Shown here piece after piece: positions 1 to 64,000 of a stretch of 64,000 bases of DNA; the stretch's first letter is position 1, and each line of letters starts with the position of its first letter. A model generated the notes under the pieces. That model searched no databases and was not told where the DNA came from. It saw nothing but the letters and a program-made list of their open reading frames with translations. Both the position numbers and the translations under genes were made by a program. Source of the DNA: an uncultured Apibacter sp. (GTDB lineage Bacteria; Bacteroidota; Bacteroidia; Flavobacteriales; Weeksellaceae); NCBI GenBank assembly GCA_945280365.1, contig CALYQD010000002.1:124001-188000 (forward strand), in the 5' to 3' direction.

Positions 1-71
1 ATGATTTTCGGACTTGAAGGATAAAATTTAATCTTAATAAATAATTTGCATGCCTCTGCTTATACACTTAT

Positions 72-2270
72 ATGCAGCAAAAAATTAAACACATAGTATC
101 GGAAAGTACTTTTTTTATTCTCGGCTTTTATTTCAGCCGTGGATTGCGTATAGCTGTAGCTATAGTTATTCCGTTGATTGCCGGTTGGCTTTTTAATAGA
201 CCGGGTATTGGTATAGTTGCTTCTTCAGGAGCTTTGGTTGCCGGTTTGGGAGATAATCCCGGATCGATACGTGTTAAATTTAACACACAATCCATTGCTG
301 CTTTATTTTATTTTTTAGTAGTCCTCGTCAGCCAATTATTGATTTCCCACAAAGTTATTTTCGGTATATGGATTACTTTATGCGGCTTTTTCTTTTCCAT
401 GTTTTTTATATACGGTTCTCGGGCTGTAAGTGTAAGCATATCTTCCTTGCTATGTGTGGTATATGCTTGTAGTTTTGAGGGCAATCACATTGTAATGAAC
501 ACATTGGGAATGATGCTGGGTGTACTTTTATATGGGCTTATTTCTTTAGTTTTATGGAGAATTCAACCGTATAGGGTTATTGAACAAAAAATAAGTGAAA
601 ATATTAGATATTTATACGAGTATACTGTACTTATTCATGAATATTTCCTTATAAAGTTAAAAAATCCTACAAATATTCAGAAACAAACCGAAGTATTAAA
701 TAAATTATTTGAAAAACAGGAAAAAATACATATTAATCATGAAGATATTCGAGAAAACCTTTTTAAATTAAGAATAAATGCAAAAAGCTTTTCTGCAAAA
801 GGAAGAAAGATGACTTTGATATTCAGCGCCTTAATTGATTTATATGAACAGCTGATATCATTAAATCTTCAAGACAATAAATTAATTGACTCTCTTATTA
901 AAAGTAATTTAAAAAAGGATTTTGAATATCATTTATCTAATATGGAACATATTCTTTATGAATTAAGTTGGTCCATAAATTTACATAAAAATGTTTCAGT
1001 TTCTATAGATATTTCTCAATTAGATTACTTTAAAAATCGTATAATTGATCTTGAAAATAATAAAAATGAAGATGCTAATATTGATATTAATGCATTGAAG
1101 CATGTTCGCTTTATATTTAAATCTTTTTATAAACAGACGGGATTCATAAAATCCCTTATAAATGGTGAATTCAGAACCGAGAAAAAGCAATATGAAGACT
1201 TAGATTTAGAAAAGTTTACCAGACAATACAATTATAATTTTTCAACTTTTAAGGCTAATTTGAATCTAAAATCAAATATCTTTAAACATGCTTTAAGAGT
1301 AAGTTTAGCGATTTCCGTTTCATATATTATTTGTACTTTACTGAAAATTGAATATTATGCATGGGTATTTTTAACCATAATTTTGATTTTAAAACCCGTA
1401 TATGGAAATACTAAAAATTCATGTATCCAAAGACTACAAGGAACCATAATTGGAGGGCTCATTACTTTCAGTTTACTACTTATTACTCACAACATTTATG
1501 TTATTTGTGTAGTTACATTTATATGTATAGTAGGTGCGTATAGCTTTATTCCTATCAATTATAGAACTGGAGTTGCTTTTGTTACTATATTTGTTATACT
1601 TCTGATTTTTTTAGAGCATAGCGGAAGCGACAGCTGGACCAATATTTATCATCGTTTGGGAGGAACAACCATTGCAGTAGTAATTAGCTTTATAGTAAGC
1701 TTCTCCTTTCTTCCCACCTGGGAGTATAAAAATCTTCCTGTTTTAATTGATAAATTACTTAAATCTAATTTAGATTATTTTAATAAAATAACCTATAATT
1801 TATTGAATGATGATAAACTTTCTGATACAGAAATAAAGCTATCCAGGAGAGATGTTTTGCTTGAAACATCCAACTTATCCAGTGCTTTTCAAAGAATTAT
1901 TTCTGAGCCCAAAATCTCAAAAAATTACAAATCCGATATTTATAATATTCAAACATTTATTAATCTTCTTTCTACAAGAATTTCTTCACTTAGATCCTAT
2001 ATCAACCAGAATAGTTTAGCTACGGAAATTGATTCTCAATTAATATTTTCAGTTGAAAATAACTTAAATAACTGTTTATTGAACATTGAGGGTACTTTAG
2101 TTAATTGTGACATTGAATGTATAGAGAAAGAAGAAGAATTAAATCTTTTGGCGGAAAATCAATCATTAATTACTTATCAGCTTCGGGAAATTAGCGTTTT
2201 ATCTCAACAAATTTATTCATATATAAATAAGCTAAACAATTTCGAGGAATGGAAAAGCTCTAAAATTTAA
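72..2270 (+). CDS. FUSC family (YccS-like) inner-membrane protein
   Basis: Predicted integral membrane protein of the FUSC/YccS type, a family linked to aromatic-acid or toxic-compound export; the substrate cannot be read from sequence. The 732 residues show the two-repeat architecture of the family: a hydrophobic block at about residues 12-165, a charged helical region to about 400, a second membrane block at about 405-550 containing the FUSC-like stretch LKPVYGNTKNSCIQRLQGT, and a cytoplasmic tail. The ATG at 72 is used. Its last four bases overlap the end of the convergent yqaA-like gene, so the two 3' ends have no terminator space between them. Family assignment is firm; function is not. 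Confidence 0.85.
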   Translation: MQQKIKHIVSESTFFILGFYFSRGLRIAVAIVIPLIAGWLFNRPGIGIVASSGALVAGLGDNPGSIRVKFNTQSIAALFYFLVVLVSQLLISHKVIFGIWITLCGFFFSMFFIYGSRAVSVSISSLLCVVYACSFEGNHIVMNTLGMMLGVLLYGLISLVLWRIQPYRVIEQKISENIRYLYEYTVLIHEYFLIKLKNPTNIQKQTEVLNKLFEKQEKIHINHEDIRENLFKLRINAKSFSAKGRKMTLIFSALIDLYEQLISLNLQDNKLIDSLIKSNLKKDFEYHLSNMEHILYELSWSINLHKNVSVSIDISQLDYFKNRIIDLENNKNEDANIDINALKHVRFIFKSFYKQTGFIKSLINGEFRTEKKQYEDLDLEKFTRQYNYNFSTFKANLNLKSNIFKHALRVSLAISVSYIICTLLKIEYYAWVFLTIILILKPVYGNTKNSCIQRLQGTIIGGLITFSLLLITHNIYVICVVTFICIVGAYSFIPINYRTGVAFVTIFVILLIFLEHSGSDSWTNIYHRLGGTTIAVVISFIVSFSFLPTWEYKNLPVLIDKLLKSNLDYFNKITYNLLNDDKLSDTEIKLSRRDVLLETSNLSSAFQRIISEPKISKNYKSDIYNIQTFINLLSTRISSLRSYINQNSLATEIDSQLIFSVENNLNNCLLNIEGTLVNCDIECIEKEEELNLLAENQSLITYQLREISVLSQQIYSYINKLNNFEEWKSSKI

Positions 2271-2719
2271 AAAAAACTAGTAAAACTTTTAAAGGTATAC
2301 ATAATAATAACATACCGAAATAATTTACCTGCTAACATGGAGATAGAGACCATATAAATATTTGCTCTCGTATATCCCAAAGCAACCGGAATAACATCTC
2401 CAATTACTGGTAAAAAAGAAAAAAAAGAAATATATGCTCCTTTTTTATTTAGTTTATGAGATACAGTATCTATCTTATCCTTTCTGATTTTTAAATATTT
2501 TTCGATCCATTCTATTTTGCCTAGCCTTCCTAAATAATAACTGGTCATTCCTCCTAACCAATTTCCGATGGCGGCAATTATAATACTTATCCAAGGAGTT
2601 CCTCCCATAAGAAGTATACCGGTAAGGACAGCCTCTGAACTAAACGGTAAAATTGTAGCAGCAAGATAAGAAGCTACAAATAATCCTATATATCCATACT
2701 CTATTAACGCATCTAACAT
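2267..2719 (-). CDS. YqaA/DedA-family membrane protein
   Basis: Small (150 aa) polytopic membrane protein of the DedA/SNARE-associated (VTT) superfamily, YqaA branch. Evidence: hydrophobic segments throughout, the N-terminal GLFVASYLAATILPFSSEA and the glycine-rich NWLGGMTSYYLGRLGK typical of YqaA proteins, and the conserved SFLPVIGDVIPVALG re-entrant-type segment. DedA-superfamily proteins act in membrane lipid translocation and envelope homeostasis. It lies 10 bp downstream of plsC and is probably the last gene of a manA-plsC-yqaA transcript, consistent with a phospholipid-related role (inference). Confidence 0.85.
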   Translation of the reverse strand: MLDALIEYGYIGLFVASYLAATILPFSSEAVLTGILLMGGTPWISIIIAAIGNWLGGMTSYYLGRLGKIEWIEKYLKIRKDKIDTVSHKLNKKGAYISFFSFLPVIGDVIPVALGYTRANIYMVSISMLAGKLFRYVIIMYTFKSFTSFF

Positions 2720-2729
2720 ATAGAATTAT

Positions 2730-3479
2730 TTATCTAATATTTGCATGGTTTATCTTATCATCTTTAATTCTTTCATAAATTAGATGATAAGCTTCTTCTT
2801 TGAGGTCCTGTTTGGTTCCCCCTTCCGGAAATAGAATTTTAATTCGTTCTACTTTAACTTTACCCGGATATCCTAAATTAAAGACAAAAGGAAACATATT
2901 CTTAAGGTTATGAAATACGTACACAACTATCGGACTGTTACAATAAACGGAAGATATGAAGGCTCCATCTTTAAATTTTTCTAAAATTATTTTACGCTTT
3001 GGAACCCCTCCTTCCGGAAAAATAACAACATTTCTATTATTTTGGGTCAATTCTTTTTTTACAGCTGAGAATACGGCTTGCTTACTTTGATTATTTGATC
3101 TGTCTACTAGGATAGATACCTTTTTATAAATTCTACCAAATACAGGATATTTTTCCAGCTCTTTTTTACCAACAAACACTATGGGATGTTTCGGATGAAG
3201 CACATACATTAACACCACGTCAATTAAAGAAGTATGATTGGCTATAAAAATATAATTTTCATTTGGGTCTAAATTCACTTTCGAATATAAAGAATATGTA
3301 AATCCTGATCCGTAAAAAATCACACATCCCCACATACGCATAAAGAAATAAGTAAGCTTATTATTATTCTGATAAGACATCAGATAAATTATAACTCCAA
3401 CAGTAAGTGTACATAGGGCTGTTAAAATATAAAACCATACTTTCCAAAGAATTGTTGCTACTGTCTTGAGATATTTCAT
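2730..3479 (-). CDS. plsC: 1-acyl-sn-glycerol-3-phosphate acyltransferase
   Basis: Transfers an acyl chain to lysophosphatidic acid to give phosphatidic acid at the inner membrane. The 249 aa protein has an N-terminal membrane anchor (about residues 11-35), the catalytic HX4D motif NHTSLID (His82, Asp87), the VDRSN block (about 125-129) and the FPEGG block (154-158), in the order and spacing of PlsC/LPAAT enzymes. It lies 2 bp downstream of manA and 10 bp upstream of the yqaA-like gene. A related lyso-ornithine or other lysolipid acyltransferase cannot be excluded, but the motif set fits PlsC. Confidence 0.88.
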   Translation of the reverse strand: MKYLKTVATILWKVWFYILTALCTLTVGVIIYLMSYQNNNKLTYFFMRMWGCVIFYGSGFTYSLYSKVNLDPNENYIFIANHTSLIDVVLMYVLHPKHPIVFVGKKELEKYPVFGRIYKKVSILVDRSNNQSKQAVFSAVKKELTQNNRNVVIFPEGGVPKRKIILEKFKDGAFISSVYCNSPIVVYVFHNLKNMFPFVFNLGYPGKVKVERIKILFPEGGTKQDLKEEAYHLIYERIKDDKINHANIR

Positions 3480-3481
3480 AT

Positions 3482-4447
3482 TTAATCTATATGAACCTCT
3501 AAAAGTTTCGTTTTAACATGAGGCTTTATTTCTATATTTGATAAGGCTGCCGGAAGCAATACTGTATGTCCTTTAGTAATAATAACAGGTATATTTTGAT
3601 TCAAAATTGAACATTCTCCTTCAATACAAATGAGTATTCGAAAGGAATTCCCCGAAGAAAAAAGGATTTTATTTTCTGTAATTTCCATTTTAGAAACCGT
3701 AAAAAACGGTGAAGTAACAATTGTTGCTTCTTCCGAATTTTTATCATATTGCAAAAAAGGCTCATCAACAAAAGAAAAATCCATTACATCCTCTGCTTGT
3801 TTGATATGTAAATCTCTTTTTTTTCCGTTTTTATCGATCCTATCGTAATCGTATATCCTATAAGTTACATCCGAATTTTGCTGTATTTCAATTACCGACA
3901 CTCCTTTATCTAAAGCATGAACAGTTCCGGAAGGAATAAAAATTACATTTTCTTTTTCCGGATGTACTTTTCTTAGAATTGAATGTAACGTGTTGTTTTC
4001 AATGCTTTCTTCAAAAATACTTTTATTTATCCCTTTTTCAAACCCTAGTATAATTTCAGAATCAGGCTCAGAGTCCAATACATACCACATTTCTGTTTTT
4101 CCAAATGAATGATGATGAACTTCGGCATACTCATCGTTAGGATGCACTTGAACGGATAAGGGCTGAGCAGCATCTAGAAACTTAATAAGAAGGGGAAACC
4201 TATTCCCATATTTCCGATATATTTTTTTCCCTACAAGCTGTTCTTTGTACTCTTTAATTAAATCATCTAAATCTTTTCCTTTCAAAATTCCATTAGAAAC
4301 TATACTTACTGATCCCGGAACTGTAGATATTTCCCAACTTTCTCCTATATTTTCTTCTGTTATATTTTTTCCGAGATTTTTTAATTTATTCCCACCCCAT
4401 ATTCTATAATGGAAAGAAGGCTGAAATAGCAATGGATATAATGACAT
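3482..4447 (-). CDS. manA: mannose-6-phosphate isomerase, class I
   Basis: Zinc enzyme interconverting fructose-6-phosphate and mannose-6-phosphate, supplying mannose for glycan synthesis or mannose for glycolysis. The 321 aa length is that of the short bacterial type I enzyme. Metal-site motifs are visible: QVHPND, the glutamate in GKTEMWYVL, and the histidine in FIPSGTVHAL, followed by the cupin C-terminal half with QQNSDVTYRIYDYDR. It heads a tight operon with plsC (2-bp gap). The polysaccharide genes 40 kb away could use its product (inference). Confidence 0.93.
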   Translation of the reverse strand: MSLYPLLFQPSFHYRIWGGNKLKNLGKNITEENIGESWEISTVPGSVSIVSNGILKGKDLDDLIKEYKEQLVGKKIYRKYGNRFPLLIKFLDAAQPLSVQVHPNDEYAEVHHHSFGKTEMWYVLDSEPDSEIILGFEKGINKSIFEESIENNTLHSILRKVHPEKENVIFIPSGTVHALDKGVSVIEIQQNSDVTYRIYDYDRIDKNGKKRDLHIKQAEDVMDFSFVDEPFLQYDKNSEEATIVTSPFFTVSKMEITENKILFSSGNSFRILICIEGECSILNQNIPVIITKGHTVLLPAALSNIEIKPHVKTKLLEVHID

Positions 4448-4506
4448 ATATAGATTTATTTATGCAAAAATATGATTTTTTAAATTTTTATTTATTAGCA
4501 CTTTAG

Positions 4507-5214
4507 TTATGTAAGCAAAAAATTGAAATCTTCTGAAGAATCCAATTCTCTTATGGGCTGATTATGTATAAATATTCTTGCAGTTTTTTCACCAATAAGT
4601 CTTAGTTTTTTATTTTCATAATGTAGTATTGTACCTTCTCTGAGCCCTACTACATATACATTAGGATTTAAATGTATAAATTCCATGATACGTTGCTCTC
4701 GTGTTTCTCCACCAAAATCAGAAGGGTGGACATCCAAATAATGTGGATTTATCTGAAAAGGTATTAGATTTAGAGTTTGAAAATTTTCCGGCTCAATAAT
4801 AGGCATGTCATTAGTTGTTCGTAATGTTGGACATACAATGTTAGATCCTGCACTCCATCCTATATATGGAGTTCCCATACTTACTTTTTCACGTATAAGA
4901 GATAATATTTTTTTTTGTTGTAATTTTTTTACCAACTGCCATGTATTTCCTCCACCTACCACTATTACATCAGCATTTTTTACGGCTTCTTCAACATTCG
5001 AAAAATGATGTATACTTTGCACTTTTATATGTATTGATTTCCAGGCTTCATTTACTTTATTTTCATATTCATCATAGGAAAACGTTACGGCTGCATAAGG
5101 AATAAATAGAATATTTGATTTTTCATCCTCTAAAAATGACTGGACTTGATATTTGGAAAACTCAAGATATCTCTCCCCCACATTAGTGGAATTGCTTAGT
5201 AATAAAAGCTTCAT
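4507..5214 (-). CDS. pepE: peptidase E (alpha-aspartyl dipeptidase), S51
   Basis: Cytoplasmic serine dipeptidase that cleaves Asp-X dipeptides. The 235 aa product shows the S51 nucleophile elbow GWSAGSN with Ser121, the upstream VVGGGNTWQL oxyanion-region motif, and a histidine at about 158 (NPHYLD) where the catalytic His is expected. The Salmonella enzyme uses Ser120 and His157. It is a single gene followed by a roughly 60-bp gap before manA, so it may share that transcript. Confidence 0.92.
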   Translation of the reverse strand: MKLLLLSNSTNVGERYLEFSKYQVQSFLEDEKSNILFIPYAAVTFSYDEYENKVNEAWKSIHIKVQSIHHFSNVEEAVKNADVIVVGGGNTWQLVKKLQQKKILSLIREKVSMGTPYIGWSAGSNIVCPTLRTTNDMPIIEPENFQTLNLIPFQINPHYLDVHPSDFGGETREQRIMEFIHLNPNVYVVGLREGTILHYENKKLRLIGEKTARIFIHNQPIRELDSSEDFNFLLT

Positions 5215-5483
5215 AATTCTTTTATTTATATATTAATCATTAATAAAAAGAGTAATTCATTCTAATAATAATTTGGAAGAAATTACCATTGAAAAGCTAT
5301 TATCGGTAATTTTATAAATAGAATAAATTAATTAACTTTTCTTCCCCCAAATATAGCTAAAAATTAATTATACTTCATTATAATTGCTTTAAACCTAAGC
5401 AATAAGAAAATTTCCTTACAATATAATCATTTCATTTTCATTACTTTTAAGTAAAAATCATTTTATAAATTTAAATTTATATA

Positions 5484-5491
5484 TATTTTTG
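5484..5491 (+). promoter_or_regulatory. candidate -7 promoter element for the SUKH gene
   Basis: TATTTTTG matches the Bacteroidota -7 consensus TAnnTTTG and ends 15 nt before the ATG at 5507. No convincing TTG -33 element is seen at the usual 17-23 nt spacing. In DNA this AT-rich such matches arise by chance, so confidence is moderate. Confidence 0.4.
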
Positions 5492-5506
5492 AATAAATTT
5501 ATGTAA

Positions 5507-6136
5507 ATGCATACTATTAACTCTTTGGCTGAACGATTGCTAGGCAGAAGCTTAACTAAAAATGACGGAGTAAAACCTTCTGAACTTGACAAGATTGAAA
5601 TTAAGTTAGGAACTACTTTACCTAATATTTTACGTGATTTGTATCTGTTGGTCGGAAAAAATAATATGCTGATGGAATCTTTTAATCGATTTGCTTTACC
5701 CAGCCAACTACAGAAAGATGGAAACAAAATAGTATTTCTGGAGGAAAATCAAAATATATGCTATTGGGGGTTTGAAATTGATCAAGAAAATGTTAATCCG
5801 AAAGTTTATCAATTATTAAATGAAAATGAATGGTTTGAGGAACAAATTCCTCTTATTGAATTTATAATTGTTATGCTCTATTATCAATGTGCACAGGGAG
5901 GATATGAATTTTTTGGAATTTCCAATATTTCTGATGAAGATCTTGAGATTTTTATTCATACTGAATGGGAAGATGCCGTTAGATACAACGGATTACAAAT
6001 TTATTGGAAGCAAGATTGCTTATTATGGTATGTATATGATCATAACAATGTCAGAGTCAATAATCTGTATTTTTCTGCAAGAACGGAAGAAGCTTTTACC
6101 ATTCATAGCCAAAAATACGAACTTGAAAGTTTATAA
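5507..6136 (+). CDS. SMI1/KNR4 (SUKH) family protein
   Basis: 209 aa soluble protein with the SUKH/SMI1-KNR4 fold signature: an N-terminal helix that recognises the family (SELDKIEIKLGTTLPNILRDLYLLVG), followed by the strand motif NKIVFLEENQNICYWGFEI with the tryptophan typical of the group. SUKH proteins are frequently immunity proteins against secreted polymorphic toxins, though others have general roles. No toxin, Rhs or LXG gene lies beside it, so here it is an orphan. A separate ATG-TAA just upstream at 5501 argues for the ATG at 5507. The overlapping ORF at 5868-6149 is a shadow. Confidence 0.8.
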   Translation: MHTINSLAERLLGRSLTKNDGVKPSELDKIEIKLGTTLPNILRDLYLLVGKNNMLMESFNRFALPSQLQKDGNKIVFLEENQNICYWGFEIDQENVNPKVYQLLNENEWFEEQIPLIEFIIVMLYYQCAQGGYEFFGISNISDEDLEIFIHTEWEDAVRYNGLQIYWKQDCLLWYVYDHNNVRVNNLYFSARTEEAFTIHSQKYELESL

Positions 6137-6397
6137 CCGTTATCTTTAATAATAGCTGTTTAATGTAAGAATTTTATCAATATTATTTATCTATTGATCT
6201 GATTTTGTTTCCTCTAATAATACAACTAAAAAATTATTTTTTTCAACAAACACAAACAAGATAATATAATTTCAAAATTACTAAAAAATTAGCAATTTAA
6301 ATCCATACATATAATTAACAATGTAATAATTTAATTTATTTTTTGAAATTTTATTAATTTTAAACCTAAGAGTAATATTATTTTAAAAAAGTAATTA

Positions 6398-7291
6398 ATG
6401 GCAGTAAAAATAATAAACCAACAAAATTTTAAGTGGATAGACTTATTTAACCCTTCTAAAGAGGAGATGCAAGAAATTGCAGAAAAATGCAATCTTAATT
6501 TCTATAACCTTGCGGATAGTTTAGAACCTAATCACCTACCAAAATTTGAAACTGAAAACGGAGTTAATTTCCTCATATTAAGAGTTGTACATAAAGGAGA
6601 AAAAAAAGATACAAATATTGAAAGTCTATCTAACAAAATTGCCATTTTTTTTAATGAATCTTTAATCATTACTATACATCGTATAGAAATGCCTTTTATT
6701 GATGAGATTGTCACCAAATGTTTAAATAAAGAGGAAACTATATCGACCAATATGGTCATTATTAAAATTTTAAAATGTGTTTTACAAACCTATAATGACT
6801 CCATTTTACATATTATAAACAGATTAGAATCCTATGAAAATAAACTTTTTTTAAAAAGTCCTAATTCAAGAGTATTGCAGAACATCTATTCTTTAAAAAG
6901 AAAAACAAATCTATGCACCAAATTATTGATCCTTTCAGATGAAGTTATTAACTCAGTTAAGCCTACTAAACAAGAAAAAGCGGCTCATCAAGATGCGAAA
7001 GACTTGTATTTAAAACTTACCACTCTTTATGAGCAGGTGATGGATGATCTGAATAATTTGCTTAATCTTTATATTTCTCTTTCTTCTCAAAAAACCAATG
7101 AGATTATGAAGACTTTGACCATATTCTCCATATTTTTTATGCCGTTAACTTTTATAGCCGGTATCTATGGTATGAATTTTCATTTTATGCCTGAGCTCGA
7201 TTATAAATGGGGTTATCCGATCATAATATTTATTATGTTTATTATTACGTTAATTATTTATTATTGGTTGAAAAGAAAAAAATGGCTTTGA
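6398..7291 (+). CDS. corA: CorA-family Mg2+/Co2+ transporter
   Basis: Divalent cation channel of the inner membrane. The 297 aa protein has the long N-terminal cytoplasmic domain, a helical stalk (about residues 140-235) and two C-terminal transmembrane segments. The signature GMN motif (YGMNFHFMPE, residues 258-260) closes TM1, and a basic tail KRKKWL ends the protein. Length and layout are those of a standard CorA. Zinc-transporting ZntB-type relatives have the same motif, so the ion is not proven. Confidence 0.9.
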   Translation: MAVKIINQQNFKWIDLFNPSKEEMQEIAEKCNLNFYNLADSLEPNHLPKFETENGVNFLILRVVHKGEKKDTNIESLSNKIAIFFNESLIITIHRIEMPFIDEIVTKCLNKEETISTNMVIIKILKCVLQTYNDSILHIINRLESYENKLFLKSPNSRVLQNIYSLKRKTNLCTKLLILSDEVINSVKPTKQEKAAHQDAKDLYLKLTTLYEQVMDDLNNLLNLYISLSSQKTNEIMKTLTIFSIFFMPLTFIAGIYGMNFHFMPELDYKWGYPIIIFIMFIITLIIYYWLKRKKWL

Positions 7292-7438
7292 ATAAAATAT
7301 TCTAATTAAATAAATTCATATTACTGATTGAAAAGTTGTTTTCAAAAGATATCTAAATAAGACATGTAAAAAGTTCAACCTTAAAATTAATTATTTTTGA
7401 TATTGTTAGATTTCATCTTTTATTCAAGATATAATAAT

Positions 7439-7446
7439 TATTTTTG
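7439..7446 (+). promoter_or_regulatory. candidate -7 promoter element for aspS
   Basis: TATTTTTG fits TAnnTTTG and ends 18 nt before the ATG at 7465. It also lies upstream of the TTG at 7456 that the ORF track used, so it does not decide between the two starts. No clear -33 TTG at normal spacing. Confidence 0.4.
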
Positions 7447-7464
7447 TAATTAAAATTGTCAACA

Positions 7465-9216
7465 ATGTATAGAACCCACACCTGCGGAGAACTTAATGAA
7501 TCAAATATCGGGCAAAAGGTAATTCTTGCCGGATGGATACAAACAATTCGAGATAAAGGTTTTGTAACTTGGATTGATCTACGCGATCGATACGGAATTA
7601 CTCAACTTGTTTTTGATGAACAACGTACTGATAAGGACTTAATTGAGAAAGCAAGAAAATTGGGTCGTGAATATGTAATTCAAGTATCAGGAACAGTCAT
7701 TGAAAGATCGAGCAAAAATCCTAATATATCTACAGGTTCTATTGAAATTTTAGTCGAAAAATTATCCATACTTAACGAATCTTTGGTTCCCCCCTTCACT
7801 ATTGAAGATGATACCGACGGAGGGGAAGAGATACGTATGAAATACAGATACCTGGATATAAGGCGTAATCCGGTAAAAGATAAATTAATTTTCAGGAGTA
7901 AAGTTGCACAATTGGTGAGAAATTACCTTTCCGGTGAAGGATTTATTGAAGTTGAAACTCCTGTTTTAATAAAATCAACTCCTGAAGGAGCGCGTGATTT
8001 CGTTGTACCTTCACGTATAAATCCGGGACAATTTTATGCTTTACCTCAATCTCCTCAAACATTCAAGCAACTACTCATGGTTGCTGGCCTAGATAAATAC
8101 TTTCAATTGGTTAAATGTTTTCGCGATGAAGATCTACGTGCAGACCGTCAACCTGAATTTACACAGATAGATTGTGAAATGTCTTTTGTAGAACAGGAAG
8201 ATGTTCTTAACACTTTTGAAGGGTTAACTAAACATTTATTAAAAGAGCTTAAAGGCATTTCTTTTGATAAATTTCCGCGAATGACTTATGCTGAAGCTAT
8301 GAGAAGATATGGTAATGACAAACCGGATGTTCGATTTGGAATGGAATTTATTGAATTGAATGAAGAATTACAAAACAATGGCTTTAAAGTATTTGATGAA
8401 GCAGAATTAGTTGTAGGTATAAATGTTGAAAAATGTGCCTCGTATACTAGAAAACAATTGGATGAGCTTACCGATTGGGTGAAACGGCCTCAAATAGGAG
8501 CTTCAGGATTAGTATATATACGTTATAACGAGGATGGAAGCATTAAATCTTCTGTAGATAAATTTTATTCGGAAGACCAGCTTAAAATCGTTATTAATAA
8601 AGCAAATGCGCAACCTGGTGATTTGCTACTGCTATTATCCGGTTCAACAAAAAAGGTGCGGCCTCAACTCAGTGCTTTACGTATGGAATTGGCGGAACGT
8701 TTGGGATTAAGAAATCCTGATGAATATGCACCTTTATGGGTAGTGGATTTTCCTCTTCTTGAATGGGATGAAGATGAAAACAGATATCTCGCCATGCACC
8801 ATCCTTTTACTTCCCCTAAGCCTGAGGATATATCCATTTTAGACACTAAGCCTGGTGAAGTAAGAGCTAATGCTTATGATCTCGTATTGAATGGTAATGA
8901 AATTGGAGGTGGGTCTGTTCGAATCTATAATAAGGAACTTCAGGGAAAAATGCTCTCTTTATTAGGATTTACAGAGGAAGATGCTGAAGCTCAATTTGGA
9001 TTCTTAATGAATGCTTTTAAATTTGGAGCTCCTCCTCATGCGGGAATTGCCTTTGGTTTTGATCGTCTGGTAGCCATTTTGGGAGGACAAGAAGTAATCC
9101 GAGATTATATTGCATTCCCAAAAAATAATTCAGGTAGAGATGTTATGATCGATGCACCTTCTTATATTTATAAAGAACAATTGAAAGAACTTAATATTGA
9201 GATAATTAAGGATTAA
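7465..9216 (+). CDS. aspS: aspartyl-tRNA synthetase
   Basis: Charges tRNA-Asp with aspartate in the cytoplasm. The product (583 aa) is a full-length bacterial-type class II enzyme: N-terminal OB-fold anticodon domain (about residues 1-110), catalytic core with [11 protein letters not shown] and motif 2 [18 protein letters not shown], the inserted GAD domain (about 280-400), and motif 3 [13 protein letters not shown]. The track starts at a TTG (7456); I chose the ATG three codons on because bacterial AspRS proteins normally begin [10 protein letters not shown]. Whether it charges only Asp or also Asn (non-discriminating) is not visible without knowing the gatCAB/asnS content of the genome. Confidence 0.97.
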
Positions 9217-9243
9217 TTTTTTTGATTAATCTTTTATTAAAAT

Positions 9244-9282
9244 AAAAAGCAAAATTTTTGATAACAAAAATTTTGCTTTATA
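9244..9282 (+). terminator. intrinsic terminator after aspS
   Basis: A 15-bp perfect stem, AAAGCAAAATTTTTG / CAAAAATTTTGCTTT, with loop ATAA (9246-9279), starting about 30 bp after the aspS stop. It is A/T-rich with only a short T-run, so strength is uncertain. Confidence 0.6.
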
Positions 9283-9505
9283 AACTAAATAAAATAAAAC
9301 CAATTTTGTGAGAACACACAGTGAAAATTACTCATTTACTTTAAAATAAAGTTAAATTTTCATTTATCTTCTTCAAAGTTAGTTTTTTTATTTAGAATGA
9401 TTATAAATAAATATATGATTTAAATCATATTAAAAAATTATACATTATTATTGCCTTCTAAAAATTCTTTTTGTGCGTAATAATTACTGCTATACTTAAA
9501 TCAAA

Positions 9506-11950
9506 TTAATTATCTTGAGGAATTTCGTATGTAGCAGGTTTTATTTTATTATTATATTCAATAGGTCCATTATTTTGTAATTGAGATTCATTTACTTTTA
9601 AAGATTTTTTTTGAGCATTTTTATCTTTGTCTTTAAAAAATTTCAGTAACTCATCAGCTTTTTTACCTTCGTCTCTGTCTTTATAATCAATGGAAATACT
9701 TTCTAATGATTGCATAAATTCTTCTTTATTGCCAAGCTTTGCATCACAAAAAGCCGATAATAAAGCAAATTTTGCTACGATCTCATCTTTCGGATATTTC
9801 AAATTAGCTTCAGATGCTAAATCTTTTACTTCACAATATTCTCCTTTCTCATATTTTTTATAAGCTTCTTCATAGAATAAAATGGATTCAGACGAATTAG
9901 TTTTTAATGTATTGACTTGAGGGTGTGTTATGCTATATGCATATTTTGAGTCCGGATATTTTTTCAATATTAAATCAGAATATGTATTAGCTAAACTTTT
10001 ATTTTCCTCTTGATTATATTTATAAAGATTATACATAGCTGCGAGAGTAATCTCATCGTTAAAGGGAACCATAAGCAACAAATGTTCTAACGTTGATGTA
10101 GCTGATTTTACATCATGTAACTTATCATGATATAAGATGCCTAAAGATAATTCTACGGAATCTCTCTGATTTTTTAAGACATCCAACTCTGCTTTGGTTT
10201 TAGGTAAATTTTCTGTATAATATTCAATTTCAAATCGTCGTGAATTTTTTGAATCTGATTGACCAGTTAACTCAGATTTTACATCATCTAAATTTAATAT
10301 TTTTTTGCTCATTCTCCAATTATCAACTAACATTCTATCTCCCCATTGCTTTTTGAATTCAGATTGCCCTGCTTGCTTCAAACTATTATTATAAAAATAC
10401 CATTTTCCTTTTGAATTAGGAGTTATTAATGTAAATAATCCAGAGTCATTATCTAATGTTTCAGTTGCAAACTCTGTGTTATTTTCTCTTCTCTTATTTT
10501 TTTCCAGTTGTAGTCTTTCTTTTTCTTCTTTTTCTTTTAGCTGTTTAATAAAGTTTTGATAATAATTATTTCTTTCTTCGGGGGCCATACTAGCTACATG
10601 TAAAATACTATCATTCTTTTTTACTAAATAGTACTTTTGTGTTATTTCCTCTAACACTTTATTTTTAATACTTAACCTCTTTTTCATCGTAGGGTCTACG
10701 AATCTTGAAATAGCACTATCATAATATGCGCTTGCATATACATAATCAGGCTTTGAAAAATATACATCACCTACTTCCTGATAAGCTAATGCTCGTATTT
10801 GTGGATCGCTTTCTTTTTCTTTTAAAGACTTAAAGAAATATGCCATAGCTTCTTTTTCTCTCTCTTCTCTAAGAGATGTAAGTCCCATCGCATAATAAAT
10901 TTCATTTTTTCTAGATTGATATAATCCTTTTTTCGTTAAGTATTTTAAAAATTTTATTCTGTCTAAATAAGCTACGCTGTCTTTTTTCTTATACAACCTA
11001 GATAAAGCAATTTGCGACTTTATCTCCATCTCAGGAGAAGATTTTTTCTTATAGGCATTATTATAATAGTTAATTGCAAGATCATCTTCTTTTATTTTTT
11101 CTGATAGTTGCCCTTGGATGAAATTAAAACGAGCTTGTTCAGCTTTATTTTTGTTATATTTTTTAGCCAAATCAAGTGCTTTTATAGCCTCTTTATATCT
11201 TTTTTCATCAATTAAAAACTGAGGGTAAATTTTTGAAATAAACCTTGCATCCTTTTTTTTCAATTTTTGATTAATAAGATTTTCGTATATTTCATTGGCC
11301 TGAAATACATTTCCAGCCTGAGCTTGCGCTAGAGCCATGTATCCTTGTGCCTCGGTTTTACGCCTATTTTTAACTAATGTAGAATTCATGTAATTCAAAT
11401 AATTAAGAGATTCAAACGGATCTTTTTTATAATAATAGGCTTTTGCTAATAATAAATAGGCTTCACTCATCATAGAATTATATTCTTTGCCCTTAATGAG
11501 CATTGAGTGTTTTTCAATGGCTTTTTTTCCTTTTTCTATTGCTTTGTCATAGCCCTGTGCCTTAGAATCATTACCGGCTCCTAAAGCTTTATCAACCATG
11601 CCAGATAATGAATTCATAGCTCCTTGAGCGTCTAATTTTTTTAAATTATCTTTAATTTCTTCTGAAATCTTAAATGATTTTTTTTCTGATTCTTGTAAAG
11701 CTAAATCAATGGTATTTTCTTTTTGTTCTTCAAAAGGATCTCCCGGTATAACTGGCAAAATTGTAGAAAAATTATCTCTATATTTCGAATGTCTTGATTT
11801 CATTTCTTCATTTAATGCCTCTTTTCCATTAAATAACGTATTATTCCAAGTAGTAATACGATGATACGTACGATGGGTTATTCCGTTTTTTTTGGTGGAG
11901 CAGCCTCCTAACAGACTTAAAATCAGAATTGAATATATAATTTTGTTCAT
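9506..11950 (-). CDS. porW: T9SS lipoprotein, PorW/SprE-like TPR protein
   Basis: Predicted outer-membrane lipoprotein of the type IX secretion system, PorW (Porphyromonas) or SprE (Flavobacterium). The 814 aa protein starts with a lipoprotein signal (SLLGGC, Cys17), followed by the family's N-terminal region with HRITTWNNTLFNGKEAL and YRDNFSTILPVIPGDPF, then many degenerate tetratricopeptide helices to the end. In studied systems PorW/SprE is needed for T9SS function. It sits alone here; porKLMN and sov are not in the window. The assignment rests on remembered N-terminal motifs and TPR layout, so a different TPR lipoprotein is possible but less likely. Confidence 0.8.
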   Translation of the reverse strand: MNKIIYSILILSLLGGCSTKKNGITHRTYHRITTWNNTLFNGKEALNEEMKSRHSKYRDNFSTILPVIPGDPFEEQKENTIDLALQESEKKSFKISEEIKDNLKKLDAQGAMNSLSGMVDKALGAGNDSKAQGYDKAIEKGKKAIEKHSMLIKGKEYNSMMSEAYLLLAKAYYYKKDPFESLNYLNYMNSTLVKNRRKTEAQGYMALAQAQAGNVFQANEIYENLINQKLKKKDARFISKIYPQFLIDEKRYKEAIKALDLAKKYNKNKAEQARFNFIQGQLSEKIKEDDLAINYYNNAYKKKSSPEMEIKSQIALSRLYKKKDSVAYLDRIKFLKYLTKKGLYQSRKNEIYYAMGLTSLREEREKEAMAYFFKSLKEKESDPQIRALAYQEVGDVYFSKPDYVYASAYYDSAISRFVDPTMKKRLSIKNKVLEEITQKYYLVKKNDSILHVASMAPEERNNYYQNFIKQLKEKEEKERLQLEKNKRRENNTEFATETLDNDSGLFTLITPNSKGKWYFYNNSLKQAGQSEFKKQWGDRMLVDNWRMSKKILNLDDVKSELTGQSDSKNSRRFEIEYYTENLPKTKAELDVLKNQRDSVELSLGILYHDKLHDVKSATSTLEHLLLMVPFNDEITLAAMYNLYKYNQEENKSLANTYSDLILKKYPDSKYAYSITHPQVNTLKTNSSESILFYEEAYKKYEKGEYCEVKDLASEANLKYPKDEIVAKFALLSAFCDAKLGNKEEFMQSLESISIDYKDRDEGKKADELLKFFKDKDKNAQKKSLKVNESQLQNNGPIEYNNKIKPATYEIPQDN

Positions 11951-11967
11951 TTATTCCTTATAATTGA

Positions 11968-11975
11968 CAAAGCTA
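11968..11975 (-). promoter_or_regulatory. candidate -7 promoter element for porW
   Basis: On the minus strand TAGCTTTG matches TAnnTTTG and ends 17 nt upstream of the porW ATG. The -33 region is not convincing. Confidence 0.4.
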
Positions 11976-12108
11976 ATAAAAAAACGAAATTTTATTAAAT
12001 TTGTTGTTTTAAATACGTACTATTTCTTTAATAATACTTTATATCATAAATTCTTTAATATAAGCTAATCCTTATTGTTACTATAATTAGCTAAAATTTT
12101 TATACTAA

Positions 12109-12864
12109 ATGCGTAAATATATATTGAACAAAAAATATTTAAACTGTAAAGACGAATTACTTGCTATAATTCTGAATTTTGGAAATTTTAATGAAATTCT
12201 TGGAAATCCGGAAAGAAATGTCATAAAAAAAATACCATTACAATCAGATTTTATAACAGTAAAAAGTTTTAAAAAGCCTCATCTTATAAATAAATTCGTA
12301 TATAAATATTTTAGAAAATCTAAGGCCAGAAGGTCTTTTGAACATGGTCAAAAGCTGCTTGAGCTCGATATATTAAATCCTGAACCTTTGGCATATATTG
12401 AAAACTCTGATTTTATTGGTATTACTTCCAGTTATTATATTTCAAAATATGTTTCTTATGATTTTACATTACGTGAACTATATGAACAACCGGATTCTCA
12501 TGAATGTGTAAAAGCTTTTGCCAGATTTTCTTATTATGTCCACACTAAAGGAGTTTACATTAAAGATAATACACCCGGAAATACTTTAATAATTAGAAAA
12601 GATGGCGGATATGAAATGTATTTAGTCGATTTAAACAGAATGGAGTTCCATGAAAAACTTTCTTTTGATATTAAAATGAAAAGTTTATCAAATAATATAA
12701 AAGAACAGCCTTATCTTGATTTATTAATGAAAGAATACGCTAAAGTTTCTGGCTATCCTTTGAATGAAATAAAATCTAAAATTAATTTTTATCAAAGTGA
12801 ATTTAATCGCAAAATAGAATCAAAAGCTAAATTTAAAAGATTTTTGAAAAAATTTTTTAAATAA
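12109..12864 (+). CDS. lipopolysaccharide kinase (InaA/Kdo kinase-like) protein
   Basis: 251 aa soluble protein with a degenerate small-kinase fold of the LPS kinase group (InaA, WaaP, KdkA). Visible features: a catalytic-loop-like HTKGVYIKDNTPGNTLI (about residues 143-159), followed by the metal-binding YLVDLNRM, which replaces the DFG of protein kinases, and a basic C-terminus (KAKFKRFLKKFFK) suited to membrane contact. Likely role: phosphorylation of Kdo or a core sugar of LPS at the inner leaflet. It converges on the ArnT-like gene and lies near the lipid-modification cassette, which supports an LPS role (inference). Confidence 0.7.
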   Translation: MRKYILNKKYLNCKDELLAIILNFGNFNEILGNPERNVIKKIPLQSDFITVKSFKKPHLINKFVYKYFRKSKARRSFEHGQKLLELDILNPEPLAYIENSDFIGITSSYYISKYVSYDFTLRELYEQPDSHECVKAFARFSYYVHTKGVYIKDNTPGNTLIIRKDGGYEMYLVDLNRMEFHEKLSFDIKMKSLSNNIKEQPYLDLLMKEYAKVSGYPLNEIKSKINFYQSEFNRKIESKAKFKRFLKKFFK

Positions 12865-12917
12865 TTAGGTGTATATTTTTTTTATCCAATGATTCTATCC
12901 ACTGCCCCTAAAAAGTT

Positions 12918-14561
12918 TTAATAGCTTTTTTTATAAATTATTAAAAAATCTCGGACTAATCTATCTTTATATGATTTATTTTGTGGAGATACTGTATTTA
13001 GATCAACATAAGAAACTTTTTTGACATTATAAATTTTCCCTAATTTGTTTATTAAATAATTTGTGTCTTTTTGAAAGCAAAGTACACCAATATAGTTTTC
13101 ATTTTTTAAAACTAATTGTTTTTCAATTCCTTTATCATCTATGGGAGGAATTTTATCTCCATAATCCCAAACTATTTCCGGTGACATATACTTATAATCA
13201 TATAAATTCATCTTATTTGTAGTAAATCTATGCAATTCTTTTACCGATTTATAATTAGGATTATATAAAAAACTTTTTGCTAAAGGAAAAACAAATACAA
13301 TTACCATGCATTGTAAAAATATCAAAGAATAAAATGCATTGTATAAAAATTTCTTTTTAAGTAAAATTATTATACTGATTCCTACTATAAATAAAGCTAT
13401 TGAGGAATAAATAGCCCAATTAATTTGTTGAGAAATTGTATCTCCGAATCCTAGAAAAATAATAAACGGATAGGCCATACCAATTAATCCAATTAATCCA
13501 AAATTCACTTTTAAAAAAATGTTATCCAATTTATTTTTTACACCATTAAGGATATATTCTATATAAAACCCTGTATTCAAAGCAAGTGGAATCAGTGTAG
13601 GTAGGATATATCTTACTTTTTTTTCAGGAATTATGCTTAATAAAAGTAAAGATAACACCGTCCATAATAATGTAAAATTATATGCTTTAAGATTAGAAAC
13701 CTTATTTTTCATGTAAGGATAAACTAGCGCCAACAGGGCAGAAATAGTCCAAATGCCAGATTGTGTAAAAAAACTCCAATAGTAAAAAAAAGATTTAGAA
13801 TTATAATCATTGATCCATCGTGAAGTTTCTTTTTTTGCCATTGAATTCAAATGCTCAGAATCCATCCAATGTATATAAACTGACCAAGAGATCCCTCCCA
13901 AAAGGCCTATTACTAAATAAATTATTAGGAGCTTATAAGACTTTTTATTTTTAAAATTAAATTTATAAGTAAAACCATATGAAATTAAGAAAGGCAATAA
14001 CAATGCATATAATGAAATAGGTCCTTTGCTAAGTATGGAAAAAGCGAGAAATATTCCTCCGAGTATAGCATTTTTTAATGTAGCATTTCTAAATCGTATT
14101 ATGTTCCAAAGATAAAAGATGGAAACAATCATAAAGCTATGACAATAAATATCCCATTGATTGTCTCTACCAGCAAAATAAATATAAAAAGAGGTGAGTA
14201 AAATTAATCCGTTATGAAAGCTTGCTTGACTGGATATGCTTAATTTTAAAGAAAATTTGTATATATAAATTACCAAAAGGATAGTTACAAGTACGACGGA
14301 TATACGTAAAATAGAAACTACATGAAATCCGAATAAATATCCGAAAAATGCAGTCATCCAGGTTGGAAGTGGCGGTTTTTCATATCTTGGTTCTCCATTT
14401 AAAGTAGTTAATATCCAATGTCCGTCTTGAACCATTTCTCTTGCCGTAATAAAGTTTCTAGCCTCCATTATATTTACAGGCATAGAACCAAGATTTATTC
14501 CTAAAATAATGATTGATGCGCATAAGAGTAAAACTATATGTTTGGTGTTGATATTTTTCAT
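12918..14561 (-). CDS. ArnT-like lipid-linked glycosyltransferase (GT83/GT39 type)
   Basis: Polytopic membrane glycosyltransferase that uses a polyprenyl-phosphate-linked sugar to glycosylate lipid A, another glycolipid or a protein on the periplasmic side. The 547 aa protein has about a dozen hydrophobic segments and the ArnT-type first periplasmic loop: EARNFITAREMVQDGHWILTT, then GEPRYEKPPLPTW. The C-terminal third is soluble. It is the last gene of a three-gene set with an ArnC-like GT2 and a double LAB_N protein. The donor sugar cannot be deduced, and no arnA or arnB accompanies it, so aminoarabinose should not be assumed. Confidence 0.82.
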   Translation of the reverse strand: MKNINTKHIVLLLCASIIILGINLGSMPVNIMEARNFITAREMVQDGHWILTTLNGEPRYEKPPLPTWMTAFFGYLFGFHVVSILRISVVLVTILLVIYIYKFSLKLSISSQASFHNGLILLTSFYIYFAGRDNQWDIYCHSFMIVSIFYLWNIIRFRNATLKNAILGGIFLAFSILSKGPISLYALLLPFLISYGFTYKFNFKNKKSYKLLIIYLVIGLLGGISWSVYIHWMDSEHLNSMAKKETSRWINDYNSKSFFYYWSFFTQSGIWTISALLALVYPYMKNKVSNLKAYNFTLLWTVLSLLLLSIIPEKKVRYILPTLIPLALNTGFYIEYILNGVKNKLDNIFLKVNFGLIGLIGMAYPFIIFLGFGDTISQQINWAIYSSIALFIVGISIIILLKKKFLYNAFYSLIFLQCMVIVFVFPLAKSFLYNPNYKSVKELHRFTTNKMNLYDYKYMSPEIVWDYGDKIPPIDDKGIEKQLVLKNENYIGVLCFQKDTNYLINKLGKIYNVKKVSYVDLNTVSPQNKSYKDRLVRDFLIIYKKSY

Positions 14562-14661
14562 GAATATTTTATTTTAGAAAAAATAAAATTTTTACTTAGA
14601 CAACGAATATTTGTAAATGTAAAATGAAAAAGCAAATAAATTTATTTTTTAAAATATTAAA

Positions 14662-15327
14662 TTACTTTTTGCTTTTCTTAAGAATAATTATATTTCTAGT
14701 ATAAACAATAATTCCAATAATATGACCTGCAAATAATACGGGATCTTTCCTAATAATTGAATATATAAAAATCATTAAAGCTCCTGTAAGACTTAATAAC
14801 CAAAAGCCCATGGGTAATTCTGATTTTTTTATTTTTTCAGAATAAATCCATTGGTATATAAAACGCATGGTAAAAAGTACTTGAGCCAAACTTCCCCAAA
14901 TTAGCAGCCATAAAGGTATATTATTCCTACTAAAAAGTTTATTTAAATCAAAAGCGCTATTCCATAGACTTAATGTAATTGCTAGTATAGGAAACAAATA
15001 CAAAATATATCTGAAAACTACATGATATTTCATCCAAGCATCATGTAATTGTATATTTCTAATATATATATAATAAGTTATCAGCTGACCTAACATTATT
15101 GAAAAATCATGTCTCAAATATCCATATATGAATAAAAAGAAGGAGGCGACAAGGCTAACCTGCCAGAAAATCAGATCGGAAGTAACTTTTTTATGTTTTT
15201 CAGCAGAGATCCATTGAATAATCATTCTGCTTGAAAAAAGTAATTGCGCCAAAAAGCCAAGACTTAAGGTAAAATATTTTATAAAATTCTTATTATAAAA
15301 GAAATTTTCAATCAAAATATTTTTCAT
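14662..15327 (-). CDS. membrane protein with two LAB_N domains
   Basis: 221 aa hydrophobic protein made of two copies of the lipid A biosynthesis N-terminal (LAB_N) domain. The copies are recognisable as repeats: FLAQLLFSSRMIIQWISAEKHKK (about residues 25-47) and LAQVLFTMRFIYQWIYSEKIKK (about 145-167). Each is followed by a FIYGYLR / FIYSIIR segment and an HxIGxxxYxRN or QLITYYIYIRN helix. LAB_N resembles PQ-loop/SWEET half-transporters, so a two-copy protein has the 3+3 plan of a small transporter. It overlaps the upstream GT2 gene by 4 bp and is followed by the ArnT-like gene, suggesting it moves or presents the lipid-linked sugar (inference). There is no LpxB catalytic domain. Confidence 0.8.
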   Translation of the reverse strand: MKNILIENFFYNKNFIKYFTLSLGFLAQLLFSSRMIIQWISAEKHKKVTSDLIFWQVSLVASFFLFIYGYLRHDFSIMLGQLITYYIYIRNIQLHDAWMKYHVVFRYILYLFPILAITLSLWNSAFDLNKLFSRNNIPLWLLIWGSLAQVLFTMRFIYQWIYSEKIKKSELPMGFWLLSLTGALMIFIYSIIRKDPVLFAGHIIGIIVYTRNIIILKKSKK

Positions 15328-16040
15328 ACTTTTTTCTCTGCAACTTTATAATTAATGTATTTCTTTTTCATCCAAATAAAAGCAAAACAATCACTTAACG
15401 GGCCAAACAATCTATTCCATAAATGAAATTTTGATTTACCGGCTATTCTTTCAAAATGTTGTACAGGATGTTGTATAACTTTTCCATTCTGTAGCAATAT
15501 CATCGCAGGTAGAAAACGGTGTAATCCTTTAAACATCGGTATTTTTTTTGCATAGTCAGTTTGAATAATTTTTAATGGACATCCAGTATCATCCATTCCG
15601 TCATGGGTGAATGCACGACGTATTCCATTAGCTATTTTAGAAGATAGATTTTTTACTATACTATCTTTCCTATTAGCCCTTACTCCTGTCACTAATTGAT
15701 ACTGATCTGCATAATCTAAAAGAATATTAAAATCCATTGGAGAAGTCTGCAAATCAGCATCTATATAACCAACCCATCGAGTATTTGTATAATCAAATCC
15801 TGCTTTAATGGCTGAACTCAACCCATAATTTCTATCAAAAGATATATAAGTGAATTCATCATTATCTTTACATATTTCTTGAATTACCGAGAGGCTTGAA
15901 TCTTTTGAACCATCATTAATAAAAAGGACTTTTGATTTCTTCTTAGCAGCATTCAAAAATATTGACATTTCTTTTTTAACACGCTCAAGGTTATCTGCTT
16001 CATTAAAAACTGGTATAATTACCGTTAATTCATATTCCAT
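15324..16040 (-). CDS. polyprenyl-phosphate glycosyltransferase, GT2 (ArnC/DPM1-like)
   Basis: Cytoplasmic-face glycosyltransferase predicted to load a sugar onto a polyprenyl phosphate. The 238 aa product has the GT-A fold motifs LTVIIPVFNEADNL at the N-terminus, LFINDGSKDSS, and the metal-binding GYIDADLQTSP. It lacks the C-terminal membrane helices of longer GtrB/ArnC proteins, making it closer to soluble DPM1-type enzymes. The track start at 16067 is a TTG; I use the ATG at 16040, giving MEYELTVIIPVFNE. It is first in the GT2 - double LAB_N - ArnT-like operon and its stop overlaps the next start by 4 bp. Confidence 0.85.
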   Translation of the reverse strand: MEYELTVIIPVFNEADNLERVKKEMSIFLNAAKKKSKVLFINDGSKDSSLSVIQEICKDNDEFTYISFDRNYGLSSAIKAGFDYTNTRWVGYIDADLQTSPMDFNILLDYADQYQLVTGVRANRKDSIVKNLSSKIANGIRRAFTHDGMDDTGCPLKIIQTDYAKKIPMFKGLHRFLPAMILLQNGKVIQHPVQHFERIAGKSKFHLWNRLFGPLSDCFAFIWMKKKYINYKVAEKKV

Positions 16041-16064
16041 GTATGTGGGATGTAAAATTATGAT

Positions 16065-16072
16065 CAAATTTA
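16065..16072 (-). promoter_or_regulatory. candidate -7 promoter element for the GT2-LAB_N-ArnT-like operon
   Basis: Minus-strand TAAATTTG fits TAnnTTTG and ends 24 nt before the ATG at 16040. It also overlaps the TTG used by the ORF track, which would argue against translation from that codon if the promoter is real. Confidence 0.35.
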
Positions 16073-16153
16073 TTAAAAAATTAATAAATTTAAATTTATC
16101 GATTTATGTTTTAAAAAATGATAAACGACATTTTATTATAATTAAACTTGTTA

Positions 16154-16161
16154 TAACTTTG
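16154..16161 (+). promoter_or_regulatory. candidate -7 promoter element for mdh
   Basis: TAACTTTG matches TAnnTTTG and lies 34 nt before the mdh ATG. A TTG at usual spacing is not clear. Confidence 0.4.
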
Positions 16162-16195
16162 AGAAAAATATTAACAATAAATTAAGTATAAAAAT

Positions 16196-17134
16196 ATGAA
16201 AGTAACTGTAGTAGGTGCGGGGGCTGTAGGAGCTACTTGTGCTGATAACATTGCAAGAAAAGAAATAGTTGACGAATTGGTAATCGTTGATATAAAAGAA
16301 GGTTTTGCTGAAGGTAAAGCATTAGATTTAACGCAAACCACTTCTCTTTTAGGGTTTGATACTACTATAACCGGAAGTACCAACGATTATTCTAAAACTG
16401 CCGGAACCCATGTTGCCGTAATTACTTCCGGTATTCCTAGAAAACCGGGAATGACTCGTGAAGATCTTATTGGTACAAATGCAGGCATCGTAAAAGATGT
16501 TGCTACTAATATTTTAAAATATTCTCCTGATGCCATACTAATAATTATTTCCAATCCTATGGATACTATGACCTATTTAGCGCTTAAATCTTTAGGCCTA
16601 CCAAAGTCAAGAGTCATAGGAATGGGGGGAGCCTTGGATTCATCTCGTTTTAAAACCTATTTATCTTTAGCTAGCGGTGCATCCCAAAATGATATTCAAG
16701 CTACGGTCATTGGTGGACATGGAGACACAACCATGATTCCTCTCACTCGTTTTGCTTCATGCCAGGGAGTACCTTTCTCAAAAATTCTTACCCCTGATCA
16801 ATTACAAAAAGTTGCTTCCGATACAATGGTGGGTGGAGCTACCTTAACTAAATTACTAGGCACTTCTGCATGGTATGCTCCTGGTGCTGCCGGCGCTGCT
16901 GTTGTTGAATCCATTATTCGCGACGAGAAAAAAGTAATACCTTGTTCCGTATATCTTGACGGAGAATACGGTGAATCGGATATTTGTATTGGTGTACCTG
17001 TTGTATTAGGTAAAAATGGCATCGAAAAAATTGTTGAGCTAGAACTTAACAATGATGAAAAAACTAAATTCAAAGCTTCTGCTGATGCAGTAAGAAATAT
17101 GAATAATGTGTTACACGAAATGAAGGTTTTATAA
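16196..17134 (+). CDS. mdh: malate dehydrogenase (NAD-dependent)
   Basis: Oxidises malate to oxaloacetate in the TCA cycle. The 312 aa enzyme belongs to the LDH-like bacterial MDH group: N-terminal dinucleotide motif VVGAGAVGATCA, substrate loop GIPRKPGMTREDL, catalytic-site NPMDTMTY and the proton-relay histidine in IGGHGDTTMIP. The acidic IVDIKEG after strand 2 fits NAD rather than NADP. Monocistronic, with a clean terminator after it. It connects to the respiratory genes elsewhere in the window only by metabolism, not by operon. Confidence 0.96.
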   Translation: MKVTVVGAGAVGATCADNIARKEIVDELVIVDIKEGFAEGKALDLTQTTSLLGFDTTITGSTNDYSKTAGTHVAVITSGIPRKPGMTREDLIGTNAGIVKDVATNILKYSPDAILIIISNPMDTMTYLALKSLGLPKSRVIGMGGALDSSRFKTYLSLASGASQNDIQATVIGGHGDTTMIPLTRFASCQGVPFSKILTPDQLQKVASDTMVGGATLTKLLGTSAWYAPGAAGAAVVESIIRDEKKVIPCSVYLDGEYGESDICIGVPVVLGKNGIEKIVELELNNDEKTKFKASADAVRNMNNVLHEMKVL

Positions 17135-17159
17135 GAATTTAAATTCACCTTATTTATAA

Positions 17160-17189
17160 AAAACAGCTTATAAATAAGCTGTTTTTTTA
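17160..17189 (+). terminator. intrinsic terminator after mdh
   Basis: Perfect stem AACAGCTTAT / ATAAGCTGTT with a two-base loop, immediately followed by a T7 run, about 27 bp after the mdh stop. Confidence 0.88.
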
Positions 17190-17376
17190 TACATTATGAC
17201 TGCGATTTCATTATCTTATTAAATTAACTACAAAATAATAATTCAATCTATTTTTTCATCAATCAAATTCCTGTTATAAAAGTATTTTAAATAGGTCTTA
17301 AAATTTATTAATATATATGAATAACTAAGTATTACTATTTTATATTGGTTATTAATCTTAATACATGACAAATATT

Positions 17377-17384
17377 TATTTTTG
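17377..17384 (+). promoter_or_regulatory. candidate -7 promoter element for murF
   Basis: TATTTTTG (TAnnTTTG) lies 25 nt before the murF ATG. The nearest upstream TTG (17345) is 29 nt away, longer than the usual spacer. Confidence 0.4.
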
Positions 17385-17409
17385 TATAATAAAATAGGAA
17401 ATATCATAT

Positions 17410-18690
17410 ATGACAATTACTGAATTATATTCCATTTATTTGCAATCATCAGGCATTGCAACTGATACAAGAAAAATTGAAAAAGGAAATTTATTTTTTG
17501 CTTTAAAAGGAAGCAATTTTAATGGCAATGCTTTTGCCGAACAAGCTATAAAAAATGGTGCGTTAGGAGCCGTAGTAGATGATATTGAACTTTCTAATCC
17601 GGAAAAGGGCCTATTTTATTTTGAAAATTCTTTATTTGCATTACAAAATCTAGCGAGATATCACAGAAATCAGTTACATATTCCTGTCATTGGTTTAACA
17701 GGAAGTAACGGTAAAACAACTACAAAAGAACTTATCGCTTCTGTTTTAGCTGAAAAATATAAGGTCTTATACACTCAAGGTAACTTAAATAATCACATTG
17801 GAGTACCACTGACTATTTTATCGATCAACTCTAAACATGAAGTTGCAATAATAGAAATGGGTGCTAATCATCTTAAAGAAATTGAACTTTTAAGTAGTAT
17901 TTCTCAACCTAGTATCGGATATATTACGAATTTTGGAAGAGCTCATCTGGAAGGATTTGGTGGAAAGGATGGTGTAATTAAAGGTAAGTCTGAGCTTTAT
18001 ACTTATTTAAGAAAGTACAACCGATATGCTTTGGTTAACACTGATGACCCTTTACAAGTTACTTTGAGTGATGGAATCAAAAGAATAACTTTTGGTTCAC
18101 AAGGAACTTATACATTTTCACATTTTGAAGACCAGCATCGTCTCAGCATACAATATCAAGATATAGCCGTCAACTCTCAACTTACCGGAGATTATAACTT
18201 TTCTAATTTATGTGCTGCTTTTAGTTTAGGACTTTATTTTGAAATAGATATTGAACAAATAAAAAAGGGAATTGAAAATTATACGCCGCAAAACCAACGG
18301 TCTCAAATTGTTGAAAAAAACAACGTTATATTAGTATTGGATACATATAATGCAAATCCAAGCAGTATGGAAGTTTCTTTAGAAAATTTTTCTCATTTCA
18401 AAGGTAGTAAATCCGTAATTATCGGAGATATGTATGAATTGGGAATAGAATCCGCTTTAGAACATCAAAGAATTTTAAATTTAGCAGAAAGTTTAAACTT
18501 TGACTTTATTTATTTAGTAGGTAATAATTTTTATTCTACAATTTCAACAAACTGCAATAAAATCCAAAAATTCCATACGACATCCGATATGGCAGATTTT
18601 CTCAAAAATTATACGATACCTACCAAAAATATTTTACTGAAAGGTTCTCGAGCTATGGCTCTGGAAAGGCTTATCGAATTTCTACCCTAA
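17410..18690 (+). CDS. murF: UDP-MurNAc-tripeptide--D-Ala-D-Ala ligase
   Basis: Adds D-Ala-D-Ala to the UDP-MurNAc-tripeptide, the last cytoplasmic step of the peptidoglycan precursor. The 426 aa protein is the usual Bacteroidota length. Seen: N-terminal MurF-type substrate motif TDTRKIEKGNLFFALKG, P-loop GLTGSNGKTTTKE (residues 95-107), GNLNNHIGVPLTILS, EMGANHLKEI, and the C-terminal domain start VLDTYNANPSSMEVSLENF. It stands alone and not in a dcw cluster, as is common for murF in this phylum. Confidence 0.95.
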   Translation: MTITELYSIYLQSSGIATDTRKIEKGNLFFALKGSNFNGNAFAEQAIKNGALGAVVDDIELSNPEKGLFYFENSLFALQNLARYHRNQLHIPVIGLTGSNGKTTTKELIASVLAEKYKVLYTQGNLNNHIGVPLTILSINSKHEVAIIEMGANHLKEIELLSSISQPSIGYITNFGRAHLEGFGGKDGVIKGKSELYTYLRKYNRYALVNTDDPLQVTLSDGIKRITFGSQGTYTFSHFEDQHRLSIQYQDIAVNSQLTGDYNFSNLCAAFSLGLYFEIDIEQIKKGIENYTPQNQRSQIVEKNNVILVLDTYNANPSSMEVSLENFSHFKGSKSVIIGDMYELGIESALEHQRILNLAESLNFDFIYLVGNNFYSTISTNCNKIQKFHTTSDMADFLKNYTIPTKNILLKGSRAMALERLIEFLP

Positions 18691-18762
18691 TACTTATTTC
18701 TATAAAGTATGATTTATATATCATTTTTAATAATCAATACTTTTTGAATCCTTTCAATTTAA

Positions 18763-18794
18763 AACAAAAAAAGAGAGGTTAAATAATGCCTCTC
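18763..18794 (-). terminator. intrinsic terminator of the porG-uppS-bamA-ompH operon
   Basis: Read on the minus strand: stem GAGAGG / CCTCTC with a 10-nt loop, followed directly by TTTTTTGTTT. It lies about 40 bp downstream of the last ompH gene. Confidence 0.8.
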
Positions 18795-18831
18795 CTTCAT
18801 TTCATATTTGTATTTATCAATTTTCTTAGTC

Positions 18832-19356
18832 TTATTTTATCCCTAATTTTGCTTTCACATCATTTAGAATATTTGGTCCCTCTGCATATAAAAGGGAAGG
18901 TTGAGAAGTATCAAAAACATAAAGATATCCTTTTGCTTTAGCAACACTATCAATGGCATCTTGAGCTTTTTTCATAATTGGCTCATATAAATCAGCCTGT
19001 TTTTTATCTAAAGCTTTTGCAGCTTCTTCTCTTAATGCAACTAAACTTTGCTGATCTTTTTGAAAATCTTCTTCATATTTTTGAAGTTGATCTTTCATTT
19101 TTTCTAAATCAGCTTGAGATTTGCCTTGTAAATCTTTTTGAATTTTTTCATACTTAGCAGTAAAGCTTTCTTCTTGCTTTTTTATTTCTGCTTTTTTCTG
19201 ATCAGCTAAGGTTTTCAACTGATCATCAGCTGTTTTTTTCTCAGGCATTAGACTTAATAATTCCATAGAATTCACATGAGCTATATTCTGAGCTTTAATA
19301 AATTGAAAAGCTCCAACACATGCAGTTAAGAGGAATACTAAAGTGATTTTCTTCAT
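18832..19356 (-). CDS. OmpH/Skp-family periplasmic chaperone
   Basis: Periplasmic holdase that escorts unfolded outer-membrane proteins to BamA. The 174 aa product has a signal peptide (MKKITLVFLLTACVGAFQFIKAQ), a short beta segment IAHVNSMELLSLMPE, a long charged coiled-coil (about residues 45-130, the Skp tentacles), and the C-terminal strand YLYVFDTSQPSLLYAEG. The track's ORF starts 51 codons earlier with a lysine-rich stretch and no signal peptide at its end; I use the ATG at 19356, which leaves a 16-bp gap to the previous gene. Second of two adjacent ompH paralogues downstream of bamA. Confidence 0.92.
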   Translation of the reverse strand: MKKITLVFLLTACVGAFQFIKAQNIAHVNSMELLSLMPEKKTADDQLKTLADQKKAEIKKQEESFTAKYEKIQKDLQGKSQADLEKMKDQLQKYEEDFQKDQQSLVALREEAAKALDKKQADLYEPIMKKAQDAIDSVAKAKGYLYVFDTSQPSLLYAEGPNILNDVKAKLGIK

Positions 19357-19372
19357 TTCTATTCTAATTTTA

Positions 19373-20362
19373 TTATTTACTTGTATTTTTTTCAGTGTTT
19401 TGGTTATTATTTTGAGTTTTTTTCTTTGGGACATATTTACTTCCGTATCCAGTTTTTGTTTGAGTTTTACTTGTATTTTTAATTTCTTTTTTAGGATTAG
19501 CAGAAACATTAGATTTATCTACATATTCCTCAGTTGCAGAAATATTTATTTTTGATTCTAATGTCTTTTTCTTAAGGCCTTCTTTAGAATTGTCTTTACT
19601 TTCATTTAAATCTAAAGATTGATTATTGTTATTATTCAATTCGTTTGTGTTATCAATATCTTCAGATTCTGATTTAGTTTTACTTTGCTTATTTTTGGGA
19701 ACATATTTTCTTCCCCATCCTGATTTTTGTTGCTTTTTGTTCGACTCTTTTTTTTCTTTATTATTTTTTGTATCGTTTGATTTACTATCTAGATCTTCAT
19801 TTGGCTTTATAGATGCAGATGTTTTGGCATTTTTATCTTCTTTTTCTTTATTTTTTGTTGCAATTCCTAATTGTTTCAAAACTTTATCTGTAATATCATA
19901 TTTAGAATCAGTATAAACCATAATTAAATCAGAAGACTTGTCTAATATTAAGTTATATTTATCTTTTGCTGCTATCGCATTTATTGCATTCCAGATTTGA
20001 TCTTGTAAAGGTTTTACTAAATTAACTCTAAGATTGATTGACTCGCCTTTTGATCCGAATTTTTTTTCAATAAATTCATGTAATGCTTTATCAGTGCTAT
20101 CAATTTGAAACAATCTGGATTTTTGCTGATCATCCGTTAACAATATCTTTTCATTTTCAAATTCAATCCGTAGCTTTTCCAAATTTGATTGTCTATTTAC
20201 AATCTCTTCCTGCCATTTTTTTACTTCATTATCCAGTTTTTGTTCAGATTGTTGATATTGCGGTAATTGTTTTAAAATATACTGCGTATCTACATAAGCC
20301 ATTTTTTGAGCAATGCCGTAACTAAATAGTAATAGCAGTGCATATGTCAATATTTTCTTCAT
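19373..20362 (-). CDS. OmpH/Skp-family protein with long low-complexity C-terminal tail
   Basis: First of two ompH-like genes after bamA. Residues 1-170 are a complete OmpH protein: signal peptide to FSYGIAQ, KMAYVDTQYILKQLPQYQQ, coiled-coil, then YNLILDKSSDLIMVYTDSKYDIT. Residues from about 171 to 329 are an unusual Lys/Asn/Ser/Glu-rich, probably disordered extension. Inside it two copies of a short motif occur about 90 residues apart: KSGWGRKYVPKNK (213-225) and KTGYGSKYVPKKK (303-315). Role as periplasmic chaperone is inferred from family and operon; the tail could bind cell wall or OMP clients, but nothing in the sequence proves it. Confidence 0.88.
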   Translation of the reverse strand: MKKILTYALLLLFSYGIAQKMAYVDTQYILKQLPQYQQSEQKLDNEVKKWQEEIVNRQSNLEKLRIEFENEKILLTDDQQKSRLFQIDSTDKALHEFIEKKFGSKGESINLRVNLVKPLQDQIWNAINAIAAKDKYNLILDKSSDLIMVYTDSKYDITDKVLKQLGIATKNKEKEDKNAKTSASIKPNEDLDSKSNDTKNNKEKKESNKKQQKSGWGRKYVPKNKQSKTKSESEDIDNTNELNNNNNQSLDLNESKDNSKEGLKKKTLESKINISATEEYVDKSNVSANPKKEIKNTSKTQTKTGYGSKYVPKKKTQNNNQNTEKNTSK

Positions 20363-20464
20363 TGTAACTATATATAGGGCTTTTCTAAAATCATACCAAT
20401 TTTTTACAAACTTAATTTATCTATAAATATATTATTTTAATAATATATCTGACTATACTTATAA

Positions 20465-23029
20465 TTAAAATTGTTGACCGAATATGAAATGAGTTTCCCA
20501 ACCATTAGCACTATTTGAGTTAATTGTTGAATCAAATCCTTTAGCGAAATCAAATCCTAACATACCAAATTGAGGCATGAAAATTCTAATTCCAAATCCA
20601 GCTGACCTTTTTAACTCAAACGGATTAAATGACTTATTATTGCTCCAAGTGTTACCTCCCTCTGCAAAAGTTAATGCATAAATTTTTGTAGCACCTCCTA
20701 ATAAAACCGGATAACGCAATTCCAGCATAAATCTCGAATATGAAGTTCCTCCACCTAGTGGAGTTATATCTTCTCCTGAAACTCCACCAAAAGAAGTTGC
20801 ATCTCTATAACCTCGCAAAGGAATAATTTCTCTACCGTCAAATCTATTTCCATAAAGACCGGTTCCTCCTAAATAAAATCTTTCAAAAGGAGGTATTCCT
20901 ACCTTAGAATTATAATTACTTAAGAATCCGAACTCTCCTCCAGCTTTCAAAACAAATTTTCCAATTAATTCTTGATACCAATAAGCTTTCATCTTGATCT
21001 TATAATATTCTAGCCATTTATATTTTTCCTTATCGGTCTTCTTATTATAATCCTCATTATTAAACGCTGAGTAGGGAGGGGTAAATTTGATAGAAAGCTC
21101 AAATTCTGATCCCATGGTTGGAAAAATTGGATCAAATCCTGCAGAATATCTTCCTAAACTTGCATATAAACTAAAATTATTACTTTCTCCATTATCCCAG
21201 GTGGTATAGCCTAATGCATTTTCATCGGCTATATTAAATGGATAATTTCTGAAAGAATATAATTGATAATTAATTCCATAAGATAATCTAAAATAATTAT
21301 CCGGCCAGTTTAAACGGGTGGTTAAACCTACTTGACCTCCATATATATCTAATTTATTTTTTCCTTCTGCGTAATAATTATTATAGTTTAATATAGTACT
21401 ATATAGAGATACAGTCATAGAGGTAGGTCTTTTACCGGTAATCCATGGTTCTGTAAACGAAATACTATAGTTTTGATAATTGCTTCCTGCTTGAGCTCTT
21501 AATGATATGCTTTGTCCATCTCCTGATGGTATCGGCTTCCAAGCTTTTTTCTTAAAAAAATCATTAAATGAGAAATTTCCGAATGTAAGTCCTAAAGTCC
21601 CAATAAATCGATTACCTCCATATCCTCCTTGTAATTCTATCTGACTATTTGTTCCTTTTTCTTCTAATTTATAATTAACGTCTACCGTACGGGTTTCTAC
21701 ATTAGGTGTGATGTCCGGACGTAAGGTTTGTGCTTCAAAATATCCCATTTGAGCTAATTCCATAATAGTTCTTTGTATATCTTCTTTTGAAAAAAGATCC
21801 CCAGGTCTAGTACTGAGAGAACGTTGTATCACATGGTCATGGGTTTTCGTATTTCCTGAAAAAGTCACCTTATCCCAATAGGCTTGTTCTCCTTCTCTTA
21901 TTTTTATTTCAACATCAATAGTATCGTTTCGTACTGCTTTTTCTATTGGGATTACATTTGAAAATACATATCCATTATTATAATAAAGAGTCGCTATATC
22001 ATCATTTTTTTCTGATCCAGATACTTTTTTATTAAATCCGACAGCATCATAAGGATCTCCCTTTTTATAGCCAATGACTTTAGTTAGCGTTTCACTGGAA
22101 TAAGCAGAATTTCCTGAAAAGGTAACATTTCCTAAATAATATCTTTTCCCTTCTTCTACATTTACTTTAACATTAAAATTTTTTTTATTTGTTCTGATTA
22201 CTGTATCTGAAGTTATTTTAGCATCTCTAAATCCATATGATTGAAATGTTTCAACTACTCTGTTCAAATCTTCTAAATACTTTTCCGGAACGTATTTTGA
22301 TTTCTTCCAAAATCGATAAAATCTTTTTTGTTTTGTATTTTTAAAAGCTCGTGATCTCACGGTTGAAGCTTTTAAAACTTTAGTTCCGTTAATCCTGATG
22401 GAGCTTACTTTAACTCTTGGTCCTTTATCTATTGTTACATTCCAATTAACCAAATTAGGATCTGATGGATTGGCAGATTCTTTTATAACAGCCATGGCAT
22501 CAGGGAAACCCTTTTCCGTATACTCATTTTTTATAGAGTTTTGAAGTTTAGTACGTAAATCATCAGTAATTTTAGATTTAGTTTTAAGCCCATTATCTTT
22601 GATAAGCTTTTCTCCTTTTGATTTACTGATTCCATGGAATTTAACTGTTCCTAAATCAGGAAGTGCAACTAGATTTATTCGAAGGTACACTTCTTTATTA
22701 ATTATTTTGGTTAAAAAGATCTCAACATTAGCAAAAAGTTTAGAATCCCACAACTTTTTTACTGCTGTATTAATCTGCATTCCAGGTATTTCGACTATAT
22801 CTCCTTCATATAAGCCTGTGTATCGCATGATTTGATTTTTGGAATACTTATCGGTTCCTGTAATTTTGATCTCTTTAATACGTAATGCAGAATCATCTTT
22901 AGAAGAGGTATCTAAATCTTTATTCACCCCAGCATTAGATGTTTGCCCAGACACTTGGACGCTATCTGAAACCTGACCAAATATAAATGTATGTATTGAG
23001 ATTAAAACGGCCGCTAATAATTTCTTCAT
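20465..23029 (-). CDS. bamA: outer-membrane protein assembly factor BamA
   Basis: Essential Omp85 insertase for beta-barrel proteins. The 854 aa precursor has a signal peptide (ending TFIFGQ), a short acidic linker, five POTRA-type repeats (about residues 50-440; examples VKFHGISKSKGEKLI, VTFSGNSAYSSETLTKV and VTFSGNTKTHDHVIQRSL), and a C-terminal 16-strand barrel with the Omp85 signature region FYLGGTGLYGNRFDGREIIPLRGYRD. It ends with the aromatic WETHFIFGQQF. It is followed by two ompH genes and preceded by uppS and a PorG-like gene, an arrangement typical of Flavobacteriia. Confidence 0.97.
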   Translation of the reverse strand: MKKLLAAVLISIHTFIFGQVSDSVQVSGQTSNAGVNKDLDTSSKDDSALRIKEIKITGTDKYSKNQIMRYTGLYEGDIVEIPGMQINTAVKKLWDSKLFANVEIFLTKIINKEVYLRINLVALPDLGTVKFHGISKSKGEKLIKDNGLKTKSKITDDLRTKLQNSIKNEYTEKGFPDAMAVIKESANPSDPNLVNWNVTIDKGPRVKVSSIRINGTKVLKASTVRSRAFKNTKQKRFYRFWKKSKYVPEKYLEDLNRVVETFQSYGFRDAKITSDTVIRTNKKNFNVKVNVEEGKRYYLGNVTFSGNSAYSSETLTKVIGYKKGDPYDAVGFNKKVSGSEKNDDIATLYYNNGYVFSNVIPIEKAVRNDTIDVEIKIREGEQAYWDKVTFSGNTKTHDHVIQRSLSTRPGDLFSKEDIQRTIMELAQMGYFEAQTLRPDITPNVETRTVDVNYKLEEKGTNSQIELQGGYGGNRFIGTLGLTFGNFSFNDFFKKKAWKPIPSGDGQSISLRAQAGSNYQNYSISFTEPWITGKRPTSMTVSLYSTILNYNNYYAEGKNKLDIYGGQVGLTTRLNWPDNYFRLSYGINYQLYSFRNYPFNIADENALGYTTWDNGESNNFSLYASLGRYSAGFDPIFPTMGSEFELSIKFTPPYSAFNNEDYNKKTDKEKYKWLEYYKIKMKAYWYQELIGKFVLKAGGEFGFLSNYNSKVGIPPFERFYLGGTGLYGNRFDGREIIPLRGYRDATSFGGVSGEDITPLGGGTSYSRFMLELRYPVLLGGATKIYALTFAEGGNTWSNNKSFNPFELKRSAGFGIRIFMPQFGMLGFDFAKGFDSTINSNSANGWETHFIFGQQF

Positions 23030-23047
23030 GTATAATTTTTACTTCTT

Positions 23048-23797
23048 TTACTTTACTTTTATTTGTTCGCTTATTTTTCCAAATCTTCTTTCTCTGGTCT
23101 GATAAAATTCTATTGCTTTCGAAAATTCATCTTTGTTAAAATCAGGCCATAATGTATCTGTAAAATATAATTCTGCGTAGGCTATTTGCCAAAGTAAAAA
23201 ATTACTAATTCTTTGTTCTCCACTAGTTCTAATAAGAAGATCTACATCTGGTAGATCATTAGTATATAAATATTGATTAAAAATATTCTCATTTATTTGT
23301 TCTAAGGACAATTCATTGTTTGAAAAATCTAAGGCTATTTTTTTAGTTGCATCTACAATCTCATTTTTAGAACCATAGCTTAATGCTAAGGTTAAGGTCC
23401 CCTTTTGATTATTACAAGTTTCAGTGATCAGTATATTCAACTCCTCGCTAACATTCTTAGGGAATTTATCAATATTACCGATTACTTTAACTCTAATCCC
23501 TTTTTCCTTTAAACTCTTTGTTTCTTTTTTTATAGTATTCACTAATAATCCCATTAATGAATTAACTTCTAAAATCGGTCTATTCCAATTTTCTGTAGAA
23601 AATGCATATAAGGTAAGATAGGGTATATTTGTATCATCACAAAATTCAATTGCTTCTCGAACGGCTTTAATTGCATTTTGATGTCCCAAACTACGAATCA
23701 TACCTCTTTTTTTAGCCCATCTACCGTTGCCATCCATAATTATAGCAACATGTCGGGGTAACTTATTTTCTTCTATAAATATATCTTTTTTAGACAT
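23048..23797 (-). CDS. uppS: undecaprenyl diphosphate synthase (isoprenyl transferase)
   Basis: cis-Prenyltransferase making the C55 carrier lipid for peptidoglycan, LPS and polysaccharide. With the chosen start the protein is 249 aa, the normal length. The catalytic block HVAIIMDGNGRWAKKRG (Asp22) and the C-terminal LPDVDLLIRTSGEQRISNFLLWQIAYAELYFTDTLWPDF are intact. The track starts at 23839, which would overlap the upstream gene by 29 bp; the ATG at 23797 (MSKKDIF) avoids this and matches family N-termini. Cotranscription with bamA and ompH couples carrier-lipid supply to envelope assembly. Confidence 0.96.
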   Translation of the reverse strand: MSKKDIFIEENKLPRHVAIIMDGNGRWAKKRGMIRSLGHQNAIKAVREAIEFCDDTNIPYLTLYAFSTENWNRPILEVNSLMGLLVNTIKKETKSLKEKGIRVKVIGNIDKFPKNVSEELNILITETCNNQKGTLTLALSYGSKNEIVDATKKIALDFSNNELSLEQINENIFNQYLYTNDLPDVDLLIRTSGEQRISNFLLWQIAYAELYFTDTLWPDFNKDEFSKAIEFYQTRERRFGKISEQIKVK

Positions 23798-23810
23798 TAA
23801 TAATTTTAAT

Positions 23811-24677
23811 TTAATAACAATAACATGGAGGTCTACCAAATGTATATGTTAAGTTTATTCCCCATATTAAATACCAATCATTACTTTTAAATGTATTACC
23901 TGTTTGGTGTTTTCCTATTATTTTAGAGTTTCTCCTATTTATTTCATCTTTTATGTTAGAATCTGTCGCACTAATGCTATTTAACTTTGGATCAACATTT
24001 ATAGTTATATTTTTGTTTTTTACAGAACTATAATCAAGATTATCTTGAAATGTATATCTTGCTCCTACTTCAAATGATAATAACCAATCGTATTTAATCT
24101 TAATTTTATATCCTATTCCAAAAGGAATATTAAAACCGAATTTCATGGATTTTTTATAATTTTCTTCTGTTATAAAATCCTTATAATCTTTTGGGTTTCG
24201 AAAAGATCCATCAGAATTTTTAGCACGTGTATGATTGATTGTATATTTTCTATCATTATATCCATATCCTCCAATTCCAGCAAATATATAAGGGGATGAT
24301 CCGGAATATTTTATATCGTTAATATCAAAGAAATAATACTCAAATAGAACCGAGGTTTCTAATATTGTATTACTTCCTGAAATAAGTCTTTTGTACCTGT
24401 AGTCTTCACTCGCTTTTTCATCATCAAAAAACACCCTGTTATATATTAAATTAAGCCTTAAGCTTTGTCTATTATCTAAATTATATCTATAAAGTAGACC
24501 TAGTGAAATTGGTATTCTATCCATATCCATAGGTAAAATCTCAATATAGTTTGTTTTACCTATATCTCCAATAATATTAGCTCTTCCAATAGAAATTCCA
24601 AGTTCATTACGTTGGGCCTTTATATGTATCAGACAACAAGTACAAATTAGAATAATTAATAAGAAAATATTTTTCAT
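23811..24677 (-). CDS. porG: PorG-like outer-membrane barrel protein (DUF6089-type), T9SS-associated
   Basis: 288 aa predicted outer-membrane beta-barrel: signal peptide ending HIKAQ, then ELGISIGRANIIGDIG, alternating aromatic strands, and the C-terminal WGINLTYTFGRPPCYCY. Proteins with this N-terminal GxxxxxGDI pattern directly upstream of uppS-bamA are the PorG/DUF6089 family, reported to anchor the PorK-PorN ring of the type IX secretion system to the outer membrane. It is the first gene of the uppS-bamA-ompH-ompH operon. The symbol is a family-level inference from motif and synteny; a non-T9SS barrel cannot be excluded. Confidence 0.72.
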   Translation of the reverse strand: MKNIFLLIILICTCCLIHIKAQRNELGISIGRANIIGDIGKTNYIEILPMDMDRIPISLGLLYRYNLDNRQSLRLNLIYNRVFFDDEKASEDYRYKRLISGSNTILETSVLFEYYFFDINDIKYSGSSPYIFAGIGGYGYNDRKYTINHTRAKNSDGSFRNPKDYKDFITEENYKKSMKFGFNIPFGIGYKIKIKYDWLLSFEVGARYTFQDNLDYSSVKNKNITINVDPKLNSISATDSNIKDEINRRNSKIIGKHQTGNTFKSNDWYLIWGINLTYTFGRPPCYCY

Positions 24678-24689
24678 TTTAATTTAATA

Positions 24690-24721
24690 TTATTTCACAT
24701 AATGCACTAAACGTGAAATAA
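24690..24721. promoter_or_regulatory. perfect dyad TTATTTCAC-N14-GTGAAATAA between porG-like and ispB-like genes
   Basis: Nine-base arms at 24690-24698 and 24713-24721 are exact reverse complements, separated by 14 nt. It lies 12 bp upstream of the porG-like ATG, so it would overlap that gene's promoter or leader. There is no T-run, so it is not a terminator. It could be an operator for a dimeric regulator; the regulator is unknown. Confidence 0.45.
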
Positions 24722-24893
24722 AGTTATTATGTTGCATTTTTCTTTGCAATTATCTATCATCTCAAACAACAAATATAATAATTCTTTTTATGTTTATACT
24801 CTTTATTTTATTATTAACTTATTTTTAGTACATAACCTTTATTTTAAATATCTTTTTACCCTTTCTATTAAAAATAAAATTCAAATTTTAAAA

Positions 24894-24922
24894 TTGTTAT
24901 ATGTAAAATTTGATTATTTTTG
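24894..24922 (+). promoter_or_regulatory. promoter for the polyprenyl synthase gene
   Basis: TTG (24894-24896), an 18-nt spacer, then TATTTTTG (24915-24922): a good match to the Bacteroidota TTG-N17-23-TAnnTTTG promoter. The -7 element ends only 7 nt before the ATG at 24930, so the mRNA would have a leader of only a few nucleotides. The position also rules out the 67-codon N-terminal extension in the ORF track. Confidence 0.6.
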
Positions 24923-24929
24923 GAATCTA

Positions 24930-25907
24930 ATGTCTAAGATAACTGAACAAATTAAAATTCCAATTGCTGATGAAATGAAGCTTTTCGAGAAGAGATTCTA
25001 TGAATCTATGAAAAGTAAAGTTCCCTTGTTGGATAGAATAACTCAGTTTATTGTTAGAAGAAAAGGTAAGCAAATGCGTCCTATGTTTGTATTCTTAACA
25101 GCTAAGCTTACCGGTACTATAACTGATAAAACTTATCGTGCAGCTTCATTAATTGAACTTATTCATACTGCAACCTTAGTCCATGATGATGTAGTAGACG
25201 AGAGTTATATGAGAAGAGGGTTCTTTTCAATTAATGCATTATGGAAAAATAAAATTGCTGTTTTGGTAGGTGATTATCTTCTTTCCAAAAGCGTATTATT
25301 AGCTACTGATAATCAAGATTTAGATTTACTATCAATTATCTCTAGAACTATACGTGAAATGTCTGAAGGAGAGTTACTGCAACTGGAAAAAAGCCGTATG
25401 CTTGATATAACAGAAGAAGTTTATTTTGAAATTATACGTCAAAAAACTGCTGTTCTTATATCTGCCTGTTGCGAAGCTGGAGCACGTTCTACTTTTGCTT
25501 CTGATGAAAATGCTGAAAAACTGCGACTCTTTGGGGAATATACTGGTATTGCATTTCAAATTAAAGATGACTTATTTGATTACACAAGTACCAATCTTAT
25601 CGGGAAACCTATAGGAATTGATATTCAGGAAAGAAAAATGACACTCCCTTTAATTTACGTTCTTTCCACAACAACTAAAGAGAATAAAAAGTGGTTAATT
25701 AATTCCATTAAAAACCATAACAAGGATAAAAAAAGAGTTTCTGAAATAATTAATTTTGTTAAGGAAAACGGAGGACTAAACTATACGATAAATAAGATGA
25801 ATGAATATAAACAAAAAGCGCTAGATATTTTAGTTACTTTTCCTAAAAACGAAAATCGTGATTCTTTAGAGCTTATGCTAAAATATGTTATTGAAAGAAA
25901 ACATTAA
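24930..25907 (+). CDS. ispB: all-trans polyprenyl diphosphate synthase
   Basis: trans-Prenyltransferase building the isoprenoid side chain of the respiratory quinone (menaquinone in this group, by inference). The 325 aa product has the first aspartate-rich motif LVHDDVVD (DDVVD at 86-90), the upstream GKQMRPMF substrate block, and the second aspartate-rich motif FQIKDDLFDYTS. The small residues before the first motif fit a long-chain product, but exact length cannot be called. The ORF track begins 67 codons upstream in a hydrophobic, low-quality stretch; I use the ATG at 24930, just after a good promoter match and at the family-typical MSKITEQIKIPI. Confidence 0.9.
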   Translation: MSKITEQIKIPIADEMKLFEKRFYESMKSKVPLLDRITQFIVRRKGKQMRPMFVFLTAKLTGTITDKTYRAASLIELIHTATLVHDDVVDESYMRRGFFSINALWKNKIAVLVGDYLLSKSVLLATDNQDLDLLSIISRTIREMSEGELLQLEKSRMLDITEEVYFEIIRQKTAVLISACCEAGARSTFASDENAEKLRLFGEYTGIAFQIKDDLFDYTSTNLIGKPIGIDIQERKMTLPLIYVLSTTTKENKKWLINSIKNHNKDKKRVSEIINFVKENGGLNYTINKMNEYKQKALDILVTFPKNENRDSLELMLKYVIERKH

Positions 25908-26138
25908 AGAATTAACACTTTTATTTTTCTACAATTACAATAATTTGATTACTTCATTTAAATAAATTTAGCCTTTTGAAAATTGAACATTACAAATTAA
26001 GCGATGGATTTTTATATTAATGTAGAAGGAAATTTAAAAAATAATTTTTCACTTTATAAGCAAATGGCATCCGTCTCCGATTATTGTTTATAAGATGAAT
26101 TTGTTATTTTCTAAACCTCCTATTATTATAACTATCAA

Positions 26139-28184
26139 TTAATTTTCTTGTTTTTCTAGAAATAAATAAAATGCATACTCTAATGCAACCTCTTTCAATG
26201 ATTCGAAACGTCCGCTTGAACCTCCATGTCCTGCATCCATATTGGTTTGTAATAATAAAAGATTAGAATCTGTTTTCATATCTCTAAGTTTTGCCACCCA
26301 TTTAGCCGGCTCCCAGTATTGTACCTGAGAATCGTGTAAACCGGTTGTTACTAACATATTGGGATACTCTTTCTTTTCGACATTATCATATGGAGAATAA
26401 GATTTCATATAATTATAATATTCTATTTGATTTGGATTTCCCCATTCGTCATATTCTCCTGTGGTTAAGGGAATATTCTCATCCAACATGGTGGTAACTA
26501 CATCTACAAAGGGGACATCTGCGACCACTCCATGAAAAAGTTTGGGTGCATAATTAATTACTGCTCCCATTAATAAACCGCCGGCACTTCCCCCATTGGC
26601 ATATAAATGATTGCATGAAGTGTATTCATTTTTAATTAAATATTCAGCACTATCTATAAAATCGAAGAATGTATTTTTCTTTTTTAACATTTTCCCTTCT
26701 TCATACCAAAGTCTACCTAAGTCTTCCCCACCCCTTACATGAGTTATTACGTAAATGAAGCCTCGATCCAATAAAGATAAGCGTATTGAACTAAAAGTAG
26801 CATCCATCGAATATCCATAAGATCCATAAGCATATAATAATAAGGGGGTATTTTTTGAAGGCGTTGTATCTTTTCTCATTACTAAAGACATAGGTATACT
26901 TACTCCGTCCCTTGCTTTTGCCCATATTCTCTTAGTTATATAATTATCTTTAGTAAAATTTCCGATTACTTCCTGCTCTTTTAATACAGTCATTTCTTTT
27001 GTACGCATATTATAATCTATATCACTCCATGGCGTAGTCATAGAGGTATAACGATACCTTATTATTTCTGTATCAAAATCTCTATTAACAGATGTGCCCA
27101 CTGTATAAACTTCTTCTTCAAAAGGAATTTCATACGTAACTGAATTGTCCCAACTTTTAATTTTTATATGTGTTAATCCACATTCACGTTCTTCTGTCAC
27201 TAAATAATTTCTAAATAGCTCAAATCCTTCCAGTAAGATTTTTTCATTATGCGGAATTACTTCAATCCAATTTTCTTTTTCTGTTTCTGTTATTGAAGTC
27301 TTCATCAATTTAAAGTTAGTAGCACCATCTTTATTAGTAAGAATGTAGAAGAAATCATCAAAATGGTCAAATGAGTACTCTAACCCTCTTATTCTCTCTT
27401 GAAATATTTTCCATTTTGCATTGGGATTATCGGCAGGAATAAACCTATATTCATCAGTTAATGTACTACCGGATGCTATAACTATATATTTTAAGGATTT
27501 AGTTTTAGTTACATATACAGTAAAGGTTTCATCTTTTTCTTCAAATAATAATATATCTTCTTTTTGTGATGTTCCTAATACATGCTTATATATTTTAGAA
27601 GAACGTAAGGTTTTTGGGTCTTGAACTGAATAAAATAGTGTATGATTATCATTTGCCCATACTACATTCCCCGTTGTGTTTTCTAATATATCGGAAAGTA
27701 ATTCTCCTGTTATTAAATTTTTAATCTGTATTGAATAGATTCTTCGTCCAATTGTATCAACAGAATAACATGCCATTGTATTATCCGGACTTACACTAAC
27801 GCTTCCAATTTGATAAAATTTATATTCTTTAGCCATTTGATTAACATCAAACATAATTTCCTCTTGGGCATTTAAAGATTCTTTTTTTCGAATATATATC
27901 GGATATTCACCTCCTTTTATATATTTGGTTGCATACCAATACTTATTAAATTTATAGGGAACTGATTCATCATCTTCTTTGATCCTAGACTTCATTTCTC
28001 CAAATAAATCTTTTTGTAATTGTTCCGTAGATCTCATTTGCTCTTGGGTGTAAGCATTTTCCTTCTCCAAATACTTTATCACTTCCGGATTATCTCTATC
28101 ATTAAGCCAATAGTAATTATCGATTCTTGTATCATTATGAATAACCAACTTTTTAGGAATTTTCTTCGCTACAGGTGCCTGCAT
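26139..28184 (-). CDS. ptrB: oligopeptidase B-like prolyl oligopeptidase (S9A)
   Basis: Cytosolic serine peptidase cleaving short peptides, normally after Arg/Lys. The 681 aa protein has the N-terminal beta-propeller (about residues 70-400) and a C-terminal alpha/beta-hydrolase domain with the nucleophile elbow GGSAGG, the RGGEDLGRLWYEEGK block and the catalytic histidine in AGHGG near the end. The start VAKKIPKKLVIHNDTRIDNYYWLNDRDNPEV is typical of oligopeptidase B. No signal peptide is present. Single gene with its own promoter match. Confidence 0.92.
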   Translation of the reverse strand: MQAPVAKKIPKKLVIHNDTRIDNYYWLNDRDNPEVIKYLEKENAYTQEQMRSTEQLQKDLFGEMKSRIKEDDESVPYKFNKYWYATKYIKGGEYPIYIRKKESLNAQEEIMFDVNQMAKEYKFYQIGSVSVSPDNTMACYSVDTIGRRIYSIQIKNLITGELLSDILENTTGNVVWANDNHTLFYSVQDPKTLRSSKIYKHVLGTSQKEDILLFEEKDETFTVYVTKTKSLKYIVIASGSTLTDEYRFIPADNPNAKWKIFQERIRGLEYSFDHFDDFFYILTNKDGATNFKLMKTSITETEKENWIEVIPHNEKILLEGFELFRNYLVTEERECGLTHIKIKSWDNSVTYEIPFEEEVYTVGTSVNRDFDTEIIRYRYTSMTTPWSDIDYNMRTKEMTVLKEQEVIGNFTKDNYITKRIWAKARDGVSIPMSLVMRKDTTPSKNTPLLLYAYGSYGYSMDATFSSIRLSLLDRGFIYVITHVRGGEDLGRLWYEEGKMLKKKNTFFDFIDSAEYLIKNEYTSCNHLYANGGSAGGLLMGAVINYAPKLFHGVVADVPFVDVVTTMLDENIPLTTGEYDEWGNPNQIEYYNYMKSYSPYDNVEKKEYPNMLVTTGLHDSQVQYWEPAKWVAKLRDMKTDSNLLLLQTNMDAGHGGSSGRFESLKEVALEYAFYLFLEKQEN

Positions 28185-28208
28185 ATTTACTTAATTTATT
28201 ATCAACAT

Positions 28209-28239
28209 CAAAAATAAGGGTAAAAATATAGAAAGACAA
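28209..28239 (-). promoter_or_regulatory. promoter for ptrB
   Basis: On the minus strand TTG (28239-28237), 20-nt spacer, TATTTTTG (28216-28209), ending 24 nt upstream of the ATG. Both boxes and the spacing fit the Bacteroidota consensus. Confidence 0.55.
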
Positions 28240-28395
28240 TAAGTTTAGATATTTTTATTAAGTCCCTATAAATAAAATACAATAAATTGTATTTATTAAT
28301 TAACAAATTTGATCATTGTTAATATTTAAAATCTTTATTTTATAAAACTTTATTTAATTTTCATTACCCCTACTTTTATCCCTACTTTAATTTCA

Positions 28396-28403
28396 TATAT
28401 TTG
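28396..28403 (+). promoter_or_regulatory. candidate -7 promoter element for the ybjQ-like gene
   Basis: TATATTTG (TAnnTTTG), ending 25 nt upstream of the ATG at 28429. The -33 region holds only a TTTT. Confidence 0.4.
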
Positions 28404-28428
28404 CACAAATATTTTAATTTATTAATAA

Positions 28429-28746
28429 ATGATATTAACTACAACTAATTCTATTGAAGGATTTACCACAAAGGAATATAAGGGTATTGTAAGCGGTGAA
28501 ACTATTATTGGAGCAAATTTTATCAAGGATTTCAAAGCAAATCTTACCGATTTTTTCGGTGGTAGGTCTACTGCTTATGAAAAAGTTTTAATTGAAGCTA
28601 AACAAACGGCATTACAAGAGTTGGAAAAAAATGCAAAACAATTAGGAGCAAATGCTGTTATCGGTATTCATATAGATTATGAAACTTTGGGTGCTAAAGG
28701 GAGTATGATTATGGTATCTATCTCTGGCACAGCTGTAATAATTTAA
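28429..28746 (+). CDS. YbjQ/UPF0145 family protein
   Basis: 105 aa soluble protein of the YbjQ (DUF74, heavy-metal-binding-domain) family. Family hallmarks: MILTTTNSIEGFTTKEYKGIVSGETIIGANFIKDF, then AYEKVLIEAKQTALQELEKNAKQLGANAVIGIHIDYE and a terminal strand MIMVSISGTAVII. The full family length is present. Members form pentameric assemblies; the biochemical role is unestablished. Monocistronic. Confidence 0.9.
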   Translation: MILTTTNSIEGFTTKEYKGIVSGETIIGANFIKDFKANLTDFFGGRSTAYEKVLIEAKQTALQELEKNAKQLGANAVIGIHIDYETLGAKGSMIMVSISGTAVII

Positions 28747-29340
28747 AATAAATATTGATAAAACTCCTTTCAATTTTCTGCCTTTTTATTTAGTATTTCA
28801 ATTTATTCATAAACAAATATTGATAGCGACAACGCTACTTATTTTATTTGAAATAAAAAGAAATACAAATAGAAAATATATTAAAAGAATCTTTTAAAGA
28901 TCTCATTTCAGGATTCATTTATTAGATGGTGGAGGCGAATTCTATGAAATTTAGCTTTGAAGGTACGTGAAGATGCTACTCAATATTTTCCGTGAAGATG
29001 TCGCATAATACTTTCACGGAAAATACAAAAAAATAAAATATTTACATGGCACATTAATCTTAGCCTTACAATTAGTTTCAGATTTTTCCCAAAAAAACAC
29101 TTTCATGGAATAAATATATTATCAATAAATTTCCTGAATTTAATTTTCTTTCTCATTCTTTTATAAAGAAGACAATTTTCCGATAAAAGAGCTCTCATTA
29201 CTTACACTGAATTACTTTTAAATATCGTATTTTCAACATAACATTATATAAATGAGTCCTCTTTAATTGCTCAACACCTCCTATTATTTATTTTATTGTA
29301 TTTTTATAAAATTAAGATTATTAATAAAGTCTTTTTTATA
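28747..29340. other. gene-poor region with inverted and direct repeats downstream of nuoD
   Basis: About 600 bp between the ybjQ-like gene and the nuoD terminator without a credible gene. It holds a 13-bp perfect inverted repeat TATTTTCCGTGAA / TTCACGGAAAATA (28984-28996 and 29013-29025, 16-nt loop), a direct repeat CGTGAAGATG (28966-28975 and 28991-29000), a related CTTTCATGGAA at about 29100, and a small TAGCG/CGCTA hairpin near 28824. The longest minus-strand ATG ORF I found by eye is 31 codons (29103-29198). This is where nuoE would be expected, so the region may be a deletion or rearrangement scar. Confidence 0.5.
28984..29025. repeat. 13-bp perfect inverted repeat
   Basis: Arms TATTTTCCGTGAA and TTCACGGAAAATA flank 16 nt (GATGTCGCATAATACT). 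There is no T-run on either strand strong enough for a terminator. It could be a mobile-element remnant or a structured RNA element; no second copy was noticed in the window. Confidence 0.6.
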
Positions 29341-29341
29341 T

Positions 29342-29377
29342 AAACAAAAAACCCTCAAAAATGAGAGTTTTTTATTT
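29342..29377 (-). terminator. intrinsic terminator after nuoD
   Basis: Minus-strand RNA forms AAACUCUCA / UGAGGGUUU (one G-U pair, 4-nt loop) followed by a T-run, about 35 bp after the nuoD stop. On the plus strand the same stem has a C-A mismatch, so it favours minus-strand transcripts. Its presence shows the transcript ends after nuoD. Confidence 0.75.
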
Positions 29378-29408
29378 AATATATGTAATAATTTAAGTTT
29401 AGTTACAT

Positions 29409-30653
29409 TTATGCATCTAATTCTCCGGCAATAACATTTAAACTTCCTAAAGTTATAATTGCGTCTGATAACATTTGATCTTTTATTAATTCCGGATAAG
29501 CTTGGTAATATATAAAACACGGTCTTCGAAAATGCAGTCTATAAGGACTTCTTCCTCCATCACTTACCATATAAAATCCTAATTCACCATTTCCTCCTTC
29601 AACGGAATGAAAAACTTCTCCAGTTGGAATATCTGTTTCTCCCATAATTATTTTAAAATGATAAATCAATGCTTCCATACTTGTATAGACATCTGGTTTA
29701 TCGGGAAGATAATATTCTGGAACATCCACATGGTAATTGCCCTCAGGTAAATTTTCATAAGCATTTTTAACCAATTTAAAACTTTCCCTCATTTCCTGTA
29801 AACGTACCATGAATCTATCGTAAGCATCTCCTGCAGTTCCAATTGGAATAATAAAATCAAAATCATCATAAGAAGAATAAGGACTCATTACTCTCACATC
29901 ATAGTCTACTCCAGCGGCTCGTAAATTAGGACCTGTAAAACCGTAATTCAAGGCTCTTTCAGCTGAGATCCCCCCCACTCCGATTGTCCGATCCATAAAG
30001 ATTCTGTTTCTTTCCAGCAAACTGGCAAATTCTTCTAATCTTTTAGGAAATTCTGCTATAAATTCTTTTATTAATTGATGAAATTTCGGACTAAAATCAC
30101 GTTCAAATCCTCCTATTCTTCCAATATTAGTTGTCATACGAGCTCCACAAACCTGCTCGTATAGATCATATATTTTCTCTCTATCCTGAAATACGTATGT
30201 AAATCCAGTTAAAGCACCTGTATCAACTCCCATTACGGAGTCACAAACCAAATGGTCTGCTATTCTTGCCAACTCCATGATTATGATACGCATATAATCA
30301 ATTTTTTTGGTAACTTTTATTCCCAAAAATTTCTCCATGGTCATATGCCATCCCATATTGTTAATTGGAGATGAACAATAATTAAGCCTATCTGTTAGAG
30401 TAGTGATTTGTGAATATGTTCTTCTTTCAGATATTTTTTCAAATGCTCGGTGAATGTATCCCACCGTAGATTTGGCTGATACAATCCTTTCTCCATCCAT
30501 CAATATTTTATTTTCAAATATACCATGAGTAGAAGGGTGTGTAGGTCCTAAGTTGATTCTTTGCAACTCGCCGTCTACTTGTTCCTTCACAATATATTTG
30601 TCCACAGAATTTGATAAATCAATCAAATCACTAATATTTTTTTGCTTAGACAT
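29409..30653 (-). CDS. nuoD: NADH-quinone oxidoreductase subunit D (49 kDa)
   Basis: Hydrophilic core subunit of respiratory complex I forming part of the quinone site with NuoB. The 414 aa protein carries the family signature NLGPTHPSTHGIFENKILMDGE, then VGYIHRAFEKISERRTYSQI, LTDRLNYCSSPINNMGW and the C-terminal CFIYYQAYPELIKDQMLSDAIITLGSLNVIAGELDA, so it is complete. It is a separate NuoD, not a NuoCD fusion. Unusually, a terminator and not nuoE follows. Confidence 0.96.
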   Translation of the reverse strand: MSKQKNISDLIDLSNSVDKYIVKEQVDGELQRINLGPTHPSTHGIFENKILMDGERIVSAKSTVGYIHRAFEKISERRTYSQITTLTDRLNYCSSPINNMGWHMTMEKFLGIKVTKKIDYMRIIIMELARIADHLVCDSVMGVDTGALTGFTYVFQDREKIYDLYEQVCGARMTTNIGRIGGFERDFSPKFHQLIKEFIAEFPKRLEEFASLLERNRIFMDRTIGVGGISAERALNYGFTGPNLRAAGVDYDVRVMSPYSSYDDFDFIIPIGTAGDAYDRFMVRLQEMRESFKLVKNAYENLPEGNYHVDVPEYYLPDKPDVYTSMEALIYHFKIIMGETDIPTGEVFHSVEGGNGELGFYMVSDGGRSPYRLHFRRPCFIYYQAYPELIKDQMLSDAIITLGSLNVIAGELDA

Positions 30654-30684
30654 TTTATTATTCTAACTATTTTATTTTACTAAA

Positions 30685-31194
30685 TTATCTGCCGAACATG
30701 GCATCATTTTTATCAGTGCGAGTAGTATCTTCCAATGTATATTGCTTCAAAAGAGGATGATAATCCATATCGTCCCTATTTAGTATTCTTGTAAGGTCAG
30801 GATGTCCTTTGAATTTGATTCCATAGAAATCAAAGGTTTCCCTCTCTTGCCAATTAGCAGCAGAATAAATAGAGGTAATTGAATCAATTTCAGGATTATC
30901 TATAGAAAAAAATGCTTTAATCCGTATTCTAAAATTATTTATAAAGCTATGAAGATGGTAGATTACTCCAAGTTCATTGCCTTTATTGGTAGGATAATGT
31001 ATTCCGCAAACATCCGTTAAAAAATCAATTTTAATATCATGATTTTTAATGAAAGTTAATAAGGGAAGTACAATATCTTTTTTTATTTCCAGGGTTAAAA
31101 TTCCATCCGGTTCATATGTCCTTATAATACCATCTCCAAACTCATCTGTTATGAGTTGCAATACAAATTGATTATCTATAATTTTTCCTTCCAT
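30685..31194 (-). CDS. nuoC: NADH-quinone oxidoreductase subunit C (30 kDa)
   Basis: 169 aa peripheral-arm subunit of complex I. Recognised by FLTDVCGIHYP, VIYHLHSFINNFRIRIKAF and the family signature NWQERETFDFYGIKFKGHPDLTRIL, followed by HPLLKQYTLEDTTR. It lies 6 bp after nuoB and 31 bp before nuoD, so it is cotranscribed. Confidence 0.95.
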   Translation of the reverse strand: MEGKIIDNQFVLQLITDEFGDGIIRTYEPDGILTLEIKKDIVLPLLTFIKNHDIKIDFLTDVCGIHYPTNKGNELGVIYHLHSFINNFRIRIKAFFSIDNPEIDSITSIYSAANWQERETFDFYGIKFKGHPDLTRILNRDDMDYHPLLKQYTLEDTTRTDKNDAMFGR

Positions 31195-31200
31195 AAATTA

Positions 31201-31749
31201 TCACGAAATTTCATATGAACTTAATAATTCTTTGTATTCTGCAGATTCTCTTCTTCTTAGACTTTCATTTCTAGCTATTTCTTGAATTTGCATAAAACCT
31301 TCAATAATTTGTTCAGGTCTAGGAGGACATCCGGGAACATATACATCTACGGGAATAACTTTATCAATTCCTTGCAATACTGAATAGGTATCAAAAATTC
31401 CACCACTTGAAGCACAGGCCCCCACTGCCATCACCCATTTAGGCTCTGCCATTTGAGTGTACACTCGCTTTAATACCGGAGCTAATTTTTTAGATATGGT
31501 TCCACAGACCATAAGAAGGTCTGCCTGTCTTGGCGAAAAACACATATTTTCTGCTCCAAAACGTGATAAATCATAATTGGAAGCCTGTATAGCCATAAAT
31601 TCAATTCCACAGCAAGAGGTAGCAAATGGTAATGGCCATAGTGAATAAGACCTTGCTAATCCAATGATCTTATCAAAATTTCCGGCAAAATATCCGGGCC
31701 CACTAACTCCTTCAGGAGCCTCAACAATCTTAACTTTTTTTTCTGCCAT
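31201..31749 (-). CDS. nuoB: NADH-quinone oxidoreductase subunit B
   Basis: 182 aa subunit that holds cluster N2, the last Fe-S centre before quinone. All four ligands are visible: the tandem cysteines in ATSCCGIEFMA, the cysteine in VGACASSGG and that in VPGCPPRPEQI. The C-terminus SLRRRESAEYKELLSSYEIS is charged, as in other Bacteroidota. 41 bp after nuoA. Confidence 0.97.
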   Translation of the reverse strand: MAEKKVKIVEAPEGVSGPGYFAGNFDKIIGLARSYSLWPLPFATSCCGIEFMAIQASNYDLSRFGAENMCFSPRQADLLMVCGTISKKLAPVLKRVYTQMAEPKWVMAVGACASSGGIFDTYSVLQGIDKVIPVDVYVPGCPPRPEQIIEGFMQIQEIARNESLRRRESAEYKELLSSYEIS

Positions 31750-31790
31750 TTCTTTTTTAAAAATATTTTAAAAATAGATTTTTATTATTC

Positions 31791-32156
31791 CTATTTTTCC
31801 CAATCCAGTGCGCCTTTTTTAACCACGTATACAAAGCCCATAAGAAAAACGGAAATGAAAGTTAATACCGCTAAAAAGCCTTCTACTCCGAAATCTCTTA
31901 TATTTAAAGCATAGGGATAAAAAAAGATGATTTCAATATCAAATAATACAAATAAAATTGCTGTTAAAAAATATTTAACTGAAAAGGGCGAACGGGCATC
32001 TCCTTCATATGCTATTCCACATTCAAAGGTATCATCCTTAACTTTCCCGTGTACTCTCGAACCTAACATAGCCGATCCGATTAGAGCTGTTACACTGAAC
32101 CCTAAAGCTACTGCAACCTGTATAAGTACTGGAACATAATCTATAGGTAAACTCAT
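31791..32156 (-). CDS. nuoA: NADH-quinone oxidoreductase subunit A
   Basis: 121 aa membrane subunit of complex I with three transmembrane helices and the conserved loop TFECGIAYEGDARSPFSVKYFLTAILFVLFDIEIIFFYPYA, which carries the cysteine and acidic residues of the quinone-channel loop. First gene of the nuoABCD transcript. Confidence 0.96.
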   Translation of the reverse strand: MSLPIDYVPVLIQVAVALGFSVTALIGSAMLGSRVHGKVKDDTFECGIAYEGDARSPFSVKYFLTAILFVLFDIEIIFFYPYALNIRDFGVEGFLAVLTFISVFLMGFVYVVKKGALDWEK

Positions 32157-32191
32157 CCTTTCTAATTTTTTATACTTTCAATTTTAGAATG

Positions 32192-32199
32192 CAAAGTTA
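32192..32199 (-). promoter_or_regulatory. candidate -7 promoter element for nuoABCD
   Basis: Minus-strand TAACTTTG matches TAnnTTTG and ends 35 nt upstream of the nuoA ATG. No -33 TTG seen at standard spacing. Confidence 0.4.
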
Positions 32200-32346
32200 A
32201 TATATTTTTTATAGTTGACCTCTATTTCAGCTATTAAACATCTTCAAATTAGCCTACAAGAAATTAGAATAAAAAAAACAAAAACAAATATAAAACATTA
32301 ATAATCAATATATTAATAAAAACAACAACATAAAAAACTCATTTTA

Positions 32347-32378
32347 TTTGTAATTGGTCTAAATTAAAATTATATTTG
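32347..32378 (+). promoter_or_regulatory. promoter for the TonB-dependent receptor
   Basis: TTTG (32347-32350), 20-nt spacer, TATATTTG (32371-32378), 20 nt before the ATG. This is the best full match to the Bacteroidota promoter consensus in the window. I saw no Fur-box-like palindrome that I would trust in this AT-rich stretch. Confidence 0.65.
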
Positions 32379-32398
32379 CCGAAAAATAAAAAATTATT

Positions 32399-34873
32399 AT
32401 GAAAAAAACCTACATAGCTTTTGTTCTTTTATGTTTAGGACAGCTACTATTAGCTCAATATACATCAGGAATTAAAGGATATTTATTAGATGTGGAAGAC
32501 AAACCGATCAAAACGGCAATTATTTACATTGACGGTGAAAAAGTTTCTGAGGTTAATAATCAATCTGGATATTTTGAAGTATCTGGTCTTAATGATGGAT
32601 TTCATAAATTATCTATCACCTCAACTAAATTTAATGACTATACGGAATCTATTATACTCAATCCAGATGAAGTTAAAGATATAAGTATAACATTATATGG
32701 AAAAGGTGATATAGACGATGTGACTATATACGGAACCAAACAAATACACGGATTAGATATGATTACCCGTCTTCCGGTTGCTCCTAGAGAATTACCTCAA
32801 AATATTTCTGTTATTACTAGTGAAATTATTGATAAGCAAGGAGCGTTAACCTTAACGGATGCAGTTAGAAATGTTCCGGGAGTGACTTTATTCGGAACTT
32901 ATGGGGGAGCTTCTGAAAGTATGTCAATCAGAGGATATCGCGGTACTCCTGTATTAAAAAACGGTGTTCAAGTTGATTCTGATTTCCGATCTGCTTCTTT
33001 ACTCTCTGACATGCAAGGAGTATCTAGTGTTCAAGTATTACGCGGTTCAGCAGCTATTACTCAAGGTATAGGAAACGGATTAGGAAGTCCGGGAGGAGTT
33101 ATCAATGTAGTTACTAAAACTCCTTTGTTTTTAACAGCTGGAAACGTCGCCATTGAAACAGGAAGCTGGGGATTATTCAGACCAACATTTGACTATCAGA
33201 CTGTATTGGATAAAAAAAGAACTGCTGGATTTCGTTTAAATGGTGCCTACCAGAGATCTGACAGTTATAAACCTAGAGTAGATAATAACAGAGTTTACAT
33301 AAACCCATCCTTTGAATGGAGGCCTGACGATAAAACAACCGTTACCCTTGAATTAGATTACCTAAATAATAATATCACCCCGGATAGAGGTACCGTAAAT
33401 TCAACTGACTCTGATAAAAATAACCTATTAGATACCACCCACAAATTTTATGGATGGACAACTGATAATCAGAACACAAAAATTACCACATACAGTGCAA
33501 AAGTTGTAAGAAAATTAAATGATGTATTAAGTTTACGTGCTTTATATGCGGCATCTGAAAATAACGAAGAAACTTACGGGTTAGGTTCTTTAGCTAGCCC
33601 TTATAGATTTAAAGATGAAACAGGAAAAGATGTCACTGATTTTACCAGACGTGCCAGAACTTTAGCTTGGTCAGAAAGTGAAGATAAAAATAAAGTGATA
33701 CAAATTGATTTGATTGGAAAAAATATCTATACTGGTAAAGTAAAACACACTTTTCAAACAGGTTTTGATTATAAGTTAAATAAAACAAATTCCATTACCC
33801 ATGGAAAATACAGAAGAGACGATAGGGGAAAGGTAATTTTAGATCCTAAAACTGGATTACCTGCTATAGATAGATCTATAAATATAGATGTAATTAATAT
33901 ATTTGATAAAATACCAAATGTACTACCAAAAGGAATCAATAAATCTGCTTTCGACGCAATTGCTTCAACTAGTTCAAGTGAGTCAGAAGTATATGGAATA
34001 ATGATTCAAGATGCTGTTGAAATAAATAAGTACATTCGAGCTAATGTAGGATTACGTTTTAGTCAAGATGCTAAAAAACCCAATATAGATGCAGCTAATG
34101 AGGCATGGGATCCTTTCGTAGGAGTAATGGTTAGCCCTTTAAAAAATATAAGTGTTTTTGGTAATTATGCTACTACAACTAATTTACGGTCCGCAAGTAA
34201 TCCTACCAAAGACGGAGGTACTATTGGATCTTCCGTTACTAATCAATTTGAGGTAGGAGTGAAATCTGATTGGTTTAATAAAAAATTAGATTTTAATGTA
34301 ACCTATTACTTTATTAAAAATAATGATATATCTTACCAAGTATATGAAAATGGAGTAGGTACAGGATATTACTCTAAAGCAGGGGATTTAAGAAGAAATG
34401 GGTTAGAAATCGAGGCGAATGGTCACATTTTGGAAAATTTACAAGTAATTTTAGGATATTCTTATTCAGATGTACAATATAAAAATAGCGTAGCTTATGT
34501 AAATGGTTCAAGACCTATGAATGCTCCGTATACTACTGCAAATGGATGGGTACAATACTTAGTCAATAATGGAGCATTAAAAAACCTTGTTGTAGGCGTT
34601 GGTGTGTATTATGTAGGTGATCGCCCTATTAATGACCATAGTTCAGATTTAAGAGCTGATGGACATGGTTCCACCCCGGGTATTAAACCTTTTAATATGC
34701 CTGACTATACCACTGTCAATGCTCAATTAGGATACACTTATCAAAATATAGGATTAAAATTTTTCTTTAATAATATTTTCGATAAAATTGGTTATACGTC
34801 TTATTATAGAGGTGGTTATATTAATCAAATTGATCCTAGAAATTTTAAACTTCAACTTACCTATAAATTCTAA
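32399..34873 (+). CDS. TonB-dependent siderophore receptor with carboxypeptidase-regulatory-like N-domain
   Basis: Outer-membrane active transporter, likely for a ferric siderophore. The 824 aa precursor has a signal peptide (ending QLLLAQ), a carboxypeptidase-D regulatory-like domain (about residues 22-100, GIKGYLLDVEDKPIKTAIIYIDG), a plug (about 125-245: RELPQNISVITSEIIDKQGALTLTDAVRNVPGV, MSIRGYRGTPVLKNGV, VQVLRGSAAITQGIGNGLGSPGGVINVVTKTP) and a 22-strand-type barrel ending FKLQLTYKF. The plug and the WEFRPDD-like ERRPDDKTTVTLELDYLNN-type barrel motifs are those of the FhuA/FcuA siderophore group. No siderophore genes are adjacent, so the ligand is open. Confidence 0.9.
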   Translation: MKKTYIAFVLLCLGQLLLAQYTSGIKGYLLDVEDKPIKTAIIYIDGEKVSEVNNQSGYFEVSGLNDGFHKLSITSTKFNDYTESIILNPDEVKDISITLYGKGDIDDVTIYGTKQIHGLDMITRLPVAPRELPQNISVITSEIIDKQGALTLTDAVRNVPGVTLFGTYGGASESMSIRGYRGTPVLKNGVQVDSDFRSASLLSDMQGVSSVQVLRGSAAITQGIGNGLGSPGGVINVVTKTPLFLTAGNVAIETGSWGLFRPTFDYQTVLDKKRTAGFRLNGAYQRSDSYKPRVDNNRVYINPSFEWRPDDKTTVTLELDYLNNNITPDRGTVNSTDSDKNNLLDTTHKFYGWTTDNQNTKITTYSAKVVRKLNDVLSLRALYAASENNEETYGLGSLASPYRFKDETGKDVTDFTRRARTLAWSESEDKNKVIQIDLIGKNIYTGKVKHTFQTGFDYKLNKTNSITHGKYRRDDRGKVILDPKTGLPAIDRSINIDVINIFDKIPNVLPKGINKSAFDAIASTSSSESEVYGIMIQDAVEINKYIRANVGLRFSQDAKKPNIDAANEAWDPFVGVMVSPLKNISVFGNYATTTNLRSASNPTKDGGTIGSSVTNQFEVGVKSDWFNKKLDFNVTYYFIKNNDISYQVYENGVGTGYYSKAGDLRRNGLEIEANGHILENLQVILGYSYSDVQYKNSVAYVNGSRPMNAPYTTANGWVQYLVNNGALKNLVVGVGVYYVGDRPINDHSSDLRADGHGSTPGIKPFNMPDYTTVNAQLGYTYQNIGLKFFFNNIFDKIGYTSYYRGGYINQIDPRNFKLQLTYKF

Positions 34874-34908
34874 CTTTTTCATCAAATAATTTTTTAATTA
34901 CTAATATT

Positions 34909-34940
34909 AAAACTACCTGCTTAGGCTGGTAGTTTTTTTG
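34909..34940 (+). terminator. intrinsic terminator after the TonB-dependent receptor
   Basis: Stem AACTACC / GGTAGTT (34911-34917 and 34928-34934) with a 10-nt loop, then a T-run ending TTTTTG, about 36 bp after the stop. Confidence 0.85.
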
Positions 34941-35460
34941 TATCTATTATAAAAAAGATATATATTACGATGAAATGACTTCATAACTTGAGAAAATTAT
35001 ATAATAGCGTTTTTCTTCTTATAAATATTTCGTATTAAAATAATTTATTGTTATTTTTTTATCCAAACTATTCACATTTTCAGAATTGAAATTGCAGGTT
35101 TAATTCATATTAATAGGATGTGTACAAAGGAAAATTGAGAATTAAAATTTTCAACTTAGAAATAAAAGAAAAAAAAACACTTATTCTGTACTCAAAAATA
35201 TTTATAAAATTATAGGTAGGAATTTGTTAAAATGAGAATTTCATTGAAATAAATAAAAATAAAATAAGAATACGGCATTCAATGCTTTTTCAAGATTATT
35301 TAACTATAAATATTTAAATTAATATCATTAAATTTAATTAACAATTTTGAGAATTTATATGTGGTTAAATAAAATGATAAAAAAGTAATAGAAAATAAAT
35401 ATTAATCTTTAACTTATAAAAAAGATAATCCTTTTAATTGTAAAAGCCTCATCTCATCAT
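34941..35460. other. intergenic region, nothing recognised
   Basis: About 520 bp of very AT-rich DNA between the receptor terminator and the end of the DUF4130 gene. I see no ORF of 60 codons, no tRNA and no convincing repeat beyond a short GAAAATT/AATTTTC inverted repeat near 35130. It could contain an unannotated small RNA. Confidence 0.4.
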
Positions 35461-36225
35461 TTATTGTTTTTCTGTCAGATATTTCCAATATCTTTTTGGC
35501 ATATGTTGTTTTTGTTTCTTTAGATTAATTCGTTCTTTAATGGTTAACGCCTGATAGTATTTTTTCCATGATTCCTGAAAGAGTACTTCTTTAGAATCCA
35601 ATAAACTTTCATTGATTGAATCTTTGCTGAAATATTCATTATCTCTTTCTAGCGTCATTTGAATAACCTCTTTACTATCATAATAAAATCCATAATCACG
35701 TTTTAAATCATAAATAATCCAAGACTGAAAAGAAAATCGATCTTTAAAATGCGGAATAGCCAGCGGTAAACTATTGTAAATGGGATACACAGGAGCAAAA
35801 TAGATTCCGTCTTTGGATTTTTTAAATCGAACAAATTGTTTCCAATTATATCCTTCTTTATAGACTTTTTTAGCTAAATTATGGGCTTGAATTATTACAT
35901 CGTCACCAAAATCGGTATGACCGGCAAATTTGCTATCAATGGCTTTTTTAATATATTTAAATAGTAACCAATCTCTTTCATCTTGCTCCGACAGCCAAAC
36001 TGCATGAATAATGTTAAGTGATTCTTTAGACATTTTTTTCTTTAGATAATTCCATACTTTTACTACAATCTCTTCTCTTGTTTGTATCTCTAATAATTGG
36101 TCGATAAATAAAGGAGGAATATCTCCTAATTTTATAAGCATCTCTGGAAATAATTTCTTTTGATATGCCTCAAAAATTACACATAAAAGCCCATCTAACG
36201 TCTTATCATAAGAAAATAGTATCAT
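35461..36225 (-). CDS. DUF4130 / TIGR03915-type DNA metabolism protein
   Basis: 254 aa soluble protein of the DUF4130 family (probable DNA metabolism protein, the partner of the radical SAM protein next door). Visible family traits: N-terminal YDKTLDGLLCVIFEAY, the central HAVWLSEQDERDWLLFKYIKKA, and the C-terminal FVRFKKSKDGIYFAPVYPIYNSLPLAIPHFKDRFSFQSWIIYDLKRDYGFYYD. In other genomes this domain is fused to a uracil-DNA-glycosylase-like domain; here that domain is absent. It lies 14 bp after the radical SAM gene, so they form one operon. Function is not established experimentally as far as I know. Confidence 0.85.
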   Translation of the reverse strand: MILFSYDKTLDGLLCVIFEAYQKKLFPEMLIKLGDIPPLFIDQLLEIQTREEIVVKVWNYLKKKMSKESLNIIHAVWLSEQDERDWLLFKYIKKAIDSKFAGHTDFGDDVIIQAHNLAKKVYKEGYNWKQFVRFKKSKDGIYFAPVYPIYNSLPLAIPHFKDRFSFQSWIIYDLKRDYGFYYDSKEVIQMTLERDNEYFSKDSINESLLDSKEVLFQESWKKYYQALTIKERINLKKQKQHMPKRYWKYLTEKQ

Positions 36226-36239
36226 TATTTTTTTAAATT

Positions 36240-37496
36240 TTAAGGAAAAAATAAAGAAATCTGATTGGTGTTTTTAACAGTATTTTTTTTATTTACAAGA
36301 ATTTTCTTTAAATAAGCAGGTGTAGTTTCATTAATGGTGATTCCTGAGGAATCTCTACATGTAATGAAATATTGCGCCCTTTTTATAATAACTCCGATTT
36401 TTTTTAGTTGATATAAATCTAATTTACCAAATTTCCGTGATGCTATAATTAATTTGGCTGACTTAATTCCTATACCAGGCACACGCAATATCTGCCGATA
36501 CTCTGCATTATTAATATCAATAGGAAACATTTCGGGATGACGAAGTGCCCAAGCTAGTTTGGGATCGACATCTAGATCGAGATTAGGATTTTTTTCATCA
36601 ATAATTTCTTCTGCCGAAAATTGATAAAATCTCATCAGCCAATCCGCCTGGTATAGTCTATTTTCCCTTACTAAGGGAGCTTGTTGCAAAACGGGAAGCC
36701 GAGTGTCATAAGAATTAACAGGTATGAATCCTGAATAGTAGACTCTTCTCATACTTGATTGCATATATAAAAGTGAGGAAACCCTTAATATATCTTGATC
36801 CGTCTCGTTGGTTGCCCCTATAATCATCTGTGTGCTCTGCCCTGCCGGAGTAAATCGGGGAATTGATTTATATTTTTTCTTTTCTTCCTTATATTCGAGA
36901 ACTCCGTTCTGAATATATTTCATGGGGGCAAAGACGCTTTTGTGATCTTTTTCGGGGGCTAAAAATTTGAGGTTTTTCTCTGTAGGAATTTCTATATTCA
37001 CGCTGAGTCTATCCGCATATAGTCCTGCTTGTGTTACTAATTCTTTACTGGCTCCCGGAATGCTTTTCATATGAATATAACCATTATATCTATGCACCGT
37101 ACGCAATTCCTTGATTACCCGAATCATTCTTTCCATGGTATGATCGGGACTTTTAACTACTCCTGAGCTTAAAAACAAACCTTCTATATAATTTCTTTTA
37201 TAAAATTCCAATGTTAGTTCCACCAGTTCTTTTACACTGAATGCAGTACGTTTTATATCGTTACTTTTACGACTTATGCAATAGGCACAATCGTACATGC
37301 AATAATTGGTCATCATTATTTTCAGCAAAGAAATGCATCTTCCGTCATCGGTAAATGTATGGCATATTCCCGAAAAAGAAGTTGAGCCTATACCCCCTAC
37401 TGCACTCTTCCTTCTAGCACCGCTTGAGGAACAAGAAACATCATATTTGGCTGATTCTGCTAATGTTGCGAGCTTATTGATGATTTGTTCTTTCAT
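36240..37496 (-). CDS. putative DNA modification/repair radical SAM protein (TIGR03916-type)
   Basis: 418 aa radical SAM enzyme of the family linked to uracil-DNA-glycosylase-like proteins. The cluster motif CMYDCAYC (CX3CX2C) lies in MMTNYCMYDCAYCISRKSND. Upstream is the family-typical YDVSCSSSGARR and GICHTFTDDGRCISLLKIMMTN. Near the C-terminus a helix-hairpin-helix (ILRVPGIGIKSAKLII) gives a DNA-binding element. The track start at 37505 is a TTG; the ATG at 37496 (MKEQIINKLATLAESAKYD) is preferred. It forms an operon with the DUF4130 gene. Substrate and chemistry are unknown. Confidence 0.88.
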   Translation of the reverse strand: MKEQIINKLATLAESAKYDVSCSSSGARRKSAVGGIGSTSFSGICHTFTDDGRCISLLKIMMTNYCMYDCAYCISRKSNDIKRTAFSVKELVELTLEFYKRNYIEGLFLSSGVVKSPDHTMERMIRVIKELRTVHRYNGYIHMKSIPGASKELVTQAGLYADRLSVNIEIPTEKNLKFLAPEKDHKSVFAPMKYIQNGVLEYKEEKKKYKSIPRFTPAGQSTQMIIGATNETDQDILRVSSLLYMQSSMRRVYYSGFIPVNSYDTRLPVLQQAPLVRENRLYQADWLMRFYQFSAEEIIDEKNPNLDLDVDPKLAWALRHPEMFPIDINNAEYRQILRVPGIGIKSAKLIIASRKFGKLDLYQLKKIGVIIKRAQYFITCRDSSGITINETTPAYLKKILVNKKNTVKNTNQISLFFP

Positions 37497-37502
37497 ACAT
37501 AA

Positions 37503-37510
37503 CAAAATTA
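37503..37510 (-). promoter_or_regulatory. candidate -7 element for the radical SAM-DUF4130 operon
   Basis: Minus-strand TAATTTTG fits TAnnTTTG and ends 6 nt before the ATG at 37496, implying a very short leader. The nearest upstream TTG is 27 nt away, outside the usual range. Confidence 0.3.
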
Positions 37511-37748
37511 CTAATCCTATTTTTTTTTATGAAATTTCAAATCATAAAAGAAACATAAATATTTAATAAACAATAACTTAAATTAAAAATATTTCCGTAA
37601 GTTTCTAAAGGAAACCAAGGAATATTATATGCCTTAATTTTTACTTAATAGTGTACCATTTTAACATATATAAGCCTATAAGCAATCCTCTTAAAAATAA
37701 TATATATCTGAAACGAGTTATTAAATAAATATTATAAAATTTAAGTAA

Positions 37749-38888
37749 TTAATGATCATGCTCAGACTCTATCTCGCCGGATTGGAGATAGTATACTCCT
37801 TTTATCACCAATTCTTGCTGAGAATTGAAATTTAAAATCTCTATGAAATCATCATTTGATCTTCCTATTTTTATTTCTTTTCGTTCTACATGATTTCCTT
37901 TTTTTATAAAAATATATGATTTTTCGTCCTCTTCGAATACAGCCTCTTTAGGTACTGTTAGCACATCTTTAGATTTATTGATTATATAAGCATTTACAAA
38001 TCTTTTCTCATAAAAATCAGTTGGTGGTAATTTCGTTTGAATATCTGCATGAACCTGTATGGTATTATTTTCGGTATTCGTTACTTTTCCTATAATATGA
38101 ATTTTACTTTTAATTAAAGTTTCAATTTCAGGTAGAGTAAATTCTACAGCTTGCCCTACATATAAAGATGAGGCATATTTGGACGGAACGTTTAATTCAA
38201 CATGCAATTTATCTTGATTTATTATCAAGAAAAGTTCATCGGCGGTACTTATTTGCTTACCGGGAGAAATTTCTTCTGCTTGTACATATCCACTTATAGG
38301 ACTTAATATTTTTAATTCCGGATTAATTTTACCTGTCTTGATTATAAAATTTGGCATAAACCCTAATAAGTGTAGTTCTGATCTCAAGCTTTCATATTCT
38401 GCAGTTGAGACTTGATAGGCAGCTAGAGATTGTTCGTAAGATTTTTTACTGGTTGCATCTCCTTCTAATAATGTCTTTTTTCGCTGGTAATCTTTGTATG
38501 CTAAATTCATCGTATAATAACTTTCTAAAAATTGTTTTTGCAATGTTATAAATGAAGGGTTATTTATAGTTGCTAATTCTTGCCCTTTATGTACATAATC
38601 TCCGGTAATAAAATTTATTTTCTCAATAAATCCATCTATTTTACTGTGGATGGATGCTTTATTTTCTGGAAGAGCATGTATAATACCAGTAACCATTATT
38701 TTTGATTCAATGGAACGCAACTCTGCTTTGCCGAATTCTATCCCATTAGTTTTGATCATCTCATCGTTTAAAGTTATTTTGGAATGCTCTTGGATATCTT
38801 CTTGATAGTGCTCTTTATTTTTTGAGGAACATGAATAACAAAGTATTGTTACAGTGTAAAATATATTTATGTATGTTGATATTTTCAT
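37749..38888 (-). CDS. RND efflux periplasmic adaptor lipoprotein (CusB/CzcB-like)
   Basis: 379 aa membrane-fusion protein linking an inner-membrane RND pump to an outer-membrane channel. It begins with a lipoprotein-type signal (TILCYSCSS), then the barrel-sandwich half-motif ASIHSKIDGFIEKINFITGDYVHKGQELATI, an alpha-helical hairpin (about residues 115-170), the second half-motif KILSPISGYVQAEEISPGKQIS, and a beta-barrel plus membrane-proximal domain ending in an acidic/His tail ESEHDH. It lies 10 bp downstream of the pump gene. A heavy-metal substrate is inferred from the pump. Confidence 0.9.
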   Translation of the reverse strand: MKISTYINIFYTVTILCYSCSSKNKEHYQEDIQEHSKITLNDEMIKTNGIEFGKAELRSIESKIMVTGIIHALPENKASIHSKIDGFIEKINFITGDYVHKGQELATINNPSFITLQKQFLESYYTMNLAYKDYQRKKTLLEGDATSKKSYEQSLAAYQVSTAEYESLRSELHLLGFMPNFIIKTGKINPELKILSPISGYVQAEEISPGKQISTADELFLIINQDKLHVELNVPSKYASSLYVGQAVEFTLPEIETLIKSKIHIIGKVTNTENNTIQVHADIQTKLPPTDFYEKRFVNAYIINKSKDVLTVPKEAVFEEDEKSYIFIKKGNHVERKEIKIGRSNDDFIEILNFNSQQELVIKGVYYLQSGEIESEHDH

Positions 38889-38898
38889 GATCGATAAA

Positions 38899-41800
38899 TT
38901 AATTTTGTTGGGTTAAATAGTTAAGTTCAATCAGAGTTTGATTATAGGTATTTACTAAATCCAAATAGGTATTTTGCGACTCTAAAGAGGATCTTAATAT
39001 GCTGCAATATTGCAGGTAGTCAATTTCTCCGTAACGATATTTTATGTCTGCTATTCCGATCATTTTTTTTGAATCTTCGAGATGGGAAGTTCCAAATATG
39101 TTTAATTCATTATTAATCAGTTTCTGCTGCTCTTTTAGCTGCTTTATCCTTAAGTTTATACTTCGTTTGGTTTGTTCTTTCTGATATTCGACATTTTTAT
39201 TTTCCAGTAAGGTTTGTTCTTTCAGCTTTTTATAATCATTATTAAATAAGGGGATGTTTACGCTAACTACTCCTGCATAGTAGCTGTAATTATTTTCTAT
39301 GCTTTGCATCAATCCTCCAATGGATAGTTCCGGTAATCTTTTGGATTTTTCCCAAGCTAACATTTTATTGTTGCGCTCCTTTTCTTTTTCAAATTCATAC
39401 AAATATTTATAATTTATACTGTCTGAAATAGAATTATTCTGCATTTGGTGGAATCTCTCCAACGGCTCTAATTTTTCATTCGCATTTATTCCACATAAGT
39501 TATATATATTATTTTCAATGTTTATATTTTCTTGTTCATTTATGATCTTTTGCTGTATTATTTGTTCCAACTCTGCCTTAAAAAATTGTTTTTCCATATA
39601 ATCTGTTTCTCCTTTTTCATAACTAAACTGAGCCTTTTTTAGTCCTTCTTTATATAAGGAATCCATTTGGGTAAATAATTTTCTTTTTTCAATAAGGTAA
39701 ACCCATTGGTTATATAGTTGTTCGAGCTGAAAAATTATTATGTGTTTTTGTAAGGAAGATTTTGCCGTTAACCATTCTACGCGACTATCCATAAAATTCT
39801 TCTTTTTTCCATATGAAAATAGATTTCCAAAATCTTGGCCGATTTCCCATTGATAATCTGATTCTCTACTGTTAAATTGCCCATATCCTACCTTCATTGA
39901 AGTCGAATTGAGCGAATAAGCATATTTCTTTTCCAATTTTTCTTTTTGAATCTGTAATTCTCTATTTTTCAATTCAATATTTTCTTTATAAGCCAGATCT
40001 ATAAGATTGGAAAGCGATACTTTTGTTTGAGCTTTTCCTGAATATATGCATCCTAAAAAAATTACTATCGAAATGATTATTTTAGGATTTATCTTCTTTT
40101 TAAACCTCTTATTTTCTAAAATGTAATATAAGGCCGGGACTATTAATAAAGTTAATAAGGTAGATGTAAACAACCCTCCTATTACTACGGTAGCTAAAGG
40201 TCTTTGTACTTCAGCACCATTAGATGTTGATAAAGCCATAGGAAAAAAGCCTAGGGTAGCCACCATTGCAGTCATAAACACAGGTCGTAATCGATTTCCC
40301 CCCCCTACTTTTATTATTTCCTGAAGAGAAGTATATTTACCTGAATTTTTTAAATAATTTAACTCACTTACCAAAACTATTCCGTTTAGAACGGCAACGC
40401 CGAAAAGGGCTATAAAACCAACGCCTGCCGAAATACTAAAAGGCAACCCTCTTATCCACAACGCAATAATCCCTCCAATCGATGCTAAAGGGACTGCTGA
40501 AAAAATCAATAACGCATCTTTAATACTCTTAAAAGTTATATATAAGAGTAAGAGTATTATGGATAAAGCAATAGGAATTGCAATACTCAGTCGTGAAGAG
40601 GCTTCTTTAAGATTTTTAAATGCTCCTCCATATTCAATTCTATAACCTGGAGGCAATTTGATGGCGGTGTTTAACCTTGATTGAATATCTTGAACTAAGG
40701 ATGTTATGTCTGCCCCACGAACATTTATTCCAATATTTATTTTTCTTTGCGCCTGTTCTCTTGAAATTAGCATAGGGCCGGTCTCATACTTTACGGATGC
40801 AACTTCAGAAACTGGAATTAGATTTTTAGTAGCAGTACGTACATGTAATTGTTCTAAACTCAAATTTTTTCTATATTTTTCATCTAAACGTATTACTAAA
40901 TCGAAACGTCGTTCTCCTTCTACAATAGTCCCTGCTTTTAATCCCGCCACTGAAGATTGTATGATTAGATTTAACGTGTTTACGTCTAATCCATATTGGG
41001 CTAATTTGTTACGATCATAGGTAATTTCCATTTGCTTGAGACCTTCTGTTTGTTCTACTTTTACATCTGATGCTCCTTCTATTTTTTTTATTATTTGAGA
41101 AGCTCGATCTGCTATTTTTTTTAATTCTACTGCATCTTCTCCGAATATTTTAATGACAATATCCGCTTTTGCTCCTGTCATTAATTCATTAAATCTTAAC
41201 TGTATGGGCTGAGAAAATTCAAATGAAGCCCCTAGCACTGATGACAGCTTATCTTTGATTTTATTAGCCAATTCTTCTTGTGTTTGAGCTGAAACCCATT
41301 TATCTTTTTCTTTTAAAATAATCATGATATCTGAATCTTCTATTCCCATAGGATCGGTAGGAACTTCGGCGGTTCCTATTTTTGATATCACATGAATAAC
41401 TTCTGGAAAATTATTTTTTATAATTTTTTCTATTTTATTGGTAGTCTTAATACTTTCCTCTAAGGAACTCCCGGGCTGAATGCTCATTTGCATAGCTATG
41501 TTTCCTTCTTGTAAGGTGGGAACAAACTCAGCCCCCATATTTTTGAAAATAAATATGGAAAAAAGCCAAATTATTAGGACTACACCTACTACTTTATAAG
41601 GTATTTTTAATACTTTCTCCAATATAGGGAGATAAACTGATTTTAGTTTATCCATAATTTTATCTGCATAAGTTATTTTATATACAATATCTTTTTTAAT
41701 AAAAAGTGTTGTCATTACAGGTACATAGGTTAAGGAAAGCAGTAGTGCTCCAAGTATAGCAAAACTTACAGCCATAGCCATAGGCCTAAACATTTTGCCT

Positions 41801-43206
41801 TCAATTCCCGTTAAAGACATTACCGGAATAAAAACCAATATGATTATCAGAATTCCAAATGCTGCCGATTTATAAATTTCTCCTGTAGTTTTACCTACAA
41901 TTCCATCTAATTGTTTTTGGGTGATATTTTTTCCTAAGTATTTTGTATGCAAGACATAAATAACAGATTCTACAATAATAATAGCGCCGTCTACAACAAT
42001 ACCAAAATCTATTGCTCCTAAAGACAGCAAATTGGCAGACACTCCAAAAATGTTCATCATTATTAAGGCAAATAATAAGGAAAGTGGTATGATTGAGGCT
42101 ACGATAAGACCTGCTCTTATATTTCCCAATAAAATAATCACAACAAAAATTACTATTATTCCGCCTTCAATTAAATTTTTTTTAACTGTTGAAATAGTTT
42201 TTTCAATGAGATGGGATCTATCTAGATATATATATATATCTAAACCTTCAGGTAAGGTGGTCTTAACTTGATTAATCCTTTCTTTTACGTTTCGGACAGT
42301 CTTATAGGAATTTTCTCCTTTCAACATTAAAGTTATTCCTCCAACCACTTCTCCTTTTCCGTCCATGGTCATTGCTCCGAATCTTTGGGCGGATGCATAG
42401 GTTACTTCCGCTATATCTGATATTTTTATGGGAACTTGTTCCTTTACTGCTACTACTATATTTTTTATATCTTGAAGGTTTTTTAACATTCCGTTTGTTC
42501 TGATATAAAATAAATTGTGCTGTTTTTCAATATATCCTGATCCTGAATTCTGATTATTTTTTTCCAGCACATTATAAACTTCTTCTAAGGTAATTCCATA
42601 GCTTTGTAATACAATAGGATCAATTCCTACTTCATATTCTTTTACTTTTCCTCCGAAACTTGAAATTTCAATGATACCCTCAATTCCATTAAGCTGTTTT
42701 TTTATTATCCAATCCTGAATTGTTCGTAAATCTTCCAAAGTGTAATCCGATTCAAAACCAGGCTTAACTTTAATTACATATTGACAAATCTCTCCTAGCC
42801 CTGTAGTTATAGGCATTAGTTGTGGTTCACCTATTCCGTTAGGAATTTCATTTTTAGTGATATCTATTTGTTCTTTTACTAATTGTCTTGCTCGTAGTAC
42901 TGGAATATTTTCTTTAAATACTACAGTTATTATGGATAAGCCAAATCTTGATATAGATCTTACTTCAATCGCTCCAGGTATATTCCTTAATTCTGATTCC
43001 AGAGGTATGGTTATTAATTGCTCGACTTCTTGTGGGGCTAATGTGGGAGAGGTAGTAACTACCTGTACTTGATTATTGGTAATGTCGGGAGTAGCGTCTA
43101 TAGGTATGGTCTGTATCGAATACAAACCACCTGTTAGTAAAGCTACTACACCAATGGCTACCCATAATTTATATTTTATTGATAACTCAATTATAGCTTG
43201 AAACAT
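38899..43206 (-). CDS. CusA/CzcA heavy-metal RND pump fused to a TolC-like outer-membrane factor
   Basis: One 1435-codon frame encodes two proteins of a tripartite metal exporter. Residues 1 to about 1035 are a complete HME-RND pump: 12 transmembrane segments, TIPIDATPDITNNQVQV near the N-terminus, and the TM4 proton-relay motif DFGIVVDGAIIIVE, which matches the divalent-cation type (DFGx3DGAx3VE). A basic plus hydrophobic segment, RFKKKINPKIIISIVIFLGCIYSGKAQ, follows at about 1034-1060 and looks like a signal peptide. Residues 1061-1435 are a TolC-family outer-membrane factor (SLSNLIDLAYKENIELKNRELQIQ, then coiled-coil repeats, LSIGGLMQ). Similar long CusA proteins occur in other Bacteroidota. 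Likely substrates Zn, Co, Ni or Cd; Cu/Ag less likely. Confidence 0.92.
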   Translation of the reverse strand: MFQAIIELSIKYKLWVAIGVVALLTGGLYSIQTIPIDATPDITNNQVQVVTTSPTLAPQEVEQLITIPLESELRNIPGAIEVRSISRFGLSIITVVFKENIPVLRARQLVKEQIDITKNEIPNGIGEPQLMPITTGLGEICQYVIKVKPGFESDYTLEDLRTIQDWIIKKQLNGIEGIIEISSFGGKVKEYEVGIDPIVLQSYGITLEEVYNVLEKNNQNSGSGYIEKQHNLFYIRTNGMLKNLQDIKNIVVAVKEQVPIKISDIAEVTYASAQRFGAMTMDGKGEVVGGITLMLKGENSYKTVRNVKERINQVKTTLPEGLDIYIYLDRSHLIEKTISTVKKNLIEGGIIVIFVVIILLGNIRAGLIVASIIPLSLLFALIMMNIFGVSANLLSLGAIDFGIVVDGAIIIVESVIYVLHTKYLGKNITQKQLDGIVGKTTGEIYKSAAFGILIIILVFIPVMSLTGIEGKMFRPMAMAVSFAILGALLLSLTYVPVMTTLFIKKDIVYKITYADKIMDKLKSVYLPILEKVLKIPYKVVGVVLIIWLFSIFIFKNMGAEFVPTLQEGNIAMQMSIQPGSSLEESIKTTNKIEKIIKNNFPEVIHVISKIGTAEVPTDPMGIEDSDIMIILKEKDKWVSAQTQEELANKIKDKLSSVLGASFEFSQPIQLRFNELMTGAKADIVIKIFGEDAVELKKIADRASQIIKKIEGASDVKVEQTEGLKQMEITYDRNKLAQYGLDVNTLNLIIQSSVAGLKAGTIVEGERRFDLVIRLDEKYRKNLSLEQLHVRTATKNLIPVSEVASVKYETGPMLISREQAQRKINIGINVRGADITSLVQDIQSRLNTAIKLPPGYRIEYGGAFKNLKEASSRLSIAIPIALSIILLLLYITFKSIKDALLIFSAVPLASIGGIIALWIRGLPFSISAGVGFIALFGVAVLNGIVLVSELNYLKNSGKYTSLQEIIKVGGGNRLRPVFMTAMVATLGFFPMALSTSNGAEVQRPLATVVIGGLFTSTLLTLLIVPALYYILENKRFKKKINPKIIISIVIFLGCIYSGKAQTKVSLSNLIDLAYKENIELKNRELQIQKEKLEKKYAYSLNSTSMKVGYGQFNSRESDYQWEIGQDFGNLFSYGKKKNFMDSRVEWLTAKSSLQKHIIIFQLEQLYNQWVYLIEKRKLFTQMDSLYKEGLKKAQFSYEKGETDYMEKQFFKAELEQIIQQKIINEQENINIENNIYNLCGINANEKLEPLERFHQMQNNSISDSINYKYLYEFEKEKERNNKMLAWEKSKRLPELSIGGLMQSIENNYSYYAGVVSVNIPLFNNDYKKLKEQTLLENKNVEYQKEQTKRSINLRIKQLKEQQKLINNELNIFGTSHLEDSKKMIGIADIKYRYGEIDYLQYCSILRSSLESQNTYLDLVNTYNQTLIELNYLTQQN

Positions 43207-43420
43207 GTTTTATTATTTTTTAATTATGTATAAAATGATATTATTACATTTTTAGCTTTCTAAAAAAAATTTACATAATTTCCAATCACCGATCTTCATT
43301 CTATAGATCTGTGTCATATAAATGAAGATTTATTATTTGTTGTAGCAATTATTATTTTAGAAGTAAAATTTATATTCTATTTAATTTACTCCTATTTCTA
43401 AATGGATAATTATGAAATTT

Positions 43421-43825
43421 CTAAATAAATGTAAAAGGAGGAGCCCTTAAAGGATTTTCTAACTGATTTTCAGTTGAAGTATTTGAAAAGGTATAATAAT
43501 GTTTTACATGTTTTTTTTCCGGATTTTTTAAACAAAAGTTAACGTTTAAAAAAAAATCGGGATTTATAAAAATGAGTTTTTGAAAAATTTCATAGTCTGT
43601 AGTGGATAATTTGAATTCATCCAAATTATTTTCCCCTAGATCGATGTGTTTAATAAGATCCTCAAGCTGATTAAATATATTTGAAGATTGATTTTCTTCT
43701 GAATCAACAAAAATACAGTTATGAAGCGTAAATTCAAACTCAACCTTATGCTGATGCGGCACAAAGGCATGCACTACAATTAATAATGTAGCAAATATTA
43801 TTGATATTTCCCTTATTAATTTCAA
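43421..43825 (-). CDS. small exported His-containing protein heading the metal-efflux operon
   Basis: 134 aa protein with an N-terminal signal-peptide-like segment (KLIREISIIFATLLIVVHAFV) followed by PHQHK, two cysteines, and a C-terminal ENPLRAPPF motif. Small proteins of this look, with histidines just after the signal peptide, often precede CusA-type pumps in Bacteroidota. A periplasmic metal-binding or sensing role is inference. It must start at a TTG: an in-frame TAA lies immediately upstream and no early ATG exists. 214 bp separate it from the pump gene, so cotranscription is likely but not certain. Confidence 0.7.
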   Translation of the reverse strand: MKLIREISIIFATLLIVVHAFVPHQHKVEFEFTLHNCIFVDSEENQSSNIFNQLEDLIKHIDLGENNLDEFKLSTTDYEIFQKLIFINPDFFLNVNFCLKNPEKKHVKHYYTFSNTSTENQLENPLRAPPFTFI

Positions 43826-43831
43826 TTATAA

Positions 43832-43839
43832 CAAATATA
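43832..43839 (-). promoter_or_regulatory. candidate -7 promoter element for the metal-efflux operon
   Basis: Minus-strand TATATTTG matches TAnnTTTG exactly and ends 6 nt before the TTG start at 43825, so the transcript would be nearly leaderless. No clear -33 TTG. Confidence 0.4.
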
Positions 43840-43894
43840 AATATTTAATTTGTTAAAAGCTATATTTTATATCTTATTTTATTATAAGATAATT

Positions 43895-45310
43895 TTATAT
43901 AGCGTTTTTATCTCCACTTATCGTTTTAAAAACAGTTCCTGCAATAATTATCATATCTAATAAAAAAGACCATTTCCTGACATAATACACATCTGCTATG
44001 ATTCGTTTCTGCATATCTTCTCTAGAATTAATTTCTCCTCTAAAACCTTTTACTTGAGCCAAACCGGTAATTCCCGGCTTAACATAATGCCTTAGGCTAT
44101 ATTTTAATAATAAATCATTGTAATAGTTATCTTGAACGACCATGTGCGGTCGTGGCCCAACAACCGACATATTACCTTTTAAAACGTTAAAAAATTGAGG
44201 CATTTCATCTAAACTGGATTTACGTAATATACTTCCTAATTTTGTAATTCTCGAATCTCCTTTAACAGTTGCTTTAACATCATTATCAGAACTATCAATC
44301 ATGGTTCTGAATTTATAACAGTTAAATATTTGTCCCCCAAATCCAACTCTTTTTTGAAGATATAGAACTGGTTTTCCTGAATCTAATAAAATAGCTAATC
44401 CAATGAGCGGAAACAGCCAACTTAAAATAAAAATGATTATAAAACTGGAAAAAATTATATCGAAACTTCTTTTTAAAATTTGATTCCAAATATCATCAAG
44501 TGGAAATTTTTTAAATAAAAGTATTGGAAAAGTATCATAATACTCCAATTTTAAACCATAAAAAGAACCATATGCTGCGCTAGGAATAAATCTTATTTCA
44601 ATATGCAACTTTTGGGCTAATACTACAAGGCTATCATGAATTTCAAGAGATAATTTTCCATTTAGAGAAAAAAATACTATTTGAACTCCTTCTTCTAATA
44701 TAAAATATTTTAGTCTTATCAAATCGAATTTGTAGACTTTTTTTTGTTCATTGTCTTGAATATTTGAGAAAAAACATCCACAATTCATAAAACCATAATC
44801 CTTTCTTTTAGATAATAATTTAATAAAAGAACGTGTATTTTTATTTTCATCTACAAAAATTACTTTTCTATAATTACCTCCTAGCCTTCTATAAATTTTT
44901 AATAATAAAAAAAGTAAAGCTCGAGCACCACATGTAAATGTAAATAGTAATAATAAAAAACATATTGTAATTCTATTTGAATATAAATCATCTTTTTTTA
45001 AACCCGACACAGCAAAAATTATGATACTAAATAAAATAATTTGGTGTAATGTAATTTTAATAATTGCTATAAAACTCGTAACTCTATCTACAGCATATAA
45101 ACCAGTTTTTAATGAAATAAAATACCAGCTCATTAAAAATAATATTAATGCTTTATAATGAGCTAATAATAGATTATTTAATGAAATCCCATAAATACCT
45201 AAATCATTATATTGAATAGCTAAAAAACAAAAGAATAAAATAATTATAAAAATCAAATCTAATAAGAGATGAAGAAGAAAACTATTCTTTAAATACCTAA
45301 CATACCTCAT
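43895..45310 (-). CDS. polyprenyl glycosylphosphotransferase (WcaJ-like priming sugar transferase)
   Basis: Initiates a surface polysaccharide by moving a sugar-1-phosphate onto undecaprenyl phosphate. The 471 aa protein has four to five N-terminal transmembrane helices, a CoA-binding-like cytoplasmic domain (about residues 140-270), a further membrane helix, and the catalytic bacterial sugar transferase domain: VLYLQKRVGFGGQIFNCYKFRTM, LGSILRKSSLDEMPQFFNVLKGNMSVVGPRPHM, YSLRHYVKPGITGLAQVKGFRG. The track start at 45316 is TTG; the ATG two codons on is used. It sits at the outer edge of the polysaccharide locus. Confidence 0.93.
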   Translation of the reverse strand: MRYVRYLKNSFLLHLLLDLIFIIILFFCFLAIQYNDLGIYGISLNNLLLAHYKALILFLMSWYFISLKTGLYAVDRVTSFIAIIKITLHQIILFSIIIFAVSGLKKDDLYSNRITICFLLLLFTFTCGARALLFLLLKIYRRLGGNYRKVIFVDENKNTRSFIKLLSKRKDYGFMNCGCFFSNIQDNEQKKVYKFDLIRLKYFILEEGVQIVFFSLNGKLSLEIHDSLVVLAQKLHIEIRFIPSAAYGSFYGLKLEYYDTFPILLFKKFPLDDIWNQILKRSFDIIFSSFIIIFILSWLFPLIGLAILLDSGKPVLYLQKRVGFGGQIFNCYKFRTMIDSSDNDVKATVKGDSRITKLGSILRKSSLDEMPQFFNVLKGNMSVVGPRPHMVVQDNYYNDLLLKYSLRHYVKPGITGLAQVKGFRGEINSREDMQKRIIADVYYVRKWSFLLDMIIIAGTVFKTISGDKNAI

Positions 45311-45662
45311 ATACAATTACACTTTACTTCAAATAAAAATTTATTATGATGAATTTATATAAATATTTAATTTTATAAAATTAGTTATTTTTATACATAT
45401 AAATATTTTTTATTTTTCTGTTTCAAATTATATAATTATTATATGCTAATTATTTAAATAATATTAAAATTAAATTTTATTTTTTTATAGATTAGAATTA
45501 ATAATAATAGTTATAAATAAATAAATAATAACATTAAAAAGATGTAAATATAAAAGAGCATTTCGGAATAAGATTATTTATATTTAATTATTTCATATAT
45601 TTATATAGTTAGATCATTTTTTTTTTATATTAAACATTAAAAAATTTATAAACTCTTAAATA
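45311..45662. other. AT-rich intergenic region between divergent polysaccharide genes
   Basis: About 350 bp between the priming transferase (minus) and a glycosyltransferase (plus). It is almost pure A/T with no ORF. It contains short TAAA/AATA runs around 45495-45530 and a T10 tract at 45617-45626, 36 nt upstream of the plus-strand ATG. It presumably carries both promoters; I could not identify a confident TAnnTTTG for either gene. Confidence 0.5.
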
Positions 45663-46766
45663 ATGCAAAAGATCAAAGTTTTACATGTAGTCGAATCTCT
45701 TGGAGGAGGTGTATTTACTTATATAAAAGACTTAACATTTTTTTTTAGAAAGCATAATACTTTATTTGATACGACAGTTGCATATTGTAATAAACGCCCC
45801 GAAGTTTCTAATTTAAATTTAAAAAAAGAATTATCTAATGGAGTTTCATTAATTGAAGTGGATATAAATAAAGAAATTTCGTTAAGGGATTTTAAAAGTC
45901 TTTATGACATAATAAAAATATACTATTCTTTACAACCTGATATCATACATCTACATTCATCTAAAGCAGGTGTTTTAGGAAAATTTGCCTCTCTATTTTA
46001 TAGGAAAGCAAAAGTTTTTTATACTCCACATGGATACTCTTTTTTAAGAAAAGATATTATGTCTACCAAAAATAATTTTTTTTATTATATAGAAAAATAT
46101 ACAACCAAGTTCCTGGGAGGTACTACAATTGCTTGTGGAGATAGTGAATATGATTTAGCAAAAGAATTAGGAAAAGCCTTATTGGTGAGAAATGGGATAA
46201 ATGTCCCCTATATATTAAATAAACACAAGTCAGAAAAATTATGTAATAACCGTATAGTCATAGGTACAATTGGAAGAATAGCCCATGTCAAAAATCCTGA
46301 TCTATTTAATAAAATTGCATTAAATAATCCTGATCTTGATTTCTTATGGATCGGTGATGGTGACTCGAAAGAAATACTAAATGCACCAAATATTCATGTA
46401 ACCGGCTGGCTAAATAGAGAAAAAATATTTGAACATTTAAATAAATTGGACATTTATATTCAAACTTCATTACGAGAGGGATTACCAATTGCTCCTTTAG
46501 AAGCAATGATATTTCAAAAACCTGTCCTAGCAACAAATACATTTGGAAATAAGGATGTTGTTACTCACGAGAAAACCGGATTCCTATTTACTAATGAAAA
46601 TGATGCCCAAAAATATATAAATATTTTAAAAGATCTAAAAATCTGCAAAAAGATGGGAAAAGCAGGAATGGAAAGATGTATGGAATATTTTGATTTAAAT
46701 AAAAATTTCATCTCTTTATTAAATATTTATCTTGATTGCTTACATAAAGATATCCGAAAAGACTAA
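45663..46766 (+). CDS. glycosyltransferase family 4 (GT-B)
   Basis: 367 aa retaining-type sugar transferase of the surface polysaccharide pathway. N-terminal MQKIKVLHVVESLGGGVFTYIKDL is the GT4 glycine-rich start, IIHLHSSKAGVLGKF follows, and the C-terminal nucleotide-sugar site contains GTIGRIAHVKNPD and LREGLPIAPLEAMIFQKPVLATNTFGNKDVV with the catalytic Glu. It is the only plus-strand gene in the locus. Its last 59 bp overlap the 3' end of the convergent polymerase/ligase gene. Donor and acceptor are unknown. Confidence 0.9.
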   Translation: MQKIKVLHVVESLGGGVFTYIKDLTFFFRKHNTLFDTTVAYCNKRPEVSNLNLKKELSNGVSLIEVDINKEISLRDFKSLYDIIKIYYSLQPDIIHLHSSKAGVLGKFASLFYRKAKVFYTPHGYSFLRKDIMSTKNNFFYYIEKYTTKFLGGTTIACGDSEYDLAKELGKALLVRNGINVPYILNKHKSEKLCNNRIVIGTIGRIAHVKNPDLFNKIALNNPDLDFLWIGDGDSKEILNAPNIHVTGWLNREKIFEHLNKLDIYIQTSLREGLPIAPLEAMIFQKPVLATNTFGNKDVVTHEKTGFLFTNENDAQKYINILKDLKICKKMGKAGMERCMEYFDLNKNFISLLNIYLDCLHKDIRKD

Positions 46767-47988
46767 TAAATATACAACTATATACCGTCCCATCGAAACG
46801 TATTAAGAAATCATCGGTCATATTAGACACTATAAAGGATAAAGAATAATAAATTATCAAAGAATTATGTATTTTACATCCTATGTAAAATGGTATGATC
46901 ATATACAAAATCAGCAATATTAATCCAATTATTCCAAATTTCACCAAATAATCTAAATATTGATTATGAACAGGAAATTTGTATTTAAACAAAAACATTT
47001 GATCGGTTTCATAGTAATATTCAAATAATTTTCTTTTTCCATCCGATGCTCCCACTCCAACGCATAAATTCCTTTTTGATAGATTAATAGCCGACCTCCA
47101 AATACTTAATCTTGTTACTAAAGAATTATAAATTTCACCTTCTGGATTTTCAAAATCATCAAGTCTCCCAATCTTATCTAAATTTCTAAAAGAAACAGTT
47201 GTGTATTTTTGTATTATATATGGAAAAAAATTTATAAATAATACCACAAAAATTGATATTAATGTTGTAATAAAAAATATTCTTTTAGCTGTAAAACTGA
47301 ATTTATACTTATAAATAGTAATAAATAATGAACCCAATATTGAACAAAAAACTGCCATTCTTGTATTTATTAAGAAAACAAAATTTATTAAAATTATATA
47401 TATAAGGCAATCAAAAAATTTTTGAAATTTTTTCTTTTTTACATTATTTAAAAAAACATATAACGAGCAAATTGAGCAAAATGAAACAATTAAATTGAGT
47501 GCAGGTGCATGATTGTGGTATATACTTCTTGAAAAACTATATCCCATATCCCATACATCTATCCCATTTAAATAATTTTTAATATTTTCATTAAATAAGA
47601 TTATATAGTTAATAAAAAAACAAATCAGAATTATACACATTATTTTTGTCCAATAATTGATTATTTTAAAAACGTCAATCTTAAATGGTGAAGAAAGTAT
47701 AAAAAAAGGTACGAATAAATATATGATTTTTTTTTCTAAAGACTTAAATCCATAATATACATAATCATTATTCCAAAACATTAATACTTCTATTAGCAAT
47801 GGAATCGAAATTAAGAGAGTCAACCAATGAAATTTAATTTTAAATTTCAATTTAATAAAAATATAAATTTGAAAAACGATATATAATATTATCAGAAATG
47901 TACAAATCGGTCTAAATATAATCGTACTTAAAATTAATATTAACAAAATAAAATTTATCTTTTCAAGTTTTTGATTTACTAGCATCAT
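46708..47988 (-). CDS. O-antigen ligase/polymerase-like membrane protein (WaaL/Wzy type)
   Basis: 426 aa protein with about ten to twelve transmembrane segments and the large periplasmic loop seen in O-antigen ligase-family proteins. After that loop come the arginine-containing LVTRLSIWRSAINL, GVGASDGKRKLFEYYYE and the PVHNQYLDYLVKFGIIGL block, which is the usual HNxxL motif of WaaL/Wzy_C proteins. It ligates or polymerises lipid-linked glycans in the periplasm. The start overlaps the preceding Wzy-like gene by 26 bp, and its 3' end overlaps the plus-strand glycosyltransferase by 59 bp. Confidence 0.82.
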   Translation of the reverse strand: MMLVNQKLEKINFILLILILSTIIFRPICTFLIILYIVFQIYIFIKLKFKIKFHWLTLLISIPLLIEVLMFWNNDYVYYGFKSLEKKIIYLFVPFFILSSPFKIDVFKIINYWTKIMCIILICFFINYIILFNENIKNYLNGIDVWDMGYSFSRSIYHNHAPALNLIVSFCSICSLYVFLNNVKKKKFQKFFDCLIYIILINFVFLINTRMAVFCSILGSLFITIYKYKFSFTAKRIFFITTLISIFVVLFINFFPYIIQKYTTVSFRNLDKIGRLDDFENPEGEIYNSLVTRLSIWRSAINLSKRNLCVGVGASDGKRKLFEYYYETDQMFLFKYKFPVHNQYLDYLVKFGIIGLILLILYMIIPFYIGCKIHNSLIIYYSLSFIVSNMTDDFLIRFDGTVYSCIFISLFGYLYVSNQDKYLIKR

Positions 47989-49027
47989 AAAATAAAATAA
48001 AATAAATTAGAGGGAATATACCTGCTTTATGTCTTATAGATGAACCCAAGTCAGGTTCAAATAATCCCTGAACGATAAAAAAAGTAAATGTGATATAAAA
48101 TACCCAATTAATATTATTTTTTTTGTTATATTTTAAACTATTTCTAAATCGCATTGATAAATATATAAATAAGATTAATTGCCATAATGAGAAGATTACT
48201 ATTTGAGGTGTAAGGGAAAAAATTGAATTAATAGGAAAATTAACTACCATAAAACCATATAAGATGGATACAGATTCCCCATACCAGGTATCTGTGGGGA
48301 GTGGTGGAATTATAGCAGATCTTGATTCATTTTTTATCTCAGGATGTTCTAAACGTATTTTATTCAATTCCGTTCTGTTTTTATCCGACATATATCCTCC
48401 TTTGATAACCCCATGAGCTATACTTAAAAAAATAATAAATACTAATCCGTACAGTATAATTGTATATATACTATTAATTTTTATAATACGTAAGATACTG
48501 AATAATATAGACAATATTAAAACTATAATATAATAGGTTCTAAAAATTAATGAAAAAATTATAAGTAAAAGACATATGATAATTCTATTCCTTAGAATAT
48601 GATTTTGTTTCTTAATTATTACAACTAATAAATAACAAAATAAAAAATTAATAAATTCTTTTGTCTGCACTGATAAATAGATTCCTAAAATAAAAAATGC
48701 AAAATACATAAGAACATTATTTACCCTTATTCTATCGAAATTAGCAGGAACACATATTTTTAACAAAATACTAATTATAATTGGATATTGAATTATAGCA
48801 ACCAAAGGAAAAGGTAACCATCTAAGCCCAGTGATTGAATAAAAAAAAATTGCAAACTGAAAACTTCCTACAATTCCTTTCACATTCCATGGATTGTTAA
48901 TAATGGTTAAGGCATCTGAAAAGTATTTTTTAGGAAGTAAATAAGTGCTTAGCACAGCTAAAATTATTCCTAAAATTGCAAAGCTGTAAAAAACTAGTTT
49001 ACTTTTAGTTACTATTAGGTTATTCAT
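47963..49027 (-). CDS. Wzy/EpsG-like polysaccharide polymerase candidate
   Basis: 354 aa, almost entirely hydrophobic (about ten helices) with one hydrophilic periplasmic-type loop near SDKNRTELNKIRLEHPEIKNESRSAI. No catalytic motif can be pinned down, which is normal for polymerases of this class. Position between glycosyltransferases and the ligase-like gene is the main support for a polymerase role. The track start is TTG; I use the ATG at 49027, giving an 8-bp overlap with the preceding gene. An alternative is a membrane O-acyl or accessory protein. Confidence 0.55.
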   Translation of the reverse strand: MNNLIVTKSKLVFYSFAILGIILAVLSTYLLPKKYFSDALTIINNPWNVKGIVGSFQFAIFFYSITGLRWLPFPLVAIIQYPIIISILLKICVPANFDRIRVNNVLMYFAFFILGIYLSVQTKEFINFLFCYLLVVIIKKQNHILRNRIIICLLLIIFSLIFRTYYIIVLILSILFSILRIIKINSIYTIILYGLVFIIFLSIAHGVIKGGYMSDKNRTELNKIRLEHPEIKNESRSAIIPPLPTDTWYGESVSILYGFMVVNFPINSIFSLTPQIVIFSLWQLILFIYLSMRFRNSLKYNKKNNINWVFYITFTFFIVQGLFEPDLGSSIRHKAGIFPLIYFILFYDASKSKT

Positions 49028-50081
49028 TATCAATTAAAAATTTGAATATTTGTGAAGAAACATTACTCCAACTAAGGGATTCTTTCTTTTTATGCATTTG
49101 ATTAATTAAAAAATTTCGTTTGTTATCATCATGAATCAAACTTAATAAACCTTTTTTTAATGAATTTTTATTGGGTTCAACCCATATACATTCATCTTCA
49201 TTTAACTGTTCGTGTAACCCTCCTACATTGGTACAAATCATCGGCAATTCTGAACTTATCCCTAAAGTTATAACACCAGACTGTGTAGCTTCTAAATAAG
49301 GAAGAATTAAAATATCAGCCCAATTTAGCAGTTCGCCAATTTCTAAATCTGAAAGATATTTATCTTGTATTTTTAATTTATGTGTATTTTTAATTTTTAA
49401 TTCATAATTACTCTTTCCTGCTATGATACATTCTTCTATATTTTCATCAATTTCTTCAATAACTTCGGAAAGAAGTTCAACTCCTTTATAACGGCTAATT
49501 CTACCTAAAAAAAGTAGGTTTTTACCTCTATTAATTTTTATGGATGATTGACATATATATTTATTTTCAAGTAAACCATGAGGTACAATTATATAGGGTT
49601 TTATAAGTTTTAAAGAATTTTCAACACTTATTTTTACATAATTAGTTAAATATATCAATTGGGTACTATATTTAATATTCAAATTTGAATATTTTTGAAT
49701 TAAATAGCCATTTTCTCCCTTATGTAAAACCCCATCATGTACAGTCAATATAACCTCCCGCCCCAACATTCTGAATAAAAAAATAAAAGGTAAATTCCAC
49801 AGATGAAAATAAGGCAAGTATAATGCTTTATATTTCTTTATAATTCTTGGCAAAAGAACTATTATATAATAGGGAAGAATAAATGTAGTATTTAATATAA
49901 ATGAAATGGATGACTTGTAAGTTTTAATAAACTTTTGCTCGGGTATTCTAAATCCTTCAACTACGTATTTAGATTTATAGTAATCAAAAGCCTGTTTTGG
50001 GAAATGTAAAACTATATTATCTGAATATACAGGTAAGCTGCCTGTTCTACCTAAAGATAAAATCATAATTTTATTTTTCAT
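49020..50081 (-). CDS. glycosyltransferase, GT-B (family 4-like)
   Basis: 353 aa sugar transferase. Visible GT-B landmarks: LTVHDGVLHKGENGYLIQKY in the N-terminal half, the nucleotide-sugar domain with NLLFLGRISRYKGVELL, and the donor site ADILILPYLEATQSGVITLGISSELPMICTNVGGL. It overlaps the upstream GT2 stop by 4 bp (ATGA), so translation is coupled. Specificity unknown. Confidence 0.85.
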   Translation of the reverse strand: MKNKIMILSLGRTGSLPVYSDNIVLHFPKQAFDYYKSKYVVEGFRIPEQKFIKTYKSSISFILNTTFILPYYIIVLLPRIIKKYKALYLPYFHLWNLPFIFLFRMLGREVILTVHDGVLHKGENGYLIQKYSNLNIKYSTQLIYLTNYVKISVENSLKLIKPYIIVPHGLLENKYICQSSIKINRGKNLLFLGRISRYKGVELLSEVIEEIDENIEECIIAGKSNYELKIKNTHKLKIQDKYLSDLEIGELLNWADILILPYLEATQSGVITLGISSELPMICTNVGGLHEQLNEDECIWVEPNKNSLKKGLLSLIHDDNKRNFLINQMHKKKESLSWSNVSSQIFKFLIDNE

Positions 50082-51094
50082 TTCAAATTAATTTGTATTC
50101 CAAATATTATTTTAAATACCATAATTACTCTATCCCATTGATTCCGCTTTATTCTATTTATTATAATGGGAATAAAACTTAAATACACTGTCGGCAAATG
50201 ATAAAATTTCAAATTTTTCTTTGCAAAAACTATTTTATTTTTCAGTAGATAATAATCTGAAAATATAGTTTTTGTTTTTCCTTCTTTATTACCTTTATCT
50301 ATAGTAGTACCATGTTTATGGTAAATGTATACACCTGTAAAAATTACTGATTCCCATGATTTTTTCTTTGCTCTACAGGTATAATCCCATTCTTCAAAAT
50401 ATAAAAAATAATCTTCTTCTAACAATCCTACTTTATCAAAACATTCTTTTTTTATAAACATTGAGGCACCTATCGGTATGAGATCATATATATCTTCTTT
50501 AGAGATTTCCGAATACGGCAATCCTGCGTAAACAGGAAAAGTATGTGCCAACCAATTATTATATTCATTGGCTACACACTGTAATTTATCATAAAAATCA
50601 TAATAACACAATGAATTACCAATTATACCCACCTTGTTTTTTAAAACACTCAATTTACCTGTTATATCATATAAAAAATTAGTAGGAACTACTGTATCGT
50701 TATTTAATAACCAAATATAATCAAATTTATCTTGATTTTTAAGATATTTTAAAACAACATTATTTGCTGCAGAAAAACCTTTATTTATAGCACTTCGAAT
50801 AAAAATTATTTTTTGATTTATTGAATTTTTATATTCAATTTCTTCCTCTTTAAGGAATAGTATATCTTTACTTGATTTATAGGAAAACGGAAATACAATA
50901 TTTGGAAATTTAGTTTGGATAGGTATGGGAATATTCTGACTCCATTTTTTAAACATTTCATAATCTTCATTTTTTAATGAATTATCAACTATAAATAATT
51001 GAAAATTTTGATATGAAGATTTGAGAATAGATTCCAAACATTCAATTGTATCTGGATATCTATTATAATTGACTATTATAATTTTATATATCAA
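50078..51094 (-). CDS. glycosyltransferase family 2 (rhamnosyltransferase-like)
   Basis: 338 aa inverting GT-A enzyme: YKIIIVNYNRYPDTIECLESIL at the N-terminus, FIRSAINKGFSAANNV, the metal-binding YIWLLNNDTVVP and the acceptor-loop IPIGASMFIKKECFDKVGLLEEDYFLYFEEWDYTCRAKK, a layout seen in dTDP-rhamnosyltransferases. That reading agrees with rmlC and rmlD in the locus (inference). Both available starts are TTG. The track uses 51139, overlapping the previous gene by 49 bp; I prefer the TTG at 51094, which forms a TTGA stop-start overlap and places the start directly before the first strand. Confidence 0.85.
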   Translation of the reverse strand: MIYKIIIVNYNRYPDTIECLESILKSSYQNFQLFIVDNSLKNEDYEMFKKWSQNIPIPIQTKFPNIVFPFSYKSSKDILFLKEEEIEYKNSINQKIIFIRSAINKGFSAANNVVLKYLKNQDKFDYIWLLNNDTVVPTNFLYDITGKLSVLKNKVGIIGNSLCYYDFYDKLQCVANEYNNWLAHTFPVYAGLPYSEISKEDIYDLIPIGASMFIKKECFDKVGLLEEDYFLYFEEWDYTCRAKKKSWESVIFTGVYIYHKHGTTIDKGNKEGKTKTIFSDYYLLKNKIVFAKKNLKFYHLPTVYLSFIPIIINRIKRNQWDRVIMVFKIIFGIQINLK

Positions 51095-52230
51095 TTTGAT
51101 TCTATGAATTTTATTAAAATACTTAAATTTTTCTGCCAAGAATTATCTGAATGATCCTTATTAGGGAAATTTATAAAATAATCATTATCATTAATTATTT
51201 GTTCTAAAATAAAACTTAATTCATCATGATTATTTTGATCTATTATTCTTCCGAAATTATTATTCCTATTGATAGTTTCTTTTGCACCACCGACATTTGT
51301 TGAAATTATATAATTATTGAATCTATATGCTTCAGAAAAAACCATCGGATAACCTTCACATTTTGAAGTTAATACAAAAACTTTCGCTTTATTATAATAT
51401 TCCCATAAAGTAATTTTTTCAAGAATAGGACCAGTAAAAATCACTTTATCTTTTAATACAGGATTTTTATTATAAAATAATTTTATTTCTTTTTTGAAAT
51501 CATTTTCTATTGAGCCAATAAAGTAAAATTTCCAATTTTTTAAATTAGGTAGTTTTTCAATTGCGTTTAAAAACATTTGTGTATTTTTTTCAACTGTTCC
51601 TAATCTCCCAACGGTTATAAATACATTTTCTTTTTCATTAAAGGATCTAACATTAATTGATGTTTTTTTTAATGCTTCTTCATCAAATCCATTTTCTACA
51701 TAAAAAATTTTTTCAGGTATATTTAAATTATCCTTCCACAATTTATAAGCTTTTAATGTTTCCAAGGAAATAAAATCACTTTGACTGAGTAACTTCTCAT
51801 ATAATATATTTTTAATATATGAGGGCCTTTTTATTACTTTCAAAATATCATTCCCACCATCTATTTTTAAATAAAATTTACCCTTTGGATTTACTATTTT
51901 GTATATAGCACACAATATTGCGCTTTTAGACCTAAAGTGAAAAGACATTAATAAATCTATATTTTTCGCATTAAGAATAACATAAAATAAAGATGATATA
52001 AAAAATGATATATTTTGTACTTTTTTTAGATGAAAAATATTTTTTAATGGGAATAATTTTACTCCCATATATTTTTTACCAAATAAATTATTAGTCTTCG
52101 TTTTTTGGTAAACTATAGTTACTTCAGTATTCAGCCCCTTACCTAAATAATAAGGTACCTGAAATACATCTTTTCCCAAATGTTCTTTTTCTAAGTGAGA
52201 AAATATTAAAGTTAAATTTTTAATTTCCAT
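51091..52230 (-). CDS. glycosyltransferase family 4 (GT-B)
   Basis: 379 aa sugar transferase with the C-terminal GT4 domain clearly visible: VFITVGRLGTVEKNTQMFLNAIEKL, VIFTGPILEKITLWEYYNKAKVFVLTSKCEGYPMVFSEAYRFNNYIISTNVGGAKETI, including the E-x7-E donor site. The N-terminal half is less conserved. It overlaps the flippase gene by 19 bp and the GT2 gene by 4 bp. Confidence 0.88.
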   Translation of the reverse strand: MEIKNLTLIFSHLEKEHLGKDVFQVPYYLGKGLNTEVTIVYQKTKTNNLFGKKYMGVKLFPLKNIFHLKKVQNISFFISSLFYVILNAKNIDLLMSFHFRSKSAILCAIYKIVNPKGKFYLKIDGGNDILKVIKRPSYIKNILYEKLLSQSDFISLETLKAYKLWKDNLNIPEKIFYVENGFDEEALKKTSINVRSFNEKENVFITVGRLGTVEKNTQMFLNAIEKLPNLKNWKFYFIGSIENDFKKEIKLFYNKNPVLKDKVIFTGPILEKITLWEYYNKAKVFVLTSKCEGYPMVFSEAYRFNNYIISTNVGGAKETINRNNNFGRIIDQNNHDELSFILEQIINDNDYFINFPNKDHSDNSWQKNLSILIKFIESN

Positions 52231-53729
52231 CTACTCAATATCATATTAACATAAAAAATAACATTGATTCCTATAAAAGGAGAGGTTGTTAAGATAATTA
52301 TCGTCATTATCCCTATTTTCAATAAAAGTGAAATATATATGTTATCTGAAATAATAAAAATATTAATAATCTCAGCCATTATTATTAATAGAAATAATAT
52401 TACGATTGATTTAATAATATATATAAATATTTTATTTTTATTCCTGATATTAATTAAATAAATCATTATAAAAAAAGTTATTAAATGGAATATTCCCATG
52501 GAAATGGGAAATATAGATTGGTTATAAATTTTATAAAAAAGGCAATTAAATATGATAATTCCAATCTGAGTGATAACACCTAACAATGCTTGTAGCTTAT
52601 TTTTTGTTTGAGATATCATTACAGGAGATATATAAACATACAAACAAATAAAAATAAACGAAAGCGAATATAACTTTGTTAAATGTGTAATTTGCTCAAT
52701 GTCACTATTTGTTATTGCCCCTCTTTTAAAAAATATATAATTAATTTCATATGCATTTATATACAATAAGGGAACAAAAAAACTCAATATGAAAACTATA
52801 AATTTTAAATAAGAATAAAATGAATGATTATACACATCCCATTCTTTTCTATAATAGTTTTTCGTAAGTTGGGGAATTATTGCCGTTAAAATAATGTTAG
52901 TAAATACAACCTGAAATAATAATGTAAACTTTTGAGCATAATCAATCATTGAAATTATACCTATACCAATTCTGTTGGATAGACCTTTTTCAATCAACGA
53001 GTTTATTTGTCCTATAAAATAGGGAAAGTAAAATGGAGTTCCAAACCATATAAAATCCTTTGCTTTTAATATAATTTTATTATTCCATCTAATTATAGGT
53101 AGTATTTTATTCTTTTTAAGAAAAAATATAATAATTAAAGATAGAGTTATTAAATTAAAATATTGTCCTAAGTATAAAGAAACAACACCAACATATTTCG
53201 TCCCAAAATAAATTATTACTAAGTTACCTATAGATGTAAAAAAAGCTGTTATTTCCGGTACGTAAAATATATTATTAGCATTTAAAATTCCAATACCTAT
53301 TGAAGAAAATTGTGTAAACAAAATACTATAAAGTAAAATATTAATGTAGGTATAATATCTATTCAAAAATAAATCCCCTACACTAAACAAATTTTGAATT
53401 ATAGATTTACCAAAAAAGAAAAAAATTATAATTAATATTATTATAAATAAAATATAAATAACTAATAAAGAGCCTGTTTTAACCAATGCTGAATGAAGGG
53501 ACTCTTCTTCCTTTATTTGAATAAATTTTATCTTGAAAACATCTGATATAGGATTAAAAAAAGAATTATTTATATTAACTATAAATCCTGAGGTAATTAC
53601 CCATATGTCTCTATTTATTGACAACCCGAAAAATTCTGCAGATACACTTACTATTAATAAATTTATAATAAGAGTAAATGCTTTTATAACAAAAATGTTT
53701 AAACTAATTCTTCGTGATGAAATCGCCAT
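52212..53729 (-). CDS. MurJ/Wzx-like lipid-linked oligosaccharide flippase
   Basis: 505 aa MOP-superfamily protein with 12-14 transmembrane helices. The pattern resembles MviN/MurJ more than classical Wzx: INRDIWVI near the N-terminus, GIGILNANNIFYVPEITAFFTSIGNLVIIYFG, and GIISMIDYAQKFTLLFQVVFTNIILTAIIPQLTK. Most likely it flips the undecaprenyl-linked repeat unit of the surface polysaccharide, since it heads the glycosyltransferase run. Track start at 53753 is TTG; the ATG at 53729 (MAISSRRISL) fits the family N-terminus better. Confidence 0.8.
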   Translation of the reverse strand: MAISSRRISLNIFVIKAFTLIINLLIVSVSAEFFGLSINRDIWVITSGFIVNINNSFFNPISDVFKIKFIQIKEEESLHSALVKTGSLLVIYILFIIILIIIFFFFGKSIIQNLFSVGDLFLNRYYTYINILLYSILFTQFSSIGIGILNANNIFYVPEITAFFTSIGNLVIIYFGTKYVGVVSLYLGQYFNLITLSLIIIFFLKKNKILPIIRWNNKIILKAKDFIWFGTPFYFPYFIGQINSLIEKGLSNRIGIGIISMIDYAQKFTLLFQVVFTNIILTAIIPQLTKNYYRKEWDVYNHSFYSYLKFIVFILSFFVPLLYINAYEINYIFFKRGAITNSDIEQITHLTKLYSLSFIFICLYVYISPVMISQTKNKLQALLGVITQIGIIIFNCLFYKIYNQSIFPISMGIFHLITFFIMIYLINIRNKNKIFIYIIKSIVILFLLIIMAEIINIFIISDNIYISLLLKIGIMTIIILTTSPFIGINVIFYVNMILSRWKLKI

Positions 53730-53899
53730 ATTATTGAATATATTACCAGCCAAAAAGTATTATTTCATTTAAAATATTGCATTAAAAATGTTATGCTTTT
53801 TTTACTCTTAATATAAAAATGTTTCAAAGTTGAAAATTATTTACTAAGGCTAAAATAAAGTTTGATTTCTTGTCGTTAGATTGAGTTTTAAAAGATAAA

Positions 53900-53936
53900 T
53901 AAAAACTCTTAATTATAATATAATTAAGAGTTTTTA
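53900..53936. terminator. bidirectional intrinsic terminator between the small lipoprotein and the flippase gene
   Basis: A 17-bp perfect palindrome (AAAAACTCTTAATTATA / TATAATTAAGAGTTTTT) around a single central base. It provides a T-run on both strands. On the minus strand it would end the aminotransferase-rml-lipoprotein transcript, implying that the flippase and glycosyltransferases have their own promoter. Confidence 0.8.
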
Positions 53937-53948
53937 GAATATAATTAT

Positions 53949-54191
53949 TTATTTACTTTTTTGTGCTGTTTTAATGCCTGAATCATTCCACCATTTTCCA
54001 TCCGAAGTTCTAACAAACACATCTCCTGTTTTAGTGTCGAAAACATAAGTTCGCAAACCATCCGGGCCTTGCAATACCTGAAACGAATATCTATTAGCTG
54101 GAGCTATTTCTTGCCCATTAGCTGGTTTATCGCAACTTATAAATAATAGTAGCATTAGTCCTAAGATTGAACTTGAGATAATTTTTATCAT
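53949..54191 (-). CDS. small lipoprotein of unknown function
   Basis: 80 aa with a lipoprotein signal (MIKIISSSILGLMLLLFISC, Cys20). The mature part is about 60 residues: NRYSFQVLQGPDGLRTYVFDTKTGDVFVRTSDGKWWND. I do not recognise a family. The strand-turn pattern with DGK-W suggests a small beta domain. Track start is TTG; the ATG at 54191 gives a proper signal peptide. It lies 27 bp after rmlD and before a strong terminator, so it is the last gene of that transcript. Confidence 0.72.
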   Translation of the reverse strand: MIKIISSSILGLMLLLFISCDKPANGQEIAPANRYSFQVLQGPDGLRTYVFDTKTGDVFVRTSDGKWWNDSGIKTAQKSK

Positions 54192-54218
54192 AACATTTTT
54201 ATACAAATATAGATATTT

Positions 54219-55088
54219 TTATATTATATAAGCACAATTTGCAAACATTTCTTTTAAACTATCTTTCCATTCAGGAATTAAAATACCAAAAGTCGTTTTT
54301 ATCTTAGTTTTATCCAATAGACTATATTCGGGACGCTTGGCGGGAGTAGGATAATCGGAAGTTGATATAGGATTAATTTTAATCTTAGATTTACTTATTT
54401 TCTTTATTTCTTCACTAAATTGATACCATGTACATTCTCCTTCATTAGAAAAATTATAAATTCCATAAGCTCCTATATCATTTTGAATTATAGTAAGAAG
54501 AGCATCTGCTAAATCCAACGCATTTGTTGGTGAACCTATTTGATCATTTATAACATTTATTTCTTCTTTTTCTTTAAATAATTTCAACATCGTTTTAACG
54601 AAATTATTTCCATAGGGAGAATATAACCATGAAGTTCTTATAATATAGGTTTTAGAATTATAATATTGTGCGATTAGTTCTCCATTTAACTTAGTTTTAC
54701 CATAAACACCCAAAGGTGCTACCGGATCATCTTCTTTTCGTGGTACGGATTCTTCGCCTGAAAACACATAATCTGTGGAAATATGTATAAAAGTTGCTTT
54801 TTGAAAAGCACTTGCTTTTGCTAAATATTTTACAGAATCTGCATTTAATCTTTCTGCCATTTCTATATCCGACTCTGCTTTATCAACAGCCGTATAAGCG
54901 GCACAGTTTATAACATAATCAAATTTATTTGAAAAAAAATAAGTCTTTACAAACATTTCGTCTAATACATCCAACTCTTGAATATCTGTAAATACAAAAC
55001 TGTAATTAACAAGAGGCTTATCCTTTACTCTTTGCTTAATTGATCGACCCAACTGCCCATCTCCTCCTGTTACTAAAATTTTTTTCAT
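54219..55088 (-). CDS. rfbD: dTDP-4-dehydrorhamnose reductase
   Basis: Last step of dTDP-L-rhamnose synthesis (NADPH reduction). The 289 aa SDR protein shows the cofactor motif VTGGDGQLGRSI, NCAAYTAVDKAE, HISTDYVFSGEE and the catalytic YGKTKLNGE (YxxxK), then RTSWLYSPYGNNFVKTM. It follows rmlC by 3 bp. rmlA and rmlB are not in the window and must be elsewhere if rhamnose is made. Confidence 0.95.
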   Translation of the reverse strand: MKKILVTGGDGQLGRSIKQRVKDKPLVNYSFVFTDIQELDVLDEMFVKTYFFSNKFDYVINCAAYTAVDKAESDIEMAERLNADSVKYLAKASAFQKATFIHISTDYVFSGEESVPRKEDDPVAPLGVYGKTKLNGELIAQYYNSKTYIIRTSWLYSPYGNNFVKTMLKLFKEKEEINVINDQIGSPTNALDLADALLTIIQNDIGAYGIYNFSNEGECTWYQFSEEIKKISKSKIKINPISTSDYPTPAKRPEYSLLDKTKIKTTFGILIPEWKDSLKEMFANCAYII

Positions 55089-55091
55089 GCT

Positions 55092-55649
55092 TTAAAATAA
55101 ATCAATAGGTTTCAAGTTGTTAAATGAAATAGCATTCAAATCTTTTTCTGAAAGAATTTCTTTTCCTTTCTCAATTTTCCAATCTATATTTAAATATTTA
55201 TCTAAAGGGTTAACACTAATTTCACTTTCTTTATTATAAAGACCTTCACATTTATATGCAAAAATAACTGTATCTGATAAAACTGAAAATCCGTGTAAAA
55301 ATCCTTTCGGAATAAATAATTGTCTCTTATTTTTTGAAGATAATTCTACAGAAACATATTGTCCATAAGTCGAAGAATCTTTCCGTGCGTCTACCGCTAC
55401 ATCTATTACTTTTCCTTGTAACACATATACTAATTTAGCTTGGGAATAAGGAGGTAATTGTTGATGTAATCCTCTTATAACTCCGAAAGTCGATTGAGAA
55501 ACATTATCCTGGACAAAATCGGGGGTATAACCTAATTTTTTAGTGAATTTTTCACGATTAAACGTTTCCATAAAGAAACCTCTGGAATCTTCAAAAACCT
55601 GAGGTTCTATAATATAGCATCCTTTAAGTTTAGTTTCAGTTACAGTCAT
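55092..55649 (-). CDS. rfbC: dTDP-4-dehydrorhamnose 3,5-epimerase
   Basis: 185 aa cupin epimerase of the dTDP-rhamnose pathway. Motifs: RGFFMETFNREKF, FVQDNVSQSTFGVIRGLHQQ with the catalytic His region, GKVIDVAVDARKDSSTYG, FIPKGFLHGFSVLSD and YKCEGLYNKESE. Length and all blocks are standard. It is 13 bp downstream of the thioesterase gene and 3 bp upstream of rmlD. Confidence 0.95.
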   Translation of the reverse strand: MTVTETKLKGCYIIEPQVFEDSRGFFMETFNREKFTKKLGYTPDFVQDNVSQSTFGVIRGLHQQLPPYSQAKLVYVLQGKVIDVAVDARKDSSTYGQYVSVELSSKNKRQLFIPKGFLHGFSVLSDTVIFAYKCEGLYNKESEISVNPLDKYLNIDWKIEKGKEILSEKDLNAISFNNLKPIDLF

Positions 55650-55662
55650 TTATATTGTTAAA

Positions 55663-56145
55663 TTATTTTTTATTTTGCTTTCTTAAACTTTCTACTCTTT
55701 CTTCAAACAATTTTTCAGGTATATTCACAAATATCTCTTCAAATAATTTCATAAAATGTTCTGGCTGTACTTCCGATTTTCTAGTAGTTAAATTAAAATA
55801 TATTAAAGTTACCCATAATGTAGCATGTGTAATACTTTTATCTTTATTCAGCATTAACACTTCTACAGTATTAGTTCTATCTGTATACTTTATTATTTTA
55901 CTTGTAATTACAACATCTTTATTATACTTAACTTCTTTTATGTACGCAATTTGGTTTTGCAATGCAACCCATAAACATCCTGTATTTTTAGATTGTTCAA
56001 AATTATCTAGTTGATAATTTTGTAGACAATGATCTTCTCTCGCATTAAGCATATAATCAAAATATCGAAGATTAGAAAGATGTCCTATAGGATCACAATC
56101 ACTAAAACGCACTCTATAGATAGATTCAGGTTCTTTTATTTTCAT
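55663..56145 (-). CDS. 4HBT-family acyl-CoA thioesterase
   Basis: 160 aa hotdog-fold protein. The N-terminal VRFSDCDPIGHLSNLRYFDYMLNARED is the YbgC/4-hydroxybenzoyl-CoA thioesterase active-site pattern with the catalytic Asp. The rest, with VALQNQIAYIKEVKYNKDVVITSKI and ATLWVTLIYFNLTTRKSE, continues the fold. It lies 13 bp upstream of rmlC, an unusual place for a thioesterase. It may be a bystander or may supply or remove acyl groups for the locus; substrate unknown. Confidence 0.85.
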   Translation of the reverse strand: MKIKEPESIYRVRFSDCDPIGHLSNLRYFDYMLNAREDHCLQNYQLDNFEQSKNTGCLWVALQNQIAYIKEVKYNKDVVITSKIIKYTDRTNTVEVLMLNKDKSITHATLWVTLIYFNLTTRKSEVQPEHFMKLFEEIFVNIPEKLFEERVESLRKQNKK

Positions 56146-56307
56146 AATATAAATTTATAATGAATTTAACATGAATTTATGCCTCATGTTCTAATTTTTA
56201 TAATTATTTTAATAAAAATATCATTGTAAAATAATTATATAATATAAGAATGTTTGTACATTATTTCAAATATTCTTAATATTTTAATAATTATTTCTTT
56301 TAAGATA

Positions 56308-57390
56308 CTACTTATTAATAATATTTACTATATTTTGTAGGTCAGCTATTTCCAAGCCAACATATAAAGGCAGACATAAAATTCTTTCTGATATTGATTC
56401 AGATATCGGCATCTTACTACCCTTAAGATAATGTATAGTATTTAGGGAAGGGTAAAAATAACGCCTAGGTACGATATTATGTTCAAATAATTTTTTCTGT
56501 ACTTTAAGTAATATATCTTCAGAATTAAATATAACCGGATAATAGCTATAATTCCATTTAGTACTTTCCCTTATTTTAAAGACTTTAAACTCACTAAAAT
56601 CTAGCGATTTATTGTAAAAATCAACGATTTTTTTTCTCTCAGCATTAATAAAATCAATATAATTTAAAACAGACAAGCCCATGGCTGCTTGTAACTCAGA
56701 AATTTTAGCATTTATACCAACTCCGCATAAATCATAATTCCCCGTATAACCAAAATTATGACTAAATACTAATTTTTCCATTAATTCGGAATCCTTGCAA
56801 AATATTGCTCCTCCTTCTCCGGTATGAAAAAGTTTAGTTGCATGAAAACTGCAAGTACTTATATCTCCGAATTCAAAAACTGATTTGTTATCATATTCAA
56901 CACCAAAACAATGGGCTGCATCGTATATAACTTTCAGTTGATATTTTTTAGCTATTTTTTCTATAACTTTTACATTACATGGATTTCCAAAAACATGGGT
57001 AGCTAATATAGCCGTAGTTTTTTCTGTAATAGCTTTTTCAATCTTATTCTCATCTATAGTAAGATGATCCGGATCAATATCTACAAATACTGGAGTACAA
57101 TTTTCCCAAACAATTGCTGAAGTGGTAGCTATGAAACTAAAAGGTGTAGTAATAACTTCTCCTCCTTTGGCCATAATCTTTAATGCCATTTGCAATGGAA
57201 TAGTTCCATTATTGGTAATTAATATATTACTAATATTAAGATACTCCTTAAGTTTCTTTTCTAGTTTTAAAACTAATTCACCCCTATTTGTAAGCCATTG
57301 GTTTCTCCAAATTATTTCCAAATACTCATTATATTCGGTTAACGGAGGTAAAAAAACCTTAGTTACATTAATTCTTTTTTCCAAAATCAA
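56308..57390 (-). CDS. DegT/DnrJ/EryC1/StrS sugar aminotransferase
   Basis: PLP-dependent enzyme that aminates a nucleotide keto-sugar, giving an amino-deoxy sugar for the surface glycan. The 360 aa protein has NVTKVFLPPLTEYNEYLEIIWRNQWLTNRGELVLKLEKKL, the PLP-binding IYDAAHCFGVEY, and the Schiff-base lysine in SFHATKLFHTGEGGAIF, plus HNFGYTG. It resembles dTDP-4-amino-dideoxyhexose transaminases (VioA/FdtB type), but the position aminated is not decidable. No ATG exists at the N-terminus: an in-frame TAA lies four codons before the TTG at 57390, so TTG initiation (57390 or 57384) is required. Confidence 0.88.
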   Translation of the reverse strand: MILEKRINVTKVFLPPLTEYNEYLEIIWRNQWLTNRGELVLKLEKKLKEYLNISNILITNNGTIPLQMALKIMAKGGEVITTPFSFIATTSAIVWENCTPVFVDIDPDHLTIDENKIEKAITEKTTAILATHVFGNPCNVKVIEKIAKKYQLKVIYDAAHCFGVEYDNKSVFEFGDISTCSFHATKLFHTGEGGAIFCKDSELMEKLVFSHNFGYTGNYDLCGVGINAKISELQAAMGLSVLNYIDFINAERKKIVDFYNKSLDFSEFKVFKIRESTKWNYSYYPVIFNSEDILLKVQKKLFEHNIVPRRYFYPSLNTIHYLKGSKMPISESISERILCLPLYVGLEIADLQNIVNIINK

Positions 57391-57428
57391 AAAACGCCTT
57401 TATTTAATTAATTAATAGTTTAAAAAAT

Positions 57429-57454
57429 CAAAACTAAAATAAAAATCAAAAGTA
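57429..57454 (-). promoter_or_regulatory. candidate -7 elements upstream of the aminotransferase gene
   Basis: Two minus-strand TAnnTTTG matches, TAGTTTTG (57436-57429) and TACTTTTG (57454-57447), lie 38 and 56 nt upstream of the TTG start. Which, if either, is used cannot be said. Confidence 0.3.
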
Positions 57455-57598
57455 TAACAAAATTCAATATTTTCATAAAGAATATTAATAATTTTATAAG
57501 CTTTAAAAATTTATTTGAATATTTTTCTCATTGTAACATTTCTAAAACTTTATAAACGCTAATATTCAAGTTAAATAAATCCACTATTTAATTTTATT

Positions 57599-57606
57599 TA
57601 CCTTTG
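57599..57606 (+). promoter_or_regulatory. candidate -7 promoter element for der
   Basis: TACCTTTG matches TAnnTTTG and ends 13 nt before the ATG at 57620. The -33 side lacks a clear TTG. Confidence 0.4.
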
Positions 57607-57619
57607 CAAAAAATATGAT

Positions 57620-58927
57620 ATGTCAAATATTATAGCGCTAGTAGGAAGACCTAATGTTGGAAAATCAACTCTTTTTAATCGTTTATTACAAAAGAGAGAA
57701 GCAATAGTAGATAGTATAGCCGGTGTAACTCGTGATAGACATTACGGAAAAAGCGATTGGAATGGAGTGGATTTTACTGTTATCGATACCGGTGGATATG
57801 TGGTTGGATCAGAAGATATTTTCGAAGAGGAGATAAGAAAACAGGTAGAGCTTGCCGTAGACGAAGCTTCTGCAATTATTTTTTTAGTTGATGTAACTGA
57901 GGGAATTACAGACATGGATAAAGAAGTTTCCAATTTATTAAGAAAAACAGATAAACCTGTATTTCTCGTAGTTAATAAAGTGGATAATGCTATGTTAGAA
58001 ACCGATGCAATGGAATTTTATTCCTTAGGAGTAGAAAAGTATTATACAATCTCGGGGATGACCGGTAGCGGAACAGGAGATCTGCTTGATGATATAGTAG
58101 CTACATTTACAGAAGTAAATTATGTCGATCCTTTTGAAGGATTACCAAGAATAACAATTGCAGGAAGACCTAATGTAGGAAAATCAACATTTACTAATGC
58201 CTTATTAGAAAACGAGCGCAATATTGTTACCGATATAGCTGGAACCACCAGAGATAGCATTGAAACTTTATACGAAAAATTCGGATATAAATTTGTATTA
58301 GTAGATACCGCCGGAATGCGAAAAAAAACTAAAGTAAATGAAAATCTGGAATTTTATTCTGTTATGCGTTCTATCCGATCCATAGAAGATTCTGATGTAG
58401 TAATTTTAATGATAGATGCTACCTTAGGTTGGGAAAAACAAGATATGAATATATTGTTTTTAGCGCAAAAATATAGGAAAGGAATTGTAATTGTAGTTAA
58501 TAAATGGGACTTAGTTGAAAAAGAAACTAATACCTTACGACAATTTGAAATTTACATAAAGGATAAAATTGCACCTTTCACTGATGTACCTATTATATTT
58601 ACCTCTGCTATGACAAAACAACGTGTTTATAAAACAGTAGAAACAGCTATGAAAGTCTATGAAAATCGTGCACGAAGAATCAAGACTAGCAAATTAAACG
58701 AAATTATGCTTCCTATTATCGAGTCTACCCCTCCTCCAAGCATAAAAGGTAAATATATAAAAATTAAATATTGTACACAGCTTCCAACAAAAACCCCGCA
58801 ATTTGCATTTTTTACTAATCTTCCTCAATATATTAAAGAACCTTATAAACGATTTATTGAAAACAAACTACGACAGAACTTTGAGTTAACAGGCGTACCT
58901 ATAGAAATATATTTCAGACAAAAATAA
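57620..58927 (+). CDS. der: ribosome biogenesis GTPase Der (EngA)
   Basis: Tandem GTPase for 50S ribosomal subunit maturation. The 435 aa protein has two G domains, each with intact motifs: [16 protein letters not shown] and NKVD in the first; [20 protein letters not shown] and NKWD in the second. A C-terminal KH-like domain follows ([17 protein letters not shown]). Monocistronic, with a strong shared terminator downstream. Confidence 0.97.
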
Positions 58928-58942
58928 ATTTTGGGACAAAAT

Positions 58943-58977
58943 AAAAAAGCTTCTCAATTATAGAGAAGCTTTTTTTT
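58943..58977. terminator. bidirectional terminator between der and the act operon
   Basis: Stem AAAAAGCTTCTC / GAGAAGCTTTTT (12 bp, loop AATTATA) with a T-run beyond it on the plus strand and A-run on the other side, so it can serve both der and the converging actF. Confidence 0.88.
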
Positions 58978-58995
58978 ATTTAAAATTTTTACCCA

Positions 58996-60336
58996 TTAAA
59001 AAGGGTATTCAAACAATTCACTTTCACGATAATACGGATTCCCTTTTGCTTCAAGATTTAGTTTACTTATAGAATACATTACTACAAGTATAAATAATCC
59101 CAACATAAAAATAAAGGATCCAATTTCTAATAATCCAATACCCCAAAATGCCCCAACAGTACCGGGCATGATAATATTAAACATATCCAAATAATGGCCC
59201 AATAAAACTACACAAGCCATAATTGAAACAATAACATAATTTCTCTTCACTTTACTGCTAACCAATATTAAAAACGGTAAAACTAAATTAGGAATTAACA
59301 TAGTAAAATAGGTTGGCCCATATAATTTATATCTTCCAAAAAAATATACGGTTTCCTCCGGAATATTAGCATACCAATACAACATATATTGAGCAAACCA
59401 TAAATAAGACCAAAGGAGACTAAGTCCAAACAAAAATTTAGCCAGGTCATGCATATGATTATCATTAAAAGCAGGTAAAAATCCTTTCTTTTTTAGATAT
59501 ATGGAAATAAGTAGCATAACTCCTATAGAAGAAACTAAGCAACTGATTAAAACATACCACATATATAAAGTGGAATACCAATGAGGGTCTATCGACATTA
59601 ACCAATCCCATGCCCAACAAGCAGATGCTAAAGCGAAGAAAACTATGGATCCCACACTCCAGTTATATACCTTTTTATAATCAGCTACATCTTTACTTTC
59701 ATCCAATTTTCTAGTTAATGATTTAATTTTCCATAAAAAGAATATACATCCTGCTACATATAGTAAAGTTCGTATTAAAAAGAAGGGCCTATTTAAAAAA
59801 GGTTCTTTAGATTTTATCAATAAATCAAAATGTGACGATTTTGGATCTGTCAAGGCAGGATCCATCCAATGATAAAGATGATTCAGACCGCCATGCTCCC
59901 CTCCATAGGTTGAAAGGAAAATAAATATAACCATTAACAATCCTCCAACAGGTAAAAATGAAGCGATACCTTCCATTACCCGAATTACAACGATAGACCA
60001 ACCTGCATTCCCAGCATGTTGAACGGCTGCAAAAAACAATGCAGTCGCAGAAATTCCAAAAAATAACATTAAAGAAACAAAAAAAGCTGACCAGGGTCTA
60101 TTATGAATTTGATTTTCCGCATGTTCAATATGTTCTTTAGAATGTGCAACATCATTTTTATAAACGGAATTCATAGGTTGAGCACCAGCTAATTCTTCAT
60201 TTTTTTGCAATATTTCTTTCACTGCATGTTCATCTATACGTGAATTCTGATAATACCCTATACCAAAGGCTATCAATCCTACTATGATTAATACTATGGA
60301 TGTTAATTTAAGACTGGATGAAAATGTATATCTCAT
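58996..60336 (-). CDS. actF: alternative complex III subunit ActF (quinol:cytochrome c oxidoreductase membrane subunit)
   Basis: 446 aa integral membrane subunit of ACIII, the bc1-independent quinol oxidase module, paralogous to ActC. It has about ten transmembrane helices, a histidine-bearing segment YGGEHGGLNHLYHWMDP, AWDWLMSIDPHWYSTLYMWYVL and the conserved YANIPEETVYFFGRYKLYGPTYF. It is the last gene of the act operon, 7 bp after actE, with a terminator right behind it. No cytochrome oxidase gene follows. Confidence 0.9.
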   Translation of the reverse strand: MRYTFSSSLKLTSIVLIIVGLIAFGIGYYQNSRIDEHAVKEILQKNEELAGAQPMNSVYKNDVAHSKEHIEHAENQIHNRPWSAFFVSLMLFFGISATALFFAAVQHAGNAGWSIVVIRVMEGIASFLPVGGLLMVIFIFLSTYGGEHGGLNHLYHWMDPALTDPKSSHFDLLIKSKEPFLNRPFFLIRTLLYVAGCIFFLWKIKSLTRKLDESKDVADYKKVYNWSVGSIVFFALASACWAWDWLMSIDPHWYSTLYMWYVLISCLVSSIGVMLLISIYLKKKGFLPAFNDNHMHDLAKFLFGLSLLWSYLWFAQYMLYWYANIPEETVYFFGRYKLYGPTYFTMLIPNLVLPFLILVSSKVKRNYVIVSIMACVVLLGHYLDMFNIIMPGTVGAFWGIGLLEIGSFIFMLGLFILVVMYSISKLNLEAKGNPYYRESELFEYPF

Positions 60337-60343
60337 AGCTGTA

Positions 60344-60991
60344 TTATTGTTCTGTTGTTTGTAATTGTTCTGTTGAAGCTGCTATTGCAGTAGGTTTAAA
60401 CTCATTTATAACATATTCTGCTACCCGCCATATATCACCAGGTAATAGTTGTCCTGCATAAGATCCCATAGCATTCCTTCCATGTTCAATAACATAATGT
60501 ACAGACCCAACTGTTATATCTCTGTCTTTATAGTTGGGAACTCCCGAATATGCACCGGATTGAACGATATCTCCTTGACCATCACCTCCTGTACCATGAC
60601 AAGCCGAACAAGTTTTCACATACAAATCTTTACCTCTTGCTAGATCTTTATCTCTATTTTTAGGATCTAGAGGGGAAACAGTTATTTTTTTAGAAGCATC
60701 ATATCCTTCAGGCGTATTAGGTAAATCCATTGGTAAAATACCTTCCGGATTTTGAGAAATAGTTCCAGGTACCGGAGCTAACGCGGTTGCCCCTTCATGC
60801 TTTGAAAATAAGGGAACAGTTGTTCCTTGTTCTCCATAAGCTATTACTGCCTCCTGATAAGGATCGTAAGCTACCGGATAGTACATATCAGGGAAATAAA
60901 CCAAACTGGGTTTTTTCTTACTACAGGAAAGTATCAATAAACTTCCTGTGATAGCAAAAAGAATATATTTAGTTATTTTTTTCATCTTCAA
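60344..60991 (-). CDS. actE: alternative complex III monoheme cytochrome c ActE
   Basis: 215 aa lipoprotein cytochrome. A lipobox (LLILSC, Cys23) anchors it. Its mature part has one c-type heme site, KTCSACHGTGGDG, with a downstream methionine in EHGRNAMGSYAGQLLPGDIWRVAEYV as probable sixth ligand. It accepts electrons inside ACIII from the multiheme ActA. The start overlaps actD by 23 bp; the second Met at 60985 is an equally good start. Confidence 0.92.
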   Translation of the reverse strand: MKMKKITKYILFAITGSLLILSCSKKKPSLVYFPDMYYPVAYDPYQEAVIAYGEQGTTVPLFSKHEGATALAPVPGTISQNPEGILPMDLPNTPEGYDASKKITVSPLDPKNRDKDLARGKDLYVKTCSACHGTGGDGQGDIVQSGAYSGVPNYKDRDITVGSVHYVIEHGRNAMGSYAGQLLPGDIWRVAEYVINEFKPTAIAASTEQLQTTEQ

Positions 60992-61511
60992 TTTTTTTTA
61001 CACTTATTTCCTCAACTCCAGTAGCTATTAATATTTCTTTTACTTGCTCGTAATCATGATTTGAAATTTCAACTAAAAATTTATCATCAGTAGTCCTTGG
61101 GTCCGGATTTTGAGGCTTTTGTCCTGGATAATGCCTATTTAAAATAAGATAAGTTATAGACATAAGGTGAGCAGCAAAAAAAACAGTTAACTCAAACATG
61201 ATTGGTATAAAAGCAGGGACATTTTCTCCCCAACTAAAACTGGGTTTACCGCCTATATTTTGTTGCCAATCATAATTCATAGTATACCAGGTTAGCAAAC
61301 AAGCTACTGTCAGTCCTAAAGCACCATAGAAAAAGGCAAATTCAGACATTCTGGATTCCTTCAACCCCATAGCCTTGTCTAATCCGTGTACAGGAAATGG
61401 TGTATATACTTCATTGATTTTTATCCCTTTATCACGAAGTTGCTTAACCCCATCTATAAGGAGATCATCATCTCCATATAAACCGTAAATAATTGTCTTA
61501 GTGGTGCTCAT
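60969..61511 (-). CDS. actD: alternative complex III subunit ActD (DUF3341)
   Basis: 180 aa membrane-associated subunit. It begins with the DUF3341 pattern IIYGLYGDDDLLIDGVKQLRDKGIKINEVYTPFPVHGLDKAMGL, then two transmembrane helices (about residues 58-78 and 103-125) separated by GGKPSFSWGENVPAFIP, and a basic/acidic tail. It overlaps actC by 14 bp and actE by 23 bp, which indicates tight translational coupling. Confidence 0.92.
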   Translation of the reverse strand: MSTTKTIIYGLYGDDDLLIDGVKQLRDKGIKINEVYTPFPVHGLDKAMGLKESRMSEFAFFYGALGLTVACLLTWYTMNYDWQQNIGGKPSFSWGENVPAFIPIMFELTVFFAAHLMSITYLILNRHYPGQKPQNPDPRTTDDKFLVEISNHDYEQVKEILIATGVEEISVKKIEDEKNN

Positions 61512-62898
61512 TTTCTAAATGATTTTTTTTATACCCTTCACTGGATGTTTTTATAATTGTCTTCAATTCTGCCTGTGCAATTACTGGGAAAGTCCTGGCA
61601 TATAATAAATATAATACTCCGAAGAAACCTATAGTTCCTATAAATATTCCTACGTCAACATAAGAAGGTTGGAACATTGTCCAAGCACTTGGTAAATAGT
61701 CTCTTGACAAATTAATAACTATAATGTCAAATCTTTCAAACCACATGCCTATATTGATTACAATAGAAACAATAAAGGTCCACAAGAAGTTTCTTCTTAA
61801 TTTTTTAATCCAAAGAGAAGCTGGAATTAATACATTACAAAGAATTAATAACCAGAACGCCCACCAATAAGGCCCCGTGGCTGCACCTATTGAAAAATAG
61901 GTAAAATCTTCATATCTACTGCCAGAATACCATCCTATAAAAAATTCCGTAATATATGCAACGGTTACCATTCCTCCGGTTACAACAATCACAATATTCA
62001 TGTATTCGATATGCTTTTGTGTAATATAATCTTCTAAATGACATACCTTTCTTACGACACTTAATAAGGTCTGTACCATGGCAAATCCCGAAAATATCGC
62101 TCCAGCTACGAAATATGGAGGATATACTGTTGAATGCCAACCTTTAATTACAGATGTGGCAAAATCAAATGACACAATGGTATGTACAGAAAACACCAAT
62201 GGAGTGGCAAGACCAGCCAAAACTAAAGACACTTCTTCAAACCTTTGCCAATGTTTAGCTTTACCTCCCCATCCGAAACTCAAAATAGTATATATCTTTT
62301 TTGTTACAGGCTTAACAGCTCTATCTCTTATCATGGCAAAATCAGGGATTAACCCTATATACCAGAACACTACAGATACAGAAAAATAAGTACTAATGGC
62401 AAATACGTCCCATAGTAAAGGCGAATTGAAATTCGGCCATAATGTTCCAAACTGATTGGTAATAGGAAATACAAAATATGCTAACCATATACGTCCCATA
62501 TGTATACATGGAAACATGGCCGCCTGAACTACAGCGAAAATTGTCATAGCCTCTGCAGAACGATTGATTGAAAGTCTCCATTTTTGACGAAATAGTAATA
62601 AAACTGCTGAAATTAAAGTTCCAGCATGCCCTATTCCAACCCACCATACAAAGTTAGTTATATCCCATCCCCAATTAATCGTTCTGTTTAGTCCCCATAC
62701 TCCTATTCCGGTTCCTATTGTATAAGCAATGCAACCTACTCCATATATAAAGGCAACTAAAGCAATATAAAAAGCAAACCACCAAAGTTTGCCTGCTTTG
62801 GTTTCAATAGGACGGGCAATATCTTCTGTAATGTCATGATAGGATTTATCTCCTAAAATTAACGGTTCGCGAATAGGTGCTTCGTAATGTCCTGACAT
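61498..62898 (-). CDS. actC: alternative complex III subunit ActC (NrfD-like)
   Basis: 466 aa polytopic membrane subunit of the polysulfide reductase NrfD family, thought to hold the quinol-binding site of ACIII. About ten helices, with NWGWDITNFVWWVGIGHAGTLISAVLLLFRQKWR, HMGRIWLAYFVFPITNQFGTLWPNFNSPLLWD and FNIIVI-like FDIIVINLSRDYLPSAW segments typical of the subunit. It lies 19 bp after actB. Confidence 0.94.
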   Translation of the reverse strand: MSGHYEAPIREPLILGDKSYHDITEDIARPIETKAGKLWWFAFYIALVAFIYGVGCIAYTIGTGIGVWGLNRTINWGWDITNFVWWVGIGHAGTLISAVLLLFRQKWRLSINRSAEAMTIFAVVQAAMFPCIHMGRIWLAYFVFPITNQFGTLWPNFNSPLLWDVFAISTYFSVSVVFWYIGLIPDFAMIRDRAVKPVTKKIYTILSFGWGGKAKHWQRFEEVSLVLAGLATPLVFSVHTIVSFDFATSVIKGWHSTVYPPYFVAGAIFSGFAMVQTLLSVVRKVCHLEDYITQKHIEYMNIVIVVTGGMVTVAYITEFFIGWYSGSRYEDFTYFSIGAATGPYWWAFWLLILCNVLIPASLWIKKLRRNFLWTFIVSIVINIGMWFERFDIIVINLSRDYLPSAWTMFQPSYVDVGIFIGTIGFFGVLYLLYARTFPVIAQAELKTIIKTSSEGYKKNHLENEHH

Positions 62899-62917
62899 AG
62901 TAACTTTCTTAAATTTT

Positions 62918-64000
62918 TTATGATTCTTTTCTATTCCTTATTTTGTATTGGTAAAATACATTAGGTTTTGTTCCTACTTCTTCCAACAATACATATTTCC
63001 TTTTATCTTTAGCTAGTTTTGCAATTTCTGATGAAGAATCATTAATGTCTCCAAATTTAATTGCTCCACTAGAGCAAGCCAGTGAACAAGCCACCTGAAA
63101 CTCTCCGTCTTCTACTTTTCTTCCTTGCTTTTTCGCTTCTAGAATTGTAGCTTGGGTCATTTGTATACATAGGGAGCATTTTTCCATAACTCCTCTTGAA
63201 CGAACAACGACATCTGGATTTAATACCATCCTTCCTAAATCGTTATTCATATTATAATCAAACTTGTCATTAAGCGCATAATTGAACCAATTGAAACGGC
63301 GTACTTTATACGGACAGTTATTTGCACAATAACGAGTTCCTACGCATCGATTGTATGCCATATGATTTTGCCCTTGTTTACCGTGTGAAGTTGCCGCTAC
63401 CGGGCAAACAGTTTCACAAGGAGCATGGTTACAATGTTGACACATTACAGGTTGAAAAATTACATCCGGATTGGTAGGATTGGGTTCGATCAACTCTTTA
63501 TACATAGGAACTTGATCTAAATCTTCCAAGATTTCTTCTTTTTGCTCAATTCGTTTTTTTGAAGAATAATATCTGTCAATACGTAACCAATACATATCTC
63601 TTGACATCCGTATCTCTTCTTTACCAACTACGGGTACATTATTTTCTGCTTGACAAGCAATAATACAAGCGCCACATCCGGTACACGCATTTAAATCAAC
63701 TGAAAGATTAAAATGTGGACCGTCTGTACTATCATAATCTCTCCATAGATCAACCTTATTCATGGGCATCTCTCCCACATAGGAATCCATCTTTAATGGC
63801 TCATTCCATTCTTTGGAATCTACATTTAAGAAAGTATCCAGAGAAATCTCTCTTGCTATTTCATATCTACCCATCAATGTTCCTTGCATTTGCATAGAAG
63901 CAAATTCATGAATACCTTTAACAGGGTTTATAGTTACATTATATTGTACAAAATTTGATTTCAAATATATCGGAAATGCATTGATCCCTGTCTGACCTAC
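62918..64000 (-). CDS. actB: alternative complex III iron-sulfur subunit ActB, C-terminal part (5' end beyond window)
   Basis: Partial: the frame stays open to base 64000 (reading VGQTGINAFPIYLK at the edge), so the TTG at 63964 in the ORF track is not a start. Complete ActB proteins are about 1000 aa with an N-terminal molybdopterin-like domain lacking the cofactor; that part is outside. The visible 360 residues hold the Fe-S domain: CTGCGACIIACQAEN, CQHCNHAPCETVCPVAA, CVGTRYCANNCPYKVRRFNWFNY and KCSLC with ACSLACSSGAI. The last gene of the operon upstream, actA, is also outside. Confidence 0.95.
   Translation of the reverse strand, partial: VGQTGINAFPIYLKSNFVQYNVTINPVKGIHEFASMQMQGTLMGRYEIAREISLDTFLNVDSKEWNEPLKMDSYVGEMPMNKVDLWRDYDSTDGPHFNLSVDLNACTGCGACIIACQAENNVPVVGKEEIRMSRDMYWLRIDRYYSSKKRIEQKEEILEDLDQVPMYKELIEPNPTNPDVIFQPVMCQHCNHAPCETVCPVAATSHGKQGQNHMAYNRCVGTRYCANNCPYKVRRFNWFNYALNDKFDYNMNNDLGRMVLNPDVVVRSRGVMEKCSLCIQMTQATILEAKKQGRKVEDGEFQVACSLACSSGAIKFGDINDSSSEIAKLAKDKRKYVLLEEVGTKPNVFYQYKIRNRKES

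What the first reader, a model, noticed from the sequence alone, without database searches (positions are those of the whole stretch)
38899..43206. Metal pump and outer-membrane channel in one ORF, joined by an apparent internal signal peptide
Seen: the 1435-codon frame contains a full HME-RND pump followed at about residues 1034-1060 by a basic then hydrophobic stretch ending SGKAQ and then a complete TolC-like protein (1061-1435). AQ is the usual end of signal peptides in this window. Inference: the segment is exported after TM12 and cut by signal peptidase (or, at FLGC, by the lipoprotein peptidase, since CusC-type factors are lipoproteins), releasing the outer-membrane factor. That would make one polyprotein give fixed pump:channel output. 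Long CusA proteins are known in Bacteroidota; I do not know of a demonstration that the joint is processed.
Basis: partly seen in the sequence, partly recalled or inferred. Interest (0 to 1): 0.65.

Follow-up and report, generated by a model that had tools for sequence, protein, structure and literature searches.

The report
Self-splitting metal pump and channel
One long bacterial gene encodes both the inner-membrane pump and the outer-membrane exit channel of a metal-export machine, joined by a signal peptide that comparison of over 100 relatives indicates is cut, so one polyprotein should give the two parts in equal numbers; the gene layout is common in this phylum, but the cutting appears not to have been shown or described.

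Summary
Confirmed, with the strand added. On the minus strand, 38899-43206 encodes 1435 aa: a complete CusA/CzcA-type RND pump (1-1038), a basic-hydrophobic junction, and a complete TolC/CusC-type channel (mature part 1060-1435). The fusion is not a local oddity. It occurs across Bacteroidota (Flavobacteriales, Bacteroidales, Cytophagales, Sphingobacteriales, Chitinophagales). In plasmids, all 37 fused records out of 3745 with a match are Bacteroidota. In 106 of 111 fused relatives the junction ends in a signal-peptidase-I motif followed by Gln. In a thinned alignment Gln is kept in 88 of 91, the ninth most conserved column, inside an otherwise hypervariable segment; the -1 residue is always small. 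Bacteroidota type-I signal peptides typically expose exactly such a Gln for pyroglutamate formation, so it is useful only if the joint is cut. Close relatives encode the same channel as a separate gene whose signal peptide aligns with the junction. The lipoprotein alternative fails: the Cys is not conserved. An uncut joint leaves about 10 residues to bridge a gap of order 100 Å. Processing is strongly inferred but not shown experimentally; I found no paper describing it. New variant of a known kind.

The parts
38899..43206 (-). whole gene: 1435-codon pump-channel polyprotein plus stop
   Evidence: intact in same-genus relatives at 68-78% identity
40093..43206 (-). residues 1-1038: HME-RND (CusA/CzcA family) proton-driven pump
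   Evidence: TIGR00914 1117 bits, ACR_tran 884 bits; nearest solved structures ZneA and CusA
40030..40107 (-). residues 1034-1059: internal type-I signal peptide (basic region, hydrophobic core 1041-1054, GKA end)
   Evidence: homologous to N-terminal signal peptides of separate channel genes
40027..40032 (-). predicted signal peptidase I site A1059|Q1060; Q1060 would become pyroglutamate
   Evidence: Q in 88 of 91 and A/S/G/T at -1 in 92 of 92 aligned sequences
38902..40029 (-). residues 1060-1435: mature outer membrane factor (TolC/CusC/OprM type channel protomer)
   Evidence: OEP; profile match to SilC, OprM, CusC, TolC; AF2 model and Foldseek
37749..38888 (-). periplasmic adaptor (CusB/CzcB-type MFP), starting 10 nt after the fused gene; probable lipoprotein (CYSC)
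   Evidence: HlyD_D23 98.6 bits, TIGR01730 139.9 bits; a >330-aa ORF follows within 400 nt in 98 of 107 fused loci
43421..43825 (-). small upstream ORF, 134 aa with a hydrophobic start and HAFVPHQH motif; probably part of the same metal operon, function unknown
   Evidence: no family match; similar PHxH proteins upstream in L008, L009, L037, L038, L045, L048

Best explanation
The gene encodes a polyprotein. The 12-TM metal pump inserts with its C-terminus in the cytoplasm. The basic linker stays inside, and the following short hydrophobic segment re-enters the Sec translocon as an internal type-I signal peptide and carries the channel half into the periplasm. Signal peptidase I cuts A1059|Q1060, and glutaminyl cyclase caps Q1060 as pyroglutamate. 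The released channel protomer trimerises in the outer membrane and, with the separately encoded adaptor, docks on the trimer of the same pump. Each translation yields one pump and one channel protomer, the 3:3 ratio that a tripartite pump needs. The pump keeps the signal helix as a C-terminal stub, or loses it to later trimming. Shown here by sequence: the architecture, the conserved cut site, and its homology to ordinary signal peptides. Inferred: export, the cut, pyroglutamate formation and the equal ratio.
For: (1) 106 of 111 fused relatives have the -3/-1/Q+1 motif after the junction core; of the five others, four end MKSQ, MQAQ, MNAQ or MYSQ and one FAFA|ET; the rate is 55 of 887 at other hydrophobic peaks in the same pumps. 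(2) In 93 aligned C-terminal halves (own plus 92 relatives thinned to below about 72% pairwise identity) Q is in 88 of 91, the ninth most conserved column, and -1 is small in 92 of 92, although most columns around it vary or carry gaps. (3) The Q-rule: most Bacteroidota SPI substrates expose Gln, which QC cyclises, 77% in P. gingivalis (PMC5837995, PMC10653852); window SPI substrates (BamA-like, two OmpH-like, a small OM-like protein, a TonB receptor) also have Q, as do 26 of 28 separate channels of relatives. (4) Split sisters: L136 MKTSISTIFLLLISSFSLAQNAQ against fused KKMSNPIVTILVLLISSFSFAQNSQ (L046), channel 81% identical; L091 against L086, 78%. Split pumps end without the hydrophobic segment, so the pump does not need it. 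(5) Fused and split forms interleave on the pump tree: 10 or 11 changes, reduced to about 8 once truncated or frameshifted cases are set aside. (6) Geometry: about 10 residues lie between the signal helix and channel helix H1, while H1 sits at the equatorial domain halfway up a ~100 A periplasmic barrel (PMC8277102) that itself stands on adaptor and pump. (7) LepB- and M28-type genes, candidates for the cutting and cyclising enzymes, are in the genome.
Against: No direct proof: no N-terminal sequence, blot or proteomic peptide was available, and SignalP could not be run. The own site has Lys at -2 and the core is slightly longer than in separate channels (median uncharged stretch to the cut 19 against 16 residues), so cleavage could be slow or partial. 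All conservation evidence is comparative.
Confidence: 0.88

Rival explanations
1. The segment is a permanent thirteenth TM helix and the channel works, or is stored, while tethered to the pump.
For: No experiment excludes it; the segment is hydrophobic enough to span or nearly span the membrane (best 19-residue Kyte-Doolittle median 1.66 against 1.93 for TM1).
Against: A tether gives no role to the conserved A|Q. AF2 gives a helix of only 14 residues followed by coil. About 10 residues cannot bridge the inner membrane to the equatorial domain. Split pumps lack the helix.
Confidence: 0.06
2. The channel half is made separately by internal translation initiation at the buried start codon of the former channel gene, so full-length protein is a by-product.
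For: 57 of 111 relatives keep an in-frame ATG between TM12 and the core, and 85 of 111 an ATG, GTG or TTG, some reading as the old start (KKMSNPIV in L046, KGRKKMKTPIV in L105).
Against: The window gene has none of ATG, GTG or TTG in the stretch from the end of TM12 through Q1060, and 26 of 111 relatives have none between TM12 and the core. It could add to processing in some relatives but cannot be the general mechanism.
Confidence: 0.03
3. The junction is cut by lipoprotein signal peptidase at FLGC1053, giving a CusC-like lipoprotein channel.
For: FLGC resembles a lipobox; E. coli-type CusC/OprM channels are lipoproteins.
Against: Lipobox-like motif in 3 of 111; same-genus relatives have FLGS, LLGS, FIGG or FCGS; separate channels of relatives: 0 of 28 lipobox, 26 of 28 Q-rule.
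Confidence: 0.02
4. The fusion is an assembly artefact or a decaying gene.
For: None beyond its unusual length.
Against: Intact in seven same-genus genomes (own included) and across the phylum; annotated as single CDS on complete plasmids.
Confidence: 0.01

Closest known systems
CusCBA / CzcCBA / ZneCAB heavy-metal tripartite efflux (HME-RND, TIGR00914)
   Same: Pump half full-length and clearly in the family; adaptor gene next door; channel half has the OMF fold
   Different: Pump and channel are one reading frame; the channel is not a lipoprotein; the CusA Met triad (M573, M623, M672) aligns to Gln, Asp and Glu, so a divalent ion is likelier than Cu+/Ag+ (read from the alignment)
[quoted passage not shown]
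   Same: Basic region, short core, small -1, Gln +1
   Different: The signal is internal, after 12 TM helices; the two papers do not mention efflux, RND or CusA
FbcH cytochrome b/c1 polyprotein of Bradyrhizobium japonicum (from my own knowledge; no paper in the library)
   Same: Polytopic membrane protein fused to an exported partner through an internal signal peptide cut by signal peptidase
   Different: Unrelated respiratory proteins; the partner stays in the inner membrane instead of moving to the outer membrane; not a phylum-wide family
Separate pump-channel-adaptor operons of the same subfamily (e.g. L136, L091, L020; Hymenobacter sp. BRD128 plasmid)
   Same: Same gene order; 76-81% identical channels in the nearest pairs; the signal peptide aligns with the junction
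   Different: Two genes, 11-200 nt apart or overlapping (4 nt in L021, 37 nt in BRD128)

Membership tests
HME-RND (CusA/CzcA, TIGR00914) | score over curated cut-off across the full model | tested here: met
   1117.5 against 701.45 bits, model 1-1043 of 1051
HME-RND (CusA/CzcA, TIGR00914) | metal transport | not testable with these tools
   needs a transport or resistance assay; Met triad of CusA not conserved
Outer membrane factor (OEP, PF02321) | OEP match and two-repeat alpha-barrel/beta-strand fold | tested here: met
   56.9 bits against 22; Foldseek E 1.2e-15 to TOprJ1, 7.9e-15 to CusC
CusC/OprM-type lipoprotein channel | conserved lipobox Cys at the mature N-terminus | tested here: not met
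   3 of 111 fused relatives
Bacteroidetes Q-rule SPI substrate | small residue at -1 and Gln at +1 after a basic-hydrophobic segment | tested here: met
   GKA|Q; 92 of 92 small at -1, 88 of 91 Q at +1
Bacteroidetes Q-rule SPI substrate | actual cleavage and pyroglutamate N-terminus | not testable with these tools
   needs N-terminal mass spectrometry
Signal-peptidase-processed bacterial polyprotein (FbcH-like) | two separately functioning proteins in one frame with an internal signal peptide | tested here: met
   domains and junction; the same channel is a free-standing gene in sisters
Signal-peptidase-processed bacterial polyprotein (FbcH-like) | processing demonstrated | not testable with these tools
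   no proteomic data

The most novel reading that the evidence does not exclude
A phylum-wide natural bacterial polyprotein: signal peptidase I cuts a pump-channel precursor in two, delivering inner- and outer-membrane parts of one nanomachine in exact 1:1 stoichiometry and coupling synthesis of a dedicated channel to its own pump, with the pump left carrying a signal-peptide stub as a thirteenth helix.
Probability: 0.82. Interest if true: 0.66.

Novelty: new variant of a known kind. Interest (0 to 1): 0.56.

Why it matters
Cellular bacterial polyproteins matured by signal peptidase are rare; this would be a large family, found across a whole phylum. It offers a simple route to fixed 3:3 stoichiometry in a machine spanning both membranes. 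It would also make the common annotation of these ~1450-aa proteins as single CusA/CzcA transporters incomplete: the outer-membrane channel is hidden in the entry, so channel counts, proteome localisation and the reading of apparently two-gene metal operons are skewed.

Tried and rejected
Lipoprotein cut at FLGC: rejected. Solved structure of a fused protein: none, the longest matching RND chains listed are about 1070 aa. Single-sequence PDB search with the channel half: no hit, profile needed. Literature searches for RND-OMF fusions and reading of the likely papers found no description; the tripartite-pump review is held only in part (first 300,000 characters). FbcH is not in the library. A 1490-aa frame in G008 suggested a second fusion but is a separate 1054-aa pump frame. 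L039, L050 and L090 counted as split or unknown in the tree but are truncated, cut off or frameshifted. Direction of fusion and fission cannot be settled: the sample was drawn with a fused query and the tree is unrooted.

Full report
WHAT IS THERE. The reported frame is real but lies on the minus strand. The 1435-aa product begins with a complete heavy-metal RND pump: TIGR00914 1117 bits over residues 1-1038, ACR_tran 884 bits over 5-1030; nearest solved relatives are ZneA and CusA. It ends with a complete outer membrane factor: OEP 56.9 bits; a profile of 93 sequences matches SilC, OprM, CusC and TolC. AlphaFold2 gives mean pLDDT 92.8 with the OMF pattern of two beta hairpins and two very long helices, and Foldseek matches solved OMFs at up to E 1.2e-15. 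Between them lies LENKRFKKKINPKIIISIVIFLGCIYSGKA|QTKVSL. The model makes residues 1041-1054 a 14-residue helix with lower confidence, followed by coil, and channel helix H1 starts at 1065 (construct residue 1 is protein residue 1022). The adaptor gene follows 10 nt downstream. No other channel gene lies among the ORFs around the operon.

HOW COMMON. The fused form is intact in seven of the nine same-genus genomes searched, own included (68-78% identity to the window protein), and in many other Flavobacteriales. In an even draw of 396 Bacteroidota genomes, 157 have a match at E below 1e-250, and all but about a dozen of the matches listed lie in open frames of 1430 aa or more. Named hits include Alistipes, Parabacteroides, Bacteroides, Pontibacter, Spirosoma, Pedobacter, Chitinophaga, Chryseobacterium and Flavobacterium. 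In 72,556 plasmids, 3745 records have a pump match; the 37 in which one place covers 80% of the query or more are all Bacteroidota, and most of those with annotation carry a single CDS named CusA/CzcA transporter there. The architecture is therefore ordinary for the phylum and present in databases. I found no paper that describes it or its processing, within an open-access library only.

THE CUT SITE. Of 111 fused proteins, 106 carry small-x-small-Gln after the junction core, four more have Met at -3 with [A/S]Q, and one has FAFA|ET. The same motif follows 55 of 887 other hydrophobic peaks in the same pumps. In an alignment of the window's C-terminal half with 92 relatives thinned to below about 72% pairwise identity (mean column identity 33%), the Gln is in 88 of 91 and -1 is Ala, Ser, Gly or Thr in 92 of 92. 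That Gln is the ninth most conserved column of the whole half, although most columns around it vary or carry gaps. Known biology explains it. In Bacteroidota most signal peptidase I substrates expose Gln at +1, which an inner-membrane glutaminyl cyclase turns into pyroglutamate; in P. gingivalis 77% follow the rule and the enzyme is essential (PMC5837995, PMC10653852). Gln at that place is useful only after a cut. The window's own secreted proteins follow the rule, as do 26 of 28 separately encoded channels of relatives. LepB-type and M28-type genes are present in the genome; which M28 protein is the cyclase was not determined.

THE NATURAL EXPERIMENT. Several close relatives encode pump and channel as two adjacent genes. 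In L136 the separate channel starts MKTSISTIFLLLISSFSLAQNAQ; the fused relative L046 reads KKMSNPIVTILVLLISSFSFAQNSQ, with the two channels 81% identical. L091 (MKNNHKNITAVFILLFSFAGFGLKAQTPINL) and fused L086 (MKKHNHKNFAAVLILIFCIMGIGIKSQTPINL) are sisters, 78% identical. The junction is thus a former or future N-terminal signal peptide, and split pumps end before it, so it is not a working TM helix of the pump. On a pump tree the two states change 10 or 11 times, about 8 after discarding broken or cut-off loci. Repeated interchange suggests that both give the same finished parts. The sample is biased to fused forms and the tree is unrooted, so I do not claim a direction.

WHY NOT UNCUT. About 10 residues separate the signal helix from channel helix H1, at most some 35-40 A extended. 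H1 belongs to the equatorial domain in the middle of a periplasmic barrel of about 100 A (PMC8277102), and that barrel stands on adaptor and pump, themselves tens of A high (general knowledge). A tethered channel could not reach its place in the assembled pump.

REJECTED ALTERNATIVES. The lipoprotein cut at Cys1053 fails because the motif is in 3 of 111 and changes to Ser or Gly within the genus. Internal initiation fails because there is no ATG, GTG or TTG between TM12 and Q1060 in this gene, though 57 of 111 relatives retain an ATG there. Artefact or decay is excluded by the many intact copies.

WHAT REMAINS OPEN. The cut itself, pyroglutamate formation, the 1:1 output and the fate of the signal stub are inferred. 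The junction core is slightly longer than in free-standing channels (median 19 against 16 uncharged residues to the cut), so processing could be slower. The metal is unknown: the three Met of CusA align to Gln, Asp and Glu (read), which favours a divalent ion.

VERDICT. The architecture is common; the processed-polyprotein reading is strongly supported, apparently undescribed, and cheaply testable with existing proteomes.

Noticed in passing
43421-43825 (-): Small ORF (134 aa) with hydrophobic start and PHQH motif just upstream of the fused gene; similar PHxH proteins precede some fused relatives (L008, L009, L037, L038, L045, L048). Possibly a metal-binding accessory protein; no family match.
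   Followed up: partly
own genome contig C2:72706-77061 (L202), outside the window: A second HME-RND system with separate pump (1034-aa frame) and channel (429-aa frame) genes in the same genome, so both layouts coexist.
   Followed up: yes
L200 (Hymenobacter sp. BRD128 plasmid) 3001-7403: Pump and TolC-family CDSs overlap by 37 nt, an arrangement that looks intermediate between split and fused.
   Followed up: partly
L021 around 4679: Channel ORF starts 4 nt before the end of the pump ORF, suggesting translational coupling in a split relative.
   Followed up: no
2267-2719 (-): 150-aa membrane protein with a weak, below cut-off match to undecaprenyl phosphate transporter UptA (DedA-like).
   Followed up: no
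L051 (Candidatus Gallipaludibacter): The one fused junction read that lacks the Gln: FAFA|ET, still a plausible signal peptidase site.
   Followed up: no
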